Shown one piece after another: positions 1-64,000 of a stretch of DNA of 64,000 nt. The notes under the pieces were generated by a model. That model was not told the DNA's origin. It searched no databases and saw nothing but the letters and a program-made list of their open reading frames with translations. The translations under genes were made by a program, and so were the position numbers. Source of the stretch: Jannaschia helgolandensis (lineage in GTDB: Bacteria > Pseudomonadota > Alphaproteobacteria > Rhodobacterales > Rhodobacteraceae); contig NZ_FNZQ01000007.1 of the NCBI RefSeq assembly GCF_900109285.1, forward strand, positions 1 to 64,000. The letters are read 5' to 3'. Within the stretch, counting starts at the first letter, position 1; every line of letters begins with the position of its first letter.

Positions 1-600
<600 letters not shown>

Positions 601-646
601 TCGTCGGAACACCAGGACAACGCGATTGCGTCACCGACCCGATAAC

Positions 647-676
647 AAACGGCCGTCCCAAAAGGCGGCCGTTTTT
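647..676 (+). terminator. Intrinsic terminator after tuf
   Basis: A 9-bp stem AAACGGCCG (647-655) pairs with CGGCCGTTT (666-674) around a 10-nt loop and runs into TTTTT. It lies 46 nt after the tuf stop and should end the str-operon transcript before the zntB-like gene. Confidence 0.85.
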
Positions 677-731
677 CGCTGACGGCGATGACACTTGCGT
701 CGCGCAGCCCTGATGGTAACGATCCACCCGC

Positions 732-1703
732 ATGACAGCCCTGTACGGATATACTCTTTCCGCACCCCGCCGCGGGGAACGCCTTTCCGGCGCGGCGCTG
801 GAATCCGCCTGTCTGTCCAGCGATCTGGCCTGGGCCCATCTGTCCGCGGAACCCGAAGATGTCGCCGACGCGCAGACCTGGCTTGCCCGCGTTCTTCCCG
901 AACTCGACCCATCGACGGTGCAGGCCCTGACGGGAGCCGGGACACGGCCGCGTTCGGTCCATGTCGGGCAGGGCGCGATGATCCTGCTGCGCGATGTCCC
1001 CGATGACACCATCGAGGATGGCGGCGACATGCCGTCGCTGCGCCTGTATGTCGACGCACGGATGGTGATCAGCCTGTCACGTCGGCCAGTCGGCGCGCTG
1101 ACCGTTCAGTCCGAAAGGATCGCTTCGGGAACGGGGGCCGTCACGACGGGCGCCTTCCTGCACGATCTTGTCGAAATCATCGCCGAGCGGATTGATACTA
1201 CCGTCGACATTCTGACCCGCGCGACAGACACTCTGGAAGATGCGCTGGACGATGGTCGCCCGACCGAAGACGAACGTCAGGAAGCGACCCGGCTGCGCCG
1301 TGCGGTGCTGGGTCTGCGCCGTCACGTTTCCCCTCAACGCGACGCGCTGGAGGCGCTGCGCCTGTTGGACCTTGTGCCCAAGGGCGAACGGCGGCGTCTG
1401 GCCGAGTTGCACGACCGCCACGTCCGCGCGGTCGAGGAACTGGACCTGCTGATCCAGCGGCTTGTGCTGGCGCGCGAAGGCATCGCCGGTGCGCAGGCCG
1501 AACGCCTGAACCGGCAGCTTTACATCCTGTCCATCGTGTCGGTCCTGTTTCTGCCGCTGGGGTTCCTGACCGGATTGATGGGTGTCAATCTGGGCGGCAT
1601 TCCGGGGGCCGGAAGCCCCGTGGCGTTCTGGATATTCGTCGGGTTGCTTGCCGGGGTCTTCGGCGGGCTCGGTCTGATCCTCTGGCGGATGCGCTGGCTT
1701 TAG
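732..1703 (+). CDS. zntB: ZntB/CorA-family divalent cation transporter
   Basis: 323-aa member of the CorA superfamily, inner-membrane homopentameric channels for divalent cations; ZntB members move Zn2+. The long cytoplasmic N-terminal part holds charged helices (about residues 130-260). Two C-terminal membrane segments follow (about 262-285 and 297-318). The loop between them carries GVNLGGIPG, the ZntB version of the CorA GMN signature. The ATG at 732 lies 56 nt past the tuf terminator. The gene separates tuf from rpsJ, which are adjacent in many related genomes, so it looks inserted. Import versus export cannot be decided from sequence. Confidence 0.88.
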   Translation: MTALYGYTLSAPRRGERLSGAALESACLSSDLAWAHLSAEPEDVADAQTWLARVLPELDPSTVQALTGAGTRPRSVHVGQGAMILLRDVPDDTIEDGGDMPSLRLYVDARMVISLSRRPVGALTVQSERIASGTGAVTTGAFLHDLVEIIAERIDTTVDILTRATDTLEDALDDGRPTEDERQEATRLRRAVLGLRRHVSPQRDALEALRLLDLVPKGERRRLAELHDRHVRAVEELDLLIQRLVLAREGIAGAQAERLNRQLYILSIVSVLFLPLGFLTGLMGVNLGGIPGAGSPVAFWIFVGLLAGVFGGLGLILWRMRWL

Positions 1704-1723
1704 AAAATAGGCAGGCGCGGGGG

Positions 1724-1752
1724 GTTGCGGTGCGACCCGACTCGGGCTATTC
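1724..1752 (+). promoter_or_regulatory. Possible promoter for the rpsJ operon
   Basis: TTGCGG (1724-1729) and CTATTC (1747-1752) are separated by 17 bp in the spacer between zntB and rpsJ. The -10 match is poor. A promoter is expected here because the S10 operon restarts after an inserted gene. This is inference. Confidence 0.3.
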
Positions 1753-1762
1753 GCCGCGCTCC

Positions 1763-1877
1763 ACGAACGGGGATGCGATGCGTCCCCCTGTTCGTATGGG
1801 TTCGACGAGGGGGCCGGGTGGTCCGATCTCCTCCTCTCAACTCAAATGACCGCCCCCCGGACTCCGGGACGTGGCGG
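1763..1877 (+). promoter_or_regulatory. Structured 5' leader of rpsJ (nested hairpins)
   Basis: Two structures precede rpsJ. The first pairs ACGAAC-GGGGA (1763-1773) with TCCCC-GTTCGT (1783-1795, two-base bulge). The second is nested: CCGCC (1850-1854) pairs with GGCGG (1873-1877) and encloses CCCGG-ACT-CCGGG (1856-1868). The latter ends just before the ribosome binding site at about 1884, so it could affect access to it. S10 leaders are L4-controlled in some bacteria; whether this one is has not been shown. Confidence 0.45.
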
Positions 1878-1894
1878 CTTGTCAGGCGAATGAC

Positions 1895-2203
1895 ATGAAA
1901 AGCCAGAATATCCGTATCCGGCTCAAGGCGTTCGATTATCGCGTGCTGGATGCCAGCACTGCCGAGATCGTGGCCACGGCCAAACGGACCGGCGCGCAGG
2001 TGCGCGGCCCGATCCCGCTCCCGAACAAGATCGAGAAGTTCACCGTCCTGCGCGGCCCGCATATCGACAAGAAGTCGCGCGACCAGTGGGAAATCCGCAC
2101 GCACAAGCGGATGCTCGACATCGTTGACCCGACCCCGCAGACCGTGGACGCGCTGATGAAGCTCGACCTGGCCGCTGGCGTCGACGTCCAGATCTCGGTC
2201 TGA
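1895..2203 (+). CDS. rpsJ: 30S ribosomal protein S10
   Basis: 102-aa S10, part of the small-subunit head and also the NusE antitermination factor. It begins [19 protein letters not shown] and carries the conserved [25 protein letters not shown] core. The ATG at 1895 is chosen over an upstream in-frame GTG (1871) because the homologous N-terminus starts here and AGGCGA sits 6 nt upstream. It opens the S10 operon; rplC follows after 13 nt. Confidence 0.97.
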
Positions 2204-2216
2204 GGAGGGCACGACT

Positions 2217-3089
2217 ATGCTGCGTTCCGGAGTGATCGCGAAGAAGGTGGGCATGACCCGCATCTTCCAGGAAGACGGGAAACAGATCCCCGTCACAGTG
2301 CTGCAACTCGATGGCCTTCAGGTCATCGGCCAACGCACGGATACATCGCATGGCTATACGGCCGTGCAACTGGGTGCCGGCGCCGCCAAGGCCAAGCGCA
2401 CCAGCCAGGCGATGCGCGGCGTCTTCAAGGCCGCCAACGTCGAACCCAAGCGCAAGATCGTGGAATTCCGCGTCGATGCGGACGCCATGATCGAAGTGGG
2501 CGAGGAAATCATCGCCGACCATTACTTCGAAGGTCAGTTCGTCGACGTGTCGGGCACCTCGATCGGTAAGGGGTTTGCCGGTGCCATGAAGCGCTGGAAC
2601 TTCGGCGGTTTGCGCGCCACGCACGGCGTGTCGATCAGCCACCGGTCGCACGGCTCCACCGGCCAGTGTCAGGACCCCGGCAAGGTGTTCAAGGGCAAGA
2701 AGATGGCCGGTCACATGGGGGCCGCCCGTGTCACCACGCAGAACCTGCAGGTCATCAAGACCGACACCGACCGTGGCCTGATCATGGTCAAGGGCGCCGT
2801 TCCCGGCTCCAAGGGCGGATGGGTCACGATCAAGGATGCTGTGAAGAAGCCGTTCCCCGAGAGTGCCATCGTTCCCGCTGCGCTTCTGTCTTCCAAGCGG
2901 GAAGCACAGAAAGCCGCTGAGGAAGCCGCTGCCGCCGCCGAAGCCGAAGCCAAGGCCGCCGAGGAGGCGCAGGCCGCCGAACAGGCCGCCGCCGAGGAAG
3001 CCGCGCTGAAAGCCGCGGAAGCTGAAATCTCCGACGAGTCCGCAGATACGGACAATTCGGACGCCGAGAAGAAGGAAGATGACGCATGA
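2217..3089 (+). CDS. rplC: 50S ribosomal protein L3 with long acidic Ala/Glu-rich tail
   Basis: 290-aa L3, a 23S rRNA-binding assembly initiator. The core (about 1-225) has the signature block [18 protein letters not shown] and [15 protein letters not shown]3 is usually about 205-215 aa; this one continues with roughly 62 residues (about 229-290) made almost entirely of Ala, Glu, Lys and Asp. The tail looks helical or disordered, ends KKEDDA, and has no role I recognise. The stop overlaps the rplD start (ATGA), indicating translational coupling. Confidence 0.96.
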
Positions 3090-3706
3090 AACTCGATGTC
3101 ATCACCCTGGACGGCGGCAAAGCCGGTTCCGTCGAGCTGAGCGACGACATTTTCGGTCAGGAGCCGCGCCGCGACATCCTGTACCGGGTCGTCCGCTGGC
3201 AGCGGAACAAGGCGCAGGCCGGAACCCACAAGGTCAAAACCCGTACCGAGGTCAAGTATTCAACCAAGAAGATCGTTCGTCAGAAGGGGTCCGGCGGCGC
3301 ACGCCACGGTTCCCGCAAGGCGCCGATCTTCCGCGGCGGCGGTGTCTACAAAGGCCCGACGCCCCGTAGCCATGGCCACGAGCTGACCAAGAAGGTCCGC
3401 CGCATGGGCCTGATGCACGCCCTGTCGTCCAAGGCACAGGCCGGCAAGCTGGTCATCCTGGACGATCTGACGCTGGCCAATGCCAAGACCTCGGCACTGG
3501 CCAAGCAGATGGGCAATCTGGGCTGGAAGCGCGCGCTGATCATCGACGGCGCGACAGTCAACGAGGATTTCGCGCAGGCCGCGCGCAACCTCGGCAACGT
3601 GGACGTTCTGCCGACGATGGGCGCGAACGTCATGGACATCCTCAAGCGTGATACGCTCGTTATCACCAAGGCGGGTGTCGAAGCTCTGGAGGCTCGGTTG
3701 AAATGA
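3086..3706 (+). CDS. rplD: 50S ribosomal protein L4
   Basis: 206-aa L4, a 23S rRNA-binding protein that lines the exit tunnel and in some bacteria represses its own operon. It shows the loop motif [22 protein letters not shown] and the C-terminal [21 protein letters not shown]. It overlaps rplC by ATGA at its start and rplW by ATGA at its end. Length is standard. Confidence 0.97.
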
Positions 3707-3987
3707 ACACCTATGACGTGATCCGCAAACCGATCATCACCGAAAAGGCCACCATGGCGTCCGAAGCGGGCGCAGTGGTCTTCGAAGTGTCCATCGACGC
3801 GAACAAGCCGCAGATCAAATCGGCGGTCGAAGAACTGTTCGGCGTGAAGGTGAAGGCCGTGAATACGTCCATCACCAAGGGCAAGACCAAGCGTTTCCGG
3901 GGCCAGTTGGGCCGCCGCAAGGACGTGAAGAAAGCCTACGTCACGCTCGAGCCGGGCAACACCATCGATGTGACCACCGGGCTGTAA
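3703..3987 (+). CDS. rplW: 50S ribosomal protein L23
   Basis: 94-aa L23, located at the exit tunnel, where it docks signal recognition particle and trigger factor. Motifs are [15 protein letters not shown] near the N-terminus and [21 protein letters not shown]. The ATG overlaps the rplD stop. Normally rplB follows directly; here a terminator at 4035 and an unrelated gene intervene. Confidence 0.97.
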
Positions 3988-4034
3988 GGTTTGGTGGGTG
4001 GGCATCATATGCCCATCGGTCGAAAGAATGAGAG

Positions 4035-4061
4035 GCCCCGCTGGCGACAGCGGGGCTTTTT
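4035..4061 (+). terminator. Intrinsic terminator after rplW
   Basis: GCCCCGCT (4035-4042) pairs with AGCGGGGC (4049-4056) around GGCGAC and runs into TTTTT. This textbook terminator lies inside what is usually one uninterrupted S10 operon. Confidence 0.88.
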
Positions 4062-4174
4062 CGTCTTCGGTGATGGTCGACTGGACAGATGTTGTTGTGG
4101 GTCTGGTCCAAGAATGGCCAAATTTCATTGAGAAGGTGAACCCGAAGACTGTCGATGTACGAAAGGCGAGCTGA

Positions 4175-4972
4175 GTGCCGTTACACCATTTCATGAAGAT
4201 ATCAAGGATTGCCCAAACCGACCGATTCCTAGTTGGATTGATTGCAGGGTTCATGATGCTTGTGCCGGGTCATGGCGCGGGTGCGACACCCCTCGAAGAC
4301 GCGCGCTACCTAGTGAATGTCCAAATGAGCGATCTTGAAGTTCGTCAATTTCTCGTGGGACAGAAATCTATCCTTGTTCGACATTATCGCAAACGTATCG
4401 GAGAGTTGGGGGGCACGATGGTTGACCAAGCCGCAGCCGCTTTGGCGATTCCTGACGACATGGTAGAGTCCAGCCTCGCAGATCTGCGCGATCGACTCGT
4501 GAAGACTTACGTCGAGGAGCTTTCCCCGGAACAGCTTGATGAACTTGCCGAGTTCTATCGATCACCCGCCGGAGAGATGGTGCTTTCAATCGTCCATGCC
4601 GGCCAGTCATTCGCCCAGCCCGGCGAGATAGAAATGACCGCGCCGGCCAGCTTGTCAGTCATCCCGCCCGAGATCGTCACGGCTGTTCTGACACCAAACG
4701 AGCGCTCCAATTTCGAGGCATTCAAGGCTGGTCCATCGTGGCAGGCTTTGGAAAGTGATGTGTGGGGGTTGACTATGGCGCTTGGATTTACAATCTTTGG
4801 AACTTACTTTCGAGCGGCGCAGTCACCGCAGGAAATCGAGGTTCAGGCTTTGCTTTGCATTCTCGAAGATCCGGATCTCGTAGCGTTTCCTAACCTCTTC
4901 ATGCGGGATGAAATCATCAAGGACCTGCGTTCCGCTTCCGGCCAGACGGTGTCTGAACTGTCCTGCGGCTAA
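4175..4972 (+). CDS. DUF2059-like exported protein inserted in the S10 operon
   Basis: 265-aa protein of unknown function. A hydrophobic segment (about residues 18-36, ending GHGAGA) looks like a signal peptide. The segment LSPEQLDELAEFYRSPAGE (about 112-130) is the typical DUF2059 helix pair. The GTG at 4175 is preferred because AAGGCGAG sits at proper distance upstream; an ATG at 4193 is the alternative. Base use is clearly less GC-rich than in the flanking ribosomal genes, and the gene has terminators on both sides (4035 and 5145). These signs suggest acquisition as an independent cassette. Confidence 0.72.
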   Translation: MPLHHFMKISRIAQTDRFLVGLIAGFMMLVPGHGAGATPLEDARYLVNVQMSDLEVRQFLVGQKSILVRHYRKRIGELGGTMVDQAAAALAIPDDMVESSLADLRDRLVKTYVEELSPEQLDELAEFYRSPAGEMVLSIVHAGQSFAQPGEIEMTAPASLSVIPPEIVTAVLTPNERSNFEAFKAGPSWQALESDVWGLTMALGFTIFGTYFRAAQSPQEIEVQALLCILEDPDLVAFPNLFMRDEIIKDLRSASGQTVSELSCG

Positions 4973-5144
4973 ACTCGTCACACGCCGACCACGTCAACAC
5001 GCAACACATTTTTCCAACAATTGTGTCCGACCCAGATCACCCGTAGATCACCCGCGCATCACCCGTGAAATCCGCCGCGCCTAAAACCTCCCCCGCCAGC
5101 CCTTGACCCCACTCCCCACCCCTCCTAAACCGCCCCATCGGCAG

Positions 5145-5167
5145 GCCCCGGATTCGTCCGGGGCTTT
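5145..5167 (+). terminator. Terminator after the DUF2059-like gene
   Basis: GCCCCGGA (5145-5152) pairs with TCCGGGGC (5157-5164) around a TTCG tetraloop, followed by TTT. It lies in the 305-nt gap 4973-5277. The rest of that gap holds a hairpin just before rplB and no gene that I can see. Confidence 0.72.
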
Positions 5168-5233
5168 GACGTTGTTCGCTCCGGCCCAGGCCTGCGCGGA
5201 CAGATCACCGGGGACCTTCGGGGCCCTATACCT

Positions 5234-5253
5234 ACGGTGGGGAAACCCACCGT
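5234..5253 (+). promoter_or_regulatory. GAAA-tetraloop hairpin in the rplB leader
   Basis: ACGGTGGG (5234-5241) pairs perfectly with CCCACCGT (5246-5253) around GAAA. It ends 24 nt before the rplB ATG. There is no U tract, so it is not a terminator. A stable GNRA hairpin near a ribosomal-protein start is a plausible regulatory or mRNA-stability element. Confidence 0.5.
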
Positions 5254-5277
5254 TATGCAAAACGGAAGACAGGTAAC

Positions 5278-6120
5278 ATGGCACTCAAGTCGTATAAGCC
5301 GACGACGCCGGGCCAGCGTGGGCTGGTTCTGATCGACCGTTCGGAGCTCTGGAAAGGCCGCCCGGTCAAGGCCCTCGTCGAGGGATTGACCAAGAATGGC
5401 GGACGGAACAACACCGGACGGATCACGATGCGCCGCAAGGGCGGGGGCGCCAAGCGTCTCTATCGGATCGTCGATTTCAAACGTAACAAGCTGGACGTTC
5501 AGGCGAATGTCGAACGGATCGAATACGATCCGAACCGGACCGCCTTCATCGCCCTGATCCGCTACACCGACGGGGAGCAGGCCTATATCCTGGCGCCCCA
5601 GCGTCTCGCGGTCGGCGATCGCGTCGTGGCCTCGGCCAAGGCCGACATCAAGCCCGGCAACGCGATGCCGTTTCAGGGCATGCCGATCGGTACGATCATC
5701 CACAACATCGAGCTGAAGCCCGGCAAGGGCGGTCAGATCGCACGCGCCGCGGGCACCTATGCCCAGTTCGTCGGTCGTGACGGTGGCTATGCGCAGATCC
5801 GTTTGTCCTCGGGCGAGCTGCGTCTGGTGCGTCAGGAATGCATGGCGACGGTTGGCGCGGTCTCGAACCCCGACAACTCGAACCAGAACCTCGGTAAAGC
5901 GGGCCGCAACCGTCACAAGGGCATCCGCCCGTCCGTGCGCGGTGTGGTCATGAACCCGATCGACCACCCGCATGGTGGTGGCGAAGGCCGGACCTCGGGT
6001 GGTCGTCACCCGGTCACGCCCTGGGGCAAGCCGACAAAGGGTGCGCGCACCCGCAACAAGAACAAGGCGTCGTCGAAGCTGATCCTGAGATCGCGTCACG
6101 CCAAGAAGAAAGGCCGCTGA
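5278..6120 (+). CDS. rplB: 50S ribosomal protein L2
   Basis: 280-aa L2, needed for subunit association and for the peptidyl transferase centre. The N-terminal OB fold and central SH3-like barrel are present. The signature [20 protein letters not shown] near the C-terminus contains the conserved centre-proximal histidine. It starts after GGAAGACAGG and restarts the interrupted S10 operon. Confidence 0.97.
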
Positions 6121-6121
6121 T

Positions 6122-6400
6122 ATGAGCCGTTCCGTATGGAAAGGGCCGTTTGTCGACGCCCACGTCCTGAAGAAGGCCGAAGTTGCCCGCGAAGGCGGCC
6201 GCAACGACGTGATCAAGATCTGGTCGCGCCGGTCCACCATCCTGCCGCAATTCGTCGGCCTCACCTTTGGCGTCTACAATGGCCACAAGCATATCCCGGT
6301 GAACATCACCGAGGACATGATCGGTCAGAAGTTCGGTGAGTATTCACCGACGCGCACCTACTACGGTCACGCCGCCGACAAAAAAGCCAAGAGGAAATAA
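6122..6400 (+). CDS. rpsS: 30S ribosomal protein S19
   Basis: 92-aa S19 of the small-subunit head. It starts [18 protein letters not shown] and carries [19 protein letters not shown]. It begins two bases after the rplB stop. Confidence 0.97.
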
Positions 6401-6403
6401 GTC

Positions 6404-6784
6404 ATGGGCAAGGAAAAAAATCCCCGCCGCGTGGCTGACAACGAAGCCATGGCCAAGTTGCGGTCGCTGCGCACCAGCCCGCAGAAGCTGAACCTCGTTG
6501 CCTCGATGATCCGTGGCAAGAAGGTCGAGAAGGCAATCGCCGATCTGACCTTCTCCAAGAAGCGGATCGCCATCGACGTGCGCAAGTGCCTCCAGTCGGC
6601 CATCGCCAACGCGGAAAACAACCATAACCTGGATGTTGATGCGCTGATCGTAGCCGAGTCCTGGGTCGGCAAGAACCTGACGATGAAGCGGGGCCGTCCG
6701 CGGGCCCGTGGCCGGTTCGGCAAGATCACCAAGCCGTTCGCGGAACTTACGATCATCGTTCGCCAGGTAGAGGAGCAAGCCTGA
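6404..6784 (+). CDS. rplV: 50S ribosomal protein L22
   Basis: 126-aa L22, whose beta hairpin lines the peptide exit tunnel. Motifs are [22 protein letters not shown] and the hairpin residues [18 protein letters not shown]. Its stop shares a base with the rpsC start (TGATG). Confidence 0.97.
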
Positions 6785-7521
6785 TGGGTAACAAAGTCAA
6801 CCCGATCGGCATGCGGCTTCAGGTCAATCGCACCTGGGACAGCCGTTGGTACGCCGACACGAAGGACTACGGCAATCTTCTGCTTGAGGACCTGCGTATG
6901 CGCGAGTTCATCGAGGAAGAGTGCAAGCAGGCCGGCATCAGCCGCGTCATCATCGAGCGTCCGCACAAGAAGTGCCGCGTGACGATCCATACGGCCCGTC
7001 CGGGTGTGATCATCGGCAAGAAGGGTGCGGACATCGAGGTGCTTCGCAAGAAGCTGGCCGCGTTGACCGACTCGGAACTGCACCTGAACATCGTCGAGGT
7101 CCGCAAGCCGGAACTGGACGCGGCTTTGGTTGGCGAAAGCATCGCCCAGCAGCTGGAGCGCCGGGTTTCGTTCCGCCGCGCCATGAAGCGTTCGGTGCAG
7201 AACGCCATGCGCATGGGGGCCCTGGGCATCCGTGTGAATCTGGCCGGTCGTCTCGGTGGTGCGGAAATCGCACGGACCGAGTGGTACCGTGAAGGTCGCG
7301 TGCCTCTGCACACACTGCGCGCCGACATCGACTATGCCGGCATCGAAGCCGTGACCCCCTATGGTATTATCGGGATCAAGGTGTGGATCTTTAAAGGCGA
7401 GATCATGGAGCACGACCCGTCGGCTCGTGATCGCAAAGCCCAGGAACTGCAGGACGGTCCTGCCCCCCGTGGCGCCGGAGGCCGTCGTGACGATCGCGGT
7501 CCCCGCGGTCCGCGCCGGTAA
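6784..7521 (+). CDS. rpsC: 30S ribosomal protein S3 with basic Gly/Arg tail
   Basis: 245-aa S3, part of the mRNA entry tunnel with helicase activity. It starts [13 protein letters not shown]. The KH domain shows [15 protein letters not shown] (about residues 78-92). The last ~25 residues are rich in Gly, Arg, Asp and Pro ([19 protein letters not shown]), longer and more disordered than in enterics. The start overlaps the rplV stop. Confidence 0.97.
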
Positions 7522-7533
7522 GGAGTAGAACCC

Positions 7534-7947
7534 ATGTTGCAACCGAAACGGACGAAGTTCCGCAAGCAGTTCAAAGGCTCGATCAAGGGTGAAGCGAAGG
7601 GCGGGTCTGACCTGAACTTCGGCACCTACGGCCTGAAAGCGATCCAGCCGGAGCGTGTCACCGCGCGCCAGATCGAAGCCGCCCGCCGGGCCATGACGCG
7701 TCACATGAAGCGTCAGGGCCGGGTCTGGATCCGGATCTTCCCGGACGTGCCCGTCACGTCCAAACCCACCGAAGTCCGGATGGGTAAGGGTAAGGGTTCG
7801 GTCGATTACTGGGCCTGCAAGGTCAAGCCTGGCCGGATCATGTTCGAGATCGACGGCGTAAACGAAGCCACGGCGCGGGAAGCCCTGCGTCTGGCGGCGA
7901 TGAAACTGCCGATCAAGACACGGACCGTGGTGCGGGAGGATTGGTAG
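7534..7947 (+). CDS. rplP: 50S ribosomal protein L16
   Basis: 137-aa L16, which binds near the A-site tRNA elbow. Motifs are [31 protein letters not shown] and RMGKGKGS. An AAGGAG site precedes the ATG. In most relatives rpmC follows within a few bases; here a terminator and two unrelated genes come first. Confidence 0.97.
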
Positions 7948-8031
7948 CGCTTTGCGCTAACGATCTTTCCTGCGGGGTGTAGGCAGTTCGCTCGCAAACT
8001 TTCCGGACCCCAAGCCCTCGCAACTTACAGA

Positions 8032-8062
8032 ACCCCCGCTGGACAACCGGCGGGGGTTTTTT
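8032..8062 (+). terminator. Strong intrinsic terminator after rplP
   Basis: ACCCCCGCTGG (8032-8042) pairs with CCGGCGGGGGT (8047-8057) around ACAA with one T·G pair, followed by TTTTTT. It ends the rplB-rplP transcript. Confidence 0.9.
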
Positions 8063-8105
8063 CAATCTGACACCCGGTGTCCGCCCGTTCCCACGAGGTT
8101 TTCCG

Positions 8106-8726
8106 TTGCCCGATATCTCCTCCCTTTTCGTCACGCGCATCTACCGCGCGGCACTTTCAGAACATGCCCCAAAGATCGATCCGCAGGAGTTGGAAACATC
8201 TTGCCTGTCGATCGCCGAGGACGACGCGGCCGGGCAGGCGTGGTGCGAAGAGAACGACTTTCCCGGCTATACCAGCTACGCATCGCTGACCGACCTCGGC
8301 TGGCGGTTCCCGATCTTCAAAACGCTGGTCAAATCGCTGGACAGGCATGTCGCCGCCTTCGCCGAGGATCTGGAGTTCGATCTGGCGGGCAAGAAGCTGA
8401 CGCTCGACTCGATGTGGATCAACATCCTGCCCTATGGCGGCATCCACACCGGGCACCTGCACCCGCATTCGGTGATCTCGGGCACGACCTATGTGGCGAT
8501 GCCCAGTGACACGAGCGCCATCAAGTTCGAGGACCCGCGCCTGCCGATGATGATGGCGGCTCCGGTCCGGAAGACGGACGCGCGGCGCAAGCTGCGGACG
8601 TTTGCCTATGAAAAGCCGGAGGTGGGGGAGGTGCTGCTGTGGGAGTCGTGGCTGCGGCATGAGGTGCCGATGAACATGTCCGAGGAGGACCGGGTATCGG
8701 TGAGTTTCAATTACGGGTGGGTGTGA
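8106..8726 (+). CDS. Putative 2OG-Fe(II) oxygenase (TIGR02466-type)
   Basis: 206-aa protein resembling the putative 2-oxoglutarate/iron oxygenase family. It has HTGHLHPHSVISGTTYV (about residues 116-132) followed by KFEDPR, then LRHEVPM and DRVSVSFN, matching the expected histidine ligands and a 2OG-binding arginine. The substrate is unknown. The start is probably TTG at 8106, because ACGAGG lies 7 nt upstream and no in-frame ATG fits. It sits alone between the rplP terminator and a convergent hypothetical gene, interrupting the ribosomal operon. Confidence 0.75.
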   Translation: MPDISSLFVTRIYRAALSEHAPKIDPQELETSCLSIAEDDAAGQAWCEENDFPGYTSYASLTDLGWRFPIFKTLVKSLDRHVAAFAEDLEFDLAGKKLTLDSMWINILPYGGIHTGHLHPHSVISGTTYVAMPSDTSAIKFEDPRLPMMMAAPVRKTDARRKLRTFAYEKPEVGEVLLWESWLRHEVPMNMSEEDRVSVSFNYGWV

Positions 8727-8745
8727 GGCCCGATCCGCGAAGTGG

Positions 8746-8768
8746 CAAACGCTCCGGGGGAGCGTTTG
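8746..8768. repeat. Palindromic hairpin between convergent genes
   Basis: CAAACGCTCC (8746-8755) pairs with GGAGCGTTTG (8759-8768) around GGG. It lies between the oxygenase-like gene and the convergent hypothetical gene, 20-25 nt from each stop. It lacks a U tract in either direction, so it may be a 3' stabilising palindrome or a repeat-family member rather than a classic terminator. Confidence 0.5.
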
Positions 8769-8787
8769 AGGGCCGAACGGGCGGAGC

Positions 8788-9015
8788 TCAGGGTAACGGA
8801 TCAAGGTTACGGACGTTACTCTGGTATCTCTCAGACTCCTGCCATCCTTTCTCTGCCTCCCATGTTGTGGAGAAGAATGCTTTGAGACGCTCCACGGTGT
8901 CATCAGCAAACATTTCATAGGCCGCGATGAAGAGGCTAGCTTTCGTTAACTTCTGTTTCATCCCCAAAGGGTTAAGAAAGTTAAGCCAAACGTCATGAGG
9001 TTCTTCCGAACTCAT
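8788..9015 (-). CDS. Small hypothetical protein
   Basis: 75-aa protein that I do not recognise. It contains the amphipathic stretch KASLFIAAYEMFADDTVERL and several aromatic residues (Trp, Tyr, Phe) near WEAEKGW. The ATG at 9015 is preceded by CGGAG at 6 nt, which supports real translation. The gene is shorter and less GC-rich than its ribosomal neighbours and points against them. It could be the N-terminal remnant of a longer gene, since sequence after the stop looks non-coding. Confidence 0.5.
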   Translation of the reverse strand: MSSEEPHDVWLNFLNPLGMKQKLTKASLFIAAYEMFADDTVERLKAFFSTTWEAEKGWQESERYQSNVRNLDPLP

Positions 9016-9125
9016 TGGATGCTCCGTACTTCCGATCAGTGATGCTCGCTTAGCAGCTTGCTGACACTAACCCCCTTGCCAACCCCCGACTCCTCGTCTA
9101 TGCGGCCCCTTCTACCGATGATCTC

Positions 9126-9163
9126 CACCGGAATCAGGGTTACCCGCGAGGGGCCCTCCGGTG
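9126..9163 (+). promoter_or_regulatory. Structured leader of rpmC
   Basis: CACCGGA (9126-9132) pairs with TCCGGTG (9157-9163). Inside, GGG-TTA-CCC or the alternative GAGGG/CCCTC can form. The element ends about 20 nt before the rpmC start. A promoter must also lie in 9016-9125 because the preceding transcript is terminated; I cannot place it confidently. Confidence 0.35.
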
Positions 9164-9183
9164 ATGTTGCAAAGGAACAGGCG

Positions 9184-9393
9184 ATGAACGCCACTGAACT
9201 GCGGGGCAAGACCCCCGATGAGCTGCGCACCGAACTGACCAACCTAAAGAAAGAGGCGTTCAACCTCCGCTTTCAGGCTGCGACCAGCCAGCTTGAGAAC
9301 ACCGCGCGCGTGCGGACCGTCAAGCGGTCCATTGCCCGTGTGAATACCATTCTGAACCAGAAAGCGGCAGACGCCGCCAAATCGGAGGCCTGA
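9184..9393 (+). CDS. rpmC: 50S ribosomal protein L29
   Basis: 69-aa L29, a two-helix protein at the tunnel exit. It starts [15 protein letters not shown] and carries [22 protein letters not shown]. The ATG at 9184 is chosen by homology and by AAAGGA upstream; in-frame ATGs further upstream give non-homologous sequence. Confidence 0.96.
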
Positions 9394-9397
9394 GCCC

Positions 9398-9628
9398 ATG
9401 CCCAAACGCATCCTCTCGGGCGTCGTGACGTCCTCGCAGAACGAGCAGACCGTCACGGTTTCGATCGAGCGTCGCTTCAAGCACCCGCTGCTGCACAAGA
9501 CGGTCCGGAAGTCGAAGAAGTACCGTGCCCATGACGAGACCAACCAGTACAAGGTCGGTGACGTCGTGCGCATTCAGGAATGCCCGCCCCGGTCCAAGAC
9601 CAAGCGGTGGGAAGTCATTGCCGAATAG
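9398..9628 (+). CDS. rpsQ: 30S ribosomal protein S17
   Basis: 76-aa S17, a primary 16S rRNA binder with an OB fold. Motifs are [19 protein letters not shown] and [21 protein letters not shown]. It begins four bases after rpmC. A 127-nt structured spacer follows, at the position where the S10 and spc operons meet. Confidence 0.97.
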
Positions 9629-9672
9629 TCATTTTCCCATACGGGACAAATGACGGGCAGTGATCCGCGGTC

Positions 9673-9726
9673 CGCCCGATGATGGGCGTGCCGAGACATA
9701 ACGAAACCCTGGGGAGCACGGCACGC
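9673..9726 (+). promoter_or_regulatory. Overlapping hairpins in the rpsQ–rplN spacer
   Basis: Hairpin A is CGCCC (9673-9677) with GGGCG (9684-9688). Hairpin B is GCGTGCCG (9686-9693) with CGGCACGC (9719-9726). They share bases 9686-9688, so they may compete. They precede rplN by about 30 nt and sit at the S10/spc operon boundary. The role is inferred only. Confidence 0.4.
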
Positions 9727-9755
9727 ATCGCCGCCCCAAAGGTCGGGAGAAACCA

Positions 9756-10124
9756 ATGATCCAGATGCAAACCAACCTGGATGTAGCTGACAACAGCGGC
9801 GCTCGCCGTGTTCAGTGCATCAAGGTCCTGGGCGGGTCGCATCGCCGGTATGCCTCCGTGGGCGACATCATCGTGGTGTCGGTCAAGGAAGCCATCCCGC
9901 GCGGTCGCGTCAAGAAGGGGGACGTCCGCAAGGCCGTCGTCGTTCGCACCGCCAAGGAAGTCCGTCGTGACGACGGCACCGCCATCCGCTTCGACCGCAA
10001 CGCGGCCGTGATCCTCAACAACAACAACGAGCCGATCGGCACCCGTATCTTCGGGCCGGTGGTTCGCGAGCTGCGCGCGAAGAACTTCATGAAGATCATC
10101 TCGCTCGCGCCGGAGGTGCTGTAA
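9756..10124 (+). CDS. rplN: 50S ribosomal protein L14
   Basis: 122-aa L14 at the subunit interface. Motifs are [22 protein letters not shown] and [17 protein letters not shown]. Length is standard. A GGGAGAAACC region precedes the ATG. Its TAA overlaps the rplX ATG by one base. Confidence 0.97.
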
Positions 10125-10428
10125 TGGCTGCCAAACTCCGCAAGGGTGACAAGGTCATCGTGTTGTCGGGCCGTGACAAGGGCAAGGAAGGCGAGATCGT
10201 CTCCGTCGACCCCAAGGCCGGCAAGGCCGTCGTGGACGGTGTGAACATGGCCATTCGCCACACCCGTCAAAGCCAGGCGGCCCAGGGCGGCCGGATCCCC
10301 AAGTCGCTTCCGATCGACCTGTCGAACCTTGGCCTGCTGGACGCAAACGGCAAAGCCACCCGCGTCGGCTTCCGCATGGAAGACGACAAGAAGGTGCGCT
10401 TCGCCAAGACCACGGGAGACGTGATCTG

Positions 10429-10429
<1 letters not shown>
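10124..10429 (+). CDS. rplX: 50S ribosomal protein L24
   Basis: 101-aa L24, an assembly initiator. The KOW motif is [20 protein letters not shown] at the N-terminus. It overlaps rplN and rplE by one base on each side. Confidence 0.97.
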
Positions 10430-10992
<563 letters not shown>

Positions 10993-11002
10993 GGACATAG
11001 AC

Positions 11003-11308
11003 ATGGCAAAAGTATCCATGATCGAGCGTCAGAAGAAGCGCGAGCGGCTGGTGAAGCAATACGCCAGCAAGCGCGCCTCTCTGAAAGAGATCGCCAACGA
11101 CGAATCCAAGCCCATGGAGGAGCGGTTCAAGGCCCGGCTGAAACTGTCGGAACTGCCCCGCAACTCCTCGCCCGTTCGTCTCAACAATCGCTGCCAGCTG
11201 ACCGGTCGCCCTCGGGCATACTACCGCAAGCTGAAGCTCAGCCGCATCATGCTGCGCGATCTGGCCAGCCAGGGGAAAATCCCCGGCATGGTCAAGTCCA
11301 GCTGGTAA
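11003..11308 (+). CDS. rpsN: 30S ribosomal protein S14 (zinc-free type)
   Basis: 101-aa S14. It starts [16 protein letters not shown] and ends with [20 protein letters not shown] and [13 protein letters not shown]. It has the long zinc-independent form rather than the short CxxC form. The ATG at 11003 follows GAGGACATAG. Confidence 0.97.
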
Positions 11309-11320
11309 GGGAGCACACAC

Positions 11321-11713
11321 ATGAATGATCCCATTGGTGATATGCTGACCCGCATCCGCAATGCGCAGATGCGTGGCAAGTCCACCGTCATCACCCCCGC
11401 GTCCAAGTTGCGCGCTCACGTCCTCGATGTGCTGGCCGAAGAAGGCTATATTCGCGGATATGAGAGCAAGAGCGACCGCGCCGGTCACCCGACGCTGGAA
11501 ATCTCGCTCAAGTATTATGAGGGCGTGCCGGTTATCCGCGAAGTGAAGCGGGTCTCCAAGCCGGGCCGCCGGGTCTATCTGGGCGTCGGCGATCTGCCGT
11601 CGGTCCGCCAGGGCCTTGGCGTTTCGATCGTGTCCACGTCCCGTGGCGTCATGTCTGATGCAAACGCACGCAACGCCAATGTCGGCGGCGAAGTGCTCTG
11701 CACAGTATTCTGA
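11321..11713 (+). CDS. rpsH: 30S ribosomal protein S8
   Basis: 130-aa S8, a 16S rRNA binder and known translational repressor of spc operons in other bacteria. Motifs are [20 protein letters not shown] and the C-terminal [20 protein letters not shown]. Confidence 0.97.
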
Positions 11714-11723
11714 GGAGGGTATA

Positions 11724-12257
11724 ATGTCTCGTATCGGCAAACGACCCGTCGACCTGCCTTCGGGCGTCGAAGCCTCGGTCTCGGGTCAGACCATTTCGGT
11801 CAAGGGTCCCAAGGGCACCCGCTCGTTCACCGCCACCGATGACGTGACCCTTTCGGTCGCGGACAACGGTGTCTCGGTGGAGCCGCGCGGCAAGTCCAAA
11901 CGCGCCCGCCAGCAATGGGGCATGTCCCGGACCATGGTGGCGAACCTCGTCACCGGCGTCTCGGACGGCTTCAAGAAAGAGCTGGAAATCACAGGCGTCG
12001 GCTATCGTGCCCAGATGCAGGGAAATACCCTGAAGCTGGCCCTCGGTTACAGCCATGACGTCAATTATGAAGTGCCCGAGGGCGTGACGGTGACTGCTCC
12101 CAAGCAGACCGAAATCACGGTCGAAGGCATCGATCAGCAACTCGTCGGTCAAGTCGCGGCCAACATCCGCGAGTATCGGAAGCCCGAGCCCTACAAGGGC
12201 AAGGGCATTCGCTACAAAGGCGAGTATATCTTCCGCAAGGAAGGCAAGAAGAAGTAA
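11724..12257 (+). CDS. rplF: 50S ribosomal protein L6
   Basis: 177-aa L6 near the factor-binding centre. It starts [16 protein letters not shown] and carries [21 protein letters not shown]. The ATG at 11724 follows GAGGAGGGTATA, a strong ribosome binding site. Confidence 0.97.
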
Positions 12258-12268
12258 GGACCAGTCAG

Positions 12269-12628
12269 ATGGCAAACAGCAAACGGGATCTGTTCCTCAA
12301 GCGCCGCCTGCGCGTCCGGAACAAGCTTCGCAAGATGGCTGCAGGGCGTCCGCGCCTTTCGGTTCATCGGTCGAACAAGAACATCATGGTGCAGGTGATC
12401 GACGACGTTCAGGGCAAGACGCTTGCGTCCGCCTCGACGCTCGAAAAGGACCTGGGCGTGGTCGGCAAGAACAACATCGACGCGGCGACCAAGGTCGGCA
12501 CGGCGATTGCCGAACGGGCCAAGAAGGCGGGCGTCGAAGACGTCTACTTCGATCGTGGCGGCTTCCTTTTCCACGGAAAGGTGAAGGCTCTGGCCGAAGC
12601 CGCCCGCGAAGGTGGCCTGAAGTTCTAA
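12269..12628 (+). CDS. rplR: 50S ribosomal protein L18
   Basis: 119-aa L18, which binds 5S rRNA. Motifs are [20 protein letters not shown] and [25 protein letters not shown]. Length is typical. Confidence 0.97.
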
Positions 12629-12637
12629 GACAGTTGC

Positions 12638-12660
12638 AGGGGGCCTTTCATGGGCCCCCT
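12638..12660 (+). other. Stable hairpin between rplR and rpsE
   Basis: AGGGGGCC (12638-12645) pairs with GGCCCCCT (12653-12660) around TTTCATG. No U tract follows, so full termination is unlikely. Partial attenuation or mRNA processing inside the spc operon is possible. Confidence 0.5.
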
Positions 12661-12733
12661 CGATGATCCGGGGGTTATTACCCACTTGGATCGACATTTA
12701 CGGGCGCCCGCCCAAACTTGAAGGAATTGCCAC

Positions 12734-13330
12734 ATGGCAGAACGTGACAACAACCGTGGGGGCGGCCGAGGCCGTGGCCGCGACCGGGAAGAAACCCCGG
12801 AATTCGCCGACCGTCTGGTCGCGATCAACCGTGTCTCCAAGACCGTCAAGGGTGGTAAGCGCTTCGGTTTTGCCGCGCTCGTCGTCGTCGGTGACCAAAA
12901 GGGCCGCGTCGGATTCGGCAAGGGCAAGGCCAAGGAGGTCCCCGAGGCCATCCGTAAAGCCACCGAGCAGGCCAAGCGTCAGATGATCCGCGTCGCCCTG
13001 CGCGACGGTCGCACGCTGCACCACGACATGGAAGGTCGCCACGGTGCCGGTCGCGTCGTGATGCGGACCGCCCCGGAAGGCACCGGTATCATCTCGGGTG
13101 GCCCGATGCGCGCCGTTTTCGAGATGCTGGGCATCAAGGACGTGGTGTCCAAGTCGATCGGTTCGCAGAACCCCTACAACATGATCCGGGCAACGCTGGA
13201 TGGTCTGACCAAGGAATCGAGCCCCCGGTCGGTCGCGCAGCGTCGCGGCAAGAAGGTCGCCGAAATCCTGCGCAAGGACGACGGCCCGAAGATCGACGGC
13301 GATCAAGCGCCCGTCGCAGAGGAGGCCTGA
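12734..13330 (+). CDS. rpsE: 30S ribosomal protein S5 with RG-rich N-terminus
   Basis: 198-aa S5, important for decoding accuracy. It starts with a disordered Arg/Gly segment ([14 protein letters not shown], residues about 6-19). The canonical core follows: [21 protein letters not shown] and [20 protein letters not shown]. The C-terminal ~25 residues are acidic. Confidence 0.97.
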
Positions 13331-13333
13331 TTC

Positions 13334-13522
13334 ATGGCTAAAACAATCGTGGTCAAGCAGGTCGGCTCCCCGATCCGCCGCCCCGCCGACCAGCGCGCAA
13401 CGCTGATCGGTCTGGGCCTGAACAAGATGCACCGCACACGCGAACTGGAAGATACGCCTTCCGTGCGCGGCATGGTCAACAAGATCTCGCACATGGTGAA
13501 GATCATCGAGGAGAAGGGCTGA
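13334..13522 (+). CDS. rpmD: 50S ribosomal protein L30
   Basis: 62-aa L30. Motifs are [22 protein letters not shown] and [20 protein letters not shown]. It starts three bases after rpsE. Its usual neighbour rplO is displaced about 3 kb downstream by a terminator and five unrelated genes. Confidence 0.97.
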
Positions 13523-13567
13523 GGCCTTTCTGGTCTGTGCTTCGGCATGAACCGCTCGTTAGAATGA

Positions 13568-13600
13568 AACGCCCCGGCCAGGTATGTCCGGGGCGTTTTT
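13568..13600 (+). terminator. Intrinsic terminator after rpmD
   Basis: AACGCCCCGG (13568-13577) pairs with CCGGGGCGTT (13588-13597), a perfect 10-bp stem followed by TTTTT overall. It ends the spc segment. Confidence 0.9.
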
Positions 13601-13626
13601 ACGTCTATTGAGCGGACCGCAGCATG

Positions 13627-14292
13627 TCAGTCAGCAGGAGCCTCGACCGGCACGGGTTCGGTATAGATGACTTTGCCGATTGTCGTGTTCAGAGCGAGGT
13701 CCCTATGCTTCAGCAGGCCGTCGGCAATATAGAGGCGCGACACTTCGTAGGATCTGAGCTTGTTGGCGTCTTCAAGGTCGCGGACATAAATCATGGGTCC
13801 GTCCGCATCCTCCGGCGTTTCCATCCAGAAGTAGTCCGGGTTGGCGGTCCGTTCCATGTCCTGAAGGATGGCCAAAATCTTGTCGCTGTCGGTTACCCGA
13901 TCCACGGAAAAGTAGCAGGCTCCTTCATAGCTGCCGAGTGCAACCGCGGTGACGGCACCCGCGATGAGCGTGACCGGTGCCGTCGCGATCGAGGCGAGGG
14001 TTGCGAGTATGCCAGACGCGCCGGACGCTATCGTAACAGTTTCGGTAACCGATCTGCCGGTGACCGCCCGATTCAGCAGCGACGACCCGGACTGGGCATG
14101 GATGAGCGAGTAGGACCCGACCGTTGCATTTGTCACATCGGCGCTCACCGTGCCCGCGCCTGTGTCAGTCATCGTTGATGCAACCCTGCCGAAAAGTTTG
14201 CTGGGCTTGTAGTCGCAGACTGCGGCATGGCCGATGGATGGGGCGATCGCGATCAGCGCGACCGTTACGGCAGCGGCGAGTGATTTCTGCAT
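13627..14292 (-). CDS. Exported hypothetical protein
   Basis: 221-aa protein of unknown function. A Sec signal peptide (MQKSLAAAVTVALIAIAPSIGHA) is followed by a mature region with a central Gly/Ala/Thr-rich hydrophobic stretch (ILATLASIATAPVTLIAGAVTAVAL, given here only as a description of about residues 95-119) that could be a membrane segment. Two Cys (VCDYK and GACYF) could form a disulfide. I place the start at 14292, since CGAGG is 6 nt upstream, rather than the ATG at 14298. It converges on the rpmD terminator. Confidence 0.6.
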   Translation of the reverse strand: MQKSLAAAVTVALIAIAPSIGHAAVCDYKPSKLFGRVASTMTDTGAGTVSADVTNATVGSYSLIHAQSGSSLLNRAVTGRSVTETVTIASGASGILATLASIATAPVTLIAGAVTAVALGSYEGACYFSVDRVTDSDKILAILQDMERTANPDYFWMETPEDADGPMIYVRDLEDANKLRSYEVSRLYIADGLLKHRDLALNTTIGKVIYTEPVPVEAPAD

Positions 14293-14491
14293 GGGCATCC
14301 TCGGGACAGTGTGTGGAATGAAGGTTCGGAGGATACATAGACCGATGTCGCAGCGTTTTCAGCCTGCCTGGATGTAGATGAGAATGGGCGGGCGGGAATG
14401 CGCCCAACGTTATGAGGCGTTACCGCGTAGCGCAGCGGTTCGACGAGTGTCTGCATCGACACGGATCGCTTTGGAGATCTGAGCGCCCCGA

Positions 14492-14884
14492 TTAGTCGGT
14501 CAGGATCGGCGGGCCATTCTGGTTGCGTTGCAGCAGGATGCCGGATCGCAGGCCACGCCCAATTCGATGGGCAAGGCGGCTCCAGGCGGCGGCCATATCG
14601 GCGGGGAGAGTGGCGACAAGGGTGGCGTCGAACAGTTCCAGCCAGCGGTCGAAATGGTGGGGCTCGATGTTGCCTGCCGCCATATGAACCTGCATCGGGT
14701 TGCCGGAATAGCCGCGCTCCTTGAAAATCGCGTTGCGCCAGAAGGCCGCGATCTTGGCGATATGTGTGTCCCAATCGGTGACATGGCTGGCAAATACCGG
14801 GCCGAGCAGGGGGTCAGCACGGACATCTCCATAGAACCGCTGCAGCACCCGGTCCACATCCGCAGGCGTCAGCGACTGGGTCAT
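14492..14884 (-). CDS. Group III truncated haemoglobin
   Basis: 130-aa haem protein of the truncated haemoglobin family, group III, which bind or detoxify O2/NO-type ligands; proteins of this group are sometimes mislabelled as TatC. It shows FYGDVRADPLLGPVF, the AFWRNAIFKERGYSGNP helix pair, and HHFDRWLELFDATL with the likely proximal histidine. The ATG at 14884 overlaps the stop of a 51-aa membrane protein gene (ATGA). The nsrR gene diverges upstream, so a role in nitric oxide defence is a reasonable inference. Confidence 0.85.
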   Translation of the reverse strand: MTQSLTPADVDRVLQRFYGDVRADPLLGPVFASHVTDWDTHIAKIAAFWRNAIFKERGYSGNPMQVHMAAGNIEPHHFDRWLELFDATLVATLPADMAAAWSRLAHRIGRGLRSGILLQRNQNGPPILTD

Positions 14885-15036
14885 GCCAGGACGAGCCACA
14901 GGACCGCCAGTGCAACGGTGAGATAGATCAACATGTTGAACATCGACCGCAACAGACCTTGGTCGCTTTCGGGGTCGATGCCCATGGCTTCGCAGATTTT
15001 CGTTCCGGGCCAGAGCAGTGCATTGACGATGACCAT
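14881..15036 (-). CDS. 51-aa single-pass membrane protein upstream of the haemoglobin
   Basis: Short ORF with clear translation signals: AAGGGGG lies 6 nt before its ATG, and its TGA overlaps the haemoglobin ATG. The first half holds WPGTKICEAMGIDPESDQG; the second half (about residues 32-51) is a hydrophobic helix, ending LAVLWLVLA. One cysteine (C15) precedes the helix. It is the first gene after the NsrR-type palindrome and so should be co-regulated with the haemoglobin. I recognise no family. Confidence 0.7.
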   Translation of the reverse strand: MVIVNALLWPGTKICEAMGIDPESDQGLLRSMFNMLIYLTVALAVLWLVLA

Positions 15037-15063
15037 GACGGGCCCCCTTATTGCGTAAAGATT

Positions 15064-15095
15064 ATGCGTATTATATGCGCTCTTTTAATACGCAT
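15064..15095. promoter_or_regulatory. NsrR-type operator and promoter of the haemoglobin operon
   Basis: ATGCGTATTA (15064-15073) and TAATACGCAT (15086-15095) form perfect 10-bp inverted arms 12 nt apart in the AT-rich divergent spacer. On the minus strand a consensus TATAAT (-10, 15070-15075) lies inside the left arm, with TTGTAA (15095-15100) as a weak -35. A repressor bound here would block the haemoglobin promoter and could also control nsrR. Confidence 0.65.
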
Positions 15096-15117
15096 TACAA
15101 ATGCTAAATAAGGGGGC

Positions 15118-15564
15118 ATGCAGTTAGATAAATTTACCGATTATGCGTTGCGTGTCCTGATGGCTCTTACCGTTCGTGCGCCGGACCGGGTGCCTGCATC
15201 AGAGATCGCGGCGGTCTATGGCCTGTCGGAGCATCACATTGCCAAGGTCGCGTCGGCTCTGGTCAAGGCGGGGTTCGCGGTGTCGGAACGGGGTCGATCC
15301 GGGGGCCTGCAATTGGCCCGGGAGCCGTCGGAAATTACGGTCGGGCAGGTGGTTCGCGCGCTGAAGGCCGACACGCCGGTGGTGGAATGCATGGGCAGCG
15401 ACAAATCCTGTCGCATCTTGCCAGCTTGTGGGCTGCGCACGCCTTTGCAAGAAGCGCGGGAGGCGTTTTTTGCCGCGCTCGATCCTTATACGCTTGAGGA
15501 TATCACGGTTCGCCGCAGCACCATCCGGTTTCAGTTGTGGCCGGAGGCGGGGGTTGCGAGCTAG
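15118..15564 (+). CDS. nsrR: Rrf2-family nitric oxide sensor NsrR
   Basis: 148-aa Rrf2-type regulator. The N-terminal winged helix starts MQLDKFTDYALRVLMAL. Three cysteines in CMGSDKSCRILPAC (C91, C98, C104) fit the iron-sulfur cluster ligands of NsrR, which releases DNA when NO damages the cluster. The ribosome binding site is very close to the ATG, so the transcript may be nearly leaderless. It is divergent from the small membrane protein/haemoglobin operon. IscR-like function is less likely given spacing and context. Confidence 0.85.
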   Translation: MQLDKFTDYALRVLMALTVRAPDRVPASEIAAVYGLSEHHIAKVASALVKAGFAVSERGRSGGLQLAREPSEITVGQVVRALKADTPVVECMGSDKSCRILPACGLRTPLQEAREAFFAALDPYTLEDITVRRSTIRFQLWPEAGVAS

Positions 15565-16301
15565 CTGGGGGCCAGCATTACTGCCGGGGTCGATCCGCTT
15601 TTCGTCCTTGGTGCGGGTTGTATTTGTCCGATCAACGCGCACCCAAGCGTTTCCTGCAATGCCTCGACCAACTCCTCCACCGTCTGCGTCGAGACGAAGC
15701 GCCCGCCGGTCGCATCTGACAGGCATTTCGCCACGGTGTCGCCCTTGGGAATTTGCGAGGCTTCGGGATTGTTCCAGCTGAAGAAGTCGCTTTCCGCCTT
15801 ATAGCCTATGACGTGGATTGTCAGATCGGCGGCGGTCGCGGCGAGAGTGCGACCCAAGGCGCAGGGGCGGCCGCCGCAGGTTTCGTTTCCGTCCGTCACC
15901 AGCACGACAATGGCCGGTTGCAGTCGATAGTTCAGAACCTCCGCCGCGCGCTGTACGGCCGCTGCCAGCGGCGTCAGGCCATTGGGTTCGAGCGCGTCGA
16001 GTTCGGCTTTCATCTGGGCTGCGGCGGCGTTGATGGGGGGAAAACGCAGACGGATGCCGTCGCAGGAGCCTTCGGGGCCGGGGCCATAGGTGACGAGACC
16101 GATGCGGCGGACCTTTTCGACATCGGGCATGACGCGGGCCATGGCGGCGCGGGCGTCGGTGATGCGGTTGGTCGCTCCGGTGTCGAATCCGATCTCGGCC
16201 ATGGAGGCGGAACCGTCGAAGACCACCATCGCATCGGTCGCGCACGGGGCTTGTGCTGCGGCTGGCATGGTCAGGGCGAGGAACAGGAAGGCGGCACGCA
16301 T
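15561..16301 (-). CDS. Secreted von Willebrand factor A domain protein
   Basis: 246-aa protein with a signal peptide ([18 protein letters not shown]) and a VWA domain. The MIDAS motif is DGSAS (residues 29-33), with the threonine and later aspartate positions plausible in [14 protein letters not shown] proteins bind partners through a metal ion. The ATG at 16301 is chosen because it gives the signal peptide. Its TAG and the nsrR TAG lie on opposite strands of the same CTAG (15561-15564). Confidence 0.8.
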
Positions 16302-16332
16302 GGGACGAGTGTGGCGTGGTCCGGCGCATCCG

Positions 16333-16362
16333 GCAAGCGTTTGCATCATGTCAGACGCTTGC
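16333..16362 (+). other. Hairpin in the VWA–rplO intergenic region
   Basis: GCAAGCGTTTG (16333-16343) pairs with CAGACGCTTGC (16352-16362) with one T·G pair and an 8-nt loop. A small GTGTC-CTGA-GACAC hairpin lies near 16395-16410. Both are in the 177-nt divergent spacer that must hold the promoters for the VWA gene and for rplO-secY-adk. Confidence 0.45.
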
Positions 16363-16478
16363 ATGAAGGCCCGGTGGGGTGTAGGGCCGCGCGGTGTCCT
16401 GAGACACATCCGAGAATCAAGAAACGCCGTGTTCGTCCTACATCGCTTCGGGGGCGCTTCCGGCCAAGGAGAAGCGAT

Positions 16479-16946
16479 ATGAAACTCAACGATCTGCGCG
16501 ACAACCCCGGCGCAACCAAGGCGCGCAAGCGCGTCGCCCGTGGCCCCGGTTCGGGCACCGGTAAGATGGGTGGCCGTGGTATCAAGGGCCAGAAATCCCG
16601 TTCGGGTGTGGCCATCAAGGGCTACGAGGGCGGTCAGATGCCGCTCTATCAACGTCTGCCCAAGCGCGGCTTCACCAAGCCGAATCGCAAGGAATTTGCC
16701 GTCGTGAACCTGTCCAAGCTTCAGGAATTCATCGACAACGGCAAGCTGGACGCTGCCAACATCACTGAAGAGACGCTGGTCACTTCGGGTGTGGTGCGCC
16801 GCAAGCTGGATGGTATCCGCCTGCTGGGCAAGGGCGAGCTGACCGCCAAGGCCGTCATCACAGTCACCGGTGCGTCCAAGGGCGCGGTCGAAGCGGTCGA
16901 AAAGGCGGGCGGATCGGTCACGCTTCCGGCAGTCGCTGCCGAGTGA
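16479..16946 (+). CDS. rplO: 50S ribosomal protein L15
   Basis: 155-aa L15, a late-assembly protein. It starts [18 protein letters not shown] and carries [21 protein letters not shown]. The ATG at 16479 follows AAGGAGAAGCG. It resumes the spc operon after the inserted block. Confidence 0.97.
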
Positions 16947-17006
16947 TGTCCTAAGATTGCTTGTAGGCGGGCGCAGGTCCGCTTACATGAATTCAAGTTT
17001 TCCTTG

Positions 17007-17041
17007 AACGCCGCCTGAGGGAAGACCCGACAGGCGGCGTT
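17007..17041 (+). other. 11-bp hairpin between rplO and secY
   Basis: AACGCCGCCTG (17007-17017) pairs perfectly with CAGGCGGCGTT (17031-17041) around 13 nt. Only two T follow the stem, so it is probably an attenuator or processing site rather than a full terminator. It ends 22 nt before secY. Confidence 0.55.
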
Positions 17042-17063
17042 CTGCTATCCAAGAGGGGCTCGC

Positions 17064-18422
17064 ATGGCTTCAGCCGCAGAGCAAATGGCCGCCAACATGA
17101 GCTGGGGCGCGTTCGGTAAAGCCAAAGAGCTTCGCCAACGTATCCTGTTCACGATCGGCCTGCTGATCATCTATCGTTTCGGAACCTATATTCCGGTTCC
17201 GGGCATCGACGCCGTAGCGCTGCGCGACTTTGTCGAGCAGGCGTCTCAGGGTCTGGGGGGCGTGCTGAACATGTTCACCGGCGGCGCGATCGGACGGATG
17301 GGGGTCTTCGCACTCGGGATCATGCCCTACATCAGCGCATCGATCATCATTCAGCTGATGACGGCGATGGTTCCGCAGCTGGAGCAGCTGAAGAAAGAAG
17401 GCGAGCAGGGTCGCAAGAAGATCAACCAGTATACCCGCTACGGCACCGTCGTGCTGGCGACATTGCAGGGGTATGGGCTGGCGGTATCGTTGCAATCGGG
17501 CAATCTGGTGCACACGCCGGGCTGGTTCTTCATCGCATCCAGCGTCATCACGCTGGTGGGTGGCACGATGTTCCTGATGTGGCTGGGCGAGCAGATCACT
17601 GCACGCGGCATCGGCAACGGCATCTCGCTGATCATTTTCGTGGGCATTGTGGCGGAATTGCCGGCAGCCTTCGCCCAGTTTTTCGCCTCCGGTCAGTCCG
17701 GCGCGCTGTCGACACCGGTGGTTCTGGGCGTGATCGTGATGCTGATCGCGACGCTTCTGTTCGTAGTGTTCATGGAGCGCAGCCTGCGAAAGATCCACAT
17801 TCAATATCCGCGCCGACAGGTCGGGATGAAGGTCTATGACGGCGGCTCCAGCCACTTGCCGATCAAGGTCAACCCGGCGGGCGTGATCCCGGCGATCTTT
17901 GCGTCGTCGCTGCTGTTGCTGCCAACGACGATCAGTACCTTCTCGGGTCAGCAGTCTGGCCCGATCATGTCTACGATCCTGGCCTACTTCGGGCCGGGGC
18001 AGCCGCTCTATCTGCTGTTTTTCGGGGGTATGGTCATCTTTTTCACCTACTTTTATACTCACAATGTCGCCTTCAAGACCGATGACGTGGCCGACAACCT
18101 GAAGAACCAGAACGGGTTCATCCCCGGCATCCGACCAGGGCAGCGGACGGCGGAATATCTTGAATATGTCGTCAACCGCGTGCTGGTGCTGGGTGCAGGT
18201 TATCTGACGCTTGTCGTCCTGATCCCGGAAATGGTGCGCAGTCAGTTGGCGATCACGGCATATTTCGGCGGCACCTCGATCCTGATCATCGTGTCGGTGG
18301 GCATGGACACGATCCAGCAGGTGCAGTCCCATCTTCTGGCCCATCAATATGAAGGGCTGATTGAAAAGAGTCAGCTGCGCGGGAAAAAGCGTGGTCGCAA
18401 CAAGGGGGCTGCGCGTCGATGA
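17064..18422 (+). CDS. secY: Preprotein translocase channel subunit SecY
   Basis: 452-aa ten-helix channel of the Sec translocon. It shows the N-terminal amphipathic part, [18 protein letters not shown], the plug region after TM1, and [17 protein letters not shown]. The C-terminus is basic ([12 protein letters not shown]). Its stop overlaps the adk start (ATGA). Confidence 0.97.
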
Positions 18423-19093
18423 ATATCGTTCTTCTGGGACCGCCGGGCGCGGGCAAGGGCACGCAGGCCCGCATGCTGGAGGCCGAACGGGGCATGATCC
18501 AGTTGTCTACCGGTGACATGCTTCGGGCGGCCCGGTCGTCAGGCACCCCGATGGGCCGTAAGGTCGCCGCCATCATGGACGCTGGCGAGTTGGTCACGGA
18601 CGAGATTGTCATCGGTCTGATCGAGGAAAGACTTGAAGGTGACCAGGGTGGTGGATTTATCTTCGACGGCTTTCCCCGGACATTACCACAGGCCGATGCC
18701 CTGGGCGAACTGCTTGCGAAGCATGGAACCACGCTGGATACAGTGATCGAAATGCGCGTCGATGACGAAGCGCTGGTCCAGCGGATCACGGCGCGTGCCA
18801 CCTGCGGCAAGTGCGGCGAAGTCTATAACGACATCACCAAGCCGATTCCTGCGGATGGCAAATGCACGAATTGCGGGGCGTCCGATTTCAGACGCCGGGC
18901 GGACGACAATGCCGAAAGCCTGCGGACCCGTTTGATGGAATACTACAAGAAGACGTCGCCCCTGATTGGTTACTATTATGCCAAGGGCAACCTGGCGTCG
19001 GTGGACGGGTTGGGCGAGATCGACGCGGTCGCCGCAGAGGTCGCGCAGGCGCTGACCGAGGCCAGACCTGCCGACCTTGCAAAAACTTCTTGA
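18419..19093 (+). CDS. adk: Adenylate kinase with zinc-type lid
   Basis: 224-aa cytoplasmic adenylate kinase (ATP + AMP to 2 ADP). The P-loop is [10 protein letters not shown] (7-16); the AMP site contains STGDMLR; FDGFPRT follows. The lid has two CxxC pairs (CGKCG and CTNCG), the zinc-binding form rather than the enteric lid. It is coupled to secY by ATGA, as in many bacteria. Confidence 0.97.
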
Positions 19094-19140
19094 CAGGCGG
19101 GCATGCATCGCTTGACGCGCCCGTCAAGACTCCCTAAAGC
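19090..19140 (+). promoter_or_regulatory. Possible promoter and palindrome upstream of rpsM
   Basis: TTGACG (19112-19117) and TAAAGC (19135-19140) are 17 bp apart. The -35 lies inside the palindrome CTTGACG-CGCC-CGTCAAG (19111-19128). A second TTGACA is at 19090-19095. A transcript from here would begin within a few bases of the terminator hairpin at 19150, which raises the possibility of attenuation. Confidence 0.35.
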
Positions 19141-19149
19141 GCAACTTCC

Positions 19150-19176
19150 ACCGGGAATCCCGTGATTCCCGGTTTT
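19150..19176 (+). terminator. Intrinsic terminator between adk and rpsM
   Basis: ACCGGGAATC (19150-19159) pairs with GATTCCCGGT (19164-19173) around CCGT and runs into TTTT. It separates the secY-adk transcript from the rpsM-rplQ (alpha) operon. Confidence 0.82.
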
Positions 19177-19259
19177 CTGTTTGGCCCCGCAAAACAGCGG
19201 CGGCCGTTGTGAAAAAAGGTTCTGGCAGCACGGAACCGCAACGATGAAGGAATATTTAC

Positions 19260-19628
19260 TTGGCTCGTATCGCTGGCGTCAACATCCCCACGGGGAAGCG
19301 CGTTCCTGTCGCGCTGACATACATCACGGGCATCGGCCCGTCCAAGGCGCGTGAAATCATCGAGGCCACCGGCATCGACGCTTCCCGCCGCATCAACGAG
19401 TTGTCGGACGCTGAAGTGCTGTCCATCCGTGAATATATCGACGCCAACCTGACCGTCGAAGGCGATCTGCGCCGCGACACCCAGATGAACATCAAGCGTC
19501 TGATGGACCTGGGCTGCTACCGCGGCCTGCGTCATCGCCGGAACCTGCCCGTTCGCGGTCAGCGCACCCACACAAACGCACGCACGCGCAAAGGCCCCGC
19601 AAAGGCCATCGCCGGCAAGAAGAAGTAA
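19260..19628 (+). CDS. rpsM: 30S ribosomal protein S13 (TTG start)
   Basis: 122-aa S13 of the small-subunit head. It starts [21 protein letters not shown] and ends with [20 protein letters not shown]. The initiation codon is TTG at 19260, supported by AAGGA at 19246-19250 and by homology; no ATG fits. It begins the alpha operon. Confidence 0.96.
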
Positions 19629-19643
19629 GGGAGCGCATAGACA

Positions 19644-20039
19644 ATGGCACGTGAAGCAACTCGTCGCGCCCCCAAGCGCAAGGAACGCAAGAACATCGCC
19701 GCTGGTGTGGCGCATGTGAATTCGTCGTTCAATAACACCAAGATCCTGATCTCCGACGTTCAGGGTAATGCCATCAGCTGGTCGTCGGCTGGCACCTGTG
19801 GCTTCAAGGGTTCGCGCAAGTCGACGCCCTATGCCGCTCAGATGGCCGCCGAAGATGCTGCCCGCAAGGCGCAGGAACACGGGCTGAAGACCCTCGAAGT
19901 CGAGGTTCAGGGCCCCGGTGGCGGTCGCGAATCCGCGCTGCGTGCGCTGGCGGCTGCCGGCCTGCAGATCACTGCGATCCGCGACGTCACGCCCATGGCG
20001 CACAACGGTGTACGTCCGCCGAAGCGCCGCCGCGTCTGA
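19644..20039 (+). CDS. rpsK: 30S ribosomal protein S11
   Basis: 131-aa S11 of the small-subunit platform. Motifs are [21 protein letters not shown] and the C-terminal [30 protein letters not shown] region precedes the ATG. Confidence 0.97.
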
Positions 20040-20157
20040 CGCGATTTAACGAACAGGGCAGGGGTCGCACGGCGCGGTCCCTGTTTCGCCGTATATTTAC
20101 CTCGGGGTTTCTGCGCCAACCGCCCCGGCGCAGGACGGAATTGGAGGGACAGGGCAC

Positions 20158-21174
20158 ATGATCCACAAGAATTGGCAAGAACTCATCAAGCCGTCGCAGC
20201 TTGACGTTCGTCCGGGGAACAACCCCGCCCGTCAGGCCACCGTCGTGGCCGAACCGCTCGAGCGTGGTTTCGGTCTGACGATGGGCAACGCGCTGCGGCG
20301 CGTCCTGATGTCGTCGCTGCAGGGCGCAGCCATCACGTCGGTCCAGATCGACAACGTCCTGCACGAGTTTTCGTCGGTATCGGGCGTCCGTGAGGATGTT
20401 ACCGATATCGTCCTGAACCTGAAGGGCGTCAGCCTGAAGATGGACGTCGAGGGGCCCAAGCGCGTCTCGATCTCGGCCAAAGGCCCGATGGTCGTCACCG
20501 CCGGTGACATCAGCGAGACCAACGGTATCGAGGTTCTGAACCGCGATCACGTCATCTGTCACCTCGACGATGGCGCGGACCTCTACATGGAGCTGACGGT
20601 GAATACCGGAAAAGGCTACGTGTCCGCCGACAAGAACAAGCCGGAAGACGCGCCCATCGGTCTGATCCCGATCGATGCGATCTATTCGCCGGTCAAGAAG
20701 GTGTCCTACGAAGTGCAGCCGACCCGCGAAGGTCAGGTGCTCGACTATGACAAGCTGACTCTGAAGCTGGAAACCGATGGCTCGCTGGCTCCCGACGATG
20801 CGGTCGCATATGCGGCCCGCATTCTTCAGGACCAGTTGCAGATCTTCGTGAACTTCGACGAGCCCGAGGCCGCCCGCGGCGCCGAGGCCGCCGACGATCT
20901 GGAGTTCAACCCGCTTCTGCTGAAGAAGGTCGACGAACTGGAGCTTTCGGTCCGGTCCGCCAACTGCCTGAAGAACGACAATATCGTCTACATCGGCGAT
21001 CTGATCCAGAAGACCGAAGCCGAAATGTTGCGCACGCCGAACTTCGGCCGCAAATCCTTGAACGAGATCAAGGAAGTGCTGTCGGGCATGGGGCTGCATC
21101 TGGGAATGGATATCGTCGATTGGCCGCCAGAGAATATCGAGGACCTGGCCAAGAAGTTCGAAAACGAGTTTTGA
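20158..21174 (+). CDS. rpoA: RNA polymerase alpha subunit
   Basis: 338-aa alpha subunit, the platform for RNAP assembly. The N-terminal dimerisation domain includes [20 protein letters not shown]. The C-terminal DNA/activator-binding domain includes [19 protein letters not shown] and [11 protein letters not shown]. The 118-nt leader contains a weak AACAGGG/CCCTGTT hairpin (20052-20085). GGAGGGACAGGGCAC precedes the ATG. Confidence 0.98.
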
Positions 21175-21181
21175 GTTCGAT

Positions 21182-21197
21182 GCCCCCGAAAGGGGGC
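21182..21197 (+). other. GAAA-capped hairpin between rpoA and rplQ
   Basis: GCCCCC-GAAA-GGGGGC follows the rpoA stop by 7 nt. It lacks a U tract. It resembles the GAAA hairpin in the rplB leader and may stabilise the rpoA 3' end or lower rplQ readthrough. Confidence 0.5.
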
Positions 21198-21312
21198 GTC
21201 TACGACAAATGCCCGCAATTGGCGGGGAAGATCGGGCAAATGCCCCAAGGTGAGGGACCCGCCACGCAGGGGACCCCGGACAAAGTATAAAGACTAGCTA
21301 CGGAGAAAACCC

Positions 21313-21732
21313 ATGCGCCACGCCCGCGGATACCGCCGCCTTAACCGTACCCATGAACACCGCAAGGCGATGTTCGCCAACATGGCCGGATCGTTGATCG
21401 AGCACGAGCAGATCAAGACGACCCTGCCGAAAGCCAAGGAATTGCGCCCCATCATCGAAAAGATGGTGACGCTGGCCGGACGTGGCGATTTGCACGCCCG
21501 TCGTCTGCTGCGCTCGCGCCTCAAGGAAGACCGTCATCTGGCCAAGCTGATGGATATCCTCGGACCGCGCTACAAAGATCGCCAGGGTGGATACGTCCGC
21601 ATTCTGAAGGCCGGTTTCCGGTATGGCGACATGGCCCCCATGGCCATCATCGAATTCGTCGAACGTGACGTCGATGCCAAGGGCGCCGCAGATCGCGCCC
21701 GCGTCGAAGCGGAAGACTCCGCCGGGGCCTGA
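21313..21732 (+). CDS. rplQ: 50S ribosomal protein L17
   Basis: 139-aa L17 at the tunnel exit. It starts [24 protein letters not shown] and carries RGGYVRILK-type residues ([20 protein letters not shown]). Its C-terminus extends slightly with acidic residues. It is the last gene of the alpha operon. Confidence 0.97.
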
Positions 21733-21754
21733 TCCTGACCGATATGACATCCTG

Positions 21755-21784
21755 AAGGCCCCGCCCGATCCGGCGGGGCCTTTT
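21755..21784 (+). terminator. Intrinsic terminator after rplQ
   Basis: AAGGCCCCGCC (21755-21765) pairs with GGCGGGGCCTT (21772-21782) around CGATCC and runs into TTTT. It ends the ribosomal cluster. Confidence 0.92.
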
Positions 21785-21800
21785 GCGTTTGCCGCCCTCA

Positions 21801-21986
21801 TCACGAGGTGCGCAGCCCTCCGGCTGCCGTTTCGATATCCGCTCCGTTTTGCAGGTCGGAGATCAGACGCTCAAGCTCGTCTTCATCGATCCGTGTCGTT
21901 CCCAGAAATTCCAACAGATCGACGCGAGCTTTTGCGTTGAGTTTTAGAACACGCACGAAAAGACGGGGATTCATCTGTTTGTTCAT
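21801..21986 (-). CDS. Small hypothetical protein next to luxR
   Basis: 61-aa acidic/basic helical protein (RVDLLEFLGTTRIDEDELERLISDL). No family recognised. It is divergent from the LuxR-type gene across 78 nt. No good ribosome binding site is visible before the ATG at 21986 or the ATG at 21971-21974, so translation is uncertain. Confidence 0.42.
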   Translation of the reverse strand: MNKQMNPRLFVRVLKLNAKARVDLLEFLGTTRIDEDELERLISDLQNGADIETAAGGLRTS

Positions 21987-22030
21987 AATACATTAACCAA
22001 TTTCACCGTTTAAATGGGTTCAAGATACAG

Positions 22031-22060
22031 TTGACGATGAATTTCTCAACCATTCTAAAA
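22031..22060 (+). promoter_or_regulatory. Possible promoter of the LuxR-type gene
   Basis: TTGACG (22031-22036) and TCTAAA (22055-22060) are 18 bp apart. Transcription would start at about the ATG at 22065, which implies a leaderless mRNA or use of the ATG at 22086. Confidence 0.4.
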
Positions 22061-22064
22061 AGAC

Positions 22065-22679
22065 ATGCTCGAGAGACGACGCCTCATGGTTCGCTATTTG
22101 CAGAGATTGGAACAGCTTGCCCCCATGGGGTACACTGCCGGTATCCATATCCGCTTTGCATCGCCACTGTATCTCCGCAGCACATACCCCAAAGCGTGGC
22201 AGGATCTTTATGCCGCCAACAACTACTCGCTTCGCGACCCCCTTGTGTTCTGGGGTGTCAGCAAGTCCGGGCAGATTCGTTGGAGCGAGATCAATTTGCC
22301 CGACCCCTTCGGCGTCATGAAACTGGCAGCCGAGCACGGGTTGACCTTTGGCGCGGTGTGCAGCTGCGGCAAGATCACATCCCGCACGATCGTGGGGGTG
22401 GCTCGTTCGGATCGGGAGTTTACCGACGCCGAAATCACCGAGATCGCGTCCATTGCCGACGCCCTCCACGAAGTCACAGAGCCGCCCGAGGACCTGACCC
22501 CCGCCATGATCGAGGCGCTGCGCCTTGTGGGTGCGGGCGTCCGCCACACGACCGCCGCCGCGGAGATCGGAATTTCGGAAAGCGCGCTGACGGCACGCCT
22601 TTCGTCCGCCCGGGATAAACTGGGCGTAAAGACCACGGCCGAGGCACTAAGAATGGCGAGAGAGTTCAGGCTGATCTAG
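22065..22679 (+). CDS. LuxR-family quorum-sensing regulator
   Basis: 204-aa two-domain regulator. The N-terminal autoinducer-binding domain has the expected pocket residues in WQDLYAANNYSLRDP, IRWSEI and FGAVCSCG. The C-terminal helix-turn-helix (about 143-204) ends LTARLSSARDKLGVKTTAEALRMA. The start of that domain reads LTPAMIEALRL where canonical members have a TxREREVL-type box, so it is divergent. The ATG at 22065 may be leaderless; 22086 (GAGAGACGAC upstream) is an alternative. A synthase gene lies directly downstream. Confidence 0.85.
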   Translation: MLERRRLMVRYLQRLEQLAPMGYTAGIHIRFASPLYLRSTYPKAWQDLYAANNYSLRDPLVFWGVSKSGQIRWSEINLPDPFGVMKLAAEHGLTFGAVCSCGKITSRTIVGVARSDREFTDAEITEIASIADALHEVTEPPEDLTPAMIEALRLVGAGVRHTTAAAEIGISESALTARLSSARDKLGVKTTAEALRMAREFRLI

Positions 22680-22753
22680 CAGCCCATCCCACAGAGCGAG
22701 CATTCCACGGTCCCCTGGTGTCAACGACAACCCGGCAGAGGAAGATATTGTCC

Positions 22754-23341
22754 ATGCAAGTTACCACTCTCTCGTTCCAGAACCTCCACACTTACGGCCC
22801 GCTGTTCGCCGACTTGCTGCGCGCGCGCCACAGGACCTTCATCGAGCAGGCCCAATGGGACCTGCCGCAGGCAGACGGAATGGAATTCGATCAATACGAC
22901 ACGCCAGCCAGCCGTTGGGTCGCGGTCCATGAATACGGTCGCATCCTTGCGGGTGTCCGCCTGACGCCGACGACGCATCGCTGCGGCATCTACAGCTACA
23001 TGATCCGCGATGCCCAGAACGGGCTGCTCGACACCATTCCGACAGACCTTCTTTATGACGAGGCACCGGTCGCTGATAATGTCTGGGAGTCCAGTCGGGT
23101 ATTCGTCTGCGACGATGTTCCCGCCAAGCTCAGGGTGCGCGTGCAGATGCAGCTAATCGCCGAAATGGTCCGCGCGGGCCGGGAACTCGGTGCGACGTCG
23201 GTTCTTGGACTGATCCCGGCGACGTCGCCGCGGCTGGCCCGGCGCGTCGGGCTGGATTGCGTGGCGGCGGGGCCGGTGCTGGACATCGGCGGGTCGGAAT
23301 CCGTCTGCGTCAACATCTCGATGGCGACCAAGATGCACTGA
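22754..23341 (+). CDS. LuxI-type acyl-homoserine-lactone synthase
   Basis: 195-aa autoinducer synthase that joins S-adenosylmethionine and acyl-ACP. The conserved set is visible: R-x3-F (RHRTFIEQ), W (QWDLP), D-x2-D region (EFDQYDTP), RL (GVRLTPT) and E-x2-R (WESSRVF). The ATG at 22754 follows GAGGAAG; an in-frame ATG upstream adds 12 unlikely residues. Together with the adjacent LuxR-type gene it forms a complete quorum-sensing pair. The signal acyl chain cannot be predicted. Confidence 0.85.
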   Translation: MQVTTLSFQNLHTYGPLFADLLRARHRTFIEQAQWDLPQADGMEFDQYDTPASRWVAVHEYGRILAGVRLTPTTHRCGIYSYMIRDAQNGLLDTIPTDLLYDEAPVADNVWESSRVFVCDDVPAKLRVRVQMQLIAEMVRAGRELGATSVLGLIPATSPRLARRVGLDCVAAGPVLDIGGSESVCVNISMATKMH

Positions 23342-23367
23342 CCGACGTCTTGCTGCACCGAACGTGA

Positions 23368-23393
23368 AGCGCGGCGGCTTTATCCGCCGCGCT
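23368..23393 (+). terminator. Hairpin after the LuxI-type gene
   Basis: AGCGCGGCGG (23368-23377) pairs perfectly with CCGCCGCGCT (23384-23393) around CTTTAT. No U tail follows; it is terminator-like and isolates luxI from rarA. Confidence 0.5.
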
Positions 23394-23413
23394 CGACAGA
23401 CTACATCATCGTC

Positions 23414-24742
23414 ATGACCGACCTTTTCGACAGCCCTTCGGACAAATCCGCCGTGCAATCCACGGCCAAGCCCGCCCACCCCGCGCCGCTGGCCGACCGT
23501 TTGCGGCCTGCAACGCTGGATGACGTGATAGGGCAGGACCATCTGCTGGGGCCAGACGGAGCGTTGAGCGTAATGCTGAACGGCGCGATGCCCAGCCTGA
23601 TCCTCTGGGGGCCGCCGGGTGTCGGCAAGACCACGATCGCGCGACTGCTGGCCGACCGGACCGGCCTTCACTTTGTACAGATCAGCGCGATCTTCACCGG
23701 TGTGGCCGATCTGCGGAAGGTGTTCGAGACGGCGCGGAACCGCCGTGCCAACGGCACCGGCACGCTTCTGTTTGTCGATGAGATCCATCGTTTCAACAAG
23801 GCGCAGCAGGACGGTTTTCTGCCGCATATGGAAGACGGGACGATCACGCTGGTCGGGGCCACCACCGAAAACCCGTCATTCGAATTGAACGCCGCGCTTA
23901 TGTCGCGGGCGCAGGTTCTGACGCTGCAAAGGCTGACCCTGCGCGACATGGAGCTGATGACCCAACGCGCCGAGGCGGAGTTGGGCACAAAACTGCCGCT
24001 GGATGGGCCCGCCCGTGAGGCGCTCCAGGAAATGGCCGACGGCGACGGGCGCGCGTTGTTGAACCTGTTAGAGCAGGTGGCCGCATGGGGGGCGAAAACG
24101 CCCATCGACCGCGATACGCTTGCAAAGCGGCTGCAACGGCGTGCGGCGCAATATGACAAATCGGGCGACAGCCACTACAACCTGATTTCCGCGCTGCACA
24201 AATCAGTTCGCGGGTCCGACCCCGATGCGGCACTCTATTGGCTGGCACGGATGCTGAAGGGCGGCGAGGATCCGCGCTACCTGATGCGCCGGATCACTCG
24301 CATGGCGGTCGAGGATGTCGGGCTTGCCGACCCGCAGGCGCAGGCGTTCTGCTTGCAGGCGTGGGAGACATACGAGCGGCTGGGATCGCCGGAGGGCGAG
24401 CAATCGCTGGGCAACGCAGTCGTGTATCTGGCGCTCGCACCGAAATCGAATGCGGGATACGCCGCGTTCAAGGCTGCGATGAAACAGGCCGGAGAAACCG
24501 GGTCCGAGCCGCCGCCCAAACACATCCTGAACGCGCCGACCCGGATGATGAAGGAACAGGGATATGGCGCGGGCTATGCTTATGACCACGATCAGGCGGA
24601 TGGGTTTTCGGGCCAGAACTATTTCCCCGATGGCATGAAGCGACCCGTGTACTACGTGCCCGTGGATCGCGGGTTCGAGCGGGAGCTGGGACGTCGCGTC
24701 GATTGGCTGGTCGACCAGCGCGCCAAGCGTGGCAAAGGTTGA
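23414..24742 (+). CDS. rarA: Replication-associated recombination protein RarA (MgsA)
   Basis: 442-aa AAA+ ATPase acting at stalled replication forks. Walker A is GPPGVGKTT (about residues 68-76) and Walker B is LLFVDEIHRFNKAQQD. The sensor and TTENPSFELNAALMSR follow, as does the MgsA C-terminal domain (DPRYLMRRITRMAVEDVGLADP). It heads a tight run with crcB, the pseudouridine synthase, HAD and ATP12 genes. Confidence 0.93.
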   Translation: MTDLFDSPSDKSAVQSTAKPAHPAPLADRLRPATLDDVIGQDHLLGPDGALSVMLNGAMPSLILWGPPGVGKTTIARLLADRTGLHFVQISAIFTGVADLRKVFETARNRRANGTGTLLFVDEIHRFNKAQQDGFLPHMEDGTITLVGATTENPSFELNAALMSRAQVLTLQRLTLRDMELMTQRAEAELGTKLPLDGPAREALQEMADGDGRALLNLLEQVAAWGAKTPIDRDTLAKRLQRRAAQYDKSGDSHYNLISALHKSVRGSDPDAALYWLARMLKGGEDPRYLMRRITRMAVEDVGLADPQAQAFCLQAWETYERLGSPEGEQSLGNAVVYLALAPKSNAGYAAFKAAMKQAGETGSEPPPKHILNAPTRMMKEQGYGAGYAYDHDQADGFSGQNYFPDGMKRPVYYVPVDRGFERELGRRVDWLVDQRAKRGKG

Positions 24743-24773
24743 CAGTCGTGCGCCGGGGGCAGACAGGACCGCG

Positions 24774-25139
24774 ATGACTTTCTCGCTTTTCTCTGTCGCG
24801 CTCGGGGGCGCGCTTGGCGCGTCGTTGCGCTTTCTCGTCGCCACTGCGCTGATCCGCGACGGGTTTCCGGTCGCCATCCTGTCGGTGAACGTTCTGGGCA
24901 GCCTTCTGATGGGTCTGGCGGTTATCGTGCTCGATCGGCTTGGCCTGACGAGCTGGCAGCCGTTCCTGCTGATCGGCGTCCTGGGCGGTTTCACGACGTT
25001 TTCGGCGTTTTCTCTGGAGACGATCATTCTGATCGAGCGCGGCCTGCCGGGGCAGGCCCTACTTTACGTCCTGCTGTCGGTTGGCTTTTCGCTTCTGGCC
25101 CTGATGACGGGCCTCATCATTGCAAGGAGCCTGACATGA
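24774..25139 (+). CDS. crcB: Fluoride ion exporter CrcB/Fluc
   Basis: 121-aa four-helix membrane protein forming dual-topology dimers that export F-. Motifs are GGALGASLRFLV, NVLGSLLMG and GGFTTFSAFSLE, the fluoride-channel signature. The ATG at 24774 has AGGA upstream. No fluoride riboswitch is visible in the short 31-nt gap. The end overlaps the next gene (ATGA). Confidence 0.93.
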   Translation: MTFSLFSVALGGALGASLRFLVATALIRDGFPVAILSVNVLGSLLMGLAVIVLDRLGLTSWQPFLLIGVLGGFTTFSAFSLETIILIERGLPGQALLYVLLSVGFSLLALMTGLIIARSLT

Positions 25140-26176
25140 GCGGCGTCCAGACTATTACTGTGGCCGCGGGCGAGGGGGATCAACGGCTGGACCGCTGGCT
25201 CAAGCGACGCTTTCCGCAGCTCAATCAGGGCAATGTCGAAAAGGCGTGTCGCAAGGGCGAAATCCGCGTGGATGGCGGACGGGTCAAGGCCAACAGCCGT
25301 GTGCAGGAAGGTCAGGAGGTGCGGGTGCCGCCGTTGCCCGAGGACCGTGCGCCTGCAGCACCCCGCCGCGACAAGGTGACGGCAGCCGATGCCGAGATGA
25401 TCCGCTCCTGCGTAATCTACCGCGACGATCATATCATCGCCCTGAACAAGCCGCCCGGTCTGGCGTCGCAGGGTGGCTCGGGTCAGACGCGGCATGTCGA
25501 CGGGCTGGGCGATGCCCTGCGTTTCGACAGCGAAGAACAGCCCCGGCTGGTGCATCGACTGGACAAGGATACGTCCGGCATCATGCTGATGGCGCGTAAC
25601 CGGTTGACCGCGGCACAACTCTCCGAGGCGTTCCGCGACCGCGAGACGCGCAAGATCTACTGGGCCGCGGTCGCGGGCACCCCGCATCCAAGGATGGGCA
25701 CAGTACGGTATGCGCTGGTCAAGGCGGGCGGCGGGGGCGACGGCGGTGAAAAGATGCGGACGGTCCACCCGGACGAGGTCGACGACATCCCCGGCGCGAA
25801 ACGTGCGGTGACGGACTATGCCGTGCTCGACACTTTGGGGTCGCGGGGCGCGTGGCTGGCGCTGGTGCCGGTCACCGGGCGCACCCACCAGTTGCGCGTC
25901 CATATGGCCGAGATGGGGCATCCCATCGTCGGCGACGGCAAATACGGCGGATCCGGGCAAGAGAACCAGGGCGATGGCTGGGGGGCAAGTTTCGGCGGCG
26001 AGATCAGCAAGAAACTGCACCTGCACGCCCGTCATCTGTCGCTGACCCATCCGATCACGGGTGCCCGGCTGAGCCTTACGGCCCCGCTGCCCGATCACAT
26101 GGAGCGGACGTGGAAGATGATGGGCTGGGACGGCCTGGATGTGCCGCTCGATCCCTTTGCCGACGAAGAGGCCTGA
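25136..26176 (+). CDS. rluC: RluA-family 23S rRNA pseudouridine synthase (RluC-like)
   Basis: 346-aa protein. An N-terminal S4 RNA-binding domain (about 10-75, DRWLKRRFPQLNQGNVEKAC) is followed by the catalytic domain with HRLDKDTSGIMLMAR, containing the catalytic aspartate, and GRTHQLRVHMAEMGHPIVGD. RluC modifies three uridines in 23S rRNA; assignment between RluC and RluD is by overall layout and not certain. It overlaps crcB by ATGA. Confidence 0.85.
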   Translation: MSGVQTITVAAGEGDQRLDRWLKRRFPQLNQGNVEKACRKGEIRVDGGRVKANSRVQEGQEVRVPPLPEDRAPAAPRRDKVTAADAEMIRSCVIYRDDHIIALNKPPGLASQGGSGQTRHVDGLGDALRFDSEEQPRLVHRLDKDTSGIMLMARNRLTAAQLSEAFRDRETRKIYWAAVAGTPHPRMGTVRYALVKAGGGGDGGEKMRTVHPDEVDDIPGAKRAVTDYAVLDTLGSRGAWLALVPVTGRTHQLRVHMAEMGHPIVGDGKYGGSGQENQGDGWGASFGGEISKKLHLHARHLSLTHPITGARLSLTAPLPDHMERTWKMMGWDGLDVPLDPFADEEA

Positions 26177-26177
26177 C

Positions 26178-26843
26178 ATGCTCGTCCTGTTCGACGTGGA
26201 CGGAACGCTTGTCGACACCGATGCGCAGATCGGCGGCATCATGATTTCCGCTTTCGAGGCGGCGGGATTGCCACCGCCCAGCCTGGCGCAGGTCGTCGAA
26301 ACTATCGGCTTGTCGCTGCCCGAAATGGTAGAACACCTGGCGGCGCAATCCACAGTCACGATCACGATCGATTGCTGTGCGAAGATCGTCGCCGGGTATC
26401 GGTTGCGCTTTGCCGACGCGCTGGCCCGCAAGGAAGAACCGCCGGTATTTCCCAATACGGAGACAACGCTCCTGCGGCTGAGGCGGGCTGGCATGACGCT
26501 TGGCATCGCCACCGGAAAGTCGCGGCTCGGTGTGGACTATGTTCTGGACGCGATGGACTGGCGCGGGCATTTTCAAACGGTGCAATGCGCAGACGACAAT
26601 CCCTCCAAGCCCGATCCGACGATGGTGGAGAAGGCCCTGGCCGCAACCGGCACCGACCGGACCCAGGCCGTTCTGGTCGGCGATACATCGTTCGACATGG
26701 AAATGGCTGCGGCCTGCGGCGTTCGGGCGATCGGTGTCGCATGGGGGTACCACCGACCGGAGCGTCTGCTGTCGGCCGGGGCAGAGACTGTCGTGGACGA
26801 TTTCGAGACACTCGGGACCCTGTTGCTGGAGTCGAACAGATGA
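26178..26843 (+). CDS. HAD-family hydrolase, phosphoglycolate phosphatase-like
   Basis: 221-aa HAD-IA hydrolase. Motif I is DVDGTLVDT (nucleophile Asp and acid Asp), motif II is IATGKSR, the motif III lysine lies in SKPDPTMV, and motif IV is VLVGDTSFDMEMA. The helical cap lies between motifs I and II. The ATG at 26178 follows the preceding stop by one base; the gene overlaps the ATP12 gene by ATGA. The substrate is undetermined. Confidence 0.85.
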   Translation: MLVLFDVDGTLVDTDAQIGGIMISAFEAAGLPPPSLAQVVETIGLSLPEMVEHLAAQSTVTITIDCCAKIVAGYRLRFADALARKEEPPVFPNTETTLLRLRRAGMTLGIATGKSRLGVDYVLDAMDWRGHFQTVQCADDNPSKPDPTMVEKALAATGTDRTQAVLVGDTSFDMEMAAACGVRAIGVAWGYHRPERLLSAGAETVVDDFETLGTLLLESNR

Positions 26844-27550
26844 GCGAATGGAAGGCGAAACGATTCTGGAAAACTGCCGAGGTCGAGGTCCTGGACGGTG
26901 GGTTCACTGTCCGGCTCGACGGTCGTCCGGTGCGGACCCCGCTCAAGACGCAGATCACGATGCCGACCCGCGCGCTGGCGCAGGGTGTCGCACAGGAATG
27001 GCAGGCGCAGGGCGATGTCATCGACCCTTTGTCGATGCCATTGATGCGCGCAGTGAACGCAACGCTGGACAAGGTCGTGCCGCAGCAGGCCGAAGTGGCG
27101 CAGAACCTTGGCGATTACGGCGGATCGGACTTGTTGTGCTACCGTGCCGCCGGACCCGAGTCGCTGGTGGCACGGCAAGCGGCGGCTTGGGACCCGATGC
27201 TGGACTGGGCTGACGAACGCTTCGGTGCCAGGTTGATCGTAACACAAGGCGTTATCCCGGTCGATCAGCCCGCCAATGCGACCGAGGCATTGCGGGCGCA
27301 CGTCGCGGCGCTCACCCCTTGGGAGCTGACGGCCCTGTCGGAATTCGTGACCCTGACCGGCAGCCTGATTCTCGGACTTGCCGCGATGGACGGACACACA
27401 GCGGACGATATCTGGCCACGCAGTCGCGTCGACGAGGACTGGCAAGCCGAGCAATGGGGTGCGGACGAAGAAGAGGCGACCCGTATCGCCGTCAAACGTG
27501 CGGCGTTCCTGCAAGCCGGTGAATACCTCGGGCTTCTTCGGGCCGGTTAA
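26840..27550 (+). CDS. ATP12-family F1-ATPase assembly chaperone
   Basis: 236-aa homologue of ATP12, which in mitochondria chaperones the F1 alpha subunit; the family is typical of alphaproteobacteria. Features are KRFWKTAEVEVLDGGFTVRLD, GRPVRTP, and SMPLMRAVNATLDKV followed by SDLLCYRA. The C-terminal helical part has the conserved acidic WQAEQWGADEE segment. It ends the rarA-crcB run. Confidence 0.88.
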   Translation: MSEWKAKRFWKTAEVEVLDGGFTVRLDGRPVRTPLKTQITMPTRALAQGVAQEWQAQGDVIDPLSMPLMRAVNATLDKVVPQQAEVAQNLGDYGGSDLLCYRAAGPESLVARQAAAWDPMLDWADERFGARLIVTQGVIPVDQPANATEALRAHVAALTPWELTALSEFVTLTGSLILGLAAMDGHTADDIWPRSRVDEDWQAEQWGADEEEATRIAVKRAAFLQAGEYLGLLRAG

Positions 27551-27775
27551 ACTCTTGTTGGCGTGTCATCGGGCGTTGACCTTAGGGAAACGTTCATTCC
27601 TTGAGCAAATGCATCCTTTCGCGGCATCCTCCCTTGACGTTTGACCCTTCATCTAGTCTCAATTGCGCTAGTGGGGAGGGTGAACATCCTCACATCAAAA
27701 CCAGCCGCGCCGATGAAACGGTGCGGTGCCGGGCGGGTTTTAGGCCGCTCGGTTCATCAGGAAGAGGTTTAACTC

Positions 27776-28795
27776 ATGAAGAATTCCGTAATTCTCGGCA
27801 CGCTGGCTGTCGCCGGTCTGGCCGCAGCCGGCGCTTCGGCTGCAACGCTGGATGACGTCAAGGCTCGCGGTACGCTGAACTGCGGCGTCACCACCGGCGT
27901 TCCCGGCTTTGCCGAGCCGGATGCCAATGGTGTGTGGCAAGGTTTCGATGTGGCCGTCTGCCGCGCCGTCGCTGCCGCCGTCCTGGGCGACGCCGAGGCC
28001 GTTACCTTCGTTCCCACGACCGGCAAGACGCGCTTCACCGCGCTGGCCTCGGGCGAAATCGACGTGCTGGCCCGGAACACGACCTGGACCTTCTCGCGCG
28101 ATACTGACCTGAAGTTCGACTTCGTCGGTGTGAACTACTACGACGGCCAGGGTTTCATGGTTCCGACCGCATTGGGTGTAGCGTCGGCCAAAGAACTGGA
28201 CGGCGCGACCGTCTGCATTCAGACCGGCACCACGACTGAATTGAACCTGGCCGACTATTTCCGGGTTAATGGCATGTCCTATGAGCCTGTTCCGATCGAA
28301 ACCGGGGCAGAAGCCGTCCAGCAGTTCCTGGCCGGTGCCTGCGACGTCTATACGACCGACGCCTCGGCGCTTGCCGCCCAGCGTGCCGGTTTCGCGAATC
28401 CGGACGATTATGTCGTGCTGCCCGAGATCGTTTCGAAAGAGCCGCTCGGCCCTCTCGTGCGTCACGGCGACAGCGAGTGGGCGGACATCGTCCGCTGGAC
28501 GCTGAACGCGCTGATTTCGGCCGAAGAGCTGGGCGTCACCAAGGAGAACGTCGAGCAGATGGCCTCGGCCCCTGGCGACAACCCGGAAATCAACCGCATG
28601 CTAGGCACCGAAGGTGAACTGGGCGCAATGATCGGTCTGAGCAGCTCCTGGGCGAAGGACGCGATCGCGGCCGTCGGCAACTACGGCGAAGTGTTCGATG
28701 AGAACATCGGTGAGTCTACGCCGATCGGCCTGCAGCGCGGCCTGAACGCGCAGTACAAGGACGGCGGCCTGATTTATTCGCCGCCCTTCCGCTAA
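27776..28795 (+). CDS. bztA: Amino-acid ABC transporter substrate-binding protein BztA
   Basis: 339-aa periplasmic binding protein for glutamate/glutamine/aspartate/asparagine. The signal peptide is MKNSVILGTLAVAGLAAAGASA. The mature part has the family's GTLNCGVTTGVPGF, GFDVAVCRAVAAAVLGD and the long C-terminal GLNAQYKDGGLIYSPPFR typical of AapJ/BztA. The 225-nt upstream region holds TTGACG at 27634 as a possible -35. It is followed by a stable hairpin and then the permease genes. Confidence 0.93.
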   Translation: MKNSVILGTLAVAGLAAAGASAATLDDVKARGTLNCGVTTGVPGFAEPDANGVWQGFDVAVCRAVAAAVLGDAEAVTFVPTTGKTRFTALASGEIDVLARNTTWTFSRDTDLKFDFVGVNYYDGQGFMVPTALGVASAKELDGATVCIQTGTTTELNLADYFRVNGMSYEPVPIETGAEAVQQFLAGACDVYTTDASALAAQRAGFANPDDYVVLPEIVSKEPLGPLVRHGDSEWADIVRWTLNALISAEELGVTKENVEQMASAPGDNPEINRMLGTEGELGAMIGLSSSWAKDAIAAVGNYGEVFDENIGESTPIGLQRGLNAQYKDGGLIYSPPFR

Positions 28796-28805
28796 AAACA
28801 TCGGG

Positions 28806-28833
28806 GAAGGGCGCGGAGCGATCCGCGCCCTTC
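28806..28833 (+). other. 12-bp GNRA hairpin between bztA and bztB
   Basis: GAAGGGCGCGGA (28806-28817) pairs perfectly with TCCGCGCCCTTC (28822-28833) around GCGA. No U tract follows. Such hairpins after binding-protein genes can protect the upstream mRNA from 3' decay and give more binding protein than permease. Confidence 0.75.
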
Positions 28834-28945
28834 TTCCATCAACAACAATAATCTCACGGGTAAGGAGCGGCCTTTTCGGGTCCGGTCCGGGGCAAGAAGG
28901 CGAAATCGCCCTGTCCTGATGCCCGACGGGACACGGGGAAAGCTA

Positions 28946-30166
28946 ATGACCACGATGACGGACCCGCCCAAGGCGGACGGCTTCCGCTTTGGGCAGCTGA
29001 TCAATGACACGCGATACCGGTCCTACACGTTCCAGTTTATCGCCATCGTTCTTCTGTTCCTGTTCTTCGGCTGGCTGATCAACAACGCGATGAACAACCC
29101 GGTGCTGCAACAGGTCGGCATCGACTTCGGCTTCCTGGCGGATCCGGCCGGATATGACATCAATCAGAAGCCGATCGAATACACCAGTCAGAGCACGCAC
29201 CTGCGCGCCGCACTGGTCGGGGGCATCAATACGCTGATCGTGGCCGTGCTTGCCTGTATCACGGCGACTATATTCGGTGTTATCGCGGGTGTTCTGCGCC
29301 TGTCGAACAACTGGATCATCTCCAAGCTGATGGCGATATACGTCGAGATGTTCCGGAACATCCCGGTGCTGATCTGGATCATCATCATCTTTACCGTCGC
29401 GGCGAACACTTTCCCCGCGATTCAGGATTACCGTGGTGACAACCCCACCAATACGCCGCTTCTGGGAATGTTCGCCTTTACCAACCAAGGCGTTTTCATA
29501 CCCAGTCTCGTCTTCGATGGCGCAGGGGGCTGGATTGTCTTTGCCGTGCTTGCCGCATCGATCCTGGGAATTTTTGCGCTGCGTGGTTATGCCCGGAAAA
29601 AGCTGTACGACGAAGGCAAGTTGGTCAAGATCCTATGGCCGTCCATCGCATTGCTGCTCGTGCCGGTGGCGCTGGCCTATTTCCTGCTGGGGCAGCCCAT
29701 CTCGGTGGAAAACCCGGTCATGGGTCGCTTCCGCTTTGAAGGGGGTTTCCTGCTGCGCCCATCGCTGATCGCACTGTGGTTCGCCCTGTCGATCTATACC
29801 GGCGCATTCATCGCCGAGAACGTCCGCGCAGGCATCCTCGCCATCTCCAGCGGCCAGACGGAAGCCGCCGCGGCGCTGGGGCTGCGACCCGGCCGCATCA
29901 TGTCACTGGTCGTTCTGCCGCAGGCGCTGCGCGTCATCATCCCGCCGCTGATCTCGCAGTATCTGAACATCACCAAGAACACGTCGCTGGCGATTGCGGT
30001 CGGCTATATGGACCTGACCGGCACATTGGGCGGCATCACGCTGAACCAGACCGGACGGGCGCTGGAAAGCATCCTGCTGCTGATGGCTTTCTACCTCAGC
30101 TTCAGCCTGATTATTTCGGCGGTGATGAACGTCTACAACAATTCCGTCAAACTGAAGGAGCGATGA
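28946..30166 (+). CDS. bztB: Amino-acid ABC transporter permease BztB
   Basis: 406-aa inner-membrane permease. It has an N-terminal helix (QFIAIVLLFLFFGWLI), a long loop and several further helices. The EAA-type loop reads ETEAAAALGLRPGRIMSLVVLPQ-like (about residues 300-322). The ATG at 28946 is chosen because GGGGAA precedes it by 6 nt; the upstream ATG at 28919 lacks one. It pairs with BztC. Confidence 0.93.
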   Translation: MTTMTDPPKADGFRFGQLINDTRYRSYTFQFIAIVLLFLFFGWLINNAMNNPVLQQVGIDFGFLADPAGYDINQKPIEYTSQSTHLRAALVGGINTLIVAVLACITATIFGVIAGVLRLSNNWIISKLMAIYVEMFRNIPVLIWIIIIFTVAANTFPAIQDYRGDNPTNTPLLGMFAFTNQGVFIPSLVFDGAGGWIVFAVLAASILGIFALRGYARKKLYDEGKLVKILWPSIALLLVPVALAYFLLGQPISVENPVMGRFRFEGGFLLRPSLIALWFALSIYTGAFIAENVRAGILAISSGQTEAAAALGLRPGRIMSLVVLPQALRVIIPPLISQYLNITKNTSLAIAVGYMDLTGTLGGITLNQTGRALESILLLMAFYLSFSLIISAVMNVYNNSVKLKER

Positions 30167-30167
30167 C

Positions 30168-31466
30168 ATGAGCGATACCCACGCCCAATCCGTCGCCTTC
30201 GTGCGCGACACTGAAATCCCGCCGTCCCCGCCACCCGCGCGCGAAACGGGGGCTATCAAATGGGTGCGCGAAAACCTGTTCTCGGGGCCGATGAACTCGA
30301 TTCTGACCATTCTGGGGTTGCTGATCGCCTTCTGGCTGCTGTCAGGCCTGATCCCATGGGTCGTGAATGGCACATGGACGGGCAACGATATCCGGGAATG
30401 CCGCGAGATCCTGCAAGGGTCGGGCGGGGGGTGCTTTGCTGTCGTTGCCGAACGTTGGCCGCAATTGCTGTTCGGGTTCCAATACCCCGACTATCTGCGG
30501 TGGCGCCCATCGCTGGCGTTCGTCCTGTTGTTCCTGGCCGTGCCGCCGATGCTTTTCATCATGTTCCTGCCGCGCTGGACGTTGGCATTGTCAGCGGTCT
30601 ATCCATTCCTGGCCTATTGGCTGATCTGGGGCGGTACGATCCTGACACCGATCTTCATCGCGCTCGCGGTGCTTTTCGGCTATTTCACATTTGCCAAAAT
30701 CGAAAAGCGTGGCTTCGTGACAGGGTTGCTGGCCGGTATCGTCGTGGCCGCCGCGATCATCTGGGTCGGAGGCCTGGTGGCTGGCGAATTTTCGCGGTTC
30801 GGTCGTCTGGAAGCAGTGGAAAGCCGAGCGATGGGGGGCTTCATGCTCAACCTGATACTGGGCATCGTCTGCGTGTCGCTCTCGATCCCATTCGGCATTC
30901 TGCTGGCTCTCGGGCGGCAATCGCGTCTGCCGATCGTCAAAGGCTTCTGCGTTGTCTTCATCGAGTTCGTGCGCGGTGTGCCACTGATCACGCTGTTGTT
31001 CGTGGCGAACGTCGTGCTGGCATACTTCCTGCCGCCCAATGCGAACTTCGACCTGATCCTGCGGGTGATCATCATGATCACGATGTTCTCATCGGCCTAT
31101 ATCGCCGAAGTGATCCGGGGCGGCCTGGCCGCCTTGCCCAAGGGACAATACGAGGCTGGCGACAGTCTGGGGCTGGACTATGCTCAGTCGATGCGGCTGA
31201 TCATCCTGCCACAGGCGATGAAGATCTCCATTCCGGGCATCGTCAATGTCGCGGTCGGCCTGTTCAAGGACACGACACTCGTCTCGGTCATTTCGATGTT
31301 CGACCTGGTCGGCATGATCCGCGGACCGATCCTGTCGTCCACCGACTGGGCCGGTGTCTATTGGGAACTGTGGGCCGCGGCCTGTATCCTGTTCTTCACC
31401 GTCTGCTACGGCATTTCGCAATATTCGCAGTGGCTCGAGCGCCAGCTGCGGACCGATCATCACTGA
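30168..31466 (+). CDS. bztC: Amino-acid ABC transporter permease BztC
   Basis: 432-aa second permease of the same importer. Multiple membrane helices include one near residues 43-63. The permease domain includes [15 protein letters not shown]-type sequence and the EAA loop [22 protein letters not shown]-like. The ATG is one base after the bztB stop with AAGGAGCG upstream. Confidence 0.93.
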
Positions 31467-31477
31467 GGATTTCCGAC

Positions 31478-32257
31478 ATGGCTATGACAGATACCAACCC
31501 GAGCGCCATGACCGTCTCCGACGAGGTGGCCATTGAAATCAAGAACATGAACAAGTGGTACGGCAGTTTTCATGTGCTGCGCGATATTGACCTGACCGTG
31601 CAACGCGGCGAGCGGATCGTGATCTGCGGGCCGTCCGGTTCGGGAAAGTCGACGCTGATCCGGTGCATCAACGCGCTGGAGGAACATCAGCAGGGCAGTA
31701 TCATCGTCGATGGCACGCCGCTGTCGTCGGACCTGAAGAATATCGACAAGATCCGGTCCGAGGTCGGCATGTGCTTCCAGCACTTCAACCTGTTTCCGCA
31801 TCTGACGATCCTGGAAAACTGTACGCTCGCGCCGATCTGGGTTCGCAAGACGCCCAAGAAGGAAGCCGAAGAGACGGCGATGTATTTCCTTGAAAAGGTG
31901 AAGATTCCCGATCAGGCGAACAAGTATCCCGGTCAGTTGTCGGGCGGTCAGCAGCAGCGGGTCGCGATCGCGCGAAGCCTGTGCATGAAGCCCCGCATCA
32001 TGCTGTTCGACGAGCCGACATCGGCGCTGGACCCCGAGATGATCAAGGAAGTTCTGGACACGATGATCCAGCTTGCCGAGGAGGGGATGACGATGCTGTG
32101 CGTGACACACGAGATGGGCTTTGCCCGGCAGGTCGCGAACCGCGTTATCTTCATGGATGCCGGTCAGATCGTGGAGCAGAACGAGCCGGAGAGCTTCTTC
32201 CTGAACCCGCAGAACGAGCGCACCAAGCTGTTCCTGAGCCAGATCCTGGGTCACTGA
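31478..32257 (+). CDS. bztD: Amino-acid ABC transporter ATPase BztD
   Basis: 259-aa ATP-binding subunit. Walker A is GPSGSGKST, the Q-loop is [10 protein letters not shown], the signature is [13 protein letters not shown], Walker B is [12 protein letters not shown], and the switch histidine is in [14 protein letters not shown] lies before the ATG at 31478. It completes bztABCD. Confidence 0.95.
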
Positions 32258-32297
32258 TCCGTGTAATATCGGATGTATTACGACCGTATGGCAGAGC

Positions 32298-32315
32298 GTA
32301 TTACCTGCGTATTAC
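32298..32315. repeat. Tandem GTATTAC pair, 11-bp period
   Basis: GTATTAC occurs at 32298-32304 and 32309-32315, with a third copy at 32275-32281. The pair spacing is one helical turn. A similar pair lies at 62107-62124. It is downstream of bztD and before its terminator. Confidence 0.5.
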
Positions 32316-32336
32316 AGGTCTTTCTGTCAGGTATTG

Positions 32337-32366
32337 AACACCCCGGTCATTCGGTCGGGGTGTTTT
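32337..32366 (+). terminator. Intrinsic terminator after bztD
   Basis: AACACCCCG (32337-32345) pairs with CGGGGTGTT (32356-32364) around a 10-nt loop and ends in TTTT. It closes the bzt operon. Confidence 0.85.
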
Positions 32367-32384
32367 CCATCTGAAGGAAACAGA

Positions 32385-32604
32385 TTATTCTGTTTCAGGC
32401 AGCGTTTCCGCAGGTGCGTTCTTTTTCGCTTCGATCTTTTGAGCCATCTTCTTTTCCGCCGGGGTCCGGGGTCCGGGGGGCAGGGACAGTGATCCCTTCC
32501 TCACGCATGCGATCAAGGAACTTGTCCGAGAAAGTTGCCCAATATCGCTCCGGTGGGATCGCCTCGATGACAAGTTTGATCCGGTAGATCGTCAATCCGG
32601 CCAC
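32385..32604 (-). pseudogene. Frameshifted small gene remnant
   Basis: Two reading frames look coding. The first, from a GTG at 32604, starts MAGLTIYRIKLVIEAIPPER and continues FSDKFLDRMREEG. The second, ending at 32385, has a lysine/glutamate-rich end (AEKKMAQKIEAKKNAPAE). They meet at a C6 run (G6 on the plus strand, 32475-32480); a one-base deletion would join them. The first frame is also open upstream back to the TAG at 32737-32739. No family recognised; a sequencing error is an alternative. Confidence 0.4.
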
Positions 32605-32736
32605 TTCGTCGAAGATCGTGACGTTATCGGTTGTGCGGCACTGAGGAAGGGTATCGGCAGTTGCGATCTGAGTCCCCCGGAGAAGAGTGGCATTCTGGAG
32701 TGCGTAAGTCCGCTCGTTGCCGGATTGTATGTCCGG

Positions 32737-33321
32737 CTACTTCCTGACCGCCATCAGCGCCGCGGCGCGTTCTTCGCGGGTCAGGAGCTTCGGCTCGCGG
32801 GTGGGCGCGCCGTCGTCTCCGAAAAACGGCGTCCCGCGCCATTCACCCGAAAGGTTCTTGGCCGCCATGCGCGACACCATGCGACTGACCATGCGGACCA
32901 TGCCCTTGTGGGTCTGTTTTCCACCGGGGCCGGGAATGAACGCCTCGGCCATGATCCTGCCGGCGTCATCGGGCTGATCCAGCCGGTCGGCGTTCATGCC
33001 GACATGCACCAGCCGCTGCTTGAGCGGCGTGTGGAACAACGGAGTGCCGCAGCAGGTCGCATACCAGCGCAACGCGCCCCTTGGAGTGTGGCGGAAGACG
33101 CGGAGATTTTCGCCGCCCTGCGTAATGTGCACGCGATCCTGCGTGGTTTGCAGAATGTTGACCTTTTCCGGGTCGGCCAGCCCAAGGTGGGTATAGGCCG
33201 AACGGCAATCGGCGCAGTGACAGAGGATATGCGTGTAAGCGGCGGGAGACATGTCGCGCAATTCGCCCCGGAGCTGTCCGCATATGCAGGCGAAACCGAG
33301 GGTTTTGCCGCCCGCCGCCAT
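32737..33321 (-). CDS. GFA-like cysteine-rich protein (DUF6151-type)
   Basis: 194-aa protein. The N-terminal Cys motifs CICGQLRGEL and CHCADCRSAY, followed by CCGTPLF, resemble the zinc-binding glutathione-dependent formaldehyde-activating fold. The C-terminal half is basic. Activity is unknown. The ATG at 33321 overlaps the phaZ stop (ATGA), so it is translationally coupled to the PHA depolymerase. Confidence 0.7.
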   Translation of the reverse strand: MAAGGKTLGFACICGQLRGELRDMSPAAYTHILCHCADCRSAYTHLGLADPEKVNILQTTQDRVHITQGGENLRVFRHTPRGALRWYATCCGTPLFHTPLKQRLVHVGMNADRLDQPDDAGRIMAEAFIPGPGGKQTHKGMVRMVSRMVSRMAAKNLSGEWRGTPFFGDDGAPTREPKLLTREERAAALMAVRK

Positions 33322-34652
33322 CAGATGGCGATTGTTCCGTTGGTGTCGAGCGCTTCGGGCATGTCGTCTTTGATCGCCTTGACGGCCTTGAGCTTCGGCT
33401 TGCGACGGACAGGTTTGTTGATGCCCGAGTTGGCGTCGATGAAGTCCAGGACCAGGGGCCGGATGTTTCGCCGCCAGCTGCCCCCCGCGAAGATGCCGTA
33501 GTGCCCGGCTTCGGGTTCGATGTAGCTGGCCTTCTTGTCGTCCGGCAGGCCGGTCAGCATATCGAGCGCGGCGACGCATTGGCCCGGGGCCGAGATGTCG
33601 TCCTTGCCGCCTTCGACCGTTTTCACGGCGACGGATGTGATCTTGCCGATGTCGACCTGATGGCCGTCGACCACGAAACGGTTCTGCGCGATCTCCAGTC
33701 CCTTGAAGATACGTTCGACCGTGGAGAGATAGAATTCGGCGGTCATGTCCATGACCGAGAGATATTCGTCATAGAACTTGTTGTGCTTGTCGTGGTCCGA
33801 CGCCGTGCCGTTCGCGACGGCGATGATCTGATCGCGCATCGCCTGCCCGTGCTTTTCAGCGTTCATCGAGATGAAGGACGAGAGTTGCAGCAGACCCGGA
33901 TAGACCTTGCGACCGACGCCCGCATACAGGAAGCCGACACGCTGAATCATGCTATGTTCCAACTGGCCCATCGTCACGCGGCGGCCGAAGTCGGTGACGT
34001 CGGTGGCGGCGGCGTCCGGGTCGATCGGCCCGCCGATCAGTGTCAGGGTGCGGGGCTGGGCATCCGGGTCCTGTTCTGCCAGCAGCGCGGTCGCGGCCAG
34101 CGTCAGGGGGGCGGGCTGGCAAACGGCGATAACGTTGATATCCGGGCCGAGCGCCTTCATGAAATCCACGAGGTAGAGAGTATAATCCTCGACGTCGAAC
34201 TTGCCGGCGCTGACAGGGATGTCGCGGGCATTGTGCCAGTCGGTGATCCAGACGTCGGCGTCGGGCAAGAGCGAGGTGACGGTAGAGCGCAGCAGCGTGG
34301 CGTAGTGGCCGGACATCGGTGCCACAAGCAGAATTCTGCGCTGCATCGCATCGCGGCCCTGAACCTTGAAATGGATCAGGTCGCCGAAATCGCCCTTGAC
34401 CGTTGTTTCCACCTCGACCGGATGGTCGAGCTGATCGTCACCCGGAATGGCGGCAAGGTTCCAGTCGGGTTTTACATTCATGCGTCCGAAGCTGCGCTCG
34501 GTCACTTCGCCCCAGGCGGCGAGCATCTTGAACATCGGAAGCGGCATAAGCGCGGTCGCAGGATAGCTGCCCATGGTCCGGGCCGTCGCACCCAGCCAGG
34601 CATTCGTGTTTCGGAGCGTTTCCATCATGTCGTAGGCAGCCATGTAGCGCAT
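33321..34652 (-). CDS. phaZ: Intracellular polyhydroxyalkanoate depolymerase
   Basis: 443-aa intracellular PHA depolymerase, which releases hydroxyacids from granules. The nucleophile is a cysteine (C178) in VCQPAP, as in PhaZ1-type enzymes rather than the serine of secreted ones. It starts MRYMAAYDMMETLRNTNAWLG. The ATG at 34652 has CAGGAG 8 nt upstream. It is divergent from phaC across 124 nt. Confidence 0.9.
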   Translation of the reverse strand: MRYMAAYDMMETLRNTNAWLGATARTMGSYPATALMPLPMFKMLAAWGEVTERSFGRMNVKPDWNLAAIPGDDQLDHPVEVETTVKGDFGDLIHFKVQGRDAMQRRILLVAPMSGHYATLLRSTVTSLLPDADVWITDWHNARDIPVSAGKFDVEDYTLYLVDFMKALGPDINVIAVCQPAPLTLAATALLAEQDPDAQPRTLTLIGGPIDPDAAATDVTDFGRRVTMGQLEHSMIQRVGFLYAGVGRKVYPGLLQLSSFISMNAEKHGQAMRDQIIAVANGTASDHDKHNKFYDEYLSVMDMTAEFYLSTVERIFKGLEIAQNRFVVDGHQVDIGKITSVAVKTVEGGKDDISAPGQCVAALDMLTGLPDDKKASYIEPEAGHYGIFAGGSWRRNIRPLVLDFIDANSGINKPVRRKPKLKAVKAIKDDMPEALDTNGTIAI

Positions 34653-34776
34653 TCGTGGAACTCCTGTCTGGCGGGCCGGGACAGGCCGTGCCATTCGCTT
34701 TAGAACCTGGGTTTTTCAGGTATAGTGAACCCATATATTACTTAGCAGTTGCAGCATGGCGACGGGAAGGCAAGCA

Positions 34777-36618
34777 ATGTCGGATGGCGATCGCGCGAAT
34801 GCGCACGGACGTGACGAGACCGACACGGGTGCGGACGCACAGACTGAAGCCCTGTCGCGGCTGAACGCGAATCTGGAACGAATTGATGAATTGACCAAAA
34901 GGCTGGTCGGCGCGCTCGCGGCCAAGCGCAAATCGGACCAGGGTCTGCAGGGTCCGGGGCCCGAGCTTTATGCCAAGGCGATGGCGGCCTACTGGGCCGA
35001 AATGGCGTCGAATCCCGGCAAGCTGATCGAACGGCAGGTCGGCTATTGGGGGCAGGCATTGCGCCATGCGTTCGAAGCCCAAACAGCGCTGACGTCGGGC
35101 AAGCCCGTGCCCGCGCCCGATGGCCAGCCCGAGGACCGTCGGTTCGCCAACAGGATGTGGTCCGAGCATCCGTATTTCAATTTCGTCAAGCAGCAGTATC
35201 AGATCAGCGCCGCCGCCATAAAGGACACCGTTCACGATCTGGAAGGGCTGGACCGGGCCGACAAGCAACGGGTGGAGTTCTTCAGCCAGCAAATTGTCGA
35301 CCTGTTCGCGCCCACCAACTTTCTGGCGACGAACCCCGAAGCCATGCAGAAGGCCGTCGATACCGAGGGCGATTCACTGGTCAAGGGGCTGGAGAACCTG
35401 GTCCGGGACATCGAGGCGAACGAGGGCGACTGGCTGGTCACCCTGTCGGACCCGGAAGCGTTTCAGGTCGGGGCCAACATCGCCACCAGCGAGGGCAGCG
35501 TCGTCTTCCGCAACCGGATGTTCGAGCTGATCCAATATGCACCGACCACCGAGACGGTGCACAAGACGCCGATTGTCCTGTTTCCGCCGTGGATCAATAA
35601 ATTCTACATTCTTGACCTGAAACCGGCGAATTCGCTGATCAAATGGATCGTGGATCAGGGGTATACGCTGTTCGTGGTCAGCTGGGTGAATCCGGACGAG
35701 AGTTATTCGGACGTCGGTTTCGATGCATATGTCGATGAGGGGTTCCTCACGGCCGTCGACGTCGCAAAAGAAATCACGGGTGAAGCAGCAGTCAACGCCA
35801 TCGGGTATTGCATCGCGGGCACTACGCTAGCAGCCACGCTGGCGCTGATGTCGCGGCGCGGCGATACCTCCATCAAGTCCGCGACTTTCCTGACGACGCT
35901 GGCCGACTTTTCCGATCCGGGCGAGATGGGAGTCTTTCTGGATTCCGATTTCATCGACGGGATCGAGCGGGAGTCCAGGGCCAAGGGCTATCTCGACAAG
36001 TTTTTCATGGGGCGGACGTTCAGTTATCTGCGGTCGCGCGATCTGGTCTATGGCCCCGCTATCAAGAGCTACATGCTGGGCGAGGCGCCACCGGCCTTTG
36101 ATCTGCTGTACTGGAACGGCGACGGCACCAACCTTCCGGGCCCCTTCGTAACGGAATATCTGCGCAAGCTCTGCGTACGGAACGAACTGGCCAGCACGGG
36201 CTTCGACCTGCTGGGCCAGACCGGCCTGACGCTGGGCGACGTATCGGTGCCGCTGTGCGACATTGCCTGCGAAACGGATCACATCGCGCATTGGCGTGGT
36301 GCCTGGCAGACGGCGGCGCAGTTCGGGTCCGAGGACAAGACATTCATCCTGTCGCAATCGGGGCATATCGCAGGCATCGTGAACCCGCCTGCGCGTAACA
36401 AATATGGCCATTACGTGAACGAAGTTGCGGCCGATACCCCCGACGAATGGCTAGAGGGCGCGACCTTCCACGAAGGCAGCTGGTGGCCGCGCTGGGAGAA
36501 GTGGCTGCGAGGCAGGTCCGGCAAGAAGATCGCGGCCCGTGCCCCCGGTGGCGAGGATCACCCGGTGCTGGACGCGGCCCCCGGAAAATACGTTCTGCCC
36601 GAACGCAAATCTGCTTAA
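34777..36618 (+). CDS. phaC: Class I polyhydroxyalkanoate synthase
   Basis: 613-aa PHA synthase polymerising hydroxyacyl-CoA on the granule surface. The lipase-like box GYCIAGT has the catalytic cysteine C345. The conserved FPPWINKFYILDLKP and the late AWQTAAQF and SGHIAG blocks (catalytic His) are present. The N-terminal ~45 residues are hydrophilic and variable. ATG 34777 is preferred over 34756 because GGGAAGG precedes it. Confidence 0.95.
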   Translation: MSDGDRANAHGRDETDTGADAQTEALSRLNANLERIDELTKRLVGALAAKRKSDQGLQGPGPELYAKAMAAYWAEMASNPGKLIERQVGYWGQALRHAFEAQTALTSGKPVPAPDGQPEDRRFANRMWSEHPYFNFVKQQYQISAAAIKDTVHDLEGLDRADKQRVEFFSQQIVDLFAPTNFLATNPEAMQKAVDTEGDSLVKGLENLVRDIEANEGDWLVTLSDPEAFQVGANIATSEGSVVFRNRMFELIQYAPTTETVHKTPIVLFPPWINKFYILDLKPANSLIKWIVDQGYTLFVVSWVNPDESYSDVGFDAYVDEGFLTAVDVAKEITGEAAVNAIGYCIAGTTLAATLALMSRRGDTSIKSATFLTTLADFSDPGEMGVFLDSDFIDGIERESRAKGYLDKFFMGRTFSYLRSRDLVYGPAIKSYMLGEAPPAFDLLYWNGDGTNLPGPFVTEYLRKLCVRNELASTGFDLLGQTGLTLGDVSVPLCDIACETDHIAHWRGAWQTAAQFGSEDKTFILSQSGHIAGIVNPPARNKYGHYVNEVAADTPDEWLEGATFHEGSWWPRWEKWLRGRSGKKIAARAPGGEDHPVLDAAPGKYVLPERKSA

Positions 36619-36653
36619 TCAGCGGAAATTGGCGCAGGCGTGAAAAAATCATG

Positions 36654-36664
36654 CTGCGGTGCAG
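36654..36664. promoter_or_regulatory. PhaR-type operator upstream of phaP
   Basis: CTGC-GGT-GCAG is a perfect match to the CTGC-N3-GCAG element bound by PhaR in Paracoccus denitrificans. A TGC-rich stretch with TGCA repeats follows at about 36674-36693. It lies about 107 nt before phaP. Confidence 0.65.
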
Positions 36665-36770
36665 AAAAAAACTTGCAATGCCGCACTGCAGCATCTATCT
36701 GTCTCTCAGCCGATGAGGAACCGGCCCGATGGTCGGGCAGACCTCTCGACATAGGGATGAGGATTATATC

Positions 36771-37214
36771 ATGACCAAGACGCAAGATTTCACCAAGTAC
36801 ATGACTGACATGATGGGGTCGTTCCCCGTTGACACTTCGGCCATGAGCGAAGCCTTCAAGACCCAGGCCGCTTTCGCCGAGAAAATGTCCAAGGTTGCAC
36901 TTCAGGCTGCCGAGCAGTCCGCCGAGATCAGCCACAAGTGGACCCGCGAGACCCTGAACAAGATGGCGCCCGTCGCTTCGATCAAGGACGAGCCTGCCGA
37001 TTACGCCAAGTCGGTCACCGACTTCGCTTCTGCCTCTGCTGAAGTCGCTGCCGAGAACATGGCTGCCTTCGCCGAGATCGCCAAGAAGGTTCAGATGGAA
37101 ACCGTCGAACTGATGATGGCCGCCGGTAAGGAAGCCCAGGAAGACGCGACCGCCGCCGTCAAGAAGGCCTCGGCCGACGTGACGACTGCCACGAAGAAAG
37201 CCACCTCGAAGTAA
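36771..37214 (+). CDS. phaP: Phasin, PHA granule-associated protein
   Basis: 147-aa amphipathic helical protein that coats PHA granules. It has low Cys/Trp content, long helices rich in Ala, Glu, Lys and Met (AAFAEKMSKVALQAAEQSAE, FAEIAKKVQMETVELMM), and an Ala/Lys-rich C-terminus. The ATG at 36771 follows GAGGA. It lies between phaC and phaR and has its own PhaR site and terminator, consistent with very high, regulated expression. Confidence 0.9.
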   Translation: MTKTQDFTKYMTDMMGSFPVDTSAMSEAFKTQAAFAEKMSKVALQAAEQSAEISHKWTRETLNKMAPVASIKDEPADYAKSVTDFASASAEVAAENMAAFAEIAKKVQMETVELMMAAGKEAQEDATAAVKKASADVTTATKKATSK

Positions 37215-37247
37215 GAGGTCGATCGACCGGGAAACTGGACGATATTA

Positions 37248-37276
37248 GGGGGGAGCCATAGGGCTTCCCCCTTTTT
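37248..37276 (+). terminator. Intrinsic terminator after phaP
   Basis: GGGGGGAGCC (37248-37257) pairs with GGCTTCCCCC (37262-37271) with one G·T pair and ATAG loop, followed by TTTTT. It separates phaP from phaR. Confidence 0.88.
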
Positions 37277-37311
37277 GTTTGCCCTTTCGGCGTGGTGCGG
37301 CGTAGGCTGTT

Positions 37312-37322
37312 CTGCACTGCAA
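37312..37322. promoter_or_regulatory. PhaR-type site upstream of phaR
   Basis: CTGC-ACT-GCAA matches the PhaR element except for the last base. It lies 16 nt before the phaR ATG, which suggests autoregulation. Confidence 0.5.
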
Positions 37323-37338
37323 CAATGGGGGGTCGGAC

Positions 37339-37911
37339 ATGGCGGACGAATCGAAGCCGCTGCTGATCAAGCGCTACGCCAGCCGTCGGCTGTATAACAC
37401 CGAGACCAGCGACTATGTGACGCTTGAAGACATCGCCGGGTTCATCCGGGCGGGGCGCGAGGTCAAGATCGTTGACCTGAAATCGGGCGCAGAACTAACG
37501 CGATCCTATCTGCTCCAGATCATTGCGGAACATGAGAGCAAGGGCGAATCGGTGTTGCCACTGGGCGTTCTGACCGATCTCGTGCGCAGTTATACCGGCA
37601 CCGCCCAAAGCGTTGTGCCCGAGTTTCTGGCTTCCAGTTTCGAGATGTTGCGGTCCGGTCAGTCCAAGCTGATCGAGAATATGACCACGATCAATCCGAT
37701 GGCACAGATGCCGGGCTTCAAGGCCATGCAGGAACAGCAGGCAGCCTTCTTCAAGGCGATGACCGGACGCTGGGCTGAAGGCGAAGGCCCGACCGATCAG
37801 GCAGCCGCTGCCCCCGATGCGGATGCGGAAAGTCAATCCAAGGAAGAGCTGGACGCCATCCGAAAGCAGTTGGCTGACATGCAGGCGACGCTGGCCAAGA
37901 TGAACAAGTAA
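37339..37911 (+). CDS. phaR: Polyhydroxyalkanoate synthesis repressor PhaR
   Basis: 190-aa regulator that binds DNA and PHA. The N-terminal PHB/PHA accumulation DNA-binding domain reads LLIKRYASRRLYNTETSDYV; the adjacent segment contains SYLLQIIAEHE and FEMLRSGQSKLIENMTTINP. The C-terminus is acidic then helical. PhaR represses phaP until granules titrate it. The two CTGC-type sites nearby fit this model. Confidence 0.93.
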   Translation: MADESKPLLIKRYASRRLYNTETSDYVTLEDIAGFIRAGREVKIVDLKSGAELTRSYLLQIIAEHESKGESVLPLGVLTDLVRSYTGTAQSVVPEFLASSFEMLRSGQSKLIENMTTINPMAQMPGFKAMQEQQAAFFKAMTGRWAEGEGPTDQAAAAPDADAESQSKEELDAIRKQLADMQATLAKMNK

Positions 37912-37932
37912 CCGGATACCTGACAGTATCGG

Positions 37933-37952
37933 AAGGGGGCTGGCGCCCCCTT
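37933..37952. terminator. Hairpin between phaR and convergent gene
   Basis: AAGGGGGC (37933-37940) pairs with GCCCCCTT (37945-37952) around TGGC. The U tract is weak. It may serve as a bidirectional stop for phaR and the convergent exported-protein gene. Confidence 0.5.
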
Positions 37953-37973
37953 GTTCGTGCCTGACAGCGGGCT

Positions 37974-39203
37974 TTATTGCGCCAGGACGTAGCGTTCCAT
38001 CAGCAACCGCACTGGGCCGGTCTCGCCGTCGCCGACCAGTCGGATCGCCACGGTATAGCTGCCGGGCAAAAGCCGCGAGACGAGGAAGCTGTCCAGACCG
38101 TCCGGCCCGTCGTCGTTTTCTCCGATGCGCCTCCCGACACGGTCGAACAGAACGACTTCGGGGTCGAGGCCGTTGCCGATGACTTCGGTCAGCAGAAGGC
38201 CGCCTGCAGGCAGCTCGAGCCGGTACCACGTCGCGTCAGACGAAGTCTGGACCTCTTGCAGGATAGCTGTGTCGAGCGTGCCCAGATCTGTGATCGTCAC
38301 GCTGTCACCCGCCGTCGGTGCGAATTCGGCGGCGTTCAGACGGCGCAGGCGATCGGCGGCGGGATCAAAGGTTTCCAGCCCGACAGTGATCAGGTTTTCG
38401 TTGCCGTTCAGATCCTCGATTTCGATGCAATAGTCACCAGGCTCCAGCCTCTGGGTCAGGTCGATTCGGGAGTTCAGTCCATCGAAATCGTCGTTCTCGG
38501 CCAAGACGTTGTGCCGGGCATCAAGCAGGCGGATCAGGGGGTCGCCGTATTCGCTGCTTGCGGTGACAGATATCGGCGTCGCCTCAGCCAAGGTGAAGCC
38601 ATAGGCGGGTGTGGACCCTGCCGTGTTCGATGCGGACAGGCCTTCCGTCAGGCCTGGGATGTCGAGATCAGTGCCCAACGATGCAGTGTCGGGTTCGAAG
38701 CACCCCGCACCGGTGCCGCCGGAATCGATCGGCGCAGCGGCTGAAGGAATGGCGGGCGTGCCAAAGTCCTGATCGCCGCGGCCCAGTTTGACCGAAACAT
38801 CCGTGACGCCCGATTCATAGCTGCGCGCGGCAAGGCAATAGGTGCCCTCGGCAAGTGTTGTCTGCACCGATGCGCCGAAATCGCCGGCGGAATCGTCGTC
38901 GGCGGCGACTTCGACCCCGGCGGCATCATAGACCGAGATATAGGGATCGCCTGCCGGGATGGCGCTGACATCGATCCGCACGTCGGTGTCCTGCGAGAGG
39001 GTGAACATCCGCACCAGATGGCCCGCAATGGGCACCTGACCTTCGGTATCGAAAATGTCGTCCGCGGTGGCCAGGTCAGACGCGGCTTCCTCTCCGCCGA
39101 CCCATTCGCCCACCAGTGATATCCCGCCGCAGATCGGCGACTGGGCCAGCGCGGGTCCGGAGAAGACAATCAGAAGGGTGATGCCTGCGAGAATGCGTTT
39201 CAT
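37974..39203 (-). CDS. Exported protein with three PPC-like repeats
   Basis: 409-aa secreted or periplasmic protein. The signal peptide is MKRILAGITLLIVFSGPALA. Three similar beta-rich units follow (about 28-140, 180-285, 295-405). Each has a DPxIxLxD-like strand, an acidic turn (ADDDSAGD, ENDDFDG, ENDDGPDG) and LxPGxYxxxxR or similar, as in pre-peptidase C-terminal domains. No enzymatic domain is present. The ATG at 39203 follows GGAGGG. Function unknown; the acidic turns may bind calcium. Confidence 0.7.
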   Translation of the reverse strand: MKRILAGITLLIVFSGPALAQSPICGGISLVGEWVGGEEAASDLATADDIFDTEGQVPIAGHLVRMFTLSQDTDVRIDVSAIPAGDPYISVYDAAGVEVAADDDSAGDFGASVQTTLAEGTYCLAARSYESGVTDVSVKLGRGDQDFGTPAIPSAAAPIDSGGTGAGCFEPDTASLGTDLDIPGLTEGLSASNTAGSTPAYGFTLAEATPISVTASSEYGDPLIRLLDARHNVLAENDDFDGLNSRIDLTQRLEPGDYCIEIEDLNGNENLITVGLETFDPAADRLRRLNAAEFAPTAGDSVTITDLGTLDTAILQEVQTSSDATWYRLELPAGGLLLTEVIGNGLDPEVVLFDRVGRRIGENDDGPDGLDSFLVSRLLPGSYTVAIRLVGDGETGPVRLLMERYVLAQ

Positions 39204-39269
39204 GAAATCCCTCCGAAAATTATGACGTTCCGCAACGGTAGGGGGCCGCTGCCACAAGGGCAACGGCGA

Positions 39270-40640
39270 TCACGCCACGTCGGCGAACACCTGATCCAGC
39301 GCGGCAGAGAGCTTGTCGAACATTTCGTCCATCTGCGCGTCGGTCATGATGAAGGGCGGGCACAGCACGATGGATTGACCCAGTGGACGGCACAACAGGC
39401 CGTGATCGCCGCAGGTATTGGCGATGCGTTCCGACACCGACAGTTCCGATTCAAACGGCGTCTTGCTGGACTTGTCGCGCACCGCTTCCAGTGCGCCCAT
39501 CAACCCGCGGCCCCGCCATTCGCCGATGTGATCGTGTTGCGCCAGCCTGGCCAACCCGGTCTCGAACCGGGGGATCAGGCGCTGGACGTTTTCGAGTAGC
39601 CCGCCGTTCAGCACGAGGTCGATGGACGCTAGCGCAATGGCGCAGCCGACCGGATGGCCCGATGCGGTGAAGCCGTGCGGAAACTCCTCAATGATGTCGG
39701 TCGCGCGTTGCAGACGGTCGGACAGGTCAGGGCCAAGGATCACGGCCCCCATCGGAAAATAACCTGCCGTCAGCGCCTTGGAGGATATGATGGCATCTGG
39801 CACAAACCCGTAGCTTTCGCAGCCCCAGACCGACCCGGTGCGCCCGAATCCGGTAATGACCTCGTCCGCGATGATGGGAATATTGTGCGTCCGCAGCACC
39901 GGCAGGATCGCGTCGAAATAGCCCTCCACCGGGGGGATCACGCCGCCTGCACCCTGCACGGGTTCGGCAAAGAACCCGGCGATGGTATCGGCCCCTTCGT
40001 TCGCGATCAGTTCTTCCAGTTCGGCCACCAGCCGGGCGAGGAAGTCGGCCTCGCTCTCACCCGACTGACCTTCGCGCCAGTAGTGCGGGCAGGTCAGGTG
40101 CAGGAAGCCGGGCATGGGCAGGCCGAAAACGGAGTTATAGGGCTTGCCGGTCATCGACGCGCTGACCGCCGTTACGCCGTGATAGGCGTTGACGCGGGTG
40201 ATGATCTTGCGCGCGTTCGGGCGGCCTTCGCTGGCATGCATGAACCACAGCATCTTGACCATGGTGTCGTTCGCCTCGGATCCGGAATTGGTATAGAATA
40301 CCTTGCCGCTCTCGAAGGGTGAAACCTCGACCAGCGTTTCCGAAAGCATCACCGCCTGGTCGGATATCCGTCCGAAAAATGCATGGTATCCGGGAAACCG
40401 GGCGTACTGGTCCTGCGCGGCCTTGATCAATCCGGGGTCGTCGAAGCCCGCGATCATGTTCCACAGACCGGAATTCGCATCCAGATATCGCCGGCCTTGG
40501 GTATCGAAGACATACGGCCCTTCGCCATGGGTCAGAACTGTGGTGCCGCGCGCTTCGATGGACGGCAGGTCGGTAAACCCGAAGAAGCTGTTCTGCTTGG
40601 CGCGGGCGTCCCAGGAATTGGGGCGTGTGGTATCGGACAT
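39270..40640 (-). CDS. Class III (omega) aminotransferase
   Basis: 456-aa PLP-dependent aminotransferase. Motifs are YTNSGSEANDTMVKMLWF, NAYHGVTAVSASMTG, FFAEPVQGAGG, IADEVITGFGRTG, and SSKALTAGYFPMGA with the PLP lysine. It resembles taurine/beta-alanine:pyruvate aminotransferases; the amine donor cannot be fixed. It is divergent from otnK. Confidence 0.88.
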   Translation of the reverse strand: MSDTTRPNSWDARAKQNSFFGFTDLPSIEARGTTVLTHGEGPYVFDTQGRRYLDANSGLWNMIAGFDDPGLIKAAQDQYARFPGYHAFFGRISDQAVMLSETLVEVSPFESGKVFYTNSGSEANDTMVKMLWFMHASEGRPNARKIITRVNAYHGVTAVSASMTGKPYNSVFGLPMPGFLHLTCPHYWREGQSGESEADFLARLVAELEELIANEGADTIAGFFAEPVQGAGGVIPPVEGYFDAILPVLRTHNIPIIADEVITGFGRTGSVWGCESYGFVPDAIISSKALTAGYFPMGAVILGPDLSDRLQRATDIIEEFPHGFTASGHPVGCAIALASIDLVLNGGLLENVQRLIPRFETGLARLAQHDHIGEWRGRGLMGALEAVRDKSSKTPFESELSVSERIANTCGDHGLLCRPLGQSIVLCPPFIMTDAQMDEMFDKLSAALDQVFADVA

Positions 40641-40847
40641 GATAAACCTCGTGCGTGTCGCGGCGACGCTACGCTTGTCCCGATGCGCCGTCCATCGGGG
40701 ACTTGGGCCGCGACCGCAGGGTGTGTCGCGACGAACGGGCGCGACCTTCCTGCATCACATGCCGGGCAAAAATACCGGGCGGTCCTGCCCCGTCCTTTCA
40801 ATACCTTGTCCCTGCGGGGCACTGTGCACGCAGGGGGCGATCCGATC

Positions 40848-42119
40848 ATGAGCAACACGTTTTTCGGCGCAATTGCGGACGATTTCACCGGGGCCACCGA
40901 TCTGGCCGCGATGCTGTCGCGTGCCGGTGTTCCGGTCACCCTGCGGATCGGCTTGCCAGAGGGTCCCGTGGCAAACGAGACCGCGACCGCATTCGAAGTC
41001 ATCGCCCTCAAGATTCGCACCGTGCCGCCCGAGGATGCCGTGGCCGAGGCGCGCGCCGCATTGCGCTGGCTGCGGGCGCGGGGGGCGAAGCGCATTTTCT
41101 GGAAGTACTGTTCGACCTTCGACAGCACGCCACGCGGCAACATCGGTCCGGTTGCCGATGCGCTGATGTCGGATTTGAAAATCGACCGGACGGTGCACTG
41201 TCCTGCCTTTCCGGAAAACGGGAGGCGGGTATTCATGGGCAATCTGTTCGTGAATGACATGCTGTTGAGCGAAAGCCCGATGAAGGATCATCCGCTGACG
41301 CCGATGCGCGACTCAAATCTGATGCGTCTGCTTGCGCCGCAGATAAAACGCCAAACCGGACTGGTGACCTTTCCGACCGTCCGCCGGGGCGCCGAAGCCG
41401 TTCGCGATGCCATGGCGACGCTGTCCGGCCATGTCGTTCTGGATGCGGTGGAGGATTGCGATTTGGCCACTCTGGCCGAGGCGCTTCACGATATTCCGTT
41501 GATCTGCGGTGGATCTGCCATCGCGCAGCCGCTGCCAGCCCTGTGGCGAAACACCGGAACCATTGGACAGACGGCGACCGCGCCATTGCCCAAAGTGACA
41601 GGTGGGCAGATCGTGCTGTCGGGGTCATGTTCGGCGATGACGCGGGCGCAGGTCGGCGTTTATCTGAAGGGCGCGGCCGGGTATCGTCTGGACCCGCTGG
41701 AATTGGCCCAGGGCAATCTGGCCGATGCACGTGCCTGGCTCAAGATGCAGGACCCGAATGCGCCCAAGATCGTCTTCGCCACGGCCGAGCCAAAATCCGT
41801 GGCGGCGGCGCAAGACCGGCTGGGCGTGGCGAGGGCGGGGGCCTTGGTCGAGGACGCACTGGCGCAACTGGCTATCGACGCCCGCAATATGGGCGTGTCC
41901 CGGATCGTGGTCGCAGGCGGTGAAACAAGCGGTGCGGTGACGCGCGCGCTGAATGTCGACCGCCTGACCATCGGGCCAGAGGTCGCGCCGGGCGTGCCCT
42001 GGTGCTTTACCGGCAATGGACTGGCACTGGCACTGAAGTCCGGAAACTTCGGGGCCGAGACGTTTTTCAACGACGCCTTCGAAATGCTGGAGCATGGAGT
42101 TGCGTCTGCGACGGGCTGA
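40848..42119 (+). CDS. otnK: 3-oxo-tetronate kinase OtnK (four-carbon acid sugar kinase)
   Basis: 423-aa kinase of the former DUF1537 family, acting on 3-oxo-tetronate-type sugar acids. The N-terminal substrate domain starts FFGAIADDFTGATDLA and has YCSTFDSTPRGNIGP; the C-terminal nucleotide part has VLSGSCSAMTRAQV and VAGGETSGAVTRAL. Partner genes of the usual otn pathway are not adjacent, so the physiological substrate is uncertain. The ATG at 40848 has a distant GGGGG. Confidence 0.85.
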   Translation: MSNTFFGAIADDFTGATDLAAMLSRAGVPVTLRIGLPEGPVANETATAFEVIALKIRTVPPEDAVAEARAALRWLRARGAKRIFWKYCSTFDSTPRGNIGPVADALMSDLKIDRTVHCPAFPENGRRVFMGNLFVNDMLLSESPMKDHPLTPMRDSNLMRLLAPQIKRQTGLVTFPTVRRGAEAVRDAMATLSGHVVLDAVEDCDLATLAEALHDIPLICGGSAIAQPLPALWRNTGTIGQTATAPLPKVTGGQIVLSGSCSAMTRAQVGVYLKGAAGYRLDPLELAQGNLADARAWLKMQDPNAPKIVFATAEPKSVAAAQDRLGVARAGALVEDALAQLAIDARNMGVSRIVVAGGETSGAVTRALNVDRLTIGPEVAPGVPWCFTGNGLALALKSGNFGAETFFNDAFEMLEHGVASATG

Positions 42120-42247
42120 CGAGAAGCTTCCCATACGATATGCGATTCCACGCGCCACAGAATGCCGGTGATGCCGCGTCAGTTCTGTGTTTGACCGCCT
42201 GCGCCTCCGATCGCTTCGAAATTCAGGGCGTGGCGGCGCCGGGCATT

Positions 42248-42685
42248 CTAGCGTTCCATCGGAACGGTAACGGGACCGTCATTGACCAGATGCACCGCCA
42301 TATCCGCCCCGAAACGTCCGGTCTCGACATGAATGCCCGTGGCGCGCAGGGCGGAAACGAAATGCTCGTAGAGCCGTTCACCTTCGTCCGGCGGGGCTGC
42401 GGCGGAGAAACCGGGGCGATTGCCGCGTGAGGTATCGGCGGCCAGAGTGAACTGACTGACAACCAGCGCGCCGCCGCCGGTTTCGAGCAGCGAGCGGTTC
42501 ATGCGGCCGTTGTCGTCACGAAAGATCCGCAGTTTGGCGACACGATCGGCCAGAGCCTTGGCATTTGGCTCGGCATCGCCCTGCATTGCGCAGACCAGAA
42601 CCAACACGCCCGGTCCGATGCGACCAACGGTGTCACCTGCAATGTCGACGCGGGCTTCGGTGACACGCTGGACGATTGCTTTCAT
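42248..42685 (-). CDS. dtd: D-aminoacyl-tRNA deacylase
   Basis: 145-aa Dtd, which hydrolyses D-amino acids from tRNA. It starts [15 protein letters not shown]; the active-site motifs are [17 protein letters not shown] and NDGPVTVPM. It follows the PfkB kinase by 10 nt on the same strand. Confidence 0.93.
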
Positions 42686-42695
42686 CGGGGCGGCT

Positions 42696-43577
42696 TCACA
42701 ATTCCGATGCCCAGGGCGGGTTGGCCCCGGCCCGAGACACGGTAATCGCGGCGGCGGCGACGCCCAGTTCCAGCGCGGCGCGCAGGTCGCCGTCCGACGG
42801 GGCCTGCTTGCCCAAAACACCCGCACGATGCAGCCCGGCGAGGAAGCCCGCATTGAACGTATCACCCGCACCGACGGTATCGACGACCTCCACCCTGTGG
42901 GCGGGGACACGGACCTCTGCCTCGCGGGTGATCGCACGCACGCCCGCCGCGCCTTCTGTCAGGCACAGGATGCGTGCCCCCGCGTCCAGAACCTCGTCGG
43001 GCGTCATGCCCAGCCAGTCGATGTCGACATCCGACAGCTTGACCACATCCGCCACGGCCAGAAGCCGGTCGAGACGGGCGCGGAAGACCTGGGCATCGCG
43101 GATGAAGCCGGGGCGGATGTTCGGGTCGATCATGACCGGAAGATGCGCATTCGTGAGGGTCAACGCTTCATACGCCCGCGCGCAGGGTTCCACCGCAAGG
43201 CTGATGCCGCCGATGAACAGCGCGGTGATGCCGCCCATGTCCGGCGCATTCTCGGGCGATAGCATGCGGCCCGCAGTGCCTTCGTCATAGAACGCGTATT
43301 CGGCGTGGCCATCGGTCAGCGTCACGAAAGCCAGTGTCGTGGGCCGGTCGCTGATCGCGGCGCGGTTTTGGACGTTGGACGCCGACAGCGCGTCAGACAG
43401 ACGCACGCCGAACAGGTCCGACGACAGGCCGGTGTGCAGGGCGACCGGCGCACCAAGACGACCCAATGCGATCGCGGTATTGAAGACCGCGCCCCCGGTC
43501 GCAGGGTAGAACCCCGGTCCATCGGAGGTTTCGCGGGGCAGCATGTCGATCAGGGCTTCGCCCGCACAAAGGATCAT
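42696..43577 (-). CDS. PfkB-family carbohydrate kinase (fructokinase-like)
   Basis: 293-aa ribokinase-family kinase. The N-terminal sugar site is [16 protein letters not shown] with [15 protein letters not shown]; the C-terminal signature is [19 protein letters not shown] with the catalytic Asp and anion hole. Fructose is the likely but unproven substrate. The ATG at 43577 is chosen because the conserved start lies there. Confidence 0.87.
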
Positions 43578-43603
43578 CGGCTTGGTCTTCCTGTTGGGGT
43601 TGC

Positions 43604-44728
43604 CTACTTGGACTGGGCCGCGATGTAGCCCACGATTGCCGCCACGATCAACGCGGCAATGGTGGCGAATGCGATCTTCCATTTGGAATAGGGCCGTTCG
43701 CCCTGCACCCGCCCGGTCTGGCCGTTGACCACGAAGCGATAGGATTGGCCGCTGTATTTATAGGCTGCGACCCAGACCGGCAGCAGGACATGCTTGAAGG
43801 TGACGTCCGACATGCGTGTGTCAATCCGGTCAATTCGCTGCTGGTCGCCGCCGATGTCCATTCTTACGTCACGGGCGATGACAGCATCCATATGGGCGCG
43901 GGCCTCGGTCAATCCGTCTTCCAGCGTTATGCGATAGGCTTCGGCCCGGAACCCGGCCAGGTATTGCGGCGCATAGGGCGAGAGGGCGGACATGTCCCAG
44001 GGCTGCAGGCCGTCGGTATGACTCTTTGGCAGCGATGATGAGGCGAGGATGACGACGTCGTCGAAAAACCGTGCAACCCGTCCCCGGCGCGGGCTCCAAC
44101 GGATCCTGGGCACCTGAACGCGGGTCGGCTTGCCATCCCGCATCACCGTCTGCGTGACGTAATAGGTGTCGCCGCGTTGCCCGGAATAGCTGCTCTCGGT
44201 CTGGGCATCGAACGTCCAGAAGGGGACATAGACGCCTGTCATCCTGCGTCCCTTGCGGGCGTATTTCTGCAAACCGTTGGGCGCAAACCACAGGCTGCCC
44301 AGCCAGTCATTCATCGCGACATGCGCCTGTCGTTCCTCGAATGCAAAGGGGATCACGGCGGCGGGTTTGATATGGCGGTTGATCCCTGTGCCGGTCACTA
44401 TGGGAGTTGCGCAGAACGGACACTCGGCGGCATGGATGGCGGGGTCGAATTCGATCTGCGCGCCGCAGTTGGGACAATCGAGGACGCGCGTCTCCTCCTG
44501 TTCGGCACCGTCCGCATTCAGACCGCGTTCGATGGCGATCTCGCGGATCGTGTCTCGTAACTGGGGCAGGGGTGTCGTGTTGCCACAATAGTCGCAGATC
44601 ATCTGGTTGTTACCGGGATCGAACCGCATGTCGCTGCCGCAATTATCGCAGGGGAAGCGATGTTCCTCGGTCTTTGGAACTTCGGGCGGCCGCGGTGGGG
44701 TGTCGCGACGAACGGTCGGGATTTTCAC
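43604..44728 (-). CDS. Zinc-ribbon membrane protein (YdjG-like)
   Basis: 374-aa protein. Two N-terminal zinc ribbons are visible: CDNCG with CDYCG (about residues 21-43) and CPNCG with CPFC (about 74-96). A long central domain rich in Trp/Tyr follows (PFWTFDAQTESSYSGQRGD), then a C-terminal membrane helix (about 350-370). The layout recalls Bacillus YdjG of the PspA-linked ydjFGHI locus. The GTG at 44728 overlaps the cytochrome b561 gene stop. Confidence 0.7.
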   Translation of the reverse strand: MKIPTVRRDTPPRPPEVPKTEEHRFPCDNCGSDMRFDPGNNQMICDYCGNTTPLPQLRDTIREIAIERGLNADGAEQEETRVLDCPNCGAQIEFDPAIHAAECPFCATPIVTGTGINRHIKPAAVIPFAFEERQAHVAMNDWLGSLWFAPNGLQKYARKGRRMTGVYVPFWTFDAQTESSYSGQRGDTYYVTQTVMRDGKPTRVQVPRIRWSPRRGRVARFFDDVVILASSSLPKSHTDGLQPWDMSALSPYAPQYLAGFRAEAYRITLEDGLTEARAHMDAVIARDVRMDIGGDQQRIDRIDTRMSDVTFKHVLLPVWVAAYKYSGQSYRFVVNGQTGRVQGERPYSKWKIAFATIAALIVAAIVGYIAAQSK

Positions 44729-45270
44729 AGAAACCTCTGCATCATTTTGGGCACCATGATCCGCAGCGCATTGTCGTGCAGCGCATAGTGGCGCCAGATA
44801 TGATAGAGCGCGTGGAAGCCGACAACGACAGCGAGCGCGTAGAATTCCAGCGAATGCAGCGTTCCGACCCAGGCATTCGCGTCCGGCAGGCCCAAAGGCG
44901 GCGCAATCGGCAGAATGGTCCCGGCGAACAATACACGACTGGCGGTCAGGCCCAGCAGAAACCCGGTGAAGGCAACCCCGAACAGGCCCCATATGAGAGT
45001 CAGATGCAATGGTCTATGAATCCGCCGCGCTGCCCCCCGTAGTTTGGGTCCGGGACGGGAGGCGAGACCCTGTACCAGAAAAGACGCAGTCCAGATCAGG
45101 CATATCGTCACGAACACCAGCCCGAATACGGAATGCAGGGTCACGGCCCAATCGCCCCACCGCGCCACATCGCGAGGTTGCACCAGCAAGAACCAAATCA
45201 AGAACGGCAGAACGGACCAATGAAGAACCTTCAGCCATGTGCGCCGGGCGGGGAGGGATATGCGTTTCAT
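44725..45270 (-). CDS. Cytochrome b561-family membrane protein
   Basis: 181-aa four-helix di-haem type protein. Candidate haem ligands are in LKVLHWSVLP, VTLHSVFGL, TLHSLEFYAL and GFHALYHIWRH. It would move electrons in the cytoplasmic membrane. It overlaps the zinc-ribbon gene by GTGA and may be part of the same transcript. Confidence 0.82.
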   Translation of the reverse strand: MKRISLPARRTWLKVLHWSVLPFLIWFLLVQPRDVARWGDWAVTLHSVFGLVFVTICLIWTASFLVQGLASRPGPKLRGAARRIHRPLHLTLIWGLFGVAFTGFLLGLTASRVLFAGTILPIAPPLGLPDANAWVGTLHSLEFYALAVVVGFHALYHIWRHYALHDNALRIMVPKMMQRFL

Positions 45271-45290
45271 CGCGGTTGCCGCACTGACTT

Positions 45291-45330
45291 CAGAGGGGCG
45301 AGGGGCCAGCCCCTCGCGCTCCCCGGAATA
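45291..45330. repeat. Palindrome plus CCCCGGAATATTTT-type tail
   Basis: GCGAGGGG (45298-45305) pairs with CCCCTCGC (45310-45317), and GCTCCCCGGAATATTTT follows. Similar strings of a GC-rich palindrome followed by a CGG-TATTT tail are, from memory, frequent between genes in Rhodobacterales. It lies between the SPFH gene stop and the cytochrome b561 start (gap 45271-45399). Confidence 0.5.
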
Positions 45331-45399
45331 TTTTCAGAGCAAAGACTGGAGACAGGTTCTGTATGACAGTGAAGCGAGAACGTCGGTCCTGTATCGTCA

Positions 45400-46509
45400 T
45401 CACGCACCGGGCGGGGGTGGGGGCATGACCGTGAAAAGCTGCGCCAGCTCGTCCACGTCATCGGCCGTTTTCCAGCCGTCCTGACCCTGGGTCCAGACCA
45501 TCGTTTCGCGCTTGACCTCACCCTCGGCGACCATGCGGCCCAGTCGTGCCTTGCTGAACGGGCCCTTGCTCTTTCCGCCTTCGGCGATATGCCAGACATG
45601 TTCTACGGGCGGCGGTGGCGGCGGCGGAGCGGCCGGGGCCTGCGCCGGTCGCGCGCCCCAGGGGCCCGATTGCATCATATTACCCATCGCCATGCCCATT
45701 CCGGCACCAAGACCCATGCCCATCCCCGAATTCGGCGTCGTCGCGGCGTCCTGCATCGCCTCGGCGGTGGCATATTGCTGATACTTGTTCAGATCGCCCA
45801 GCACGCCCATCGAGGTGCGCTTGTCCAGGGCCTCCTCGACCGCGGGCGGAAGCGAGATGTTCTCGACATAGAGTTCCGGCACGACCAATCCGTATTCTGC
45901 TGTGGTCGCGCTGATCTGTTCGGCGATGATGCGGCCCAGATCGTCGGTGTTCGCCGCCATGTCGAGGACGGGAATGCGACTGCCGGCCAGCGCGCGCGAT
46001 GCGGACTGTACGATCATGTTGCGGATCTGGAACTGGATCTCGTCGCGGGTGAACTCACCGTCAGTGCCGACGATTTCGGTCAGGAAGCGGCCCGGATCGG
46101 CGATCTTGATTGCATAGGTGCCGAAGGCGCGCAGGCGGACGGGACCGAATTCCGGGTCGCGCAGGGTAATCGGGTTCTTGGTGCCCCATTTCAGGTCCGT
46201 CATCCGCGTGGTCGAGACGAAATAGATCTCGGATTTGAAGGGCGATTTGAAACCGTGATCCCAATGCTGCAACGACGTCATGACCGGCATGTTGTTGGTT
46301 TCCAACATATACAGACCGGGCAGGAACACGTCGGCCAGCTGACCTTCGTGGACAAAGACGGCGGCCTGACCTTCGCGGACCGTCAGTTTGGCACCGTACT
46401 TGATTTCATTGCCCTGCCGCTCGAACCGATAGACGAGGGTGTCACGGGTGTCGTCCGTCCATTCGATGACGTCGATGAACTGGCCGGAGAGGAAATCGAG
46501 GATGGACAT
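45400..46509 (-). CDS. SPFH-domain protein with C-terminal GYF_2 domain
   Basis: 369-aa protein of the 'virion core'/YdjI-like SPFH group, membrane scaffold proteins. The SPFH part spans about residues 25-240 (QAAVFVHEGQLADVFLPGLY, GTDGEFTRDEIQFQIRNM). A Gly/Met-rich linker and a poly-proline tract follow, then a GYF_2-like domain (WHIAEGGKSKGPFSKARLG, about 308-355). Its partners in this locus include the zinc-ribbon protein. No PspA gene is present in the window. Confidence 0.82.
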   Translation of the reverse strand: MSILDFLSGQFIDVIEWTDDTRDTLVYRFERQGNEIKYGAKLTVREGQAAVFVHEGQLADVFLPGLYMLETNNMPVMTSLQHWDHGFKSPFKSEIYFVSTTRMTDLKWGTKNPITLRDPEFGPVRLRAFGTYAIKIADPGRFLTEIVGTDGEFTRDEIQFQIRNMIVQSASRALAGSRIPVLDMAANTDDLGRIIAEQISATTAEYGLVVPELYVENISLPPAVEEALDKRTSMGVLGDLNKYQQYATAEAMQDAATTPNSGMGMGLGAGMGMAMGNMMQSGPWGARPAQAPAAPPPPPPPVEHVWHIAEGGKSKGPFSKARLGRMVAEGEVKRETMVWTQGQDGWKTADDVDELAQLFTVMPPPPPGA

Positions 46510-46673
46510 GAAGTGTTCCTTCGGAAGGGTCGGTCTGTATGATCCAGATGGGGATTATGGTCTCTGGTTCCATACCCGACTTCGGGCAGAGCGGCGCGAT
46601 AAAATCCGCGACAGGACCATATGACCCGACCGCATGACCGAAACCGGGAGGTATGCGAAAAGCCTTCCGGACA

Positions 46674-47630
46674 TCAGACCGGGTCCGAGCCGACAAGCTG
46701 CGCCGCGATTCGCTGGACGATGGGGCGTGCTTCCTCGGCCGTCATGCCGACGCGCAACCGACGATCATACAAAATCTTGAGCAGCAGTTCGTCGTGCCGT
46801 GTGAGAAGCGCAAATTCCTCGTCGTCGTTGAAGATCGACGGGCGCACCTGTGGGTTGTCGTTTGCGAGGCCCAGGCCCTGGACGATTTCCTCCTGATAGC
46901 ACGACTGCCGGAACAGGTTGGGATGTTCGGATCGCACCAGGGCAATGGCCGAGACATATGCATTCGGCTGATCTGAGGACGACGAGGCATAGACCGCGCA
47001 ATAGGTATTGCGGTTCAGCGATGTGATGTCCCGCACGGTCTGTCGCGACAGGCCCGGTTCTGCGGCCATGATCTGCGGCCCGAGCTTGCGCTGTTCGTCG
47101 ATCGAGGCGACGAAGACGTGAAAGTTCCCGTTGCTGGCCACGACATCGATGGGGTGCCCGGCCGCCCGGCGCAAGCGGCGGACATAGGCTTCGATCCGTC
47201 TGCGATCCGCCTCTTTCACGGCGTCCGGAACCGAGGCTCCGAAGTGCAGTTCAATGCGAACGGGCTTTTCCCACCGTCGCAATTGCGCGCGGCTTTGCTG
47301 CGCCACATACCGCCCGCCCATCTGGGTATATTCGGAAAACAGGGCGATCCGTTCGAAGTTGCGGGCCAGGTCCGCAGCACTGAACGCGGTCCCGGCACCG
47401 CCGTCCTGACGCAGCAGGCCTTGTGCAACGAGCCGCTGTTCCAGCCGCGCATAAAACAGGGACAGTGCCCTGCTTTCTTCCGATTGGCCAACAGTCATTG
47501 CAGCGACCGCAACAGGTGCCGCGGGCGGTCGGATCGACGTTTCCGGCCCGGCGGATGTATCGAGCGAAGACTCGCAGGCGGTCACTGCAAGGACCATCAT
47601 CAGGGCCGGCAAGAGGCGAAGACCGTTCAT
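46674..47630 (-). CDS. DUF2927 lipoprotein
   Basis: 318-aa lipoprotein: MNGLRLLPALMMVLAVTAC ends in a lipobox cysteine. The DUF2927 region starts RRWEKPVRIELHFGASVP and includes RRAAGHPIDVVASNGN and a later Cys pair region (CAVYAS, QSCYQEE). Function unknown. The ATG at 47630 overlaps the telA stop (ATGA). Confidence 0.82.
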   Translation of the reverse strand: MNGLRLLPALMMVLAVTACESSLDTSAGPETSIRPPAAPVAVAAMTVGQSEESRALSLFYARLEQRLVAQGLLRQDGGAGTAFSAADLARNFERIALFSEYTQMGGRYVAQQSRAQLRRWEKPVRIELHFGASVPDAVKEADRRRIEAYVRRLRRAAGHPIDVVASNGNFHVFVASIDEQRKLGPQIMAAEPGLSRQTVRDITSLNRNTYCAVYASSSSDQPNAYVSAIALVRSEHPNLFRQSCYQEEIVQGLGLANDNPQVRPSIFNDDEEFALLTRHDELLLKILYDRRLRVGMTAEEARPIVQRIAAQLVGSDPV

Positions 47631-48823
47631 CAGGAGTTCGGAACCGCAGAGCCTGCGGTGTCGCCGACCTTGTCCTTGCGCGCGCTGGCAGAAGCGAGCG
47701 TCGTGCGAAGTTCCTTTTCCATCTGCTCCAGCTCTTTTTCGGCCTCGGCGCGGCGGGCCTTGCCTTCGTCGGCAATCTGCAGGCTTTCCTCGATGGTAGC
47801 GACCAGATCCTCGTTGGCCTGACGGACGGCGGCAATGTCGAAGACGCCGCGCTCCATCTCGGTGCGGACGACCTTGTTGGCATCGCGCAGGTTCCGGGCG
47901 TTCGCGGTCAGCAACTCGTTGGTAAGGTCGTTTGCATCGCGGACGGCTTCGGCCGCCTCGCGGGAGCGTTGGATCGTGACCGCCTGCGCCAGCTGAGTTT
48001 CCCAAAGCGGCACGGTATTCACGAGGGTGGAATTGATCTTGGTGACAAGGCTTTTGTCGTTTTCCTGCACCAGCCGGATCGACGGCAGCGATTGCATCGT
48101 CACCTGCCGGGTCAGTTTCAGGTCGTGCACCCGGCGTTCGAGATCGTCGCGCGCGGCACGCAGGTCGCGCAGTTCCTGCGACCCGATCATCTTGTCATCC
48201 TCGTGCAGGGCCTCGACCTGGGTTTCCTTTGCCGGGATGGTTGTGGCGTCCAGATCGGCGAGCTTGGCTTCGCCCGCGCTGATATACAGCCCCAGCTCCT
48301 CATAGAAATCGAGCGTCTTTTCATAGAGCTTGTCCAGGGATTTGATGTCCTTGAGCAGTACATGCTCGTGCTTGAGCAGGTCATCGGTCACCTTGTCGAT
48401 CTGGCCTTGCACGTTCTCGAACTTGGCGATGAAATTCGAGAACGGTGCAGCCCGGCCCAACAGCTTCTCCCACCACGACCGCTTGCGGCGCACGTCCAGC
48501 TCCGACACGGAAAATCCGCGAATTGTGGACACGATGTTGCGCAGACTGTCGCCCGCCGGGCCGACGTCCTTGTTCTTCACATCCGTCAGCATGGCCTGCG
48601 AAATCTGCTGCAACTCGGCCTGCGCGTTCGACCCGAAGCTGATGATCGACTGGGTGTTGGTCATGTCCAACTCGTCCATGCGACGACGGATTTCGGCGGC
48701 AACCGGCGCGTCGGCCTTCTCCAGCGGCACGATCTCCGTACCCGGCTCGGGCAGGGCGACGGCAGCAACCTGATCGATTTCGGCTGTGATTTCAGCGGCC
48801 TTCTGGCGCGTAACGGTATCCAT
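47630..48823 (-). CDS. telA: TelA-family toxic anion resistance protein
   Basis: 397-aa cytoplasmic helical/coiled-coil protein of the TelA/YaaN family, linked to tellurite and membrane-stress resistance in other bacteria. Typical blocks are GRAAPFSNFIAKFENVQGQID, HEHVLLKDIKSLDKLYEKT, and LPSIRLVQENDKSLVTKIN. It begins 3 nt after xpaC, as the xpaC-yaaN pair does in Bacillus. Confidence 0.88.
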   Translation of the reverse strand: MDTVTRQKAAEITAEIDQVAAVALPEPGTEIVPLEKADAPVAAEIRRRMDELDMTNTQSIISFGSNAQAELQQISQAMLTDVKNKDVGPAGDSLRNIVSTIRGFSVSELDVRRKRSWWEKLLGRAAPFSNFIAKFENVQGQIDKVTDDLLKHEHVLLKDIKSLDKLYEKTLDFYEELGLYISAGEAKLADLDATTIPAKETQVEALHEDDKMIGSQELRDLRAARDDLERRVHDLKLTRQVTMQSLPSIRLVQENDKSLVTKINSTLVNTVPLWETQLAQAVTIQRSREAAEAVRDANDLTNELLTANARNLRDANKVVRTEMERGVFDIAAVRQANEDLVATIEESLQIADEGKARRAEAEKELEQMEKELRTTLASASARKDKVGDTAGSAVPNS

Positions 48824-48826
48824 GTA

Positions 48827-49726
48827 TCAGTCTCCGGTTGGCAGGCCGTCCGCTTTCAGACGGTCCCGCAGAACTTCGATCTCGACATCCAGATCGGTGC
48901 GATCCGAGATCAGCAGCGTTTCGCGCTTGGCCTCGATCCCGCGCTCCAGGTCGTCGAGCAGGTTGAAATAATCCGCTTTCACATCGGCATCCTTGCGGGC
49001 GGCATAAAGGTCGGCGAACTTCACCGTCGCGTCACGCGCACCCATCAGGTAGACGCCCAGGAATTTGCGTGCCGAGGTCAGATCGCGGGGGTCGTCCTCG
49101 ACCGTGCGGAACATCTCGCGGGCCTTGGCCGACAGGCTGGCGACACGCGCCGTCGCCTCGCGGTCGCGGGCGCGCAACACGGCGTCGTTCATCGCGGTCA
49201 GGTGCTTTTCCGCCTCGGCAATGGAACGGGCGACCCGTTCAGTCTGGAACGTATCGACGCCTTCCATCCCCTTGTCGGACATCGGGTCCAAACCGAACGA
49301 TACGATGTGCAAGACACCCGCCACGACGCCATACACCAGTCCGGACAACAGCCCCGACAGGCCGGACGCGGTGGCCAATGCGACGCCGATGCCCAAGACC
49401 ACTGCGCCGAAAATCTTGCGTGGCACCGCGGGGCGGCGGGCGATGCGGCGTTCGGCCCAGGCGGCCTCGGCCTTCAGGCCTTCGCGGGTCAGCACGGCAC
49501 CGCCGAAGATCGCGGCGGCCGCGGCAAGGTTCATCGCCAGGCCAACCGGTCCGGGTTGTCCAAACGCAAAAATCACGGGTATCACGGACAAGGCCATCAA
49601 AATGGTCGTGCGGGCACGTCCCCTCAGCGGCGATTTCAGGGTCGGTGCGGGTGACGTCGTGATTTTGCCACGTGCATCCGTCTTTTGCCCCGTGGGACTG
49701 AATTCACCGCCAAACCGTTGCGCCAT
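48827..49726 (-). CDS. XpaC-like protein
   Basis: 299-aa member of the 5-bromo-4-chloroindolyl phosphate hydrolysis (XpaC) family. Three hydrophobic segments lie in the N-terminal half (about residues 43-60, 66-83 and 105-140). A cytoplasmic helical domain follows (MSDKGMEGVDTF, AREMFRTVEDDPRDLTSARKF). It is adjacent to TelA, the usual partner. The biochemical role is unknown. Confidence 0.8.
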   Translation of the reverse strand: MAQRFGGEFSPTGQKTDARGKITTSPAPTLKSPLRGRARTTILMALSVIPVIFAFGQPGPVGLAMNLAAAAAIFGGAVLTREGLKAEAAWAERRIARRPAVPRKIFGAVVLGIGVALATASGLSGLLSGLVYGVVAGVLHIVSFGLDPMSDKGMEGVDTFQTERVARSIAEAEKHLTAMNDAVLRARDREATARVASLSAKAREMFRTVEDDPRDLTSARKFLGVYLMGARDATVKFADLYAARKDADVKADYFNLLDDLERGIEAKRETLLISDRTDLDVEIEVLRDRLKADGLPTGD

Positions 49727-49728
49727 AC

Positions 49729-49824
49729 CTAAAGCCCCCCGCCGTCGAGCATCCCGACGCCCGCCAGGGCGACCAGAACCGCAAGCGCGGCGAAGGCAAT
49801 CTTCTGCAGTCCCGGCGAACCCAT
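49729..49824 (-). CDS. 31-aa membrane peptide before xpaC
   Basis: Short ORF starting MGSPGLQKIAFAAL and ending GVGMLDGGGL. Nearly the whole length is one hydrophobic helix. GGGGGAAG lies 6 nt upstream of the ATG, and the stop is 2 nt before the xpaC start, both supporting translation. No family recognised. Confidence 0.6.
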   Translation of the reverse strand: MGSPGLQKIAFAALAVLVALAGVGMLDGGGL

Positions 49825-49925
49825 TCGCGTCTTCCCCCAACCCCTGCCGACAAAAAATGAGGCAGTATCACAGTATGACAAGTGACCCCACCTGTGCCAG
49901 TGCCACATCCGGCGAATGTCCGCCG

Positions 49926-50633
49926 TCAGCCTTTTTGTCTGAAAAGAACATCGTGAGATGCCCTGTGCTTGCGCAGATCGCTCCTCAGATCGGCACGAAG
50001 CGCGCGACCGGCCTGTACCGCGGGGCGGTCGCCGACCTCGGCCAGCCAGCGCGCCAGATGCGGCTTGTCGTCCAGCGTCTGTTGTTGACCCTCCCAAAGC
50101 GAGACCCAGCCCCAGAGGCTCATGTCGGCAATGGAGTAGAAATCTCCGGCGACATAGCGGTTGTCCGATAACTGCGTATCCAGCACCCGATACAATCGCG
50201 CGACTTCGCTGCGATACCGGTCCTTGGCATAGGGCAGGTCATTTGGCGGGTCCATCGCGGGCGCGTATTTCAGGAAGTGATGCGCCTGACCGGCCATCGG
50301 GCCGACGCCGCCCATCTGCCACATCAGCCACTGATCGACGGCGATGCGCTCGCGCTCCGTCTCGCCGCAGAACCTGCCGTGCTTGCGGGCCAGATACTGC
50401 AGGATCGCGCCACTCTCGAAGATCGGGATCGGCGCGCCATCCGGGCCATCCGGGTCGATGATGGCGGGCATCCGGTTGTTCGGGCTTATGGCAAGGAATT
50501 CCGGCTTGAACTGGTCGCCCGCACCGATATTCACGAGGTTCAGAATATACGGCAGGTCGAATTCGTGCAGCGCGATAGATACTTTCCAGCCGTTGGGCGT
50601 CGGCCAGAAATACAATTCGATGGGTGCGGTCAT
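49926..50633 (-). CDS. Glutathione S-transferase family protein (YfcG/YghU-like)
   Basis: 235-aa GST. The thioredoxin-like N-terminal domain reads YFWPTPNGWKVSIALHEFDLPY and has NNRMPAIIDPDG and IFESGAILQYLA (gamma-glutamyl binding). The C-terminal helical domain follows. It resembles disulfide-bond reductases of the YfcG/YghU group. The ATG at 50633 is chosen by homology. Confidence 0.87.
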   Translation of the reverse strand: MTAPIELYFWPTPNGWKVSIALHEFDLPYILNLVNIGAGDQFKPEFLAISPNNRMPAIIDPDGPDGAPIPIFESGAILQYLARKHGRFCGETERERIAVDQWLMWQMGGVGPMAGQAHHFLKYAPAMDPPNDLPYAKDRYRSEVARLYRVLDTQLSDNRYVAGDFYSIADMSLWGWVSLWEGQQQTLDDKPHLARWLAEVGDRPAVQAGRALRADLRSDLRKHRASHDVLFRQKG

Positions 50634-50743
50634 TGGCGCGTCCTTCAACGGTTCGTGACAGGTTCTGTCCGATATACGGTGTTTGCAAGCCCTCCCTGTG
50701 CCAAGCCGTCTTGAAACCATCGGCGATATTGCGGTAATCCGTC

Positions 50744-50800
50744 CCGGAGGGGATTTGAACCAGCTTGCGGCCCTCGCGAAATATTCCGCTAAAGAGGTCC
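50744..50800 (+). promoter_or_regulatory. SAM-II riboswitch upstream of metZ
   Basis: The sequence fits the SAM-II pseudoknot. P1 is GAGGG (50747-50751) with CCCTC (50771-50775). Its loop carries ATTTGAACC (50753-50761). The 3' part has AAAT then GCTAAAGAGG (50788-50797), the SAM-II hallmark. Pseudoknot pairs are GCGG (50767-50770) with CCGC (50786-50789) and ACC (50759-50761) with GGT (50796-50798). SAM-II RNAs control methionine genes in alphaproteobacteria, matching metZ downstream. Confidence 0.8.
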
Positions 50801-50827
50801 GGGGCGCATGCGCGTGCGAAGCGCCCC
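50801..50827 (+). other. Hairpin following the riboswitch
   Basis: GGGGCGC (50801-50807) pairs with GCGCCCC (50821-50827). It abuts the SAM-II aptamer and may be part of the expression platform. No U run follows, so translation-level or processing control is as likely as termination. Confidence 0.45.
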
Positions 50828-50872
50828 CCTCCGAATATCTGGTGCCTGTCCACGCCCCCGAAGGAGGCCGCC

Positions 50873-52078
50873 ATGAAAGATACTCCGCCCGTGCCAAATA
50901 CGCGCAAGCGCAAATCACGCACCAATGCCGTCCACGCCGGGACCCGTCGCAGCCAGTATGGAGAGGTCTCCGAAGCGATCTTCCTGACCCAGGGGTTTGT
51001 CTACGACACAGCCGAAGATGCCGAAGCGCGTTTTCTGGACGCCGGGCGTGAGGAGTTCATCTACGCGCGCTATGGAAACCCGACCGTCGCCATGTTCGAG
51101 GACCGGATCGCCGCTCTGGAAGGAACGGAAGATGCTTTCGCCTGCGCCTCCGGCATGGCCGCCGTAAACGGTGCGATGATGGCTATTCTGAAGGCGGGCG
51201 ACCATGTCGTCGCGGCCCGCGCCTTGTTCGGATCTTGCCTGTATATCCTCGACGATGTGCTGCGGCGCTTCGGGGTGGAGGTGACGCTGATCGACGGCAC
51301 CGATATTGACGCCTGGGCTGCGGCCATCCGCCCGGACACAAGGGTCGCTTTCTTCGAGACCATTTCCAACCCGACGCTGGAGGTCATCGACATCGCCGCC
51401 GTCGCCGACCTGGCCCATGCCGTCGGCGCGCTGGTCGTGGTCGACAACGTGTTTGCCACGCCGACCTATTCGCGGGCGATGGAGCTGGGTGCCGACGTGA
51501 TCGTGTATTCAACCACAAAGCATATCGACGGGCAGGGCCGTTGTCTGGGCGGAGTGATCTGCGGCACGCGCGATTTCGTGCGCGGTGTGGCCGAACCCTA
51601 TATGAAGCATACGGGCGGAAGCATGTCGCCCTTCACCGCCTGGGTGATGCTGAAGGGGCTGGAGCACCTTGACCTGCGGGTCCGCGCCCAGACCGGGACG
51701 GCGACGCAAATCGCCACAGCGCTGGAGGGTCATCCCAAATTGTCCCGTGTGATCTATCCGCACCTGCCGTCGCATCCGCAATACGACGTCGCCCTGCGCC
51801 AGATGGACGAAGGCGGCACCATGGTGGCGTTCGATCTGACCGGCGGCAAGGATGCGGCCTACCGGTTTCTGAACGCGCTCGATATCATCATCATTTCGAA
51901 CAATCTGGGCGATGCGAAATCCATCGCTACACCGCCCGCGACGACCACGCACCAACGATTGCCCGACGACCAGAAGGCCGCGCTGGGCATCACGCCCGGC
52001 CTGATCCGCCTGTCGTGTGGGCTGGAGGACAGCGGCGACCTGATTGCCGACATTCTGGACGCATTGGACGCGGCATGA
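50873..52078 (+). CDS. metZ: O-succinylhomoserine sulfhydrylase
   Basis: 401-aa Cys/Met-metabolism PLP enzyme making homocysteine from O-succinylhomoserine and sulfide. Motifs are YGEVSEAIFLTQGFVYDTA, YARYGNPTV, ACASGMAAV and STTKHIDGQGRCLGG with the PLP lysine. AAGGAGG precedes the ATG at 50873. The SAM-II riboswitch upstream supports a methionine pathway role. A GNAT gene overlaps its end. Confidence 0.93.
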   Translation: MKDTPPVPNTRKRKSRTNAVHAGTRRSQYGEVSEAIFLTQGFVYDTAEDAEARFLDAGREEFIYARYGNPTVAMFEDRIAALEGTEDAFACASGMAAVNGAMMAILKAGDHVVAARALFGSCLYILDDVLRRFGVEVTLIDGTDIDAWAAAIRPDTRVAFFETISNPTLEVIDIAAVADLAHAVGALVVVDNVFATPTYSRAMELGADVIVYSTTKHIDGQGRCLGGVICGTRDFVRGVAEPYMKHTGGSMSPFTAWVMLKGLEHLDLRVRAQTGTATQIATALEGHPKLSRVIYPHLPSHPQYDVALRQMDEGGTMVAFDLTGGKDAAYRFLNALDIIIISNNLGDAKSIATPPATTTHQRLPDDQKAALGITPGLIRLSCGLEDSGDLIADILDALDAA

Positions 52079-52554
52079 TGGCCGTGCGCGAAATTCGCCG
52101 GGGCCGGGCGGACGACATCCCCGCGCTGATCGACATCCTCTGGCGCGGCATGCACGAGGGTGCCGTGCCTCGGTATTCAGCGCAACAGTGCAGAGCCTGG
52201 ATGCCGGTTCGGCAGACGCCCGAAAGCTATGCCATCCGGCTGGCCGGGCAGGCGGTATTCGTGGCCGAACTGGACGGCGTGCCGACCGGGTTCATGACGT
52301 TGCGCGGGGATGGCTGCGTCGACTTTGCCTATGTCGTGCCCGAGGCGCGGGGAACAGGCACCGCCGACGCGCTTTTGGCGATGCTGGTGAACCATGCGCG
52401 CATCAGTGGCATCGGCACACTGACGGCGCGTGCAAGCGACATGGCCCGCCCGTTCTTTGCGCGCCACGGCTGGACGGCCATCGCATCTGCCCCTCAGGTG
52501 CGCGATGGCGTGATGACCCCCGCGACCGATATGACCCTGCCACTTGCGGCATGA
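52075..52554 (+). CDS. GNAT-family N-acetyltransferase
   Basis: 159-aa acetyltransferase. The acetyl-CoA-binding motif A region is VDFAYVVPEARGTGTADALLAML; ARPFFARHGW is the C-terminal signature. The substrate is unknown. The start (ATGATG at 52075) overlaps the metZ stop, so it is coupled to metZ. Confidence 0.82.
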   Translation: MMAVREIRRGRADDIPALIDILWRGMHEGAVPRYSAQQCRAWMPVRQTPESYAIRLAGQAVFVAELDGVPTGFMTLRGDGCVDFAYVVPEARGTGTADALLAMLVNHARISGIGTLTARASDMARPFFARHGWTAIASAPQVRDGVMTPATDMTLPLAA

Positions 52555-52650
52555 TCGCCCGCAGGGTGGCTTCCTCAGGGCAGACAAGCCTTGCTATCCT
52601 GCATAAAATACCCACATAGCCGTCTGAGCGCGAACCGAAGGGAGGGGCAT

Positions 52651-53691
<1,041 letters not shown>

Positions 53692-53810
53692 CCCCGCTTG
53701 ACGCACGCGCCCTGTGCATGGTTTGAATCCAGACAGGGGCCGCGCATACCCGTCCGAGGCTTCGGCCCAAGTCGCGCATCCTTGACGTCGTTCATTCGGA
53801 GGATGCCCCC

Positions 53811-53957
53811 TTGGCCGACATATTCATTGTGCTCCCGAAGCCAATGTCGATTTTGTCCAGCACGGTCGTGATTCCGGGCGTCTCTGCTCCGTCCGAGCCC
53901 GAAGTTGCGCGGGATCCGATCGCCGATCGGTTGATGGCTCAGCAAGTGCCGGTATGA
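53811..53957 (+). CDS. 48-aa ORF coupled to chrA
   Basis: Short ORF starting at TTG 53811 with CGGAGGA 7 nt upstream, a strong ribosome binding site, and TTGACG at 53782 as a possible -35. The product has a hydrophobic start (ADIFIVLPKPMSIL) and a Pro/Glu-rich end. Its TGA overlaps the chrA ATG. Translational coupling or a leader-peptide role is inferred. Confidence 0.45.
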   Translation: MADIFIVLPKPMSILSSTVVIPGVSAPSEPEVARDPIADRLMAQQVPV

Positions 53958-55186
53958 CCCCCGGCTGGCCCGAGATGACGCGCGCCTTCGGGCGCATCGG
54001 GGTTCTGTCCTTTGGCGGCCCGGCGGCACAGATCGCCCTGATGCATCACGAACTGGTCGAGGAGCGGGGCTGGCTGGACGAAGATACCTTCCTGCGTGGC
54101 CTTGGCTTCTGCACGCTTCTGCCGGGCCCCGAGGCGATGCAGCTTGCGACCTATGCCGGGTGGCGTCTGCGCGGCACGGCGGGGGGACTTCTGGCTGGAG
54201 TTCTGTTCGTCCTGCCGGGCGCGCTGGTGATAGTCGCCTTGTCCGCGCTCTACCTTGGCTATGGTCGGCTGCCGCTGGTCGAGGCCGCGTTTCTCGGCAT
54301 CAAGGCTGCGGCATTGGCCATCGTTGCGGGTGCGCTCTGGAAGCTCCGGGCCAAAGCCCTGAAAGGTCCGCTGGCCCTGGCTATCGCGACTTCGGCTTTC
54401 GTCGCGCTGTTCTTCTTCGCGGTGCCGTTCTGGATCGTGCTGGGCTCGGCCCTGGTGCTCGGGTTCGCTGTGCCGTCGGGCAAGGCCGGATCCATGCCAC
54501 CGCCCGCCCAGGCCGGCACTCTGCGGACCATCGTCACATGGCTGGCGATCTGGTGGCTGCCGCTGCTGACCGTGCTGTGGCTGGCCCCAGGATCGGTTCC
54601 GGCACAGGCCGGGCTGTTCTTCAGCTGGCTGGCCACGGTCAGCTTCGGTGGAGCCTATGCAGTGTTGGCAGCCCTCGCGCAGACGGCGGTGGAAACGAAC
54701 GGATGGCTGCGACCGGATCAGATGGTCGACGGGCTTGGACTGGCGGAAACGACGCCCGGCCCTCTGATCCTGGTGACACTCTTTACGGGTTGGCTGGGTG
54801 GCGCGCAGGTCGGTGTCGGCACGGCGATCGCGACGGCGCTGGTGACACTCTGGGCGACGTTCACGCCGTGCTTCCTGTGGATATTCGCAGGTGCCCCGCA
54901 TCTGGAGCGACTGACCGCCAATCCCCGACTGCGCGGCGCACTCGATATGGTATCGGCGGCGGTGGCGGGGGTCATCGCAAACCTGTCGGTCTGGTTCGCG
55001 GTCCATATCCTGTTCACTGATGTGCGGAATTCTTCTCCGCCCGTGCCATTGCCAGGATCGCTGGATGGGCGCGCGCTGATGCTGGCACTTCTGGCCTTCG
55101 TCTGGCTGCTGGTCCTGAAGCGTGGACTGCCGGAGACGCTGGCACTGGCCGCGCTGGCGGGGGCCGCACTGTTCCTGTTTGTCTAG
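53954..55186 (+). CDS. chrA: Chromate efflux transporter ChrA
   Basis: 410-aa long-chain CHR protein with two homologous halves and about 10-12 helices. It starts with [22 protein letters not shown]; the second half begins near [17 protein letters not shown] and contains [28 protein letters not shown] is the family motif. It exports chromate or related oxyanions. Its TAG is shared with the convergent glmM TAG in CTAG. Confidence 0.9.
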
Positions 55187-56526
55187 ATTGCCGCGCGCAC
55201 CGCATCGGCCACATCATCGACGACACGGTTCAGCAGGCCATCGTCTTCCGCTTCGGCCATCACGCGGATCAACGGCTCGGTCCCCGACGCACGGATCAAC
55301 AGGCGTCCGCTGCCGTTCAGCGCGGCTTCGGCGGCGGCAATCGCAGCCTTGACGCGCGCGGTCTCCAACGGCGTGGCTCCGGCATCGTAGCGCACGTTCT
55401 CCAGCCTCTGCGGCACCGGGACGAAACTGTGCATCAGATCGGCCGCGGGCAGACCGGTGCGCACCATCTCGGCCAGAAACTGCAGCGCGGCGATCAAGCC
55501 GTCGCCGGTGGTCGTGTGGTCCGTCATGACGATGTGCCCCGATTGTTCGCCCCCCAGGTTGTAGCCGCCTGACCGCATCGCCTCGACCACGTGCCGGTCT
55601 CCGACTTTGGTGCGCAACAGGCGCAGACCCTTGTCGTCCAGATATCGTTCCAGGCCCAGGTTGGACATGACCGTGGCCACAAGCGCGTTGCCGTTCAGCC
55701 GTCCCTCGGCGGCCCAACGGGTGGCGAACAGCGCCATCAGCTGATCGCCATCCGCCACGTTTCCTTGGGCATCCAGGATCATCACCCTGTCGGCATCGCC
55801 GTCCAGCGCGATACCCACATCTGCATCATGTGCGACGACGGCCTGCGCGCAGGTGTCGGTCTGCGTCGATCCGCAGTCGAGGTTGATGTTGCGTCCGTTC
55901 GGCGCAACGCCGATGGGAATCACGGTCGCACCCAGTTCCGACAGGACGTCGGGCGCGGCGCGATAGGCGGCCCCGTTGGCGCAATCGATCACCACGCGCA
56001 GCCCTTCCAGCGACATGCCGGTCGGAATTGTGGTCTTGGCGTATTCGACATAACGGCCGCGCCCGTCTTCAATGCGCTTGGCGCGCCCGATGCTGGGTGC
56101 CTCGGCCAGATCCACGCCATCTTTGACCATACGTTCGATCTCGGCTTCGGCCTCGTCGGACAACTTGAAGCCATCGGGGCCGAAGAACTTAATTCCGTTG
56201 TCGTCTGCCGGATTGTGGCTGGCGCTGATCATGACGCCCAGATCGGCGCGCATCGACCGCGCCAACAGACCCACGGCGGGCGTCGGCACCGGCCCCAGCA
56301 GCAGCACATTCATGCCCGTCGAGGTAAGTCCCGCTGTCAGCGCGTTTTCCAGCATATAGCCCGATTGCCGCGTGTCCTTGCCGATCACAACGCGGTGGGC
56401 GGCATATCCCGTCCCCTCGCGCCGGAAATACCGGCCCGCCGCGGCCCCGAGGCGCAGTGCCATCTCGGCTGTCATGTTGCCTTGGTTGGCGCGTCCGCGC
56501 ACGCCGTCAGTTCCAAACAGGGCCAT
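55183..56526 (-). CDS. glmM: Phosphoglucosamine mutase
   Basis: 447-aa enzyme converting glucosamine-6-P to glucosamine-1-P for peptidoglycan precursors. The phosphoserine loop is [14 protein letters not shown]; metal-binding is DGDADRVMI; the sugar-binding loop is GGEQSGHI; the phosphate site is [12 protein letters not shown]. Its start overlaps the end of folP by 20 bp. Confidence 0.96.
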
Positions 56527-57499
56527 CGTAACCTCCCACTTCGCGCCACAGTGCGATGCCTTGCGCCACCGCCGTCACATCGTGAACCCGGTGCATCTGG
56601 ACGCCTTGTGCCACGGCAGCGAGGGTAACCGCCAGAGTGCCCGGCATCCGATCCGCGGCCTGCGGCGCGCTGCCGATTGCGCCGATGAACCGTTTGCGCG
56701 ATGCGCCCAGCAGAATCGGAAGACCCAGTCCGTGGAACAGTGCGATGCGGCGCAGCAGGTCAAGGTTGTGGTCCTGCGTCTTGCCGAATCCGATCCCCGG
56801 ATCGACCATGATCCGGTCACGCGGAATGCCTGCCGTCACCGCTGCGTCGACCCGCGATGCCAGGGCGTCATACACATCCAGTGCCACATCGGCATATCGC
56901 GGATCGTCCTGCATCGTCTCGGGCGCGCCCTGCGCATGCATCAGGCAGACCGCCGCGCCAGACGCGGCGATCGTGGCCGCCATGTCGGCGTCGAAGGTCA
57001 TCGCAGATACGTCGTTGACCAGCACCGCGCCCGCCGCCACCGCGGCCTGCGCCACCGGGGCCTTGCGCGTGTCGATGGACAGGGCGCGTCCGCGCAGGGC
57101 CGCGATCACCGGGTGGACCCGCTCGATTTCCACAGCGGCCGAGACCTCCGCCGCGCCGGGCCGGGTGCTTTCACCCCCGATGTCGAGAATGTCCGCCCGC
57201 GACATTGCATCGGCCTGCGTGCGCGCCGCATCGGGATGCACAAAGAGACCGCCATCGGAAAAGCTGTCGGGCGTGACGTTCAGAATGCCCATGATCGACG
57301 GGCGATCCATCGGGATGCCACACAGGGGCGGGCGCGGCGCGATCAGCGGGGCCAGTTCGGCCTCGGGCAGGTCGCCGACCGGGACAATCACGGGTCGGCG
57401 GTCACGTTCGCAGATCTCGACCCTGTCAAACCGCATCCAGCCACCGGCAAGACGCGGACCATCCGATATCGTTGCAGGCAAGGGCCGCAGATAGCGCAT
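56507..57499 (-). CDS. folP: Dihydropteroate synthase
   Basis: 330-aa TIM-barrel enzyme joining pterin diphosphate and p-aminobenzoate. Signature motifs are [40 protein letters not shown] and [11 protein letters not shown]. The N-terminal ~55 residues before the barrel are longer than in E. coli. It overlaps folB (ATGA) and glmM. Confidence 0.95.
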
Positions 57500-58440
57500 C
57501 AGATCGCGTCCAGCGTCACCGCCTGACGTTCAATCGCAGCGGTGGGGGCATCTGGCGTGACAAGCTCCACCGCGCCGAATGTCTGCGCGAACCACCGCGC
57601 CAGGCTGGGCGCGTCGAAACCGTCCGGTCCCTCGGTCGCATCCAGCACCAGCCGTGAGGGGGCCCAGACCGTCAATCCGGCGTGACGCATCGACCAGTCC
57701 AGTTCGGTCCGGCTGTCGACGACCACGCAGCGACGGTCGCGGGCCGCCAAGCGCCATGCAGCCTGTTCCAGTGCCAAAAGCGCGATGCGGCGTCCGGCCA
57801 TCGGCTGATCCGTCGCGGGCGGCACGAAGTCGAGGCTGGCGACCAACACCGTCGGCACCGGATCTGCGGCCAGACGGTCCAGAAGTGCGGGCAAAGCGGC
57901 ATCGTCCTGTGCACCCGGCGGTAACAGGACCACGCGGGGCCGGGGAGTATCGTCGGACAGGTCGATGGCGGGCGATTGCGACCGCGAACGGACAATTTCC
58001 ACACCCAGAAGATGCGGCCCGCGGTCCAGCTTTTCGATCCGCACGAAGACACGGGCGGCGCGGTCGTGCTGCAGGACGCGCGCGGCCAGCCGTTCGGCCA
58101 GCGTTTCCAGCAGGTTCATGCGCTCTGCGTCCAACACCGTATCGATCGCCTCGATCAGCGTGTCATAGCTCAGGATGCCATCGACATCGTCGCTGACGAT
58201 GGCTTCGGTGTCGGGGATAACTTCCGCGACGATGTCGAAGCGCACCCGTTGCGTGATGCCGCGTTCCAGCTGGAATGCACCGATCTCGACCTCGCGGATA
58301 TGATCGCGCAGGGAAATGCGGTCCAGCGGCAGTCCTGTCGCGCGCGCCCGGTCCAGCGGGGCGGCGAAGGCAAGGCGCAGAGCTTCCTGCTCGGACTCAG
58401 TATCGCTGGCTGGGGCATGCGGGACGGAACGGACGGACAT
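57499..58440 (-). CDS. folB: Dihydroneopterin aldolase with extra C-terminal domain
   Basis: 313-aa protein. The N-terminal FolB domain (about residues 40-155) has LRDHIREVEIGAFQLERG, LSYDTLIEAI, NLLETLAERLAARVL and RIEKLD. FolB is usually ~120 aa; here an extra ~155 residues follow (about 156-313) with VVLLPPGAQD, DWSMRHAGLTVWAPS and DAPSLARWFAQTF, which I cannot assign. No folK follows. It overlaps folP by ATGA. Confidence 0.85.
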   Translation of the reverse strand: MSVRSVPHAPASDTESEQEALRLAFAAPLDRARATGLPLDRISLRDHIREVEIGAFQLERGITQRVRFDIVAEVIPDTEAIVSDDVDGILSYDTLIEAIDTVLDAERMNLLETLAERLAARVLQHDRAARVFVRIEKLDRGPHLLGVEIVRSRSQSPAIDLSDDTPRPRVVLLPPGAQDDAALPALLDRLAADPVPTVLVASLDFVPPATDQPMAGRRIALLALEQAAWRLAARDRRCVVVDSRTELDWSMRHAGLTVWAPSRLVLDATEGPDGFDAPSLARWFAQTFGAVELVTPDAPTAAIERQAVTLDAI

Positions 58441-58540
58441 GGCGGACCTCGCGATCGGAGCAGACAGGGCGTCCCCCTCAGACCACGGCAGGCGCGCGGA
58501 CGAAAGCCCCGGCGTGTGCCGGAGGGTCCGGAGGCGACCT

Positions 58541-59227
58541 TCAGGCGTCAGGACCCTGTCTGTGGAAAATGTGCCGCCCGACCTTGACCGTACGCGGATA
58601 GGCAGCTGCCCAGTAAGGGTCTACATAATCGGCGTGGTAGAGCGTTGCATTGCGGGTAAGCAGACGTGGAGCGCCATCGATCAGACGCCGGGCAACCCGC
58701 CCTGCCTTGTCCCATGCCTTGGGTTCGGTGACCCGTTCGGGGATACCATCACAGGTATAGCTGAACTGACATGCGTTCAGTTTTCCCGTGCCCTGATTGA
58801 CGACCTCGCAGACCGTGTCCGGATACCGCTTGGAATCGACGCGGTTCAGAACGACTTCGGCCACGGCAACCTGACCGTCCAGCGGCTCGCCCCTGGCTTC
58901 GAAATAGATCGCCTCGGTCAGGCAACGCCATTGCGCATCGCCGGTGGCCGGGGGCGTATCAACGAGTGCGGTATCGTTTTGAACACCGGGGTCGCGGTTT
59001 TCATCGCGCAATCGTGCCTTTCCCTGTTGCGACAAAGGCTGCGCCGCTCGCACCAGTTCTGTGTCCGGCGCATCCCGCGTCAAGCTGGCGAGGCGGCTGA
59101 ACCCCCGCATTTCCACCCCGCCGGCTATCGACATGGCCAGCGATTGCGCCTGCGCAGCCTGCGTGGTGGCCAGGATCAACCCGACGCAGACGAACAACAG
59201 GCCCGTAAGGGCCTTTTTCCAGATCAT
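58541..59227 (-). CDS. SleB-like cell wall hydrolase
   Basis: 228-aa exported hydrolase. The signal peptide is IWKKALTGLLFVCVGLILA followed by AQA. The hydrolase_2 domain has CLTEAIYFEARGEPLDGQVAV with the catalytic glutamate, VVLNRVDSKRYPDTVC and CQFSYTCDG. It cleaves peptidoglycan. The ATG at 59227 gives the signal peptide. Confidence 0.88.
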   Translation of the reverse strand: MIWKKALTGLLFVCVGLILATTQAAQAQSLAMSIAGGVEMRGFSRLASLTRDAPDTELVRAAQPLSQQGKARLRDENRDPGVQNDTALVDTPPATGDAQWRCLTEAIYFEARGEPLDGQVAVAEVVLNRVDSKRYPDTVCEVVNQGTGKLNACQFSYTCDGIPERVTEPKAWDKAGRVARRLIDGAPRLLTRNATLYHADYVDPYWAAAYPRTVKVGRHIFHRQGPDA

Positions 59228-59424
59228 CGACAATTCGTACCCCTGAACCGTTTCATCCCGCGCAAGGCCTACACGGCTCGCGTTAGCGAAGCGTGAATCC
59301 GGCGCTTGTTGCGTCATGGGGGGAATTGGGACCGGCAACGATGATGCGCAATGCGACCGGTCGCCTTCGCTACGTCACGGCACCAGAGTCCGCGGTATCT
59401 TGCCGTTGCGGGCAAATTTCGGCG

Positions 59425-61956
59425 TCAATCCGCCTTTTTCGCTGCGAGTATCGTGGCTTGTGCTGCGGCCAGCTTGGCGACTGGCACACGGAACGGAGAA
59501 CAGCTGACATAGTCGAACCCTGCAAAGCGGCAGAAGGCGATCGATTCGGGGTTGCCGCCATGTTCGCCGCACAGCCCCAGGATCACCTTTGGGTTCGCCT
59601 TGCGACCGCGTGAGGCCCCCAGCAGCAGCAACTCGCCCACGCCCTCGACGTCCAGCGTTCCGAAGGGGTCTTCCGGGTAGACGCCTTCGTTGACATAGGC
59701 CGACATGAACCGGCCAGCATCGTCGCGGGACAACCCATAGGTCATCTGCGTCAGATCATTGGTTCCGAAGCTGAGGAACGCTGCCTGTTCAGCAATTTCC
59801 CCGGCCCGCAAGGCCGCGCGCGGCGTTTCCACCATGACGCCAAGGTCATAGTCGAAATCAACGCCGGTTTCGTCACGCACCTTTGCCGCCACCCCGTCCA
59901 GCCGACGCTTGACCAGTTCGACTTCGCGTCGCGCGGTTACCAGCGGGATCATGATTTCGGGCCGCACGTCCACACCCTTGGCCAAGGCGGCGACCGTCGC
60001 TTCGAAAATGGCGCGGGCCTGCATTTCATAGATTTCGGGCAGGGCAATGCCCAACCGTACGCCGCGCATGCCCAGCATGGGGTTGTATTCCTGCATCGAC
60101 TCGATCCGGGCTTTTACCTCCGACAGGGGCCGGTCCAACGCCTCGGCCAAAGATCTGATGCCGTCGGTTTCATTGGGCAGAAATTCATGCAGCGGCGGAT
60201 CCAGCAAGCGGATGCAGACCGGCAGGCCAGACATAAGGCTGAACAAAGCGGTGAAATCGTCGCGCTGCATCGGCAGCAGGCGATCCAGGGCGGCGGCGCG
60301 ATCGGCCCCCGTTTCAGCGAAGATCATCTCGCGCATGACGGTCAGGCGTCCGCTTTCGAAGAACATATGCTCCGTCCGGCACAGGCCGATACCGTCGACG
60401 CCAAATGTGCGCGACAAAGTTGCGTCGGCTACCGTGTCGGCGTTGACCCGGATGCCGATGTCCCGGACATCATCCGACCAGGCCATCAGGTCGCCAAAGG
60501 CCCCGTTCAGCGCCGGTTCGGTGGTGGCGACGCGACCTTCCATCACTTCGCCGGTGGAACCGTCGATCGTGATCTCATCGCCTTCGCGCAGCACACGTCC
60601 GTCGGCCAGGATCACGCGACGCTTTTTATGGCTGACGTGCAGTCCGATCGCGCCGGTAACGCAGGGCAGGCCCAGACCGCGTGCGATGACGGCTGCGTGA
60701 CTGGTCGTGCCGCCGCGTTCTGTCAGCACCGCATCGGCGGCATGCATGCCGCGTACGTCGTCGGGCGAAGTTTCACGCCGAACCAGAATGCAGGCCTCGT
60801 CGCGCGATTGCGCAGCCTGCGCGGCCGCACTGTCGAATACGATCCGACCGGCAGCGGCTCCGGGCGAGGCGGCGATACCGCGCGCCAGAACAACACGTTC
60901 AGCCCCGGGATCGACCTGTCGATGCAGCAGGCGCGACAGCGTATCGGGCGACACCCGCAGCAACGCCTCGGACCGCGGAATGATTCCATCGCGGGCAAGC
61001 GCGGCGGCTATGGCGACCGACGCACGGGCCTCGCGCGGGCAGCGCACGGCGTCCAGAACGGCCAGGCGACCCTGGTCGATAGTGAATTCGACCTGCATTT
61101 CCTCGCGCAGACGCTTGCGACAGCGTGCCCCGACCTTCAGCAGTTCGCCATAGACCTCGGGCAGAAGATCTTCCAGCGAAGGCCCCCGCTCGTCTCGCGT
61201 CAGATAGATCGCCTTGTCGCTGTTGCGCAAATCACGTCGGCCCATGGCCTGACCCATATAGCGGCCCGTGACCTTCGGCTCGCCGGTGGCGGGGTTGACG
61301 AATTGCACGACGCCAGACCCCGATTGCCCCGGTCCCATGCCCTGCGCCATGCGTTGAACGACCAGACCCAGTCCGGCATCGCCGGGCGCGCCCTTGGCCT
61401 GTCGCAACAGACGGGCAGAGGTGCCATCCCAAGCGCGCGCCATCGAGCGCAGAACGGCGGCCAACTGATCGGCGATGGACTGCGGGAAGGGGTCGTCGAT
61501 CTCTTCCTCGTAGATGATGCAGGCCTCGGACGGAGTCTTGGCGGCGTCAAAAGGTTCTTCGTCCAAGCGCATGACTTCAATGGCAAAAGACCGGATGAAT
61601 CTCAGATAGAGCTTGTCGGCAGCGGCATGGCCAAGCGTCTTCGACAACCAACCGTGCGCGGCGTCGTTCATGCCGATGTTCAGCACCGCGTTCGGCCCGC
61701 CCCAGTCCGCTGCTTCACTGGAAGAGCGGACGGACAGCAGCATCGGCTCGCCTTCGAACAGGCCGATCAGGGTGGCAAGGTCGGGCATCTGCCCTTCGGC
61801 GATTTCACGGACGGTGGCGAAGGGGATGGCAACAGTCTGCGGAACCGGCAGGTCCATACGGATAAGGCGTTGCAGGCACTTGGCACGGTTGCCATGCCGC
61901 GCGACCCGAATGTCGGCGGTGGGCGTGACCGGGGTGAAGCCGGGTATGTCGAGCAT
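59425..61956 (-). CDS. ppdK: PEP-binding dikinase, divergent pyruvate phosphate dikinase
   Basis: 843-aa three-domain enzyme. The N-terminal nucleotide-binding region has LLSVRSSSEAADWGG where typical PPDK has SVRSGA, so it is divergent. The swivelling phosphohistidine is in GGTTSHAAVIARGLGLPCV. The C-terminal PEP/pyruvate barrel has GIGLCRTEHMFF, SFGTNDLTQMTYG and the catalytic cysteine in LCGEHGG. The ATG at 61956 follows GAGGTTGAG. Canonical PPDK activity (pyruvate to PEP) is likely but unproven. Confidence 0.82.
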   Translation of the reverse strand: MLDIPGFTPVTPTADIRVARHGNRAKCLQRLIRMDLPVPQTVAIPFATVREIAEGQMPDLATLIGLFEGEPMLLSVRSSSEAADWGGPNAVLNIGMNDAAHGWLSKTLGHAAADKLYLRFIRSFAIEVMRLDEEPFDAAKTPSEACIIYEEEIDDPFPQSIADQLAAVLRSMARAWDGTSARLLRQAKGAPGDAGLGLVVQRMAQGMGPGQSGSGVVQFVNPATGEPKVTGRYMGQAMGRRDLRNSDKAIYLTRDERGPSLEDLLPEVYGELLKVGARCRKRLREEMQVEFTIDQGRLAVLDAVRCPREARASVAIAAALARDGIIPRSEALLRVSPDTLSRLLHRQVDPGAERVVLARGIAASPGAAAGRIVFDSAAAQAAQSRDEACILVRRETSPDDVRGMHAADAVLTERGGTTSHAAVIARGLGLPCVTGAIGLHVSHKKRRVILADGRVLREGDEITIDGSTGEVMEGRVATTEPALNGAFGDLMAWSDDVRDIGIRVNADTVADATLSRTFGVDGIGLCRTEHMFFESGRLTVMREMIFAETGADRAAALDRLLPMQRDDFTALFSLMSGLPVCIRLLDPPLHEFLPNETDGIRSLAEALDRPLSEVKARIESMQEYNPMLGMRGVRLGIALPEIYEMQARAIFEATVAALAKGVDVRPEIMIPLVTARREVELVKRRLDGVAAKVRDETGVDFDYDLGVMVETPRAALRAGEIAEQAAFLSFGTNDLTQMTYGLSRDDAGRFMSAYVNEGVYPEDPFGTLDVEGVGELLLLGASRGRKANPKVILGLCGEHGGNPESIAFCRFAGFDYVSCSPFRVPVAKLAAAQATILAAKKAD

Positions 61957-62106
61957 GGTCTCAACCTCGGACAAGTGTGCAGATGCAGCATAACTTAATG
62001 TTGCGCCGCAGCATAGCAAGTTTACGAGGCCGATCCTAAGATTTCCGTAACGTCTGCCTAGCCCTCGATACGTCGAAATGCCGGTGTGTTGCCGGTATGC
62101 CGTCGG

Positions 62107-62124
62107 GTATTACTCCGGTATTAC
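62107..62124. repeat. Tandem GTATTAC pair upstream of the dikinase gene
   Basis: GTATTAC occurs at 62107-62113 and 62118-62124 (11-bp period), the same arrangement as at 32298-32315. It overlaps CTCCGG/CCGGAG (62113-62118 and 62125-62130). It lies about 150 bp before the ppdK start in the spacer to glyS, so an operator role is possible. Confidence 0.5.
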
Positions 62125-62140
62125 CCGGAGCATACCATAT

Positions 62141-64000
62141 TTACGCGCTGATCCGCGACAGGTCGGCAATCTTGGTGCAGGTGCGCACGATTTCCGACAG
62201 CATGTTCAGGCGATTCCGGCGCAGGATCGGAGTATCGGCATTGACCTGCACCGCCTCGAAAAACGCATCCACCGGCGCGCGCAGGTCGGCCAGCGCGGTC
62301 ATGGCGACGGGGTAGTCCTCGGACGTCAGCGCCGCATCGATCTTCGGACGGGCAGCTTCGATGGCATCGAACAGCGCGCGTTCCTCGTCGGTCTCGGCCA
62401 GCTTGCGCTCGGCACCGTAGCTGTATTCGACGCCGTCCTGTTCTTCGGCCTGCGTCAGGATGTTTTTCGCCCGCCGGTAACCCTGCGTTAGGTTTTCCCC
62501 GTTATCGGTGGTCAGGAAGGCATTGAGGGCGCGGGCGCGGGCCACAAGGTCGGTCAGGTCGTCGGTCCGGTCGCCGGTGAGGCAGGCGTCGATGACATCG
62601 TGACGAATGCCCTCGTCGCGGAGGTGGACCTTGAGGCGGTCGTGGAGGAAGGCGAGGAGGTTTTCTCTGCGGAGGTTTTCTTCTTCGGAAAGGCGCGGTT
62701 CTATGCGGTCTTTCTCGTCGACTGGTTCGAGAATATCCAGTGGGTCACTCTTTGGATCGGGTAAACCGTCAGCGGCCGCGAGGACGGATTGCAAAGCGAT
62801 CCGAGACCGCTTCCTTGCGTTCTCTTCAGAAGAAAGGAGTGCGGAATTAATAATTCGACCGAGAGGAAGCGACAGTTCCGACTGCAACACCAGCCGAATA
62901 ACCCCCAAAGCCGCCCGCCGCAGCGCATAGGGATCCTTCGAGCCGGTCGGCTTCTCATCAATCGCCCAGAACCCGGCCAGCGTGTCCAGTTTGTCCGCCA
63001 GCGCCACGGCCACCGAGACTGGCGCGGTCGGCACGTCGTCGGACGGCCCGAGCGGCGAGTAATGCTCCTGTGCGGCGGCGGCGACCTGCGGGACTTCGCC
63101 TGCGGCTTCGGCATAATAGCGGCCCATCAGGCCCTGAAGTTCGGGGAACTCGTAGACCATTTCGGACGACAGGTCGGCCTTGGCCAGACGCGCGGCGCGC
63201 TCGGCCAGATCGGGGTCGGCGTCGACGGCGGGGGCGATTTCGCGGGCGAGGGCGGCGATGCGGTCGATGCGCTTGGCCTGGCTCCCGAGTTTGGCGTGGA
63301 AGGTGACATTGCCCAGCGCGTCGAGCCAGGGCGCGGCCCAGTCGTCACCGCCCGATTTGGCAATGCGTAAGTCGTTTTCCCAGAAGAATTTCGCATCGGC
63401 CAGGCGCGCGGACAGCACCTTGTTGTTGCCCGCAAGGATGGTCGCGCCGTGGTCCGCCGTTTCGCGGTTGGCGACGGTGATGAAGCAGACGATCTTGCCG
63501 GATTTATTGCGCACCGAGAAGAACTTCTGATGCTCCTTCATCGAGGTTTGCAGCACCTCGGGCGGCAGGTCGAGGTAATCGGCCCCGATCTCGCCCATCA
63601 ACACGACGGGCCATTCGACCAGCCCCGCGACCTCGGCCAGCAGGCCCTTGTCCTCGACCGCCTCCAGCCCGGCGGCGAAGGCCTGATTGGTGGCGTCCTG
63701 CCAGATGGCGTCGGCGCGTTCTTCGGACGAGAGAACCACTTTCGCGCGTTTCAGCTTGGCCTCGTAGTCGTCGAAGGATTTCACCGCGAAGCGGCCCGGC
63801 GCCATGAAGCGGTGACCTTCGGTCGTAACGCCCGAAACGATATCGTCGATGTCCAGCGGCACGATTTCCGCCCCGTCCTCGCGCACGAGAATGCACAGGA
63901 TCGACCGCAGCGGGCGCACCCATTTCAGCGACCCGGTGCCCCAGCGCATGGATTTCGGCCAGGGGAAACCGCGCACCGCCGCCTCCAGCACCTCGGCCAC
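62141..64000 (-). CDS. glyS: Glycine-tRNA ligase beta subunit (N-terminus outside window)
   Basis: 619 C-terminal residues of the beta subunit of the alpha2beta2 glycyl-tRNA synthetase, which binds tRNA-Gly. Visible blocks are WPKSMRWGTGSLKWVRP, TTEGHRFMAPG, LQTSMKEHQKFFSV, FFWENDL and SKDPYALRRAALGVIRL. About 130 N-terminal residues are missing. A stretch at about 62680-62880 is less GC-rich and appears as an insertion before the anticodon-binding part. Confidence 0.95.
   Translation of the reverse strand: MAEVLEAAVRGFPWPKSMRWGTGSLKWVRPLRSILCILVREDGAEIVPLDIDDIVSGVTTEGHRFMAPGRFAVKSFDDYEAKLKRAKVVLSSEERADAIWQDATNQAFAAGLEAVEDKGLLAEVAGLVEWPVVLMGEIGADYLDLPPEVLQTSMKEHQKFFSVRNKSGKIVCFITVANRETADHGATILAGNNKVLSARLADAKFFWENDLRIAKSGGDDWAAPWLDALGNVTFHAKLGSQAKRIDRIAALAREIAPAVDADPDLAERAARLAKADLSSEMVYEFPELQGLMGRYYAEAAGEVPQVAAAAQEHYSPLGPSDDVPTAPVSVAVALADKLDTLAGFWAIDEKPTGSKDPYALRRAALGVIRLVLQSELSLPLGRIINSALLSSEENARKRSRIALQSVLAAADGLPDPKSDPLDILEPVDEKDRIEPRLSEEENLRRENLLAFLHDRLKVHLRDEGIRHDVIDACLTGDRTDDLTDLVARARALNAFLTTDNGENLTQGYRRAKNILTQAEEQDGVEYSYGAERKLAETDEERALFDAIEAARPKIDAALTSEDYPVAMTALADLRAPVDAFFEAVQVNADTPILRRNRLNMLSEIVRTCTKIADLSRISA

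Follow-up and report, generated by a model that had tools for sequence, protein, structure and literature searches.

A widely conserved gene cluster, present in Jannaschia helgolandensis, is probably a means of coping with membrane stress without PspA. The cluster occupies positions 43604 to 49824 of the window, which is the whole stretch of 64,000 nucleotides analysed (contig NZ_FNZQ01000007.1, positions 1 to 64,000). Its genes are linked far above chance, and its first gene, a 31-residue open reading frame (ORF), is a conserved coding sequence for a single-pass membrane micropeptide that is under purifying selection and tied to xpaC. Comparison with other genomes and known systems leads us to favour, with some reserve, a reading of the locus as one functional module that would watch and maintain the inner membrane without PspA.

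Organization of the locus

The seven ORFs are present where the original prediction placed them, all on the minus strand. The first (49729–49824), recognized from its ORF and translation, encodes the micropeptide MGSPGLQKIAFAALAVLVALAGVGMLDGGGL and ends 2 nt before the gene for a 299-residue XpaC-family membrane protein (48827–49726; PF10112, E 3.9e-27). A gap of 3 nt separates xpaC from the gene for a 397-residue TelA/YaaN-family protein (47630–48823; PF05816, E 3.1e-105), which is followed by a 318-residue DUF2927 lipoprotein (46674–47630; PF11150, E 4.3e-60). After 164 nt comes a 369-residue SPFH (band 7) protein with a C-terminal GYF domain and a proline-rich tail (45400–46509; PF13421, E 2.9e-99, and PF14237, E 8.4e-20), and after a further 129 nt an optional, non-core cytochrome b561-type membrane protein of 181 residues (44725–45270; PF01292, prokaryotic cytochrome b561, E 4.5e-9). 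The last gene starts with GTG in a 4-nt GTGA overlap with the b561 gene and encodes a 374-residue double zinc-ribbon protein (43604–44728). The close spacing originally described holds for peptide/xpaC, xpaC/telA and b561/zinc ribbon; telA and the DUF2927 gene share a 1-nt TGATG overlap rather than the predicted ATGA.

The Pfam matches of XpaC, TelA, DUF2927, SPFH, GYF and b561 all exceed the curated cut-offs. XpaC, whose Pfam name derives from an artificial phosphate substrate, is the only PF10112 match in the genome at E 0.01, and TelA the only PF05816 match at E 0.001. Profile searches against solved structures gave chance matches only for TelA (best E 0.056), no convincing relative for XpaC (best E 0.0029, the helical protein sohair) and nothing useful for DUF2927 or the zinc-ribbon protein. 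The latter carries two CxxC...CxxC pairs, with a hydrophobic segment at its C-terminal end, and matches no Pfam or NCBIfam model above cut-off; its family rests on sequence, tblastn and context. PADLOC gave zero matches for six of the cluster proteins and one weak match for the zinc-ribbon protein (PDC-S64, E 0.0079). A promoter and terminator consensus scan of the cluster returned no more matches than shuffled sequence.

A bipartite element lies upstream of the operon in relatives, but the genus of the window lacks it; the motif used in one element search placed only 8 of 32 loci. YcjX is a psp-linked GTPase, and the element also precedes YcjX-like genes in two loci. A promoter shared with YcjX as a regulon was rejected, as 30 further YcjX loci have no such element and some carry an ordinary -10-like box.

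Conservation of the cluster and its micropeptide

Across the order, 98 of 101 genomes carry an SPFH gene and 98 a zinc-ribbon gene, the same three genomes having neither, and in 97 of the 98 carriers no more than 5 kb separates the SPFH gene from telA. The five core genes (xpaC, telA, DUF2927, SPFH and zinc ribbon) occur together in 48/59 telA loci (52 genera) and in 72/80 named loci; xpaC, directly before telA in the window, is close to it in 56 of the 59. The proline-rich pattern is present within the last 25 residues of SPFH in 56/57 relatives. SPFH and zinc-ribbon genes, paired in the window with b561 between them, are fused into a single 654-aa ORF in one relative (L088). The parts can also come apart: the zinc ribbon is located elsewhere in 7/98 genomes, xpaC stands apart from telA in all five genomes of genus g7, telA and SPFH lie on separate contigs in G048, and G081 keeps xpaC-telA and is missing the other half. 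Outside the order, 19 telA loci from other alphaproteobacteria were compared: 4 have a four-gene core without DUF2927, and 15 have no SPFH link. Among 14 loci from another proteobacterial class (that of genome G489), telA follows xpaC in all 14, SPFH is present in 10 (divergent in 2), the zinc ribbon in 6, and no SPFH gene stands beside xpaC-telA in 4. The co-occurrence check proposed with the original prediction, once run, found the two halves to be linked throughout the order and also in some genomes beyond it, rather than an absence of conserved linkage.

The micropeptide is closely tied to xpaC. Under one uniform rule, a peptide ORF is found upstream of 105/124 xpaC genes as against 1/609 other cluster genes. 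This test repeats, free of its dependence on the chosen ORF, a first chance control whose 96/111 was not independent because xpaC had been counted only near a previously chosen ORF. In the relatives' loci pN/pS is 0.20–0.30 in frame and above 1.3 out of frame, with six rows left out (L040, L049, L058, L064, L120 and L127). Hydrophobicity and in-frame sequence are kept across genera, and the stop codon is mostly within a few nucleotides of the xpaC start. The micropeptide stays with xpaC in the five g7 genomes (5/5), and it is doubled with xpaC in the four loci examined, the copies differing in length and retaining the membrane segment. Longer, two-segment versions are found in some relatives.

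The automated peptide pick missed 5 of 134 loci; two of these carry the peptide (L044 and L091), two show the start of the two-segment form (L105 and L133), and in L122 a contig end cuts the peptide region. It took the wrong ORF in L040, L049, L058 and L064. The g7 peptide is visible in plain translation only, the hydropathy filter having shown none, and the micropeptide is not listed in the annotation of the one annotated relative examined. The original prediction put this peptide last, and we rank it as the most informative part of the locus. In the class of G489 an ORF equivalent in place and topology only precedes xpaC. That the peptides of the two classes form one family was rejected: the order profile put 0/14 of that class's peptides above the 99th percentile of shuffled sequences, the reverse profile put 10/123 of the order's above it, and hhalign gave a probability of 3% between the two sets.

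The lipoprotein and the cytochrome fared differently, and as core parts both were rejected on distribution. DUF2927 carries a lipobox-like pattern in 51/57 relatives, and its degenerate C-terminal motif, which we take to be zincin-like, has the family consensus C.HEE.AQGLGLaNDS and reads CYQEEIVQGLGLANDN in the window. HExxH is absent: the consensus has no second His, and the window copy has no first His either. No DUF2927 HMM match was found in the four core loci from other alphaproteobacteria, and on this point the original prediction fails.

A candidate inner-membrane module and its rivals

The genome itself has no match to PF04012 (PspA/IM30). A PspA match is present in 38 of the 101 order genomes and not in the other 63; among the 98 module carriers 60 are without one. 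Both halves do occur together without PspA, as originally described. Because 38 genomes have both PspA and the module, TelA is no simple PspA replacement.

Known systems offer partial parallels. The pspA-ydjG-ydjH-ydjI operon of B. subtilis likewise joins an SPFH protein to a zinc-ribbon membrane partner, a likeness drawn via an Enterococcus YdjI-YdjG-YdjH-like set: a tblastn alignment at 26.7% covers 86% of the window's zinc-ribbon protein and pairs it with an Enterococcus protein whose gene lies between those for SPFH and TPM-domain proteins. The window cluster differs in having xpaC, telA, the micropeptide and a GYF domain on its SPFH protein, and in lacking a PspA match in the genome and a TPM (YdjH-type) gene, with no Pfam match to that family at E 0.1 among its seven proteins. 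YdjI, the B. subtilis SPFH protein, reaches the membrane only with its membrane partners YdjG and YdjH; PspA foci require YdjI, and YdjG/H are needed for both, as described in PMC8581546. The B. subtilis xpaC-yaaN pair (NZ_AP028965.1) also has xpaC directly before telA, with TelA 35% identical over 83%, but csfB rather than a transmembrane peptide lies upstream of xpaC, and neither an SPFH nor a zinc-ribbon gene is present in the stretch read. Relatives speak for a stress role: both B. subtilis operons belong to the sigma-W regulon, an envelope-stress regulon (PMC3498285); xpaC-like genes and telA1 are reported among the genes raised when L. lactis overproduces membrane proteins (PMC3139573); and a telA mutant of Listeria is described as being more sensitive to both nisin and tellurite (PMC12791056). 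The expected role and logic would match those of Psp systems, in which small membrane parts work with a peripheral inner-membrane protein, except that PspA has no match here.

In the module we favour, the micropeptide and XpaC would form a small membrane unit, with TelA docked on XpaC at the inner membrane face. By analogy with YdjG/YdjH/PspA, XpaC and the peptide would serve as the anchor, and TelA would stand in PspA's place. The soluble SPFH-GYF protein may then be recruited to the membrane at the XpaC-TelA site and oligomerise, perhaps with each GYF domain holding the proline-rich tail of an adjacent subunit. The SPFH partner would be the zinc-ribbon protein, which a C-terminal helix would anchor and which is a possible metal or redox sensor, and in Rhodobacterales the DUF2927 lipoprotein would add a non-cytoplasmic arm. 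A bolder proposal, possible but tentative, is that the micropeptide is a dedicated XpaC subunit and that peptide, XpaC and TelA make up a second machine for membrane repair in Proteobacteria, one that works independently of PspA. The peptide might gate or sense through XpaC while TelA assembles in PspA-like fashion on the inner face, with the SPFH-GYF and zinc-ribbon proteins as a pair organising the site.

The two halves could instead be independent stress units sharing an operon or stimulus and forming no joint complex. SPFH-zinc ribbon pairs occur without telA (L204, L205, and Vibrio, Comamonas and Tsukamurella plasmids), xpaC-telA occurs without SPFH in the four loci noted above and in the B. 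subtilis record, and either zinc ribbon or xpaC can relocate; the B. subtilis halves are described as separate operons, xpaC-yaaN and pspA-ydjGHI, of one regulon, that of sigma-W (PMC3498285). We nevertheless find this reading doubtful, as the genes stay adjacent in the order, in the class of G489 and in some of the other alphaproteobacteria, which is more than a shared regulon would require. Tellurite or toxic-anion resistance, suggested by the PF05816 family name, is unlikely. In the Listeria telA mutant the tellurite effect is described as twofold, but that of nisin was larger (PMC12791056); moreover, the locus is near universal in the order sample, unlike a niche resistance, and its SPFH, zinc-ribbon and micropeptide partners suggest the membrane.

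It is similarly improbable that the 31-residue ORF is a leader merely tuning xpaC translation and making no working protein. The short distance to xpaC would permit translational coupling, yet a leader needs neither hydrophobicity nor in-frame conservation across genera, and the two-segment versions and the length-variable duplicates that keep their membrane segment also speak against it. The redox complex built on cytochrome b561, part of the original prediction, is highly improbable. The b561 gene overlaps the zinc-ribbon start in the window, but it was found in only 15/59 telA loci and 25/80 named loci (not detected in 44 and 55, respectively), and in other loci unrelated ORFs sit between the SPFH and zinc-ribbon genes. 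Because b561 is found in so few of the named loci, the redox link is unsupported; what endures of the predicted PspA-independent stress complex is its linked halves and the occurrence of the module without PspA.

Implications for membrane stress in Rhodobacterales

Our literature search found no paper joining XpaC, TelA and SPFH, none on DUF2927 and none pairing the product names XpaC and TelA; neither TelA nor XpaC appears in the main text of a survey of Psp partners published in 2024 (PMC11237479). In 98 of 101 genomes sampled from the order, 63 of the 101 having no PspA match, the module offers a concrete candidate for guarding the inner membrane. It gives XpaC a testable partner and adds a conserved micropeptide. 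If the proposed peptide-XpaC-TelA machine is real, a near-universal stress system of Rhodobacterales would have been overlooked so far, in part through the shortness of its first gene, which escapes annotation.

The seven-gene cluster and its conserved linkage in Rhodobacterales

The cluster comprises seven open reading frames on the minus strand, running from 49824 down to 43604. In order, these encode a 31-aa peptide, XpaC, TelA, a DUF2927 lipoprotein, an SPFH-GYF protein, cytochrome b561, and a double zinc-ribbon protein. The intergenic gaps are 2, 3, -1, 164, 129, and -4 nt in gene order, which bears out the original prediction of seven same-strand genes with overlaps or short gaps. A pfkB-type sugar kinase gene (window 42696-43682, minus strand) lies directly behind the zinc-ribbon gene in the same direction, and 29 of 59 relatives have such a kinase in the vicinity of the cluster. 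The genome carrying the window (3.56 Mb) is 99.6% complete, and its nearest four named TelA loci are all from Jannaschia, with J. rubra the best at 86%.

The co-occurrence check across Rhodobacterales proposed with the original prediction was run and shows that the linkage is conserved. TelA matched 100 of the 101 genomes sampled from the order, one of them (G085) only distantly. Stretches around telA were taken from 60 matching genomes that together represent every one of the 53 matching genera, and the G085 locus was dropped to leave 59 loci from 52 genera. Near telA in these loci are xpaC (56), DUF2927 (57), SPFH (58), and the zinc ribbon (53). All five core genes are present in 48 of the 59, and some of the 11 incomplete stretches stop at a contig end (loci L046, L071, and L083). 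A second set contains the best 80 of 579 named loci found, may have organisms in common with the first, and is not independent of it; the five core genes are complete in 72 of these best 80. Whole-genome searches found SPFH in 98 of the 101 genomes and the zinc ribbon likewise in 98, both being absent from the same three (G011, G081, and G085). A script comparing search coordinates places SPFH no more than 5 kb from telA in 97 of the 98 carriers, the exception being genome G048. In 86 of the 98, the zinc ribbon and SPFH share a contig and are no more than 5 kb apart; in five the zinc ribbon is on another contig, at or near contig ends, and in seven it is elsewhere in the genome. At L088:11404-13368 the SPFH and zinc-ribbon genes are fused in a single 654-aa ORF, in which a GYF domain is not evident. 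In Paracoccus ferrooxidans the cluster is carried on the 1.46-Mb plasmid pFER4 (L208, CP038202.1), for which the PLSDB gene table has a 453-nt hypothetical gene at the expected place of xpaC and does not list the micropeptide.

PspA matched 38 of the 101 order genomes (37 over the cut-off), all of which also carry SPFH and the zinc ribbon. A search of the genome carrying the window gave no PspA match, nor was there one in 60 of the 98 SPFH/zinc-ribbon carriers, in agreement with the earlier claim that both halves of the cluster occur together without PspA. The proposal of a PspA-independent envelope-stress complex with b561 as its redox part is partly supported. The linkage of the two halves and the lack of a PspA match favor it, but b561 was found in only 15 of the 59 telA loci (nine at 45% identity or more) and, using a model built from 8 sequences, in 25 of the best 80 of 579 named loci.

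The cluster outside the order

Across the class, TelA matched 25 of 241 genomes, 4 of them in the window's own family. Of 22 telA places outside that family, 19 were fetched and three below the cut-off were left out. The xpaC-telA-SPFH-zinc ribbon arrangement occurs in four of the 19, in other alphaproteobacteria of three families, and DUF2927 gave no match at E 0.001 in any of these four core loci. Across the phylum, TelA matched 65 of 299 genomes, and one of 13 further telA stretches, L191, has xpaC and telA followed by a divergent SPFH-GYF gene. In the class of genome G489, which differs from that of the window and is presumably Gammaproteobacteria, an XpaC profile found matches in 13 of 185 genomes. 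The 14 loci from this class (13 fetched plus L191) all have xpaC followed by telA, with SPFH in 10 (divergent in 2) and the zinc ribbon in 6. The contigs of L233 and L234 stop before the zinc-ribbon position. SPFH-zinc ribbon pairs without telA exist elsewhere, and in Enterococcus the pair is accompanied by a TPM gene. Downstream of telA, L191 and L245 carry a short divergent gene for an SPFH-like protein whose C-terminus resembles a GYF domain, and then lytic-transglycosylase-like genes (named by eye), hinting at a cell-wall link.

A conserved micropeptide tied to xpaC

The micropeptide is a new element of the cluster. A script found a short hydrophobic ORF, mostly of 27-31 aa and with the consensus MSGTGLQKIAFVLLLVLILGVATGWLGGL, immediately upstream of xpaC in 129 of 134 loci; four of the five misses were accounted for on inspection, and the fifth is cut by a contig. 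Some loci have a longer two-segment form. A fixed rule required an ATG start, a length of 22-35 aa, hydrophobicity, and an end lying between -5 and +12 nt relative to a possible start; it fires before xpaC in 48/56 and 57/68 cases in the two sets, or 105/124 in total. The same rule fires in 1/609 cases before other cluster and pfkB genes, and in 13/2,927 when applied to every ORF of 150 aa or more in this DNA. In-frame pN/pS is 0.30 for nine Jannaschia-group sequences and 0.20 for ten Ruegeria-group sequences, with 1.3-2.7 in other frames; wider sets give 0.45 and 0.60 in frame, whereas other frames give 1.05-1.57.

The micropeptide also stays with xpaC when that gene is moved or doubled. In one genus (g7), xpaC lies away from telA (three telA loci read, coordinates of all five), followed by a gene that we take to be truA, and the micropeptide is upstream of the relocated xpaC in 5/5. 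Four loci (L049, L058, L064, and L091) have a doubled xpaC, and a short membrane ORF goes with each copy; the second copy and its ORF, a two-segment one of 65-66 aa, lie upstream of the usual peptide-xpaC pair. A second xpaC hit is present in 8 of the best 80 of 579 named loci. In the class of G489, a short transmembrane ORF precedes xpaC in 13 of 14 loci, two of them (L234 and L245) only via a TTG or GTG start, and there is a weak case in the remaining locus, L242; comparison of the peptides of the two classes did not demonstrate homology. Among the four alphaproteobacterial core loci outside the order, L176 has a peptide ORF, L175 and L179 have one roughly 70 nt upstream of the XpaC match, and none was seen before xpaC in L178. 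Such an ORF was likewise not seen in five SPFH-less alphaproteobacterial loci or before xpaC in the B. subtilis record.

About a third of relatives (40/129 upstream regions) have the sequence TTCCCCCTAG 52-82 nt upstream of the peptide start. Elsewhere it occurs 4 times in 4.5 million strand-bases, and two of these four precede the true peptide of mis-assigned loci. A second box resembling CCTAARTTT accompanies 38 of 46 first-box sites, always 28 nt from the first and at no other spacing. The full bipartite pattern has 32 matches in 28 of the 101 genomes, of which 19 are no more than 3 kb from telA and 13 lie elsewhere; a reversed control pattern has 4 matches. The element was absent when searched for in the window and its genus, so it describes the relatives rather than the window locus. 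It is promoter-like in appearance (for example in loci L130, L151, and L160). The same pattern precedes YcjX-like (DUF463) genes in L249 and L260 (genomes G030 and G046); it is missing from 30 other YcjX loci.

Proposed mechanism and stress role

The peptide and XpaC may form a membrane unit onto which TelA would dock, with SPFH-GYF assembling beside the zinc-ribbon protein. GYF domains bind proline-rich motifs, and a single SPFH protein combines a GYF domain with a proline-rich tail (56 of 57 relatives), an arrangement that suggests head-to-tail contacts. A binding role is more likely for DUF2927 than a cutting one, since it has a lipobox-like pattern (51/57) and a degenerate zincin-like motif.

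Relatives of these genes in other bacteria are associated with membrane stress. A listing of the B. subtilis sigma-W regulon has xpaC-yaaN as core and pspA-ydjGHI as secondary (PMC3498285), and a table of overproduced proteins places ydjGHI and yaaN in rows below sigW and rsiW (PMC3514339). An account of PspA foci states that they require YdjI, and that membrane localization of both requires YdjG/H (PMC8581546). Entries for the L. lactis response to membrane-protein overproduction include an XpaC-like gene (10.3) and telA1 (3.44) (PMC3139573), and a secondhand description has a Listeria telA mutant as 4-fold nisin- and 2-fold tellurite-sensitized (PMC12791056). By analogy with these relatives, we infer that the cluster would serve a membrane-stress role.
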